In this document: one piece after another, positions 1 through 26,154 of the stretch
How the letters are laid out: the number at the start of each line of letters is the position of its first letter
Position numbering within the stretch: position 1 is the first letter of the stretch
DNA from: a virus
IMG/VR virus record: IMGVR_UViG_3300022744_000092
Coordinates: 1 to 26,154 of that record
DNA length: 26,154 nt
Direction: 5' to 3' (one strand)
Made by a program: the position numbers and the translations under genes
Notes under the pieces: model-generated
The model's database searches: none
What the model saw: only the letters and a program-made list of their open reading frames with translations
Told to the model about the DNA's origin: nothing

Positions 1-298
1 AAACTTTGTTGTTTACAGCCCAATAAAAGCGGTTGGAGGCCACATCATAATAACTACCACGCAAAGCATCGCTAAAACTATTCTTAGATAAACTATAGAT
101 AGATGTGGTAAGTCCCGGCCGCTTTTTAAGAAAAACCTCACGTTGTTGATTCTCCTGACTAATACGGTCATAAAACAAATTAATAATATTGCTATCACGC
201 TGTACGGCAAGATTACCTGTTCGGTATGTCGTTGTCTCATCAAACTTCACATCAATAGTTTTATAAGTTTGAAATGATGGAGAATTAGTGTATGCCAT
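1..298 (-). CDS. Virion protein, partial (C-terminus beyond window)
   Basis: An open frame starts with ATG at 298 and runs off the left edge without a stop, so only about 99 N-terminal residues are visible. It begins MAYTNSPSFQTYKT and contains the stretch NLAVQRDSNIINLFYD followed by LKKRPGL. The start codon overlaps the stop of the adaptor gene by one base (TAATG), so the two are probably translationally coupled. A position directly after a gp4-like adaptor, together with the N-terminal pattern of a variable strand followed by a KRPGL turn, is reminiscent of P22 gp10-type packaged-DNA stabilisation proteins, but this is weak. A safe call is a head-tail or tail structural protein. The reading frame is secure and the function is not. 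Confidence 0.6.
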   Translation of the reverse strand, partial: MAYTNSPSFQTYKTIDVKFDETTTYRTGNLAVQRDSNIINLFYDRISQENQQREVFLKKRPGLTTSIYSLSKNSFSDALRGSYYDVASNRFYWAVNNKV

Positions 299-984
299 TA
301 ATATTTACCGGGTTGAATATAAAAACTACCGTCTTCATCTCCATAGTCGCTAGCCATCTTTTTATAAACAGCGGCTTCCTCCATAAGACTTTTACGATCA
401 GCAATTCCAAATCCGACTTCTGGGGCAAGAGCAACAGCAAGCATATAAATAATAGCTTGTTGCCAATGCTGTGGAAAATCAGGTGTTTCTGTTGATGCTG
501 TAAAACCGTCAAACTCTTTTTGGTAGACAATATGAATTTGTTTAGAAGCTACAGTACCTGTATCCGAAGTTAATGGCCAGATTTGTACTGTGCCTCCTTG
601 TAGGCTAGGTTGCCATGTGTAATTTACTGGAACGCTTACTTGACCCTGTGGTAAACGATTAAAATCGTACAAGCTTTTCTCTGGTAAATCATACTTTACA
701 CCACTGGTTGTATCGTACAATGACACCTGTAAAACTTTGATTGCATCCGTAATGTAGTAGGCTTGAGGGGTAGCTGAAGGAGTTTTAATTACAGTAGTCC
801 GTTTCCACAGAGGCATTCCGTCAGTGTTTAACAGAGCAATAACCGCATTAAGGGCTGTAGCACCATCGTCATATTGCGTACTTGAAAGAGTGTTATCTTC
901 ACCCGGAACACCGAGCTTACGATAAGCTGATTCAATTAGCTGATTACGAGTAAGCTCCCAAGATGTATTACTTGAAGTAGTCAT
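298..984 (-). CDS. Head-tail adaptor (P22 gp4-like tail accessory protein)
   Basis: This 228-residue protein has an N-terminal helical part (WELTRNQLIESAYRKLGV, then ALNAVIALLNTDGMPLWKR at about 46-65) followed by a beta-rich middle and a C-terminal helical segment (PQHWQQAIIYMLAVALAPEVG). That pattern is typical of the small adaptor proteins that dock under the portal of P22-like and related podoviruses and close the packaged head. It starts with ATG at 984, overlapping the TAA of the preceding zinc-ribbon gene (TAATG), and ends in a one-base overlap with the next virion gene, so it sits in a translationally coupled late operon. The assignment rests on recognised family features and gene order. 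A T7 gp11-like tail tubular protein is the main alternative. Confidence 0.6.
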   Translation of the reverse strand: MTTSSNTSWELTRNQLIESAYRKLGVPGEDNTLSSTQYDDGATALNAVIALLNTDGMPLWKRTTVIKTPSATPQAYYITDAIKVLQVSLYDTTSGVKYDLPEKSLYDFNRLPQGQVSVPVNYTWQPSLQGGTVQIWPLTSDTGTVASKQIHIVYQKEFDGFTASTETPDFPQHWQQAIIYMLAVALAPEVGFGIADRKSLMEEAAVYKKMASDYGDEDGSFYIQPGKY

Positions 985-1301
985 TATCTTCCAGCCTCTA
1001 AATATTCATGTAAGTTAAGATGATTGTTTTTACCAGCAACCATACAACCAGCCACTCCCGCACCAGCAATACCTTGACTAGTTAGAATTGTGCATGTTGT
1101 AACAAATACTTCAGTTGGGCGTGGGCGAGTCCACGGTAATGGTTTTGGATCACTCGCCACACGAATAAATTTTTGAGGATGATCAATTTCCCAATCATCC
1201 TTACAAACCATTAATCCGTCCCAACGTGGCCGTAATTCGCTACTGTGAAATTTAAATCCACAGGAATCACAAATAGCAAGCCATTGGCCGGATTTAAACA
1301 T
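984..1301 (-). CDS. Small phage protein with degenerate zinc ribbon
   Basis: This 105-residue protein begins MFKSGQWLAICDSCGFKFHS and matches a short protein often found next to tail genes in phages. In relatives, as I recall them, two CxxC pairs build a zinc ribbon. Here the first pair is intact (C11, C14), but the second reads VCKDD (C33, D36), so the fourth ligand would be Asp rather than Cys. The segment DHPQKFIRV at about 40-48 follows the ribbon. The C-terminal half is Thr/Gly/Ala-rich (TSQGIAGAGVAGCMVAGK) and could be a short hydrophobic segment. The role is unknown and is presumably virion or tail related. It overlaps the upstream membrane-protein gene by 8 bases and the downstream adaptor by one base. 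Confidence 0.6.
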   Translation of the reverse strand: MFKSGQWLAICDSCGFKFHSSELRPRWDGLMVCKDDWEIDHPQKFIRVASDPKPLPWTRPRPTEVFVTTCTILTSQGIAGAGVAGCMVAGKNNHLNLHEYLEAGR

Positions 1302-1536
1302 TTGGATGGCGCTCTCTGATTTCTTTCTTTAAGTCATCAAACATAAGGCGCAGTTCAACTTTGAATTCCTTGAAATCGTCCTTGTGCAGATAGTTCCGCA
1401 TTTCACGTTCCTGAGAATCAAACTTCTTTTGCAAATCTGTTTGTTGTTCTTCGACTTGATCTAGAGTTCTTTTCATAAACCACCCTAACAATCCAATAAC
1501 GCCTGTAGCGATCCAATTAATGATTTGCGCTTCCAT
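1294..1536 (-). CDS. Membrane-anchored coiled-coil small protein
   Basis: This 80-residue protein has a single N-terminal hydrophobic segment (INWIATGVIGLLGWFM, about residues 6-21) and then a charged, heptad-like helix (RTLDQVEEQQTDLQKKF...) rich in Glu, Lys and Arg to the C-terminus. This architecture is common in phage proteins of the lysis or tail-tip region (inner-membrane spanin-like or holin-accessory proteins), but no lysis gene is adjacent. Its ATG overlaps the TGA of the beta-helix gene by one base, which implies coupled translation. Function unknown. An i-spanin-like role is possible but unproven, because no outer-membrane partner is visible. Confidence 0.55.
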   Translation of the reverse strand: MEAQIINWIATGVIGLLGWFMKRTLDQVEEQQTDLQKKFDSQEREMRNYLHKDDFKEFKVELRLMFDDLKKEIRERHPNV

Positions 1537-3425
1537 CAGTTTTGTCGCTTTCGTAATGTGTTAATAATAGTTCCGGCAGTTGTGCCTTCGGGAATAGTGC
1601 TGTCAATTTGATGCCAGAAACTGTCTGTCAACTGTAAAGAATAATTTACATTCACACTATGACTAGCAGCAACACCTTGATGGGGCAATTGATCGAAAAT
1701 AAATAAGCTGTTTGTATTATTATTATCGTTTACAATAAAGCCGTTTGCTGTGCGACTAGACGGTCCAACAATTGCACCCTCAGTACGGTCACCAGCGTTT
1801 AGGAATGTAACGACGCCTGGGTTTGCTGGGTCATCAGTTGGCAGCTCAGAGTAGAAGATTTTAGAAGTGCCTGTGTCATGACCATAAAAGTGCATGTCCA
1901 AGGCAGGTGCCACTAACGATCCAACATAAAGACCTGCTGGGGGTGATGGCGAAGTAGTTGCAGCAAAGATACCGCTGTTATTAGTTCCAGAAGTAGCAAC
2001 ACCACGGCTCCAACAACCCTTGACATCAATGTCTTCATAATTAGGCCAACGACATTGAATGTTCAAAAACTTTGGAAAACCTTTAGCAATATTATAATGC
2101 AAGGTGGTGAAGGTCATGGACGAAGGATTTTCAGGATCATCCACAATACCGCGATGAAAGAAAGTGTGACCACTATTACCAGAAGGAGAGCTGTCACAGA
2201 TTGCAACGTTGTATTTAAAGCTACCATTACCTGCTGTAGATGGTTTGTGGATCATTCCTTTATAAACGTTCCACATATAATTGTTATGCACCATCACATC
2301 TGATGTAGCATTTTCACAATAAATACCGTAACCGTCCCCACTCCAAAAACGTCCATAGTAAACCTTACCAATGGAGTTATACTGCACCCAAAGTTTATCG
2401 GTACCCCCGGTGTTATGACGAGACAGGTAGATACCACCCGTTCCGTATGTCACACAACTATTACTAATAATGTTGTAACGAATATAAGAAGCACCACCAG
2501 CAATAGTTGTGCCACCATAACAACCCCAAGAAGGGCTACCAATGAATTCAATACCACCTTGTCCAGTGTTATTGATTCGGTTGTTTTCAATCTTCAGGCC
2601 AGTGAAACCAGTTTGGTTGGTTGCATGACCGCCGTTGATGGCAATGCCAAAACGTGTGTCATGAATGTAGTTGTCATGAATGTTTACACCAGGCCACAGG
2701 CTAGCAGAACTTTGGCAATCAAGAGTAATACCCTTGTTTGCCTGTTTAATTTCCGCTCCCCAAATCTCAATACCACCAGTATTTTTTCTAATGTAAAAAG
2801 CAGAACCTAAATAAGTATCTCTTTTAGCAGCCGTGTCAAAACGTAGGATGATAGGGGCTGTGGAGCCTGTGGTTGCAGGGTTAACAGTGCCATACACTTT
2901 GTTTTGAGTTGTACCGCTTGGGGCTGATTGATAGTTCCATTCAAAATCGTTAGCCAACACATCAATACCAGCACCACCCCACGAACCAGTGGTATTAGTA
3001 GTGTCACGACGACGGCCAAGATTGCTGCCGTATTGGCCCCAATAAATGTAAAAATCCCCACCGTTGGTTAAACCAATACCAGTCTTTGAAAGACGCCAAA
3101 TGTTGCTTCCTTCAGAAGTCCAATCACTTGTGGTAGTAGCTACCCCACAGTTAATGATGTAATAGCCTTTAGAAGTGTCGTCAGAGCCATTACTATTGTA
3201 GTAAGGCATCACAGTAATTTTAGAAGCCTCACCACCTGCTGTACGAATTGTTTCGTCTAAATTATATGTAACACTACGCTTAAAACGATAAGTGTTACCA
3301 CTCTCCATTACAAACGGAGTGTTCCAACTTGCTGGACTTGCATAAATATTACCCGCATTTCCACCTGATCCATAGGGATCGCCCGGTGCTCCAGCATGTG
3401 AGGGGTCGGTGTAAATGATTGCCAT
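1536..3425 (-). CDS. Right-handed beta-helix protein (tailspike candidate)
   Basis: This 629-residue protein begins MAIIYTDPSHAGAPGDPYG and has the repeating short-strand pattern of a right-handed parallel beta-helix. Asn-, Gly- and Ile-rich turns recur, as in GVNIHDNYIHDTRFGIAI, GLKIENNRINNTGQGGIEF, IRYNIISNS and VMVHNNYMWN at about residues 245-385. Such repeats occur in pectate-lyase/NosD-type domains used by phages as receptor-binding or polysaccharide-degrading tailspikes. Catalytic residues of such enzymes lie on the helix surface and cannot be identified from the primary sequence. It lies 3 bases after the glycine-rich gene and overlaps the next gene by one base. I infer that it is a host-recognition or depolymerase component, although no N-terminal head-binding domain of the P22 type is recognisable. 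Confidence 0.65.
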   Translation of the reverse strand: MAIIYTDPSHAGAPGDPYGSGGNAGNIYASPASWNTPFVMESGNTYRFKRSVTYNLDETIRTAGGEASKITVMPYYNSNGSDDTSKGYYIINCGVATTTSDWTSEGSNIWRLSKTGIGLTNGGDFYIYWGQYGSNLGRRRDTTNTTGSWGGAGIDVLANDFEWNYQSAPSGTTQNKVYGTVNPATTGSTAPIILRFDTAAKRDTYLGSAFYIRKNTGGIEIWGAEIKQANKGITLDCQSSASLWPGVNIHDNYIHDTRFGIAINGGHATNQTGFTGLKIENNRINNTGQGGIEFIGSPSWGCYGGTTIAGGASYIRYNIISNSCVTYGTGGIYLSRHNTGGTDKLWVQYNSIGKVYYGRFWSGDGYGIYCENATSDVMVHNNYMWNVYKGMIHKPSTAGNGSFKYNVAICDSSPSGNSGHTFFHRGIVDDPENPSSMTFTTLHYNIAKGFPKFLNIQCRWPNYEDIDVKGCWSRGVATSGTNNSGIFAATTSPSPPAGLYVGSLVAPALDMHFYGHDTGTSKIFYSELPTDDPANPGVVTFLNAGDRTEGAIVGPSSRTANGFIVNDNNNTNSLFIFDQLPHQGVAASHSVNVNYSLQLTDSFWHQIDSTIPEGTTAGTIINTLRKRQN

Positions 3426-3428
3426 GTT

Positions 3429-4364
3429 TTAGAACCAAGTAGTAATAATAGCGTAACCGTTACCGCCGTTACCGCCGTTTCCAGGAGTAGCTGCACCGCC
3501 AGAGACGCATGAGCCACCACCACCGCCACCACCGCCACGAGTGGCATGGCCCCCGCGAGCACCAGAAGTAGTGTTGTTGCTTGAACCACCGCCGCCGCCC
3601 GCCCCGTTACCACCTTCCCGACCATCAGCAGCCGCACCGGCTGTACCAATAGCAGGAGAAGCACCACCAGAGCCACCAGTGGCACCAGCAATCCAACCAT
3701 AACGAGTGCCAGCAGGGCCACCAGCTTGACCTGAAGGGGTTGTAGACACACCACCACCGCCACCACCTCCGGTGGGACCATACGCACCGGAAGAAGCTCC
3801 CGTACCACCTGTGGCACCTGAAGCGCCGGCTCCGCCACCAGAACCCGCATAAATAGACGAGGAAGCCGCAGCACCTGCTGCGCCACCACCAGTACCACCA
3901 GTACCGTTTGATGATGTAGTTGAGTTGCCACCAGCGCCTGCATGACCGGCTGAACCACCCCCTCCTGCTGCTGCGGCGGATTGGCCTACGGCACCACCAC
4001 CGCCACCATAAGCTGCGAAGGTAGTCACACCATTTTTAGTGAATGTGGTTGAACCACCGCCGGCACCAGAGCCAGTGGAGCCTTGTCCACCTTGACCAAC
4101 AGAGACTGTTTCTGTGGCTGCCAAATCAGAGGCTTTGACAACAAACCGAGAGTAGTGGGCTCCACCACCTGCACCGCCGCCTGAAGCGGCTGTACCAGAA
4201 GCGATAGCTAACCCAGCGCCTCCAGCGCCACCACCGCCAATCAAAATAATTTCAACAACACTTTCAGGACGAATACCATAAACAGGTTTTGTCCAAGTTT
4301 GTGTAGAGCCAGTGTAGTCAAACTCACTGACTGAGTATTGAGGAACAGGATTACTTAAAGGCAT
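3429..4364 (-). CDS. Glycine-rich virion/tail protein (possible adhesin)
   Basis: This 311-residue protein has an N-terminal beta segment (FDYTGSTQTWTKP, then VVEIILIGGGGAGGAG) followed by more than 200 residues dominated by Gly, Ala, Ser and Thr, with many GGGG runs and tandem GG-x-GG blocks, and a short C-terminal strand (GYAIITTWF). This is the phage glycine-rich domain architecture. Extended Gly runs in long tail fibre adhesins such as S16 gp38 form polyglycine-II helix bundles, and a similar fold is possible here. Its position immediately before the beta-helix protein suggests a role in host attachment. The corresponding DNA is strongly GCC/ACC-repetitive on the plus strand. The ATG at 4364 follows a plausible ribosome-binding region (AAGGA just upstream on the minus strand). 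Confidence 0.6.
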   Translation of the reverse strand: MPLSNPVPQYSVSEFDYTGSTQTWTKPVYGIRPESVVEIILIGGGGAGGAGLAIASGTAASGGGAGGGAHYSRFVVKASDLAATETVSVGQGGQGSTGSGAGGGSTTFTKNGVTTFAAYGGGGGAVGQSAAAAGGGGSAGHAGAGGNSTTSSNGTGGTGGGAAGAAASSSIYAGSGGGAGASGATGGTGASSGAYGPTGGGGGGGVSTTPSGQAGGPAGTRYGWIAGATGGSGGASPAIGTAGAAADGREGGNGAGGGGGSSNNTTSGARGGHATRGGGGGGGGSCVSGGAATPGNGGNGGNGYAIITTWF

Positions 4365-4373
4365 GATGTGTCC

Positions 4374-4808
4374 TTAGGCAACGTATTCAGTTACGCGGGC
4401 AGAACCACTTCCATCGGCTGACCAAATGCCCGTGATAATACCAGTATAGGGTTTACCGTTTGCCATCATAGGCAGTTCATAAAAACCACCACCACCTGCA
4501 ACGGCGACTGTATAAACGCTCGAACTAACCGTTCCAGCAGAAGCCACTAGCAGATATAATGTATTCACATCATCGTTTGTAATTGTGGCACCATAACGGT
4601 TAGCATTAGAAGCTAAGATTGTTTGTGCGCTAGTGGTACTAGCCACACTGGTTTGTATACCTGTCGTAGCACCGGCACCAGATGATGCAACTACTCCAGA
4701 AACGACAAGAGCGCCCGTCGCATCAATCTGCAACCTGCGCCATGTTCCATTTTGTCCATTGACGGGAGTGGAAGTATCCCAACCATATACCATTGCATTT
4801 TGTCCCAT
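4374..4808 (-). CDS. Small virion structural protein, function unknown
   Basis: This 144-residue protein starts MGQNAMVYGWDTSTPVNG and is rich in Ala, Gly, Ser, Thr and Val, with alternating hydrophobic residues (VVSGVVASSGAG, SVYTVAVAGGGGFYELP), so it is probably all-beta. The segment NGTWRRLQIDATGALVVSG near residues 19-37 is a pattern seen in phage structural proteins. The ATG is preceded on the minus strand by AGGAG (forward 4814-4818) at suitable spacing. The gene is separated from the upstream small structural gene by a terminator-like hairpin, so it may be expressed at a lower or separately controlled level. Candidate roles are head fibre or tail component. Confidence 0.6.
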   Translation of the reverse strand: MGQNAMVYGWDTSTPVNGQNGTWRRLQIDATGALVVSGVVASSGAGATTGIQTSVASTTSAQTILASNANRYGATITNDDVNTLYLLVASAGTVSSSVYTVAVAGGGGFYELPMMANGKPYTGIITGIWSADGSGSARVTEYVA

Positions 4809-4851
4809 AACAGTCTCCTAAACTGGCTTGCGCTTGAGGGTTAATGTTGTT

Positions 4852-4872
4852 AAAAGGGGGCTTCCCACCCCC
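4852..4872 (-). terminator. Intrinsic terminator between two virion genes
   Basis: On the minus strand, five G (complement of 4868-4872) pair with five C (complement of 4856-4860) around a 7-base loop, followed by TTTT (complement of 4852-4855). It starts about 10 bases after the stop of the 4883-5302 gene and ends 43 bases before the next start. It could act as a partial terminator or RNA stabiliser. Confidence 0.55.
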
Positions 4873-4882
4873 ATTGGACGAG

Positions 4883-5302
4883 TTAGTCGTCTACAGCTTC
4901 ACCTGACGAGGCAGGTACGAAGTATTCAATAATCACATAACCTGTGCCACCAGCAGTTGAGGTACCAACTGAGTATGTGCATAGGACTGTTTGATCTGCT
5001 GTTAGTGGAGTAAATACACCTGAACCAATTGTTGTACCCGGATTAACCAGACCAACGGCTGTAGTAGCCATTGAAAAACTATTTAGAATTGCTGTGGTAG
5101 CACCCGACCAACCAACGTTAAACGTCGCTGCACCTGTGGTCGCGTTAACGTTTTGATAAACGTGTACACCAACAATAATTGCACCCTTTGGTAGAGCACA
5201 CTTTGGTGTGGAACTGTCTGTACGAGCTACAGCAAAAATCTTAGTTTGTAGAGCACGAGGCTTAGGATAACTTAGTCCAACTAGTGATGCTGGTACTGTC
5301 AT
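4883..5302 (-). CDS. Small virion structural protein, function unknown
   Basis: This 139-residue protein begins MTVPASLVGLSYPKPRALQ. It is Thr/Ala/Gly/Val-rich with a predicted beta-strand pattern (GAIIVGVHVYQNVNATT, then ATFNVGWSGATTAIL and a C-terminal GTGYVIIEYFVP). It lies directly downstream of the major capsid gene beyond a strong terminator-like hairpin and has its own GGA-containing ribosome-binding site (AAGGAAATTGAT-ATG). Location and composition fit a head decoration or other virion protein. No specific family is recognised. Confidence 0.6.
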   Translation of the reverse strand: MTVPASLVGLSYPKPRALQTKIFAVARTDSSTPKCALPKGAIIVGVHVYQNVNATTGAATFNVGWSGATTAILNSFSMATTAVGLVNPGTTIGSGVFTPLTADQTVLCTYSVGTSTAGGTGYVIIEYFVPASSGEAVDD

Positions 5303-5316
5303 ATCAATTTCCTTTC

Positions 5317-5341
5317 AAAGAAAGGGGAGGAAAACCTCCCC
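5317..5341 (-). terminator. Intrinsic terminator downstream of the major capsid gene
   Basis: On the minus strand a perfect 7-bp stem, GGGGAGG/CCTCCCC (complement of 5335-5341 and 5324-5330) with a TTTT loop, is followed by TTTCTTT. It begins 7 bases after the capsid stop codon. It would lower transcription of the distal virion genes relative to capsid. Confidence 0.7.
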
Positions 5342-5347
5342 AATCAA

Positions 5348-6256
5348 TTAGGCGCCTGGGCTGCCGTAAATACCACGAGCATCTGTCCAGCCGAATGAGT
5401 AACGAGCTGAAGCCTTAAACTTAGCGTTCTCAGTATCAAAATCGTTATCCATATCAAAGCTATCTGCACGGCGCTCAAAATACTTCATACCATGAGGTAC
5501 ATCAGTACGTAGGAACCAAGCATCAGTATCAGTTAGGTAGTGGTTAACAACTACCTCTGGTACTATACCTAGAGCTTTAAGCGCGTTAATATCGTTGGTG
5601 TCAACACCAGCACGACCATCTGGAGCCAGAATACGCTTTGCTTCAAAGATTAGCTGGCGAGGTACAATTAGTGACTTTGGACGTACTGAAATCAGTAGAC
5701 CACGGTCATTTGTAAAACCAGCAATATCAATATGAGCTTGTTCTAGGCCAGCTTCTGAAAGGTCAGCGGCTGTACCTAGTGTATTTGACCATGTGCCTCC
5801 GGCCCAGTTGGGATGAGTTGAAGCACAAAGTTGAACACCATCACCACCAACAAACGAGCTGTTAAAAGCGCGGTTGTACACGTTAGCAGCAACGATTTCC
5901 TTAGTTTGACGCATAGAAAACGCAAGACCTTGGGCCTTACGTTGACCAACTACGTCATACTGGTCGTCGTCCATGATTTCACGAGTAATCATGAAACCAA
6001 GAGCATAGACTACGTGGCTGTAACGTGTGATAAATGCTTGACGCTCTGAGTCATAGCTGATTGGTGAGCCTTCAGGCTTAACAACCGCTAGACCAAAACT
6101 TGATACACCAACGTCTTCTTCAAAAGCCTTGCTTGACTTATAAGTGTCAAAAAGCTTTGTGTATTCGACTGGATATTCGCTATAAGCTTTACCGTACCAA
6201 GCATTAACGCCAGGCCAGAGGGCTTTTGCAAAACTTGAACTATTGATAATAGACAT
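5348..6256 (-). CDS. Major capsid protein (Mu gpT-like)
   Basis: This 302-residue protein matches the Mu gpT-like major head protein family. It has an N-terminal KALWPGVNAWYGKAYSEYP segment, the phrase GLAVVKPEGSPISYDSERQ, a helix-rich middle (MITREIMDDDQYDVVGQRK), GLLISVRPKSLIVP at about 193-206, and a C-terminal KFKASARYSFGWTDARGIYG. It forms the icosahedral shell. The order portal, scaffold, small head genes, capsid is normal for tailed phages. The ATG is preceded by a GGAG ribosome-binding site (CTAAGGAGTAATTT), and a strong terminator follows the stop, as expected for the most highly expressed virion gene. Confidence 0.88.
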   Translation of the reverse strand: MSIINSSSFAKALWPGVNAWYGKAYSEYPVEYTKLFDTYKSSKAFEEDVGVSSFGLAVVKPEGSPISYDSERQAFITRYSHVVYALGFMITREIMDDDQYDVVGQRKAQGLAFSMRQTKEIVAANVYNRAFNSSFVGGDGVQLCASTHPNWAGGTWSNTLGTAADLSEAGLEQAHIDIAGFTNDRGLLISVRPKSLIVPRQLIFEAKRILAPDGRAGVDTNDINALKALGIVPEVVVNHYLTDTDAWFLRTDVPHGMKYFERRADSFDMDNDFDTENAKFKASARYSFGWTDARGIYGSPGA

Positions 6257-6266
6257 AAATTACTCC

Positions 6267-6872
6267 TTAGACACCAGCAACGCCAACAGAACCGAATGCA
6301 TGGGTGTTGATACGAACCAGACATTCAGCAGGGCGAGCTGTTGAAGTTTCGTCGTTATCAGGAGCAGCGGTAATACCTACAATTTGTAGGGGAAGTGTTG
6401 ATGTTGTTGCTACAGTTGAACTATCGACGCTCATTGTTGAGGCATACGGTGCAGTTGAAGCACCAGAACCACGGTTAATGGCGACGTTAAGACCAACGGA
6501 AGCAGCGGCAACGACGCCACCAATACCGTCTTGAGGACCAGCAAAAATTAGGTCAGAAGAATCAGCAACTAGCGCAATACGACGAGTAGAAGCTACACGA
6601 TAGTTTGTTGCGCTTAGGTTTGTGTAATCAACGTCAAAGCCAACAACTACACCTACAATAGATGAAGCTGTATCTGAACTGATACGTGATACGGCGGGAT
6701 AAACACCACCTGCTGTGTCAACAAGTGAAGGGTTAGTAGAAAGTTGAACAAAGTCACCAACGTTTACAACACCTGCATCAGATGCAGAAATCATATAACG
6801 GTTGACCTGTCCATTAAAGGGAGCACCGGTTTGATGCTTTACAGGGCGAAAGCCCGCGAGAACTGCGGCCAT
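6267..6872 (-). CDS. Head decoration/stabilisation-type virion protein
   Basis: This 201-residue protein lies 10 bases upstream of the major capsid gene. It starts MAAVLAGFRPVKHQTGAPFNG and is dominated by Val, Ala, Ser and Thr, with short beta strands such as YMISASDAGVVNVGDFVQL and VVGVVVGFDVDY. Proteins of this size and composition immediately before the capsid gene are often capsid cement proteins or structural proteins of unknown detail. A typical small decoration-protein beta-tulip cannot be verified from the sequence. The start at 6872 has a GGAG-like signal upstream on the minus strand (TTTTGGAGATTAAACA-ATG). Confidence 0.6.
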   Translation of the reverse strand: MAAVLAGFRPVKHQTGAPFNGQVNRYMISASDAGVVNVGDFVQLSTNPSLVDTAGGVYPAVSRISSDTASSIVGVVVGFDVDYTNLSATNYRVASTRRIALVADSSDLIFAGPQDGIGGVVAAASVGLNVAINRGSGASTAPYASTMSVDSSTVATTSTLPLQIVGITAAPDNDETSTARPAECLVRINTHAFGSVGVAGV

Positions 6873-6908
6873 TGTTTAATCTCCAAAATGGGCTCCCTCC
6901 ATAAATGA

Positions 6909-7331
6909 TTAGTTTTGTCCCCGGGTAATTTCAATACGTCCGGTACGTAAATCATTTTTGGAAAGAGCATCTTGTTTAATAGATTGCTCAAGGGCATCAA
7001 CGTGAATTTGTTTGGCTGCTTGGTCTTCGTCATACCATTCTTTTGGAATACGCATAACAAATGCCTTTGTACCATTCTTGTCCACGGATACTTGAGCTTT
7101 AGATCCTTCCGGGGAAGCAGCGTTCACACGGCGGTCGCCAATACGAACACTCTTGCCCTCCACCAGTTCATAACCGGCATCTTGGAAGGTTGTGATGCGA
7201 TCTCCCACATCATTAACTACGCGATAAACGTAATTCGGGTCTTTTCCCTCAACAGTTAAGACATTACGACCATTAATAGGGGTACGCTTGGTGCGCTGTG
7301 GCGCGGCTTTAGATACTGTTTCTCGTGTCAT
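6909..7331 (-). CDS. Unknown head-region protein
   Basis: This 140-residue protein begins with a basic tail (MTRETVSKAAPQRTKRTPIN) and continues with a compact mixed region (YVYRVVNDVGDRITTFQDAG, then LVEGKSVRIGDRRVN) and a C-terminal charged helix (YDEDQAAKQIHVDALEQSIK). It sits 2 bases after the scaffold gene stop. Proteins with this RVVND...GDR-x-x-x-F-x-x-AGYE pattern are common between scaffold and capsid genes of phages, but I know of no defined function. It could be a minor head or assembly factor. Confidence 0.6.
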   Translation of the reverse strand: MTRETVSKAAPQRTKRTPINGRNVLTVEGKDPNYVYRVVNDVGDRITTFQDAGYELVEGKSVRIGDRRVNAASPEGSKAQVSVDKNGTKAFVMRIPKEWYDEDQAAKQIHVDALEQSIKQDALSKNDLRTGRIEITRGQN

Positions 7332-7333
7332 GA

Positions 7334-8107
7334 TTATCGTACTTTCTTAAGTTCAGCAATATAAGTTGCTTCGTCAATACCACCCGCTCGGACGATACGT
7401 TTCATAATTTGCTTTTCTTCGTCAGTCATAACGAATTCAGGTTCCTTTGTAACGCCACGACGAGGAGCAGCTTCTACTGGAGAACCTACTGCGCGACGAG
7501 GATTTTGGAATTTATGAGCAAATTCTTTCTTTACCTCTTTGGTAACTTCAGCCAATACGGCTTCAGGGCTCATACCTTGTTTAGCTAGTTCAACACCAAG
7601 TATGTCAGCAAAAGCCGTCATTGCTCGGTCTTTTTGATACCAGCTATTTTGTTCTTGCCAGCGAACAAATTCTGGCTGGACTTGTGTAGGAGTGGGAATT
7701 TGTGCTACTGAGTTATCAAACTCAGCTTTTTGTTCACTAATTTCCTCAATCTTTTCTTCAATATAAAGAGCTTTTTCAGTCTCACCATTTACCATAGCTT
7801 CTTTACGAGAAGCTTTAAGTTGTTGGAGAGCACGGTTATATTCAGCTTCCTTAACTTTAGAATGATGTGTCTTAAAAGCGTCAAAAGCCTTACGTAGTTC
7901 CTTTAGTTCTTTGCTCTGATGTTCAATTTTTTCAAATAAAGGTTGACGACGTACAAATTCTTTTGCATCAATAAAATCTTCTTCAGGGCCTTCCCAATCT
8001 TCAATTGGACGCCAACCCATACTGGTTGCACGTTCAACAATTGGATCAACTTCTGGTTTTGTTTCTGGAACTTGATTGGTATCTTCTACCTTATTTTCTT
8101 CAGTCAT
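7334..8107 (-). CDS. Scaffold-like head assembly protein
   Basis: This 257-residue, highly charged, mostly helical protein carries an acidic N-terminus (MTEENKVEDTNQVPETKPEV), a long coiled-coil-like stretch (KIEHQSKELKELRKAFDAFK... KALYIEEKIEEISEQK, about residues 58-130) and a basic C-terminal half ending in EEKQIMKRIVRAGGIDEATY. Size, composition and position between portal and capsid genes match phage scaffolding proteins, which are helical rods with a basic C-terminal coat-binding region. The ATG at 8107 overlaps the end of the co-chaperonin gene by 4 bases. Confidence 0.7.
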   Translation of the reverse strand: MTEENKVEDTNQVPETKPEVDPIVERATSMGWRPIEDWEGPEEDFIDAKEFVRRQPLFEKIEHQSKELKELRKAFDAFKTHHSKVKEAEYNRALQQLKASRKEAMVNGETEKALYIEEKIEEISEQKAEFDNSVAQIPTPTQVQPEFVRWQEQNSWYQKDRAMTAFADILGVELAKQGMSPEAVLAEVTKEVKKEFAHKFQNPRRAVGSPVEAAPRRGVTKEPEFVMTDEEKQIMKRIVRAGGIDEATYIAELKKVR

Positions 8108-8439
8108 ACTGTTTCTTTCTCAAAAATCATTACAATGTCTTCGTCATTCAGCACTAGGTATTCTTGTTCATCAAAAGGGTCTTTGACAAATTTACCTGAT
8201 GCTTTTACGAATGCTACGGTATCTCCGGGTTTAACATCTTCATTGCTTCCACCTAATGCTACAAAAGCAGTAGGCCCTACGGCAACTACGACACCCATAT
8301 CTACACTAGCTTTAGCTCGTCCAAATTGTTCTGCATCTGGAAGTGCAAAGCCAAGAGCTTTAGCACGTTTACGACCTTCATCCCATTCGTCCACATCAAA
8401 TGGTTTTACAGTTACACGATGTAATGGTGTTTTAATCAA
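8104..8439 (-). CDS. GroES-like co-chaperonin
   Basis: The 111-residue product is read from a TTG start at 8439 (I-K-T-P-L-H-R-V-T-V-K-P-F). It has the co-chaperonin layout: an N-terminal strand of the LHRVTVKPF type, a mobile-loop-sized insertion, then MGVVVAVGPTAFVALG, VKPGDTVAFVKASGK and a C-terminal YLVLNDEDIVMIFE. This aligns in order with GroES (RPLHDRVIVK, GEVLAVG, VGDIVIF, ESDILAIVE). TTG is chosen because CAGGAG lies 7-10 bases upstream. A longer frame reaching 8481 has no such signal and would obscure the GroES N-terminus. It probably works with the host GroEL to fold the capsid protein, as T4 gp31 does. It overlaps the scaffold start by 4 bases. Confidence 0.75.
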   Translation of the reverse strand: MIKTPLHRVTVKPFDVDEWDEGRKRAKALGFALPDAEQFGRAKASVDMGVVVAVGPTAFVALGGSNEDVKPGDTVAFVKASGKFVKDPFDEQEYLVLNDEDIVMIFEKETV

Positions 8440-8647
8440 TGTCAGTCTCCTGATCAATAAGTTCCATAAATAATAGATCATTCACGGCGGCAATATAACC
8501 GCATTTAAATTGATCTTCTAGGGGCGCTTTGCCCGCTTCAGTAGCTAAGTGCTCTTTTAACGCTTCGGCGCGGGCTTTGAGGGCCGCGATGATTTCGTTG
8601 GTGCAGGAGTCTTTTTGCCACTCACGCCATTGTTGGATTGTTGCGAT
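8432..8647 (-). CDS. Small phage protein overlapping portal, non-canonical start
   Basis: A convincing frame, too short and too oddly started to be called automatically, ends with TAA at 8432 and overlaps the portal C-terminus in another frame. It reads WREWQKDSCTNEIIAALKAR, then AEALKEHLATEAGK, and ends LLFMELIDQETDID. A protein with this W-x-x-W-K/Q-x-D...helix pattern is common right after phage portal genes. No ATG, GTG or TTG precedes the conserved part after the last in-frame TGA (around 8690). An AAGGAG Shine-Dalgarno sequence (forward 8653-8658) sits 5 bases before an ATC codon at 8647, which I take as the start, giving 71 residues. It overlaps the co-chaperonin TTG start by 8 bases. 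Frameshifted expression from portal is the alternative. Confidence 0.6.
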   Translation of the reverse strand: MATIQQWREWQKDSCTNEIIAALKARAEALKEHLATEAGKAPLEDQFKCGYIAAVNDLLFMELIDQETDID

Positions 8648-10686
8648 GATTGCTCCTTCATCTGTTGAAGTTTTTGCTGATGTTGTTGCTCACCATGTAC
8701 AAGACCTTGATTAGCTTCGGCTTGTGCTTGAGCAGAGAAAATGCGCTGCATATGGATTTTTTCGGCAGCATCTAGTTGTGCCATTTGTTCCTTATGCGCC
8801 ATGTTTTGACGGTGTTCTTGTTCCTTCATTGCCATTTGCTGTTGGCGATCACGGCTTTCAAGTTCCATCTTTTGCTGCATTGCTTCATTAGCGGTTGCAG
8901 CCTTTTGTTGTTCGATTTGAGACTTCATTGCCATTTCCTGAAGCTTAGGATCAGGAGGAGGTGGAGGTACTTGACCTGTTTGTTGAATTGCAGAAGTAAA
9001 TAGTTCTTGCCAATTAGGTTGTTCTTGTGCTTCTAGTACACGAGAAATTACCTTAACTGGATCTAACATACCACTTGGTAGTAATTCAAGTAGTCCTTGT
9101 GCTTTCATTAATTTATCAGTCTGTGACATAGCATTGGGGTCTGCACCCGGGCAAATGTCATACGATTTATCATCAAAATCAGACTGATCAACAGGAATAT
9201 CTAACACTGTTTGATACTCTGTAGGGTCTAAATAAACTTTATTAAGTTGATAAAGTTTTTGTAGTTCGCTACTCAAAGCACGATAAATACGCTTATATAC
9301 GGCTGTAAATACTTTCATGCCCTGCTCAATAGTAGCCATTGTTGTAGTAGCAGGGGTATTTTGGCCAGGCATTTTACCTACAAAAATTTCAGCTACTGAG
9401 GCAAGTTCTTTACCAGAGGTAATTAGAGTTCCCATTAACTGAAATAAAACAGCAGACGGCTCCTTTGTAGGGAGCGGTAGAATTTGTTTCTTAAGATCAT
9501 CAGCAGTGCTGTTAATGGTTTTCCATTCACCGGGTTTGAACTGATGTTCACCCATCTTGAGCTTTAGTCCTTTACCTAAGAAACCTGCTTGAAGGTTGTT
9601 TAGGTGACCAGCATCTAATAGTTGGTTAATAAGTGTGTTAACGGACTCGTTAAGAGGTCCAAGTAATACACCAAATCCAATGTCGTAAAAACTACCATCT
9701 GGATTAGGAATAAAACCATATTTGGTGTAATAATGAATTGGTCTAATTTCTTGCAGCTCATGTTTTTCATTCAGGTAAATACCTGTTTCATCATATCGAG
9801 CTACAATTCGTAGAATTTTCTTTGAGTATCGCTCAAAAGTGACAATATATGGCTCAGGATAATCATCACCATCATTATCAAAAAAGCAATGCTGTTCAAT
9901 AATAGTGTATGGAAGTGTCTCATCTTGACGCATTCCTACAACATTGTTAGAATCTAGTACGTATACTGGATCACCAATATCTGCTTTAGCAAAAATACCT
10001 GACATTTGACGTGATTTTAAAACACGCTTAGACATATAAATAATCTCGGAGACACGTTCCGCGTCTTCGAGAGTTTTTGTCCAGTAATCTACAACTAAAT
10101 TTTCTGGTAATACCAGTTCAGATACATTTTGCTTAATAACAGAATTAAAATATGTCTTTTTAAAAACCATCCCAACAATGGGAAGCATCATTAGTAGCTT
10201 ATCCATGTCTTCTTCCCAACCTTGCATTTCATGCAGTAGTTGATAGGACATGAATTTGCTTACGCGATCCGCTTTTTCTTTCTTTTGACCATTTAGGTCT
10301 TTACCAATTACACTGGTTTTTACAATGTCACCGGTACTTGGTACTAAAGAAGGGTACGCACGAGCATTAAATTGCATTGCCGCTGTTGAAAGCAGCGGAT
10401 ACTTGACGTTACTAGCACCCGGCCACGGGTATGTTTTTTGTTCTTTTACTTGCAGAGCAAGTTTTGTCCATTCTTTTGCAGCTTTTTCCCAATCAGCACG
10501 AGATTTAAGGTCATGTTCAAACCCATCAGAACACTGATTAGCTAGTTTTTCTAAATCTTCTTTAGAAAACTTGTCAATCAAATTCATACTTTCTGTTTGA
10601 GCCCGAAGTGATTCAATATCCTGTGAGGGCTGATCGGCCATCTGCTCCGATGTTGGATCGTTCGAGTTCATCATAGTATAGTTCAT
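8557..10686 (-). CDS. Portal protein
   Basis: This protein of up to 709 residues is typical of podovirus-type portals. It has an N-terminal helical region (KEWTKLALQVKEQKTYPWPG then ASNVKYPLLSTAAMQFNARA), the portal core (KTYFNSVIKQNVSELVLPEN, LVVDYWTKTLEDAERVSEII), and a long C-terminal Gln/Met/Ala-rich coiled-coil region (about 575-680) ending in a Lys/Pro/Ser tail. It forms the dodecameric ring through which DNA is packaged. The start is uncertain. ATG 10686 gives a 74-base overlap with the terminase end, but GAGG directly abuts it. ATG at 10674, or ATG at 10641 (residue 16, MADQPSQD) preceded by GGAG at 3-base spacing, are alternatives. Confidence 0.88.
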   Translation of the reverse strand: MNYTMMNSNDPTSEQMADQPSQDIESLRAQTESMNLIDKFSKEDLEKLANQCSDGFEHDLKSRADWEKAAKEWTKLALQVKEQKTYPWPGASNVKYPLLSTAAMQFNARAYPSLVPSTGDIVKTSVIGKDLNGQKKEKADRVSKFMSYQLLHEMQGWEEDMDKLLMMLPIVGMVFKKTYFNSVIKQNVSELVLPENLVVDYWTKTLEDAERVSEIIYMSKRVLKSRQMSGIFAKADIGDPVYVLDSNNVVGMRQDETLPYTIIEQHCFFDNDGDDYPEPYIVTFERYSKKILRIVARYDETGIYLNEKHELQEIRPIHYYTKYGFIPNPDGSFYDIGFGVLLGPLNESVNTLINQLLDAGHLNNLQAGFLGKGLKLKMGEHQFKPGEWKTINSTADDLKKQILPLPTKEPSAVLFQLMGTLITSGKELASVAEIFVGKMPGQNTPATTTMATIEQGMKVFTAVYKRIYRALSSELQKLYQLNKVYLDPTEYQTVLDIPVDQSDFDDKSYDICPGADPNAMSQTDKLMKAQGLLELLPSGMLDPVKVISRVLEAQEQPNWQELFTSAIQQTGQVPPPPPDPKLQEMAMKSQIEQQKAATANEAMQQKMELESRDRQQQMAMKEQEHRQNMAHKEQMAQLDAAEKIHMQRIFSAQAQAEANQGLVHGEQQHQQKLQQMKEQSSQQSNNGVSGKKTPAPTKSSRPSKPAPKR

Positions 10687-12112
10687 CCTCTATTTCCCGT
10701 AAAGTTGGAGCTTCAATAAGATTATCAAGCATCAAACCAAGATAAGCAAAAGCATCAACTTGGTCATCTTTAGTTCCACGAGGAAACTTACATAATTCAT
10801 CTTCAAAGATTGGATACCAATCTTGAGATTTATCAAATTTAACTCCATGCGCTCTAACTCTAGCTTGAATTGATTTAGCGCGCGCAATTTTATCTTTACC
10901 ATTATGCTTTAACAGATGAATGTTTGGAAACATTCCCCGTTTAAGCATTTCTTCTCTTAAGAATGGTCCAATTGCTTTGGACACTTGCATTTCTTCAATA
11001 CCAATTAATTCTGGTTGATATACTTTGTATAAAGAAAAGATTGTGTCTACAATTTCACGACCATCTAATCGTTCACGAATCACGTTTTTAACGTGAAGCA
11101 TTTTATTCTCATCGACACCTGCTACAAGGAACACACTGTAATCAGCCGTTTCTTTTTCTGAAATAGCTAAGTCCGCTGCAATGTAATAATTTAGTTTTTG
11201 GCGACGGTCTTCAGCAGTGTCTGTAATGAAATCAGATCGCTTAAAATACGCGACCGATTCATCAATAGGCATGTTGAGATATTCTTGGGAGTATACATCT
11301 GCAAGACCACGGTCAATAAAATCTTGCCGTTCTCGTACAAACCATTCCGTGTCATAACGACTTGCCCACAAAATTTGTCGAAAATCATCAGAGTGAGCCC
11401 GATATTTGTAAGCAATCCATGTTTTTTTAGGAGCATTGCTATATGTCTTTAATGGTGTATTAACTGTATGCTTATCGTAATCCGATGGCATTAAGTTATT
11501 TAATAGTGAATCTTCATGCAGAATTGTACCAACAATACGGATTACACCGTTAACTGCTAATGAAGGAACTAGCGCACCATAAAACCAACGCTTAAATTTA
11601 TTACGACGGTCTGCATTCATTACAATTTCGTCGTTTTCTAGATCGTCACCAATAATCAGATCCGGACGTTTATTATTCCACTTAAGACCTCGCATCTTTT
11701 GTTCGGAGCCTTTAGCTGAAATACGAAATTGATGCCCATCATCACACGTAACAATTACGTTATCTTCTGCATCTTTTTCAAACTCTTTAATTTTAAAGAG
11801 TGTACGAATTTTATCATTGTCCGCTAATTCTTTTTTAATATCACCTAAGAATTGCGTCGCCTGTGTAATAGTGTCTGAAACAATAAGAACATAGGACTTA
11901 TTACGAAATAAAACGGAAGCAAGAGCGTAAGCAAGAGTAACTGCGGTACTTTTAGCATGTCGCCGCGGCGCTGCAATAGCTACCTTTCCCCATTTTGAGC
12001 AACATGCTTCCCACCATTCATAATGACAATCCGGTGATTCCACCGCATTATCGTAATTCTTTTGTAATAGACTGCCACTAAAGCCTGCGATTACGTCAGC
12101 CGTTAATTCCAT
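10613..12112 (-). CDS. Terminase large subunit
   Basis: This 499-residue DNA-packaging motor has an ATPase domain with a Walker A-like motif APRRHAKST (48-56), a Walker B motif DLIIGDD (151-157) and a motif III-like GTILHED (195-201). The nuclease domain carries AADLA with D314, IGIEE with E373/E374, and KDDQVDAFAYLG (D449, D450, D453), the acidic set expected of the RNase H-like fold. The Walker A is the usual deviant terminase type. It starts with ATG at 12112, which lies inside the last codons of the endonuclease VII-like gene (17-base overlap). The first six residues, MELTAD, are repeated as the first six residues of that upstream gene. Confidence 0.93.
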   Translation of the reverse strand: MELTADVIAGFSGSLLQKNYDNAVESPDCHYEWWEACCSKWGKVAIAAPRRHAKSTAVTLAYALASVLFRNKSYVLIVSDTITQATQFLGDIKKELADNDKIRTLFKIKEFEKDAEDNVIVTCDDGHQFRISAKGSEQKMRGLKWNNKRPDLIIGDDLENDEIVMNADRRNKFKRWFYGALVPSLAVNGVIRIVGTILHEDSLLNNLMPSDYDKHTVNTPLKTYSNAPKKTWIAYKYRAHSDDFRQILWASRYDTEWFVRERQDFIDRGLADVYSQEYLNMPIDESVAYFKRSDFITDTAEDRRQKLNYYIAADLAISEKETADYSVFLVAGVDENKMLHVKNVIRERLDGREIVDTIFSLYKVYQPELIGIEEMQVSKAIGPFLREEMLKRGMFPNIHLLKHNGKDKIARAKSIQARVRAHGVKFDKSQDWYPIFEDELCKFPRGTKDDQVDAFAYLGLMLDNLIEAPTLREIEDELYYDELERSNIGADGRSALTGY

Positions 12113-12296
12113 GTGTGTCCAGATAAGTTAGCGCGGCTTTTAAATGTAATCGGCTATCTTTAAAATGTCCTAATGCAACATTACAGTTACGACAAAGAAC
12201 ACCACGAATTTTTCCTGTTACATGACAATGATCTATAGAAGCAGATTCTACTTCATCACTTTTTTTTTGCCAGCTAGTTGTAAAGGTTTTTGGCAA
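12096..12296 (-). CDS. Endonuclease VII-like protein, C-terminal part (shifted frame)
   Basis: This frame carries the second half of a recombination-endonuclease-VII/HNH fold: SIDHCHVTGKIRGVLCRNCN, where DHCH supplies the catalytic His region and LCRNCN the second zinc-binding Cys pair, followed by ALGHFKDSRLHLKAALTYL. Alone it lacks the first Cys pair and has no good start, so it is almost certainly the continuation of the frame at 12248-12514 by a -1 shift at the A9 tract (12260-12268). Its last codons (GING-stop) lie over the terminase ATG. It is either expressed by slippage, disrupted, or an artefact of homopolymer miscounting. Confidence 0.65.
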   Translation of the reverse strand: MPKTFTTSWQKKSDEVESASIDHCHVTGKIRGVLCRNCNVALGHFKDSRLHLKAALTYLDTHGING

Positions 12297-12514
12297 ATTT
12301 CACAAGAACCATTTGCTTTATTAAATAATTCAACAAATTTATCCCATTCAATCCCATACTTTCTTTTAATAGAACTTTTTCGTTCTACAATTAAATTTCT
12401 TTTTTCAATTACACCAGATAAACGTCTTAATTTAGAGTATTCTTTAAACTTTTCTTTATTTTTTAAATAATAATTTTTATTTCGTTGTTTAATTTTATCT
12501 GCTGTAAGTTCCAA
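12248..12514 (-). CDS. Endonuclease VII-like protein, N-terminal part
   Basis: This 88-residue frame starts at TTG 12514, only 2 bases after the CCA end of tRNA-Thr. It reads MELTADKIKQRNKNYYLKNK, a basic helical region typical of phage HNH/endonuclease VII proteins, and then the first zinc-binding pair ANGSCEICQKPL (C71, C74). It terminates at TAG just after an A9 run (mRNA GGC AAA AAA AAA GUG). A -1 shift on that run joins it to the DHCH/LCRNCN half, making a complete enzyme of about 139 residues. Members cleave branched DNA or act as homing nucleases; which applies here is unknown. The G-rich 3' strand of the tRNA acceptor would have to serve as ribosome-binding site. The base composition is very AT-rich compared with neighbours (13 G/C in the 60 bases at 12361-12420), which suggests acquisition. 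Confidence 0.65.
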   Translation of the reverse strand: MELTADKIKQRNKNYYLKNKEKFKEYSKLRRLSGVIEKRNLIVERKSSIKRKYGIEWDKFVELFNKANGSCEICQKPLQLAGKKKVMK

Positions 12515-12516
12515 CT

Positions 12517-12590
12517 TGGAGCCCCCACAATGAATTGAACACTGATCCCCGGACTACAAAACCGGTATAATACCGTTATACTATAAGGGC
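12517..12590 (-). tRNA. tRNA-Thr (UGU)
   Basis: The 74-nt cloverleaf includes an encoded CCA. The acceptor GCCCTTA/TGGGGGC has two G-U pairs, and the anticodon loop TTTGTAG gives UGU. The T arm CAGTG-TTCAATT-CATTG contains one G-U pair. The D stem has a T-T mismatch, and the last anticodon-stem pair is also T-T, so the structure is slightly degenerate. Confidence 0.75.
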
Positions 12591-12591
12591 T

Positions 12592-12665
12592 TGGCGTGCC
12601 GGCAGGGATTTGAACCCCGACCAACAGTTTTGGAGACTGTTGTGCTACCGTTACACTACCGACGC
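12592..12665 (-). tRNA. tRNA-Trp (CCA)
   Basis: The 74-nt cloverleaf includes an encoded 3' CCA. The anticodon stem ACAGT/ACTGT encloses CTCCAAA, giving anticodon CCA. The D stem GTGT/GCAC and T arm CGGGG-TTCAAAT-CCCTG are sound. The discriminator is G, as usual for bacterial tRNA-Trp. The acceptor has one C-A mismatch at position 2-71. It is separated from tRNA-Thr by a single base. Confidence 0.85.
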
Positions 12666-12671
12666 ATTATT

Positions 12672-12748
12672 TGGTGGATACCGGAGGGAATCGAACCCTC
12701 AACATCCTGCTTGCAAGGCAGGCGTTCTCCCAATTGAACTACGGACCC
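12672..12748 (-). tRNA. tRNA-Ala (UGC)
   Basis: The 77-nt cloverleaf includes an encoded CCA and an A discriminator. The anticodon stem CCTGC/GCAGG encloses CTTGCAA, giving UGC. The T arm GAGGG-TTCGATT-CCCTC is perfect. A G3-U70 pair, the classic alanine identity element, is formed. One extra U is bulged in the 3' acceptor strand. It begins one base after the end of the holin gene. Confidence 0.85.
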
Positions 12749-12749
12749 T

Positions 12750-13130
12750 TTATTTTCCTGGTGCTTTTAGTGAAAGAACCATTCGTTCACCAAAAATAAA
12801 TGAACTTGCTGAAATTGCTGCTTCCATACCAATTGGTGCTAAAGGAGCTAGTGAAGGTACAACCATTGTTGCAATACCACCTAACACAAACAAACCACAC
12901 GCAATGTAACGGAAACTAGCACGTAAATCTACAACCCAAGGAGAAGGAGTACCATATGGATTGTCTAAAGCCGCAAGTGCTTTTAGACGTTCAATGTTGG
13001 CATTGTCAAGTTTGATTTGATCATCAACTGAAAGTCCAATAAACTTACGACTAGCTGCTCCAAATACACTTTTAATTGCGTCAACCGCAGCAGGTAGTAA
13101 AGCTGATACTAAAGCAGTTTCAATCATCAT
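12750..13130 (-). CDS. Holin-like protein (3TM, GTA-holin type)
   Basis: This 126-residue protein opens with MMIETALVSALLPAAVDAIK, then a charged central part (SVDDQIKLDNANIERLKALA), a second hydrophobic segment (FRYIACGLFVLGGIATMVVP, about residues 73-92) and a third (GMEAAISASSFIFG). This matches the layout of the phage/GTA 3TM holin family: an amphipathic N-terminal helix, a polar linker, then paired membrane helices. It would permeabilise the inner membrane for lysis. Its location beside terminase genes, without an adjacent endolysin, is unusual but occurs. The ATG overlaps the HNH-like gene by 4 bases. Confidence 0.65.
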   Translation of the reverse strand: MMIETALVSALLPAAVDAIKSVFGAASRKFIGLSVDDQIKLDNANIERLKALAALDNPYGTPSPWVVDLRASFRYIACGLFVLGGIATMVVPSLAPLAPIGMEAAISASSFIFGERMVLSLKAPGK

Positions 13131-13420
13131 TTACCCTTTTTAGATCGTTGTGACTTAAGACTAGAATCACTATTTCGAGAAAAAGAGCGATTAGTTGAAG
13201 CAGGAACTACACGTAAATTAGATTTAGTAGTTGTACCACCTTTTGATAGAGGAGTTTTATGGTCAACATCTTTACCATCTCCCTTGTGAACTTTACCAGC
13301 TTGTTCCATCATACGACGAGCTTTATTTTGTTCAACTCGTTTTTGAATTACTTCCGGCTTGCTCGTATACTTCGCTACTTCCTTCTTGTAATCCCGTTTC
13401 CCGTTTGTCATGTACGGCAT
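13127..13420 (-). CDS. HNH-like small protein
   Basis: This 97-residue, very basic protein contains KDVDHKTPLSKGGTTTKSNL followed by RVVPASTNRSF, the DH-x-x-PLSKGG-x-x-x-x-x-NL core of the HNH nuclease fold (the central DH and the following N). The zinc-binding Cys pairs of many HNH enzymes and the canonical last His are missing. It may therefore be a reduced HNH protein or a nicking/packaging accessory; HNH proteins next to terminase genes can take part in DNA packaging cleavage. The C-terminus is Ser/Lys/Arg-rich (SDSSLKSQRSKKGK). It overlaps the upstream HTH gene by 89 bases in another frame and the downstream holin by 4 bases. Confidence 0.65.
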   Translation of the reverse strand: MPYMTNGKRDYKKEVAKYTSKPEVIQKRVEQNKARRMMEQAGKVHKGDGKDVDHKTPLSKGGTTTKSNLRVVPASTNRSFSRNSDSSLKSQRSKKGK

Positions 13421-13955
13421 CGTTTATTTCCTTGTATTCAATTGTTTGAGCGTTGTTATTGTTTCGTTTATTAAATTTAGCAAATTCGTTTGCCAACATT
13501 TTTAATTGATCAACAATTGTTACATTGTCTACAAACGTCCGGTTGTCTAATTCTTCCAGCTTAATTTGCTGTGTCATTAAATCAGATGCTACTTTTGATG
13601 CATCCTTTAATGAGATTGGTTTTCGGATTACTTCACCAGTTTTATTGTTTAAAACAAAGTCACCATTGTCGATTAAATCTTCTACTTTTTCTAAAGATTT
13701 ATTGACAATACGACTTAATTTTGAATTCAGTTCCTGTCGGTTTGCAGATTTAACTTCTTCTACAATACGTAACCAACTAGGATGTTTTTTCCATGAAAGG
13801 ATTGTGTGATAAGGGACTTTAGTTACATCGGACACTAAGCGCAGGTTACCTAATTTTAAGATTTTTGCACACACATCAAGCTTAGTTTCGTAAGACCAAT
13901 CTCCCTTTTCATCGCGTTCACCAACGCGAGTAATGCGTAATTCTGTAGCAGACAT
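13332..13955 (-). CDS. HTH protein, putative terminase small subunit
   Basis: This 207-residue protein has an N-terminal helix-turn-helix-like region (KLDVCAKILKLGNLRLVSDV then TKVPYHTILSWKKHPSW, about residues 25-61), followed by long charged helices (ANRQELNSKLSRIVNKSLEK; DLMTQQIKLEEL) and a polar, probably disordered tail. A DNA-binding N-terminus plus helical oligomerisation region as the first gene of a packaging operon suggests the small terminase subunit, but no diagnostic motif confirms it. The start is ATG 13955, with AAGGAG a few bases upstream and a consensus promoter whose -10 lies 30 bases away. The C-terminus overlaps the HNH-like gene. Confidence 0.6.
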   Translation of the reverse strand: MSATELRITRVGERDEKGDWSYETKLDVCAKILKLGNLRLVSDVTKVPYHTILSWKKHPSWLRIVEEVKSANRQELNSKLSRIVNKSLEKVEDLIDNGDFVLNNKTGEVIRKPISLKDASKVASDLMTQQIKLEELDNRTFVDNVTIVDQLKMLANEFAKFNKRNNNNAQTIEYKEINDAVHDKRETGLQEGSSEVYEQAGSNSKTS

Positions 13956-13984
13956 AAGACTCCTTATAGCTTTATGCAGACTAT

Positions 13985-14013
13985 ATTATACCATATTTTA
14001 AAGGAAATGTCAA
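13985..14013 (-). promoter_or_regulatory. Consensus sigma70 promoter for the leftward (late) operon
   Basis: On the minus strand, TTGACA (complement of 14008-14013), a 17-base spacer and TATAAT (complement of 13985-13990) match the sigma70 consensus exactly, with an extended -10 TGG directly before TATAAT. The predicted transcript starts about 20-25 bases before the ATG at 13955. Such a perfect site should be used by unmodified host polymerase. Confidence 0.85.
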
Positions 14014-14045
14014 TAGTTTAAAGGAAAGGTATGGGCGCAGCCCTA

Positions 14046-14073
14046 TTGACAAATTTTACAAAATACATATAAT
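14046..14073 (+). promoter_or_regulatory. Rightward sigma70 promoter facing the origin-like region
   Basis: TTGACA (14046-14051), a 16-base spacer and TATAAT (14068-14073) lie on the plus strand. No gene follows for 1.4 kb, so it may give a short RNA or a transcript through the origin-like DNA. The surrounding AT-richness raises the chance of a fortuitous match for the -10. Confidence 0.5.
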
Positions 14074-14696
14074 ATAATTAATATAATTATATGTATTTAA
14101 TGTATTATTTATTGTATTTATTTCTTTTCTTTCTTTAGAGAGTTTAAGAGAGACTTTTCTTTCTTTTCTTTGTAGGTAAGAAATGTACTGGGAGCGTCAG
14201 CGACCTAAATGCTCAGGAAGGGGTCTAAAAGCCTCTATAAGCTCTTAAAACAAGGTAGTAGCTACCCATGTACCTAATACCCTATTTTAATGTCTTATAG
14301 GGCCTTATTTCAAATTTTTATAAAAATTTTACAAGGACTCTCTCTGCATCATTATAATTTTCAAGTTTTCCCCCCCCCACCCCCGGTCAAAATTTAATTA
14401 AAACTGCCTCATTTTATAGCAGTTATGTGATATGGTACTCTACCATACGATACAATCAGCATACTGACGGTACTGATTCGATATAGTACGGTAATGCACT
14501 TTCATCTAGTTAAAGGCTTACAGTTACACCTACAGAATCGACCGACTGTCAAGAATCAGACTAGGTTAGTGGGGCTTGTTCACATTGTGAGAATGCCCGG
14601 CAAGGCCCCTGGAAGGCCCATAGAGCGATTTTTCACCCCTCAAGCTACCCTAGTCCCACAAAAAAGTTATCCCGCGCTCCTAGGACTATTCACAAG

Positions 14697-14705
14697 TTAT
14701 CCACA
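14697..14705 (+). promoter_or_regulatory. DnaA box (perfect)
   Basis: TTATCCACA matches the high-affinity DnaA box exactly. A one-mismatch copy, CTATTCACA, lies immediately upstream at 14686-14694. Confidence 0.7.
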
Positions 14706-14730
14706 GCTCATTTCCTAGGTAAAAACGAAG

Positions 14731-14739
14731 TTATCCACA
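14731..14739 (+). promoter_or_regulatory. DnaA box (perfect)
   Basis: This is a second exact TTATCCACA in the same orientation, 34 bases after the first. A one-mismatch box in opposite orientation (TGTGGATAG, 14753-14761) follows, making four box-like sites within 76 bases. Confidence 0.7.
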
Positions 14740-14931
14740 AACTATTCACCGCTGTGGATAGTTACAAATTCTCACAAGTTAAGGGTTTCCCCCATTGACA
14801 ACCCTCCCAGGCGTGCTACAGGCGCGCGCATGCGCGTTACGCGCGTCTAGACAAACGCGCGAGGCCTCGGCGCGGCGAGCGCACGCGAGAGGCAATACCC
14901 GACTAAATTAGTCAACTAAATAGCCCTACTC

Positions 14932-14960
14932 TTGACATGGGTACTTAATCCTTTTAAAGT
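14932..14960 (+). promoter_or_regulatory. Rightward promoter of the early operon
   Basis: TTGACA (14932-14937), a 17-base spacer and TAAAGT (14955-14960, four of six consensus bases) form a sigma70-type promoter. Transcription would start near 14967, directly ahead of the boxA-like element and the long leader. Confidence 0.65.
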
Positions 14961-14966
14961 GGAGCC

Positions 14967-15537
14967 CAGTCGATAACAAGACTATTCTTTAACAATTTAA
15001 CTCTCGCGGTGGGTGGGGGTTGGCCTTAAAGCCAATCTCCGGCCTAGGCTCCCACTCACCGGACGGCCTGACGCCCCACAAGGGGCAAGCGCGCAACGCT
15101 TAATCGTGGCCGTTGTATGTTCCGCACTCTAGGTGCAATCTCGGACGGTTAGTTAGTGCAACGGGGCGGCCCCATGTCCTAAGCTCAGAGCCTCACAGTA
15201 GGCGCGCAGCGCGGCAGCGGCCCGATAGAACCCGGTCAACCCTTAGGGGGTTTATGCATACTCTGCCCAGTAGCGATAAGTCATAACCAAACTAGACGGA
15301 ACCATCAACGGCTAAAGGCGACGCCCGTACTCGCGTGAAAGGGTGGGTTCAACGGTCGATAAATAACCCGGCATGGTATCAATGGCACGCCGCCTAAACC
15401 GGGGGTTTAAATGCGAAGCTGTGAAGCTAACGCAATGGCGCAGTGATGCGCCTATTGATTCTTATTAAACGGGATTAATAGGTGCATCATTCCGATGCAC
15501 GCCCGAAAGGGTTTGATGTTCCTAACCGGAGAAAATC
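14967..15537 (+). ncRNA. Long structured untranslated leader of the early operon
   Basis: No credible gene lies in these roughly 570 bases, but several strong hairpins do. A 13-bp stem (15007-15019 with 15049-15061, two G-U pairs) encloses an inner hairpin TTGGC/GCCAA. Others are GCCCC/GGGGC (15073-15086), TAAACC/GGTTTA near 15400, a 9-bp stem CCTATTGAT/ATTAATAGG (about 15451-15482), TGCATC/GATGCA just after it, and CCC-GAAA-GGG near 15505. The last structures lie directly upstream of the first gene's ribosome-binding site. It could be an antitermination leader, a regulatory RNA, or both. I do not recognise it as a known RNA family. Confidence 0.5.
14983..14994 (+). promoter_or_regulatory. 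boxA-like antitermination element
   Basis: TATTCTTTAACA matches the rRNA-operon boxA TGCTCTTTAACA at 10 of 12 positions, and the match to rRNA leaders continues into the following AATTTA. It lies about 16 bases after the predicted transcription start and 12 bases before a long hairpin, an arrangement like lambda nut sites (boxA then a stem-loop). It probably binds host NusB/S10. Confidence 0.55.
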
Positions 15538-16206
15538 ATGGAACACAGCATGAGCAAGATTCAGCGCACCAAGTCGGCGCCTATCACTCGTGACGATGGC
15601 TCGGCGAAGCGCGTGGCAACCCGCGATGACCGCACGGTCGGGGTGCTGCTGGCGCAAGAAGTGATCGCGCTCGAAATGTCGCAGGGCAACGAGTGGCCGC
15701 GCGTGGCGAACAAGCTGTTCGATCAGACGATCGAAGCGCGCGATCAGTTCGTCAAGACCCTGCGCGAGTGGCTCGCCGATCGCCGGAAGCAAGTGATCGG
15801 TGTGCACGATTTCGACAAGAAGCGCGCCGGCAAGATCGTTGCATCGAGCACGGTGCGTGTGAGCCAGCTTGCCAAGATCGCGGAAGCGATCACGGCTGGC
15901 ATGGATCGGGAAACGGTGGTTCGTTCGATGATGAATCGGAAGAACTACGTGAGCGACGCCGAAATGGAGCAGGATGTGGAGCAGACCGCGAAAGTCGATC
16001 ACTTCCCGCAAGCCGTCGGCGTGGCAGCCATGTACAACGTGGCACAGCAGTTCGTCGGCTCGGACGCGCGTGGCCGTAAGCCCGACACGCTGCTGGTGAA
16101 GATCAGCAAGTTCATCAAGGCGAACGAGCCGAAGGAGGACACGGACCCGGCCGATGCGGCAACGTGGAAGGATCTCGTGGAGTGGTACAACTCCCAAGTC
16201 AAGTAA
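15538..16206 (+). CDS. Unknown first protein of the rightward operon
   Basis: This 222-residue protein starts at ATG 15538 with GGAG five bases upstream (a second ATG at 15550 is possible). It has a basic N-terminus (MSKIQRTKSAPITRDDGSAK) followed by largely helical, charged sequence, including GVLLAQEVIALEMSQGNEWP, VRVSQLAKIAEAITAGMDRE and VAAMYNVAQQFVGSDARGRK. The base composition is markedly GC-rich (42 of 60 bases at 15601-15660), unlike the left arm. A long opposite-strand frame covers the same DNA, but its ribosome-binding context and protein look poor. No family is recognised. As the first gene after a strong leader it is a good candidate for an early host-interaction or regulatory protein. 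Confidence 0.7.
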   Translation: MEHSMSKIQRTKSAPITRDDGSAKRVATRDDRTVGVLLAQEVIALEMSQGNEWPRVANKLFDQTIEARDQFVKTLREWLADRRKQVIGVHDFDKKRAGKIVASSTVRVSQLAKIAEAITAGMDRETVVRSMMNRKNYVSDAEMEQDVEQTAKVDHFPQAVGVAAMYNVAQQFVGSDARGRKPDTLLVKISKFIKANEPKEDTDPADAATWKDLVEWYNSQVK

Positions 16207-16213
16207 GCTTGAC

Positions 16214-16231
16214 CCCCTGCTTCGGCAGGGG
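16214..16231 (+). terminator. UUCG-capped hairpin after the first early gene
   Basis: CCCCTGC (16214-16220), loop TTCG, GCAGGGG (16225-16231) is a perfect 7-bp stem with an extra-stable tetraloop, 8 bases after the stop codon. The trailing sequence TATTGGTTCT is only weakly T-rich, so it may stabilise or process RNA rather than terminate. A second hairpin, CTGTC-GAAA-GACAG, lies at 16258-16271 just before the tRNA. Confidence 0.5.
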
Positions 16232-16277
16232 TATTGGTTCTAACTGAATTAATACCCCTGTCGAAAGACAGTTCACA

Positions 16278-16363
16278 CCCCCGATGGTGTAATTGGTAGC
16301 CACAACAGACTTAAAATCTGTCGCTCTTCGGGCGTGCCGGTTCGACTCCGGCTCGGGGGACCA
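16278..16363 (+). tRNA. tRNA-Leu (UAA)
   Basis: The 86-nt class II tRNA has the acceptor CCCCCGA/TCGGGGG, discriminator A and encoded CCA. The anticodon stem ACAGA/TCTGT encloses CTTAAAA, giving UAA. A long variable arm (CGCTCTTCGGGCG) and T arm GCCGG-TTCGACT-CCGGC are present. It is the only tRNA gene in the rightward arm, far from the three tRNAs of the late arm. Confidence 0.92.
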
Positions 16364-16383
16364 TTGTTTAATCGGAGTAAATC

Positions 16384-16431
16384 AATGGTGCATATAAATA
16401 GCAGGGCTACCCTATGGGTGCTGGTAGCCTG
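16384..16431 (+). CDS. Possible 15-codon leader peptide
   Basis: ATG at 16384 opens a 15-codon frame (MVHINSRATLWVLVA). Its ribosome-binding region CGGAGTAAATCA-ATGG nearly duplicates that of the next gene (AGGAGTAAATC-ATGG at 16491). The frame overlaps a GGCTACC/GGTAGCC hairpin. It may be a short leader peptide or just a duplicated initiation region. Very uncertain. Confidence 0.25.
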
Positions 16432-16500
16432 AGCACGTAACATTCCTGCCTACAGGGGTTGTCGGCCACAAATACCCCACTCTTTTAACAGGAGTAAATC

Positions 16501-16743
16501 ATGGGCAAGAAGTATTACCATCAAGGTCGCGCGGCTCACATCAAAGGTGTGCCATACGATCCGACCGCATCCGCCGACTGGCGTGATGGATGGGTGGACC
16601 GGGAAGCTGAAGGTGACTCCATCTTTGGCAAGGAATATCAGGCCGGATGGAATGCGTGTCTGAAGGGCAAGCCTCTCAATCGCCATCAAAGTGACGATTG
16701 GTGTCAGGGTTGGCTGGAGTGCAGCGCATACATAGGTCTGTGA
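16501..16743 (+). CDS. Tandem RMF-like repeat protein
   Basis: This 80-residue protein consists of two copies of one motif with an exact 40-residue period. Identical positions are Y6/Y46, G9/G49, A12/A52, K15/K55, G16/G56, P18/P58, S24/S64, D26/D66, W27/W67, G30/G70 and W31/W71. The pattern YxxG...P...WxxGW resembles ribosome modulation factor (YQAGIAGRSK...PY...WLGGW), the bacterial protein that dimerises and silences 70S ribosomes. Single-domain RMF/CrpP-type proteins are known from phages and plasmids; a tandem form would place two ribosome- or RNA-binding units on one chain. The start has AGGAG five bases upstream. The family resemblance is by eye only. Confidence 0.65.
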   Translation: MGKKYYHQGRAAHIKGVPYDPTASADWRDGWVDREAEGDSIFGKEYQAGWNACLKGKPLNRHQSDDWCQGWLECSAYIGL

Positions 16744-16793
16744 TCCCACTGTATCCTCGGTCACGGGATAGTGGGTTAAGCGTGAAGGGTTTA

Positions 16794-16810
16794 ATCGGAT
16801 TTAATCCGAT
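16794..16810 (+). repeat. Perfect inverted repeat in spacer
   Basis: ATCGGAT-TTA-ATCCGAT is a perfect 7-bp stem with a 3-base loop, between two genes. The bases TTTAATCGG at its left edge recur at 16367 and 19613. No T-tract follows, so termination is unlikely. Confidence 0.4.
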
Positions 16811-16906
16811 CAAAACGTAGCGCATTGCGTATGCAACATGGTACGCAATTCGGTACGCTTTAAATCACATTAATCAATGTGAGGCGCTACCAAGTGAGAT
16901 CATAAT

Positions 16907-17128
16907 ATGTTCATCCGTCCGACCAACATGGCCGAAGCGTTCATCAACGCGGCGGTCAAGGTGGAAGCGAGCATGAGGGACGATCATCATCGCCGTGCAT
17001 CGCAGGATACGTGGGTCACCCGTCGTGTGATTCACAACTGCGAGCGAGGCACTTTCGGTTTGATCACCGAGCGTGACTCCCGGCCTGTGCCGCCGCAACA
17101 CAGGCCGCGTGTGTTGCAAGGGGATTAA
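16907..17128 (+). CDS. Small unknown protein
   Basis: This 73-residue protein starts at ATG 16907 (a second ATG at 16928 gives MAEAFINAAVKVEASMRDDH). The upstream signal GTGAG is modest. The product is rich in Arg, His and Glu, has an N-terminal amphipathic helix and no recognisable domain. It is isolated, with hairpin-rich spacers of 163 and 275 bases on either side. The reverse strand also has an open frame here, so the call is moderate. Confidence 0.5.
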   Translation: MFIRPTNMAEAFINAAVKVEASMRDDHHRRASQDTWVTRRVIHNCERGTFGLITERDSRPVPPQHRPRVLQGD

Positions 17129-17157
17129 CTGATGAGGCCCACCCAATAAGGGCCGAA

Positions 17158-17175
17158 ACCCGGCGAAAGCCGGGT
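17158..17175 (+). terminator. GAAA-capped hairpin after a small gene
   Basis: ACCCGGC-GAAA-GCCGGGT is a perfect 7-bp stem followed by CTTAATATTCT, a weakly T-rich tail. It is 30 bases after the stop at 17128 and may be a weak terminator or an RNA-stabilising hairpin. A second 8-bp stem, CCACGTAT/ATACGTGG, follows at 17191-17212. Confidence 0.45.
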
Positions 17176-17403
17176 CTTAATATTCTATAACCACGTATTG
17201 AGCTATACGTGGGACTTGGTTAATGGGGTGCACACCTTTAATCACGTTAATGCTCCGTCTGGTTGTGCGACCAACACATAGGAAGGTATGGCTTATGTGT
17301 TTTCGGTGTCTCACTAAGAGATCAACATCGAATCAGTACCTTGTTCCAAGGGTAACACCAGAACCCTTATCTTCTAACTCTGTTAATTGAGGAGGCTAAC
17401 GCC

Positions 17404-18108
17404 ATGCAGTCTCGTTCTTCTTTTCGCAAGCCGCCCACGAACCGCACGATGGGCATGGATCTTGAGTGTCAAGTATCGTATGAACAGTACGATAAGCTGT
17501 GGCAGAAAGGAGATTTCACGGGTTTCTGGTACATGACACGGGACGGTAGCATCCGTTACCGCGCAGGATTAGAGGGCATCGAGTTTGTCAGTGAGCCCCT
17601 GACTCCGGAGTGGTTGACGAGAGAGCTTAATCGGCTTAATAAAAAGGTCAAGTGGAAGTATGATGAGAGCTGTGGGATTCACATACACGTTTCTCGTCAA
17701 TGGCTGACGCTGGCCCGAGCCGAGCTGATCTACAAGTTCATGCGGGAGCAGATGGGTACCTACAACATGACCGAATTGTTCGGTCGTTATAACGACACCT
17801 ATTCTGCTGTGTGCTACCCCGAGTTGGGTGTTTCCCGGTACTCTGCAATTAACACGGAAAATAAAGCAACGATCGAGTTCCGTGTCTTCGCCTCTGGTGA
17901 TGCCAAGTGGGCGCAGTATTGCGTGGCGATCACGAAGTACATGATTGACAACGCAAAGCATCTCAACATCGACGCGATGTATGCGTTCTATGACAACTTC
18001 TGGAAAGGAGAAAAGCCCAACAAGGGCACGTATGTCGAACCCGAACCCGATGTCGCTCCGCGTGTGGTCACTCGGACGCTGGGTGAACTGCTTCGTTCTC
18101 GTCTGTGA
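17404..18108 (+). CDS. Amidoligase-family enzyme 1
   Basis: This 234-residue protein shows the signature order of putative amidoligases (glutamine-synthetase-like COOH-NH2 ligases). MGMDLECQ carries E21; RDGSIRY has D47 in the DGS turn; GIEFVSEPL has E60; CGIHIHVS carries H93 and H95; and YSAINTENKATIEFRVF carries N150, E158 and R160. These acidic and His residues are the ones expected to bind Mg-ATP. Such enzymes form amide bonds between carboxyl and amino groups of peptides or amines. A strong GAGGAGG ribosome-binding site precedes ATG 17404 after a 275-base hairpin-rich spacer. It is shorter than the second copy at 23285-24526 but has the same motif order, which suggests ancient duplication or two substrate specificities. 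Confidence 0.75.
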   Translation: MQSRSSFRKPPTNRTMGMDLECQVSYEQYDKLWQKGDFTGFWYMTRDGSIRYRAGLEGIEFVSEPLTPEWLTRELNRLNKKVKWKYDESCGIHIHVSRQWLTLARAELIYKFMREQMGTYNMTELFGRYNDTYSAVCYPELGVSRYSAINTENKATIEFRVFASGDAKWAQYCVAITKYMIDNAKHLNIDAMYAFYDNFWKGEKPNKGTYVEPEPDVAPRVVTRTLGELLRSRL

Positions 18109-18123
18109 TGAAAGGAATTAATC

Positions 18124-18357
18124 GTGCAAATTCCCCGCCTCTTCCAAGCTCCTTTGCAAAGGACGATCATCCGCCAACCGTGTGCGCTGGTGGACGAACT
18201 GCTGGACCATCAACATGACCTCATGCTGGTGCCCAGCGACAAGCTGCACGAACTGGTGGACGCATTGAACGTCGAACTGGTCAACCGGACCATTCAGTTC
18301 ATGCCTTACCCTCCCATTGACCAGTGGCAACAGATTGCTGGTGCCAATTTCGATTAA
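18124..18357 (+). CDS. Small unknown protein
   Basis: This 77-residue protein reads from a GTG start at 18124 with AAAGGA upstream. It contains VDELLDHQHDLMLVPSDKLH and ELVDALNVELVNRTIQFMP, so it is mostly helical. It follows amidoligase 1 by 15 bases, so it is probably co-transcribed and coupled. No family is recognised. Confidence 0.6.
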   Translation: MQIPRLFQAPLQRTIIRQPCALVDELLDHQHDLMLVPSDKLHELVDALNVELVNRTIQFMPYPPIDQWQQIAGANFD

Positions 18358-18372
18358 TATTAACTAGGTTAA

Positions 18373-18525
18373 ATGCAATACGAAGTGTTTAAGGGTGAAT
18401 ACCCTTTTGAAGAATTCCTTGGTCTGGTCGAAGCTCCTGAAGATCAGCCGGAACTAGCACTCGAACGTGCTATCGGATTGTTTGGGCACATTGACCCTCA
18501 TCCGGTGGTGCAACCGTGTGCTTGA
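18373..18525 (+). CDS. 50-residue acidic small protein
   Basis: This short frame starts with ATG 18373, 15 bases after the previous stop, and ends with TGA at 18525. It reads MQYEVFKGEYPFEEFLGLVE, then APEDQPELALERAIGLFGHI and a Pro/Val-rich C-terminus. It is Glu-rich with normal amino-acid composition and no long competing frame, so it is likely coding. A hairpin TACCGCA/TGCGGTA follows (18531-18554). Unknown function. Confidence 0.5.
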   Translation: MQYEVFKGEYPFEEFLGLVEAPEDQPELALERAIGLFGHIDPHPVVQPCA

Positions 18526-18595
18526 TGTATTACCGCATTGTTTCTTTTGCGGTAGCCTGTTCAATCGTATTAATTCTTCTTTGAGGGAATAAAAA

Positions 18596-18841
18596 ATGCA
18601 AATCGAAGCTCGTCGCGTGGACCACAACACCTACGATATTTTCTTTGGCAAGCAATGGAGTGATCACGCTCGGGTGCGCCAAGGTAGATCATCGACGTAT
18701 CGTCTGAGCGGTATGAAGGTCGATCACATGACGCTCAAGTACCTCGACACGATCCTCGCTCCGAACATGCCCATCACTCCGGGACAACTTCTGGAAGAGA
18801 TGGTTCGTAACAACAACGCCATTACTCCGCGCGGTCGTTAA
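18596..18841 (+). CDS. Small unknown protein
   Basis: This 81-residue protein is preceded by GAGGGAATAAAAA-ATG. It reads MQIEARRVDHNTYDIFFGKQ and later MTLKYLDTILAPNMPITPGQ, with a helical C-terminus (LLEEMVRNNNAI). The N-terminal strand pattern (MQIEARRVDHNTYDIFFG) looks like the start of a small beta fold. Unknown function. It is the second gene in the series of small early genes. Confidence 0.6.
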   Translation: MQIEARRVDHNTYDIFFGKQWSDHARVRQGRSSTYRLSGMKVDHMTLKYLDTILAPNMPITPGQLLEEMVRNNNAITPRGR

Positions 18842-18865
18842 TTACAATTAATTGAGGAAATAAAA

Positions 18866-19180
18866 ATGACGTTCAAGACTTTCTATCTTCACGCCCACCA
18901 CGGTGCCAAGAAGCTTTCCAATAGCCATCCCCGTGGGTTTACCGCGTTGATCTCTGCCAACCCGGATGATCCGCGAACCGTGAAGATGCAGGTGACGTTC
19001 TGCTCACCGAAGGATCAATTCAACAAGAAGGAGGGGCGCAAATTCGCTGCGCTTGCCCACACGGAAACCATCAACAAGCGCCAAGTTCCGCGCATGTTGG
19101 CTGCGCTTTCCCAAGTGGCTAATCTTCAATTCCACTCTTACGACGAACACTGGTTCTACGTCTACAAGTACATGCTGTAA
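18866..19180 (+). CDS. Small unknown protein
   Basis: This 104-residue basic protein starts at ATG 18866 behind GAGGAAATAAAA. It includes FTALISANPDDPRTVKMQVT, a Lys-rich NKKEGRKFAALAHTETINKR, and an aromatic C-terminus (YDEHWFYVYKYML). Its stop overlaps the next start (TAATG at 19178-19182), indicating translational coupling. No family is recognised. Confidence 0.65.
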   Translation: MTFKTFYLHAHHGAKKLSNSHPRGFTALISANPDDPRTVKMQVTFCSPKDQFNKKEGRKFAALAHTETINKRQVPRMLAALSQVANLQFHSYDEHWFYVYKYML

Positions 19181-19617
19181 TGCTGTCGCATAAAGTCATA
19201 ATTCACAAGCCTCTTATCTCATATCAGAGTTACCAAACTCCGAAACGACTGACACAAGAGGAATACGATGAGTTTCTTAAAACTGTTAATTTCAAGGTTG
19301 GTGCTGTTGTTACCTTGATGAGTGCTGGTCGACGTGCCTCCGCCTTGATGCAGTGTCATAAGATCGTCAAAATCGAGGAGTCTGCGTCGAATCTCCAATA
19401 CACGACGCATGGTAATCATCCGAAGTTTGCTAAGTTGCTTTCTTTGGATTATCACAATCATGTGCCGTGGACTCGTTGGGATTACATCAATGACACACAT
19501 AACGGGTATGCGCCGTACCGTTATCTAACCGAGGAAGAAACACAACAACTTATCGAACCACACAATGCTGGAATACAAAGTCATTGTCAGCGATACGAAC
19601 AAGCCAACCCTGTTTAA
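19180..19617 (+). CDS. Unknown protein
   Basis: This 145-residue protein is translationally coupled to the preceding gene by TAATG. Notable parts are LTQEEYDEFLKTVNFKVGAV, then VTLMSAGRRASALMQCHKIV (a small SH3/KOW-like beta pattern) and SLDYHNHVPWTRWDYINDTH near the C-terminus, followed by YRYLTEEETQQL. It overlaps the next gene by 53 bases in another frame. Unknown function; a nucleic-acid or peptide-binding SH3-type domain is a guess. Confidence 0.6.
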   Translation: MLSHKVIIHKPLISYQSYQTPKRLTQEEYDEFLKTVNFKVGAVVTLMSAGRRASALMQCHKIVKIEESASNLQYTTHGNHPKFAKLLSLDYHNHVPWTRWDYINDTHNGYAPYRYLTEEETQQLIEPHNAGIQSHCQRYEQANPV

Positions 19618-19879
19618 TCGGATTAAGCCGATTACTCCGGATCAGCCTGACTATCGCAAACACATCTTTGAAAGGCTTGTCAAGCAAACTGACCGATATC
19701 AAGTTGGCACTCGTATCAAGGTGCGTGGTACTCCAAACAAGGGGACAATCACGTACATCGAATACGATCTTGACAAGATTAAATGGCAGAAAAACAAACC
19801 GTACTACATTGAGATTCGCCTAGAAAATGGTGAATCCTTTGTCGCCCATCCCTCTCAACTGAAGACGACACAGAAATGA
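19565..19879 (+). CDS. Small protein with KOW-like segment
   Basis: This 104-residue protein starts with ATG 19565 inside the end of the previous gene (53-base overlap). It ends in a segment with the pattern YQVGTRIKVRGTPNKGTITY, then YYIEIRLENGESFVAHPSQL. The V-G-x-x-I-x-V-x-G-x-x-N-x-G-T-I pattern resembles KOW/SH3-type motifs, as in NusG or ribosomal proteins, but the match is loose. The end overlaps the next gene by 4 bases (ATGA). Unknown role. Confidence 0.55.
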   Translation: MLEYKVIVSDTNKPTLFNRIKPITPDQPDYRKHIFERLVKQTDRYQVGTRIKVRGTPNKGTITYIEYDLDKIKWQKNKPYYIEIRLENGESFVAHPSQLKTTQK

Positions 19880-20193
19880 AGCGTTTTGTTATTTTTCAAG
19901 TCACACAAGAAACGGATCAAGCACGCTACAAGCGTTCGGATGATCCAGAGTTGAGCTGTATTGTCGAGTACAATTACAGTTCTACGGTTAACGTGAACCC
20001 GATGAACTTTCCTCGTGACGCGACTCTTTATCGGGCTGACAATCATAAGGAAGCTGTGGCCTTTGCAATGTTCATGACCATCAAACATCCTGGTAGCTGC
20101 TGGTCGGTGGCTGAAACTTCGGATGTGTTTCAGAGTCGAGTTGGTCCCATCGACCACTCCAAGTTCGATGAACGTGGGTTGTTTCCAGCTTAA
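19876..20193 (+). CDS. Small unknown protein
   Basis: This 105-residue protein is coupled to its predecessor through ATGA. It begins MKRFVIFQVTQETDQARYKR and contains ATLYRADNHKEAVAFAMFMT, then HPGSCWSVAETSDVF. An N-terminal strand, central helix and strand suggest a small alpha/beta fold. Unknown function. Confidence 0.6.
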   Translation: MKRFVIFQVTQETDQARYKRSDDPELSCIVEYNYSSTVNVNPMNFPRDATLYRADNHKEAVAFAMFMTIKHPGSCWSVAETSDVFQSRVGPIDHSKFDERGLFPA

Positions 20194-20203
20194 AGGAAAT
20201 TAA

Positions 20204-20380
20204 ATGAAGCAAGGTATTGCTCTCGTGAAGTGTGGTTGCAAGCACGAGTATCAAGATGCCAAGTATGGGCATGGTATTCGTGTGGCTAACACCACCGCAA
20301 AACAAGATAAAGATATTGCTACCGTGCGCTGCACTGTCTGCAATAACACTCAAACTGTTCAACTGTCGAAAGTGAAGTAA
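20204..20380 (+). CDS. 58-residue zinc-ribbon-like protein
   Basis: This short frame starts at ATG 20204 with AAAGGAA upstream and ends in TAA overlapping the next ATG (TAATG at 20378-20382). It has two Cys pairs, VKCGCKHEY (C10, C12) and VRCTVCNNTQ (C43, C46), spaced as in small zinc ribbons, with a basic tail (VQLSKVK). It may bind zinc and RNA, DNA or protein. The clean coupling to the next gene supports it being real. Confidence 0.65.
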   Translation: MKQGIALVKCGCKHEYQDAKYGHGIRVANTTAKQDKDIATVRCTVCNNTQTVQLSKVK

Positions 20381-20601
20381 TGGGTTATCTCCAACAAACC
20401 AACAAGATGGGTCCGTGGAAGCGCCGCAAACTTGAAAAGGGTGTACGAGGTAAGCAAGAAAGCGGAAGGTCTAAGGGTATCATTGCCTCCCCATTGGAAC
20501 GATTTATCTGTCGTTCTAATCGTAGTTATAAGCATCCGGAATACGACCGGATCATGAGTTCTCTCACTGGTGAAAAGCGGCTGCGTAAGAAGAAAGGTTA
20601 A
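20380..20601 (+). CDS. Small basic unknown protein
   Basis: This 73-residue protein is highly basic (MGYLQQTNKMGPWKRRKLEK, then KQESGRSKGIIAS and a C-terminal GEKRLRKKKG). It is coupled to the zinc-ribbon gene by TAATG and ends one base before the next start. The composition fits a nucleic-acid-binding or ribosome-associated peptide; no fold can be assigned. Confidence 0.55.
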   Translation: MGYLQQTNKMGPWKRRKLEKGVRGKQESGRSKGIIASPLERFICRSNRSYKHPEYDRIMSSLTGEKRLRKKKG

Positions 20602-20602
20602 T

Positions 20603-21235
20603 ATGTCTCGTCTCGTTTCTGCTCTGTTTCATGATTGGGGTCCGTTCGGTAGTCTGCCGGGCGTAGAAGATTTCGCTGTGGTCGATCATCACAGCGAACT
20701 ACAGAAGGGTGATATCCTCATCGTGCACGGCGGTGCCGATATCAGTCCGGCTCTTTACAACAAGAAGGTTTCTAGCTATACTTGGGCCAAGGAAGTTCCT
20801 AGCCGGCAGGATCGAATTGAATTCGACCTGATGAAGCGTGCTTGTGAGCTGGAAGCGCCCATCATTGGTATCTGTCGTGGTGGTCAGATGCTGTGTGCGT
20901 TGGCTGGTGGGTACCTTATCCAGCACGTTAACAACCACGGTGGTGGTCACAACGTCCGCACCAACGAGGGTCGGATTATTCGGGTTAATTCTCTGCACCA
21001 TCAGATGATGCAACCGGGTAATGCCAAGCATGAGCTTATTGCTTGGGCCGACGAACGTCGTAGTGATGTGTACTATGATGAGGATAATCTTGTCGAAGTG
21101 GACATTGAACCCGAGTATATCTATTTTCCTGATGTGAAGGGCTTTGCTATTCAATGGCACCCTGAAATGATGGATGGTGACGCGGAAGCCAATCAATATC
21201 TTCTCAAGGACATTGGAGAACGTCTCAGTGTTTAA
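20603..21235 (+). CDS. Class I glutamine amidotransferase-like hydrolase (peptidase C26 type)
   Basis: This 210-residue protein starts at ATG 20603; a longer upstream reading from 20570 lacks sense. It has the alpha/beta class I GATase pattern: DILIVHGGADISP (about 37-49), the nucleophile elbow IGICRGGQM with Cys91, GGGHNVRT, VNSLHHQMM, and the WHPE dyad with His186 and Glu188. The closest functional analogue is the gamma-glutamyl hydrolase/PuuD branch, which cleaves gamma-glutamyl amides. Within an amidoligase cluster it may trim or recycle amide products, or supply ammonia. It overlaps the following gene by 8 bases. Confidence 0.85.
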   Translation: MSRLVSALFHDWGPFGSLPGVEDFAVVDHHSELQKGDILIVHGGADISPALYNKKVSSYTWAKEVPSRQDRIEFDLMKRACELEAPIIGICRGGQMLCALAGGYLIQHVNNHGGGHNVRTNEGRIIRVNSLHHQMMQPGNAKHELIAWADERRSDVYYDEDNLVEVDIEPEYIYFPDVKGFAIQWHPEMMDGDAEANQYLLKDIGERLSV

Positions 21236-21503
21236 TTTCGCTAATTTTGATGCGCGGAACGGTTCTACTTTTTGCTGCTGCTGCGGATCCGCGAAGTATG
21301 ATTCAATTGCTTCCTGCCAGAAAGCCGACTGTAACATGGGAGTGGAACTTTTCCCTACTGCGACGGATGTTAGTAAAGATGACAATGGGGACTATTATCT
21401 CCACAGTGTTAAGATTGCGGATGGTACGTATCTTTCTTTTAAGATGCGTACTTCCTCTGAACCTCCCGTTTACGAAGATGATGAGGACGATGATGACTAC
21501 TAA
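21228..21503 (+). CDS. Cysteine-cluster protein with polyacidic tail
   Basis: This 91-residue protein has a GTG start at 21228, chosen because GGAG lies nine bases upstream and the frame overlaps the previous stop as neighbours do. It begins MFNFANFDARNGSTFCCCCG and continues to SCQKADCNMG: six cysteines in 23 residues, plausibly a metal-binding knuckle. It ends in the acidic tail SSEPPVYEDDEDDDDY. Its place between a GATase-like hydrolase and a COOH-NH2 ligase, together with a tail made of carboxylates, makes it a speculative acceptor of amide conjugation. The function is otherwise unknown. Confidence 0.6.
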   Translation: MFNFANFDARNGSTFCCCCGSAKYDSIASCQKADCNMGVELFPTATDVSKDDNGDYYLHSVKIADGTYLSFKMRTSSEPPVYEDDEDDDDY

Positions 21504-21909
21504 CGTGTACAATGTGTACTGGGACTCGATCAAGCCTTGGACTATTAATCAATTTCCAGAGGCTTGGATGGCCGACGGCACGCGAATCAGTTCTCTATAT
21601 CAGTTACATTTTCGTAACCGGCACGGTTATAAAGATAACCTTAAACGGGAGTGGTACGCCGACACGGACTACATTCGGTTGGAGCATGAGCGATTTATCC
21701 GGATAATGAAAGACTCTTATGGTTTCCCGGGTATTTACATCTACATCATGACGACTGAGCAGAAAAAAGGATTTGACGCAATCATTTCTAAAGAACAATA
21801 CAAGCCTGTTTTTGGTGAACTTCTGTGGCAGTCTGAGCAAGCTGCCGTTAATCGCAATTATTGCGACTATGGTCCCCGTCTGAATGTTTACGTCTTTAAA
21901 AAGGATTAA
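21493..21909 (+). CDS. Unknown protein of the amidoligase cluster
   Basis: This 138-residue protein starts at ATG 21493 (or the adjacent 21490), with GAGG six bases upstream inside the previous gene's end. It begins MTTNVYNVYWDSIKPWTINQ and is rich in Tyr, Trp and Phe (YADTDYIRLEHERFIRIMKD, YGFPGIYIYIMTTEQKKG). It ends one base before the next start. It is an alpha/beta-looking protein of unknown family, probably part of the same pathway given the tight coupling. Confidence 0.65.
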   Translation: MTTNVYNVYWDSIKPWTINQFPEAWMADGTRISSLYQLHFRNRHGYKDNLKREWYADTDYIRLEHERFIRIMKDSYGFPGIYIYIMTTEQKKGFDAIISKEQYKPVFGELLWQSEQAAVNRNYCDYGPRLNVYVFKKD

Positions 21910-21910
21910 T

Positions 21911-22702
21911 GTGAGCAAGACTTTTTCCCTTGGTGCTGATCCCGAAATGTTTCTCGTGGATGCGGCTAATTCGCTTGTGTCGGCCATCGGCCGGATCGGT
22001 GGTAGCAAGGAAATGCCATTGCCTCTGGTGGAAATCGGTGACGGTTTCGCTGTGCAGGAAGATAACGTGGCGGTGGAGTACAACATTCCACCGTCGCATA
22101 GCCGTATCGCATTTGAGAACAACATCACAATGGCGATGGAATGTCTTACGACTCGTGTTCGTGACATGGGTCTTAAGTTCATTAATTTGAGTGCAGCTCA
22201 GTTCCCCAAGGAACAACTGAGTGATCCTCGGGCAATGGTGTTTGGTTGTGATCCTGACTTCAATGCTTGGAAGGATGGGCGTAAGAATCCCCGCCCGCGT
22301 GCAACGGATGCTACTCTGCGTACCTGCGGGGGACACGTTCACGTTGGCTATCGTTTCGAGTCGCCTGAAGATGTGATTTCTTTTATCAAGCATATGGACC
22401 TGTTTACCATTGGCTCCGTGCTGATGGATAAGGGTGAACTGCGTAAGGAACTGTATGGTAAGGCCGGCGCATTTCGGTTCAAGCCCTATGGTTGTGAGTA
22501 TCGCAGTCTGTCTAACTTCTGGATCTTCGATAAGAAGTTGACGAATTGGGTTTGGGACTGCGCTTCGATGGCTATGTACGCATGGCAAAACAAGAAGATT
22601 GATATTGATGCGGAAGCCAAGATGATTCTGTCGGCTATTAACAAGAATAACAAGGAAGCCGCGTCGATTCTGATTGACAAGCATAACCTTCTGGTGGTTT
22701 AA
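21911..22702 (+). CDS. phiEco32-type COOH-NH2 ligase
   Basis: This 263-residue protein has a GTG start at 21911 (AAAGGA upstream; adjacent to the previous TAA). It carries the conserved landmarks of the phage phiEco32-like COOH.NH2 ligase type 2 family: FSLGADPEMF (G8-ADPE12), QEDNVAVEYN (E50, E56, N58), TCGGHVHVGY (H142, H144) and YGKAGAFRFKPYGCEYRSLS (K184, R189, E196, R198). These build the ATP/metal site of the glutamine-synthetase-like fold. It is expected to join a carboxylate and an amine, probably on a peptide or amino-acid derivative. It overlaps the next gene by one base (TAATG). Confidence 0.9.
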   Translation: MSKTFSLGADPEMFLVDAANSLVSAIGRIGGSKEMPLPLVEIGDGFAVQEDNVAVEYNIPPSHSRIAFENNITMAMECLTTRVRDMGLKFINLSAAQFPKEQLSDPRAMVFGCDPDFNAWKDGRKNPRPRATDATLRTCGGHVHVGYRFESPEDVISFIKHMDLFTIGSVLMDKGELRKELYGKAGAFRFKPYGCEYRSLSNFWIFDKKLTNWVWDCASMAMYAWQNKKIDIDAEAKMILSAINKNNKEAASILIDKHNLLVV

Positions 22703-23292
22703 TGTACGACACTTATACGCAAGAAAATCAACGTGATTTTGCTGCGAGGTATTGCGATACTTTTGGTTGGCTGATTGACGAAAAGCGTAACAACAAACGC
22801 TTAGTCTATCTGGCTGAAACTGACGGTGATCATCTGTATTTCTACTCTCAACTTGGGGGTGTAAAGCAGCATACGATCGCCGGTGCTGGTGTGATGTTTG
22901 AATTTATCCCGGTCGATCATGGGTGGTTCAAAGCAGACAACGGTGCTATCTATCTGCTGACTCGCGTCCCGGCGCGGCAGTGGAAACGTGGTATCAGTCG
23001 CAGCAATACTAGCATTACGGGTATTACCGGGAATAACGTTCCCGTGAATTTCGAGGTAATGTCCAGTATTTTTAATGAGAAAAATCCTCAAACGTACACG
23101 TACTCTTCGGCCCGTCCAATCGCATTGTCTAAGCATTTTGCAATTGATGCTAAGAAAAACGTATTCTTTTACGACAGCTTGATTGGTACCGAAGACAATG
23201 GTATTATCACGCTTAAAAACAATCACGTTCTTCAAGAGCTACAGGATTTGGTTCGTCGTAAGAAACTTCCTCTGGAGATTAAAGTTGGCTAA
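22702..23292 (+). CDS. Unknown protein between two ligases
   Basis: This 196-residue protein is translationally coupled to the COOH-NH2 ligase through TAATG. It begins MYDTYTQENQRDFAARYCDT and contains the beta-rich stretch HLYFYSQLGGVKQHTIAGAG, then IYLLTRVPARQWKRGISRSN, and ends DLVRRKKLPLEIKVG. Composition suggests a soluble alpha/beta protein. Lying between two ligases in an overlapping gene chain, it is likely an accessory or substrate-handling protein. No family is recognised. Confidence 0.7.
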   Translation: MYDTYTQENQRDFAARYCDTFGWLIDEKRNNKRLVYLAETDGDHLYFYSQLGGVKQHTIAGAGVMFEFIPVDHGWFKADNGAIYLLTRVPARQWKRGISRSNTSITGITGNNVPVNFEVMSSIFNEKNPQTYTYSSARPIALSKHFAIDAKKNVFFYDSLIGTEDNGIITLKNNHVLQELQDLVRRKKLPLEIKVG

Positions 23293-24526
23293 ACCACTGA
23301 CTATTGCCCGTTTGTTCGGGCGCCGTAATCCTACTGTGTACACGGTGGAAACCAGCCTGTTGGGCAAGTTTGCAGATGATAAGGGTCCCGACCCTTTTCT
23401 GCTATACGGTGTCGAGCTAGAAATTGAAAATGCTTCTAGCGATTGGACCGTTGATGGTATGCAATGGAAGGAAGACGGCAGCTTACGTAACGAAGGGCTT
23501 GAGTTTATTACTCAACCAATGCATTACACGACGCTATCCCGCTGTCTTTCCACGTTCTTTGAAACGGAACTTGATTCGGATAATTACTCCGAGCGTTGCT
23601 CTATTCACGTTCATGCTAATTGCTTGGACATGACGCTCCAACAAGTAACCACGCTGCTCATGATGTATCAGACGTTTGAGCAGGTGCTGTTTCACTTCAT
23701 CGACAACAATTCTAACCCTAGCTGGAATCGTCAACAGAACATCTTCTGTGTGCCGTGGTCTGAGACGCAGCTCACTTTCCGAGCATTACAAGAAATGGCG
23801 GAGGGTAATTATCATCTTCTACACCGTTGGCAAAAGTACACTGCACTGAATCTCATTCCACTTGGTACTCAAGGAACGATTGAGTTTCGTCATATGGGTG
23901 GTACCAATGATCTGACCTACATCAATATGTGGCTGCGGATTATTGGACATCTGTTCCGCGTTGCTAAGTCGTATGAATTTGATTTTATTAAATCTCGGCT
24001 GGTCAACCTTAACACCACATCGCAGTATGATGCTATCTTAGACTTTGTGTTTGCCGAGTGTGCGGATTCTCTCCGTACGTTTGGATATCACTACTGTCTG
24101 GAGAATGGTGTGCTTAATCTCAAGTATGCTTTGGCTCCTACAGCGGACACGTTGGGTAGTATGGCAGCTTCAGAAAGGCGTGAAGCTGCTCGTCAGCGAA
24201 ATCGTCAGTGGGTTGAAGCACAAGTTCCTAATGGAGCTAATCCTGTGCCTTTCGGGGGTGCGGGGGAGCTTTTGCGCCGAGCACCCCCGATCCCACTCGG
24301 AGTTTTTGATGAAGCTGAACGTATTGTTGAGGCGGTAGGGGGCCTTAATGTGAATATTCGTAGGGCTGATGATCTTCTGCGTCGGATTGACGAACGTGTC
24401 GCCGCTCGGAGACAGGATATCCTTGATGCCACGATCAATGGTACTCAGGCACCCGTGCCTCAATTTAACTGGACTCCTGACGGTCGTTGGATTGCTGCTG
24501 ATTTCCCTCGTAACGAAGATCGTTAA
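23285..24526 (+). CDS. Amidoligase-family enzyme 2, extended
   Basis: This 413-residue protein has a TTG start at 23285, supported by GGAG seven bases upstream and an 8-base overlap with the previous gene. The same motif set as amidoligase 1 appears: YGVELEIE (E44, E46), EDGSL (D64), GLEFITQP (E73), CSIHVHAN (H108, H110), TALNL (N189) and GTIEFRHMGGT (E200, R202, H203). The catalytic region is followed by an extra C-terminal part of about 100 residues: Ala/Arg-rich helix, Gly/Pro linker, then another helix (DEAERIVEAVGGLNV..., RRIDERVAARRQDILDA). That part is not needed for catalysis and could bind a partner or substrate. It likely forms an amide bond in the same pathway. Confidence 0.78.
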   Translation: MAKPLTIARLFGRRNPTVYTVETSLLGKFADDKGPDPFLLYGVELEIENASSDWTVDGMQWKEDGSLRNEGLEFITQPMHYTTLSRCLSTFFETELDSDNYSERCSIHVHANCLDMTLQQVTTLLMMYQTFEQVLFHFIDNNSNPSWNRQQNIFCVPWSETQLTFRALQEMAEGNYHLLHRWQKYTALNLIPLGTQGTIEFRHMGGTNDLTYINMWLRIIGHLFRVAKSYEFDFIKSRLVNLNTTSQYDAILDFVFAECADSLRTFGYHYCLENGVLNLKYALAPTADTLGSMAASERREAARQRNRQWVEAQVPNGANPVPFGGAGELLRRAPPIPLGVFDEAERIVEAVGGLNVNIRRADDLLRRIDERVAARRQDILDATINGTQAPVPQFNWTPDGRWIAADFPRNEDR

Positions 24527-24546
24527 TTAACAAAGGTAAATAGAAT

Positions 24547-25872
24547 ATGTGTGGTATTGTTGGATTTCTGTCTGGTTTCAGTAACGGTTTTGCTTACAGC
24601 GAGGCCAAAGCTTTTACGGATATGCTTTTTGTTGACACGTTGCGTGGGTTTGACTCGACGGGTGTCTTTGGTGTTTCTAATCGTGGTAATGTCCATGCAC
24701 TGAAAGAAGCGTCGAACGGTGCCTCCTTCATTGCTAACAAGCAGTATGACGAATTTATTTCTGACGCTGTGCGTGAAGGTGTGTTTCTTGTTGGGCATAA
24801 TCGTGCTGCGACTCGCGGTGAAGTTGTGGACCGTAATGCCCACCCGTTCTGGATTGATGACAACATCTTTCTTGTTCAGAACGGTACTTGGAAGGGCAGT
24901 CACAAGCATGTGAAAGACACTGAGGTTGACACCGAAGCGCTTGCTCACATCATTGCGGAGTCTGAAACTATTGACGCTGCTGTCAAAAAGATTGATGCAG
25001 CTTACGCTCTTGTGTGGTATAATGTGAAGGAAAAGTCTCTTAATCTTCTGCGTAATACCGAGCGTCCGCTGTTCATCAGCCGTACCAAGAATGGTGGTAT
25101 CATGTTTGCCAGTGAACCTACTACTATTCTGTTTGCTTCGTCTCGTCAAAGTATTGATTTGATGGAGAAGCCGTACATGCTGGCGGATGGTAATTTAGTT
25201 CAATATAAACTGGACGACAAGACTCGCACTTGGGAAATGGAGCAGCGTGAGATTGATATTAAGCCGGATGTTTCGTATGAAGGTTACTACGATCAATGGA
25301 GTAATTTTCGTCGAGGTTACGAAATCCCTTATCAAACTAGTCGTCGGCTAAACAATTACTCGTCGCATAATGTTCACGATCTAGCTCCTATTACGATGGC
25401 CGCTGCTGGCATGGCGAGTGATATTGATACGACTACTACCATCGGTGAAATTATTCGTAATAATGAAGAGTTCAATCCCTTTTGTTACGATGAATCAGTG
25501 GCTCAAGGGTTGTATGAGGAGTATTTCAAGTTCCCTATTAATCGTAGGCTTGTGATTGCTTTTAACACCTATTATCCTGCCAACGATCATCCTAATTGTA
25601 GGGCTTGGTATATTGCCGGTACGGTTCTTACGTCGAGTGATGATGAGCCTTCGCCGGTTACGTATGCCATCATGATTAACAAGACTGAAGGTGAGATTCA
25701 GCAGATGCTTGCTGAAGAGTTTTACACTGTTGCCCCATCCACTCCGGTGCGACATAAGATAGGTAATGGTAAGGGACAGATTGTTACGGTGTTTGTCCCG
25801 AGCACTGGCCTGCGTGCTTTATCTCAAATCCCTACTATCAAGGAAGAAAACAATGACTCGTCGATCCATTAA
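24547..25872 (+). CDS. Class II glutamine amidotransferase (Ntn hydrolase)
   Basis: This 441-residue protein begins MCGIVGF, so after Met removal Cys2 becomes the N-terminal nucleophile. Further class II GATase landmarks are RGFDSTG (33-39), GHNRAATRG (H84, R86), AHPF (H99) and QNGTWKG (N112). The GATase domain spans roughly residues 1-200 and releases ammonia from glutamine. The remaining 240 residues have no recognised synthase domain, unlike GlmS or PurF, and include a Tyr/Arg-rich segment (YEGYYDQWSNFRRGYEIPYQ). Ammonia could be passed to the neighbouring ligases, or the domain could act as an amide hydrolase. AAAGG precedes the start; the end overlaps the ATP-grasp-like gene by 20 bases. 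Confidence 0.88.
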   Translation: MCGIVGFLSGFSNGFAYSEAKAFTDMLFVDTLRGFDSTGVFGVSNRGNVHALKEASNGASFIANKQYDEFISDAVREGVFLVGHNRAATRGEVVDRNAHPFWIDDNIFLVQNGTWKGSHKHVKDTEVDTEALAHIIAESETIDAAVKKIDAAYALVWYNVKEKSLNLLRNTERPLFISRTKNGGIMFASEPTTILFASSRQSIDLMEKPYMLADGNLVQYKLDDKTRTWEMEQREIDIKPDVSYEGYYDQWSNFRRGYEIPYQTSRRLNNYSSHNVHDLAPITMAAAGMASDIDTTTTIGEIIRNNEEFNPFCYDESVAQGLYEEYFKFPINRRLVIAFNTYYPANDHPNCRAWYIAGTVLTSSDDEPSPVTYAIMINKTEGEIQQMLAEEFYTVAPSTPVRHKIGNGKGQIVTVFVPSTGLRALSQIPTIKEENNDSSIH

Positions 25873-26154
25873 TCGGATTCCTTCTCTTTTTATCGCAGTT
25901 AATCCTGTTGGTTCTAAGTTTGCCAAGGCACTTCAACAGGAACTACGAGAGCAAGTTGTCAACAAGGTTTGGCGTATTGATCCTCGGCGTGTAAGGCAAG
26001 GACGATCATGCTTCTACGTTACGCCTGTGGTGCTGAATAAGGTGGAACAATTTCAACGATTCAAGCAAAACAACGTGTCTTGTCCTGCGTTTACCACTGA
26101 TCGTAATGCTGTCCGTGATCTTGGTAAGGTTGCCTTTGCTCGTACCATTATCAA
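25853..26154 (+). CDS. ATP-grasp-like ligase, partial (C-terminus beyond window)
   Basis: About 100 N-terminal residues are visible from ATG 25853 (AAGGA about 9 bases upstream, inside the previous gene). They read MTRRSINRIPSLFIAVNPVG, then a phrase NKVEQFQRFKQNNVSCPAFT followed by LGKVAFARTII at the edge. The N-K-x-x-x-x-x-x-F-x-x-x-x-V-x-x-P-x-F-T pattern followed by a strand leading to an RT-I motif is what precedes the ATP-binding loop of phage and bacterial ATP-grasp peptide ligases. The ATP-binding core itself is outside the window, so the call is provisional. Confidence 0.6.
   Translation, partial: MTRRSINRIPSLFIAVNPVGSKFAKALQQELREQVVNKVWRIDPRRVRQGRSCFYVTPVVLNKVEQFQRFKQNNVSCPAFTTDRNAVRDLGKVAFARTII

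Follow-up and report, generated by a model that had tools for sequence, protein, structure and literature searches.

Whether a cluster of DnaA boxes between two divergent operons of a tailed phage is a binding site for the host initiator DnaA, and whether such a site serves as replication origin, was asked for a viral-contig record that was analysed over its whole length of 26,154 bases (the window). A tailed phage that encodes a polymerase and a helicase is commonly taken to supply an initiator itself or to do without one; with a conserved DnaA array, such phages would be linked to the host replication initiator, and the start of replication in a phage without a recognised initiator would be explained. 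The record is probably a fragment, and the window is a piece of an approximately 50-kb phage akin to Alcaligenes phage vB_Af_QDWS535 (50,121 bp). Among named complete genomes QDWS535 comes nearest in gene content, a second close one being Caudoviricetes sp. MW202796; QDWS535 has the same divergent layout and encodes a primase, a DnaB-like helicase and a family A polymerase of its own. The leftward operon of the window carries tRNAs, the terminase large subunit, portal and other head genes, and the rightward operon carries a conserved early gene, tRNA-Leu and a cluster of amidoligase, COOH-NH2 ligase and glutamine amidotransferase genes. The genes used for orientation were:

10613–12112, minus strand: terminase large subunit (phrog_38 match, 2.9e-82)
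13332–13955, minus strand: leading gene of the leftward operon, which its position alone makes a candidate for the terminase small subunit
15538–16206, plus strand: first gene of the early operon, a conserved family of unknown function kept in relatives

Positions 13956–15537 (about 1.6 kb, the control region) between the leftward terminase operon and the rightward early operon are non-coding, and the location given by the initial annotation, non-coding DNA between divergent operons, was borne out. The protein encoded at 13332–13955 had no family match. The conserved protein encoded at 15538–16206 was considered as the missing initiator and rejected; the family search was without significant match, and its all-helical model was of low confidence (pLDDT 57.5). 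Kinship of the region with phiKZ-like phages was also rejected, as the blastn matches cover the tRNA-Leu gene only. Further downstream, 20570–25872 (plus strand) holds a phiEco32-type cluster of peptidase C26, COOH-NH2 ligase, amidoligase and class II glutamine amidotransferase genes. Relatives (n = 80) were collected by a terminase-profile scan; scans with the single proteins 15538–16206, 24547–25872 and 13332–13955 returned no relatives. In one locus (L007:1330–3429) the terminase match extends over 2.1 kb as against 1.5 kb, which suggests an intron or insertion in terL. The nearest relative having the control region is L017 (77% terminase identity), a circular contig of 51,893 bp (genome G008).

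The boxes in the control region were, from left to right:

14667–14672, plus strand: partial box TTATCC of possible relevance, 30 bp before box 1
14686–14694, plus strand: weak DnaA box CTATTCACA, two mismatches, with a 2-bp gap to box 1 (tandem pair, 11-bp period)
14697–14705, plus strand: DnaA box 1, exact sequence match to TTATCCACA, kept at the homologous place in L017
14731–14739, plus strand: DnaA box 2, exact TTATCCACA, 34 bp after box 1, AAGTTATCCACA being repeated exactly
14753–14761, minus strand: DnaA box 3, inverted, CTATCCACA, one mismatch, an exact TTATCCACA in L017

Both exact boxes of the initial annotation were thus recovered, on the plus strand; of its two one-mismatch boxes the inverted one stands, whereas CTATTCACA at 14686–14694 has two mismatches to TTATCCACA and one to TTWTNCACA. 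Two exact boxes at most 60 bp apart arose in none of 2000 dinucleotide shuffles of the whole window, and at least two exact boxes within the intergenic region in 3 of 20,000 shuffles. The cluster is real and beyond chance.

Conserved spacing of the boxes in related phages, which had been proposed as a check, was found in the nearest relative: L017 has exact boxes with 56 bp from the first to the inverted box, as in the window, and TTATCT 30 bp before the first box, as the window has TTATCC. At +35, where the window has box 2, L017 has the weaker TTGTTCACA, and the first member of its 11-bp pair, CTGTTCACA, is weak. Exact boxes also occur in the control regions of L018, L246, L045, L014, L053, L063 and L065 (a single one each in L246 and L014), and a same-strand 9-mer pair at an 11-bp repeat in the window, L018, L045, L053, L063 and L065; the core in most box-bearing relatives is two same-strand 9-mers, 11 bp apart. 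All exact boxes of G008, G009, G019, G021 and G027 fall inside the control region of the respective contig. Loss of the boxes in close relatives had been named as evidence against the claim and was seen in part: the control regions of L008 (69% terL), complete QDWS535, L024, L026, L030 and others are without exact box, and no shared replacement repeat or iteron was found in the relatives without boxes, whereas L017 and the loci listed above keep theirs. The control region of QDWS535 resembles that of the window in gene order, divergent operons, a C-tract and a tandem-G.A hairpin (described below), and differs in having no exact DnaA box. Across 45 control regions TTATCCACA ranked first among 1680 9-mers of the same composition (14 copies against a mean of 1.26), a result that is to be read as enrichment and not as a probability because related loci are non-independent; its density was 0.118 per kb in control regions and 0.013 per kb on the structural side, an approximately nine-fold difference. 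A chance or relic origin of the boxes, as unselected 9-mers within AT-rich DNA, would fit the unremarkable number of matches with at most one mismatch in the whole window (9 against 6.95 expected) and the missing boxes in some relatives; it is contradicted by the shuffles, the permutation test and the conserved spacing, and is very improbable. With non-chance clustering and conservation of position, the host-DnaA-type site of the initial annotation is well supported, and host DnaA likely binds at the array.

A DnaA-assisted replication origin is the best single explanation of the array, and we put it at somewhat short of an even chance. Situated in the control region that separates the packaging/structural operon from the early/replication operon, positions 14686–14761 would constitute a host DnaA binding array that consists of the tandem pair with its 2-bp gap, one further consensus box and one box in inverted orientation. 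Early in infection, host DnaA would load cooperatively on this array and help to open or mark the region, after which the phage DnaB-like helicase, primase and PolA-type polymerase would begin bidirectional copying; melting could proceed from the AT-rich DNA on the left or be assisted by supercoiling from flanking promoters. DnaA binding, origin activity and helicase loading are steps that we infer, and the replisome genes are those of the closest complete relative, the window being a fragment: G008 encodes primase, DnaB-like helicase, PolA, exonuclease and ThyX, and no initiator was recognised among its proteins searched. In the window, no iteron array was found in the control region and no initiator family among the proteins searched. 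An origin of plasmid or phage-plasmid type was rejected, as 72,556 plasmid records contained nothing similar to the region and neither RepA nor iterons were found.

Cumulative GC skew, which had been proposed as a check of the origin, was analysed on relatives. The minimum lay in or at most 0.8 kb from the control region in all six complete or near-complete relatives, and in circular G008 the maximum was antipodal, 49.8% of the genome away from the minimum. Gene orientation switches at the same point as the skew minimum, so the skew is confounded and does not count as independent evidence; since the two operons are transcribed outward from the region, the pattern could come from transcription alone. 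The remaining landmarks of the control region and its promoters were:

13985–14013, minus strand: sigma70-like promoter TTGACA-17-TATAAT towards the terminase operon (consensus match only)
14046–14073, plus strand: sigma70-like promoter TTGACA-16-TATAAT, rightward (consensus match only)
14060–14175: AT-rich and polypyrimidine stretch with the thermodynamically weakest DNA of the region at about 14080–14100
14190–14205, plus strand: putative RNA hairpin GGGAGC-GTCA-GCGACC with tandem G.A pairs, the 16-mer identical in the window, L017 and L045
14366–14384: C-tract TTTTCCCCCCCCCACCCCC, a landmark to the left of the boxes that is conserved among relatives
14815–14890: CpG-rich block with GCGC/CGCG palindromes (GC 0.72; 18 CpG against 9.9 expected)
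14932–14960, plus strand: sigma70-like promoter TTGACA-17-TAAAGT towards the early operon (consensus match only)
14982–14999, plus strand: rrn boxA-like CTATTCTTTAACAATTTA (motif TTCTTTAACAAT) in the early leader, after the early promoter

The flanks described by the initial annotation were compared with these positions. Its CpG palindrome cluster on the right was confirmed at about 14815–14890, and L017 and L045 likewise have CpG-rich blocks on the right side of their boxes, while L008 has a similar block. The AT-rich/polypyrimidine DNA on the left is present at about 14060–14175; it does not adjoin the boxes, being about 500 bp away with the C-tract in between. No AT-rich unwinding element adjoining the boxes was present: the weakest DNA is about 600 bp off, and the boxes sit in DNA of average stability. 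In E. coli oriC, low-affinity sites with 2-bp gaps favour cooperative DnaA binding (PMC6727663), and the 11-bp tandem arrangement of the window matches these 2-bp-gap arrays; consensus R boxes accompanied by weaker boxes are a further point of likeness, and so would be the GC-skew minimum, as seen in relatives and subject to the confounding by gene orientation. The window differs from oriC in having only 3–4 recognisable boxes and no adjacent AT-rich unwinding element; its array, of putative origin activity, belongs to a lytic-type phage that has a helicase and a polymerase of its own. P1 oriR likewise has tandem same-strand DnaA boxes on phage DNA (TTATCCACA/TTATCCACT, 62891–62908), but it needs the initiator RepA and iterons, neither of which was found here, and serves a plasmid prophage.

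Similar arrays were searched for by a box-pair scan of viral contigs, which returned at least 120 loci; among the matches listed, 24 loci also carry a terminase or portal relative (23–34% identity). The arrays of these distant loci, with up to 11 exact boxes each, lie in non-coding DNA in 23 of 24 cases if the middle box is taken as reference, and most often they precede the terminase operon. Neighbouring boxes shared a strand in 85 cases and were on opposite strands in 9, with spacing peaks at 11 bp (22 cases) and 22 bp (10 cases); the loci were chosen for having boxes, so these figures describe arrangement and not frequency. Environmental phages with such arrays upstream of terminase genes are, among others, L197, L112, L126, L165, L167 and L211. 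The T7-like Shigella phage vB_ShiP-A7 has exact boxes at 22, 56, 82 and 127, and similar arrays were found in P483, Klebsiella VLCpiA2a and Vibrio BD5; the T7 genome ends carry no such box. Neither T5 nor the T7-like phages are known to use DnaA in replication. The origin claim of the initial annotation is accordingly no more than plausible: the T5 injection stop signal and the terminal repeat of vB_ShiP-A7 carry similar arrays, in phages not known to start replication with DnaA, and for this reason an origin was kept below even, and weight was given to a role at the genome end or in DNA entry and, to a smaller degree, to regulation or a decoy.

An array in or beside the terminus of the packaged genome is an unlikely reading with several parallels. 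DnaA bound at such a place would not serve initiation; it would take part in the entry of the DNA, by way of a pause such as has been proposed for the T5 injection stop signal, or else in the processing and packaging of concatemers. The exact boxes of vB_ShiP-A7 sit within a 177-bp terminal repeat mapped by sequencing (PMC8427288), and the record of phiEap-1 carries five exact boxes near each end. Both phages resemble the window in having several same-strand TTATCCACA boxes, mostly 11–34 bp apart, near packaging genes; their arrays are denser and lie inside or near direct terminal repeats. The T5 injection stop signal, among whose characteristics DnaA boxes have been listed (PMC13250531), has one exact and three one-mismatch boxes. 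This signal, a non-coding region of about 1 kb, resembles the control region here in its repeats and its pairs of DnaA boxes, which in T5 are 12 bp apart; it sits in the T5 left terminal repeat, whereas the present region is known from assembled contigs. That the boxes precede the terminase operon in the window, as they do in most of the 24 distant loci, also agrees with a genome end, but G008, G012 and QDWS535 assemble through the region unbroken, and no mapped terminal repeat was found for this phage group. Many contigs end upstream of terL, which was considered as proof of a genome end and rejected: near-complete G010 breaks within the C-tract and has some 115 nt of the region at its two ends, which resembles a sequencing or assembly problem, so the breaks were not counted as evidence for termini.

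DnaA bound between the divergent promoters could also tune early transcription, or the array could titrate host DnaA, with replication starting otherwise. The sigma70-like early promoter is about 170 bp downstream of the boxes, other promoter-like sites are near, and DnaA is known as a transcription factor, one source giving uvrB as an example (PMC6015884). The number of boxes is small for effective titration, however, and the conserved geometry (11-bp pair, inverted partner at 56 bp) suggests a specific complex, which leaves regulation or a decoy less probable than a genome end and well behind a DnaA-assisted origin.

The hairpin at 14190–14205 was followed in 43 loci. It was found on the rightward strand in 24 loci as against 6 on the other strand (control dinucleotides, 0–8 loci), mostly 70–270 nt left of the C-tract in relatives. 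The stems vary among relatives by compensating changes; as the search required pairing, the strand contrast and not these changes is the evidence. Rfam contained no family matching the hairpin, which is likely an undescribed structured RNA. The boxA-like TCTTTAACA of the window's early leader, which recurs in similar form in L018 and, with two motifs each, in L017 and L008, suggests NusB/NusE-type antitermination of the early operon.

The recurrence of arrays beside terminase genes and in T7-like terminal repeats raises the general question of the purpose for which phages employ host DnaA. Phased DnaA-box arrays beside terminase genes may be a recurrent, possibly convergent device by which lytic tailed phages draw the host initiator to a single control locus, where the array would serve as origin, mark the genome end or do both; in the group of the window this device would be joined with an undescribed structured RNA (the tandem-G.A hairpin) and an rRNA-like boxA leader; we offer this tentatively, as more doubtful than a DnaA-assisted origin in the window and slightly less so than a genome end.

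Further observations concerned single genomes. In Microvirus mar31 (L241), the intergenic stretch 1504–1661 holds twelve copies of TTTTCCACA, eleven of them with an exact 11-bp period. In G008, the DNA polymerase is split around an HNH-like ORF (16959–17489), and the ribonucleotide reductase (L216:9466–12081, minus strand) appears to hold an intein-like insertion.
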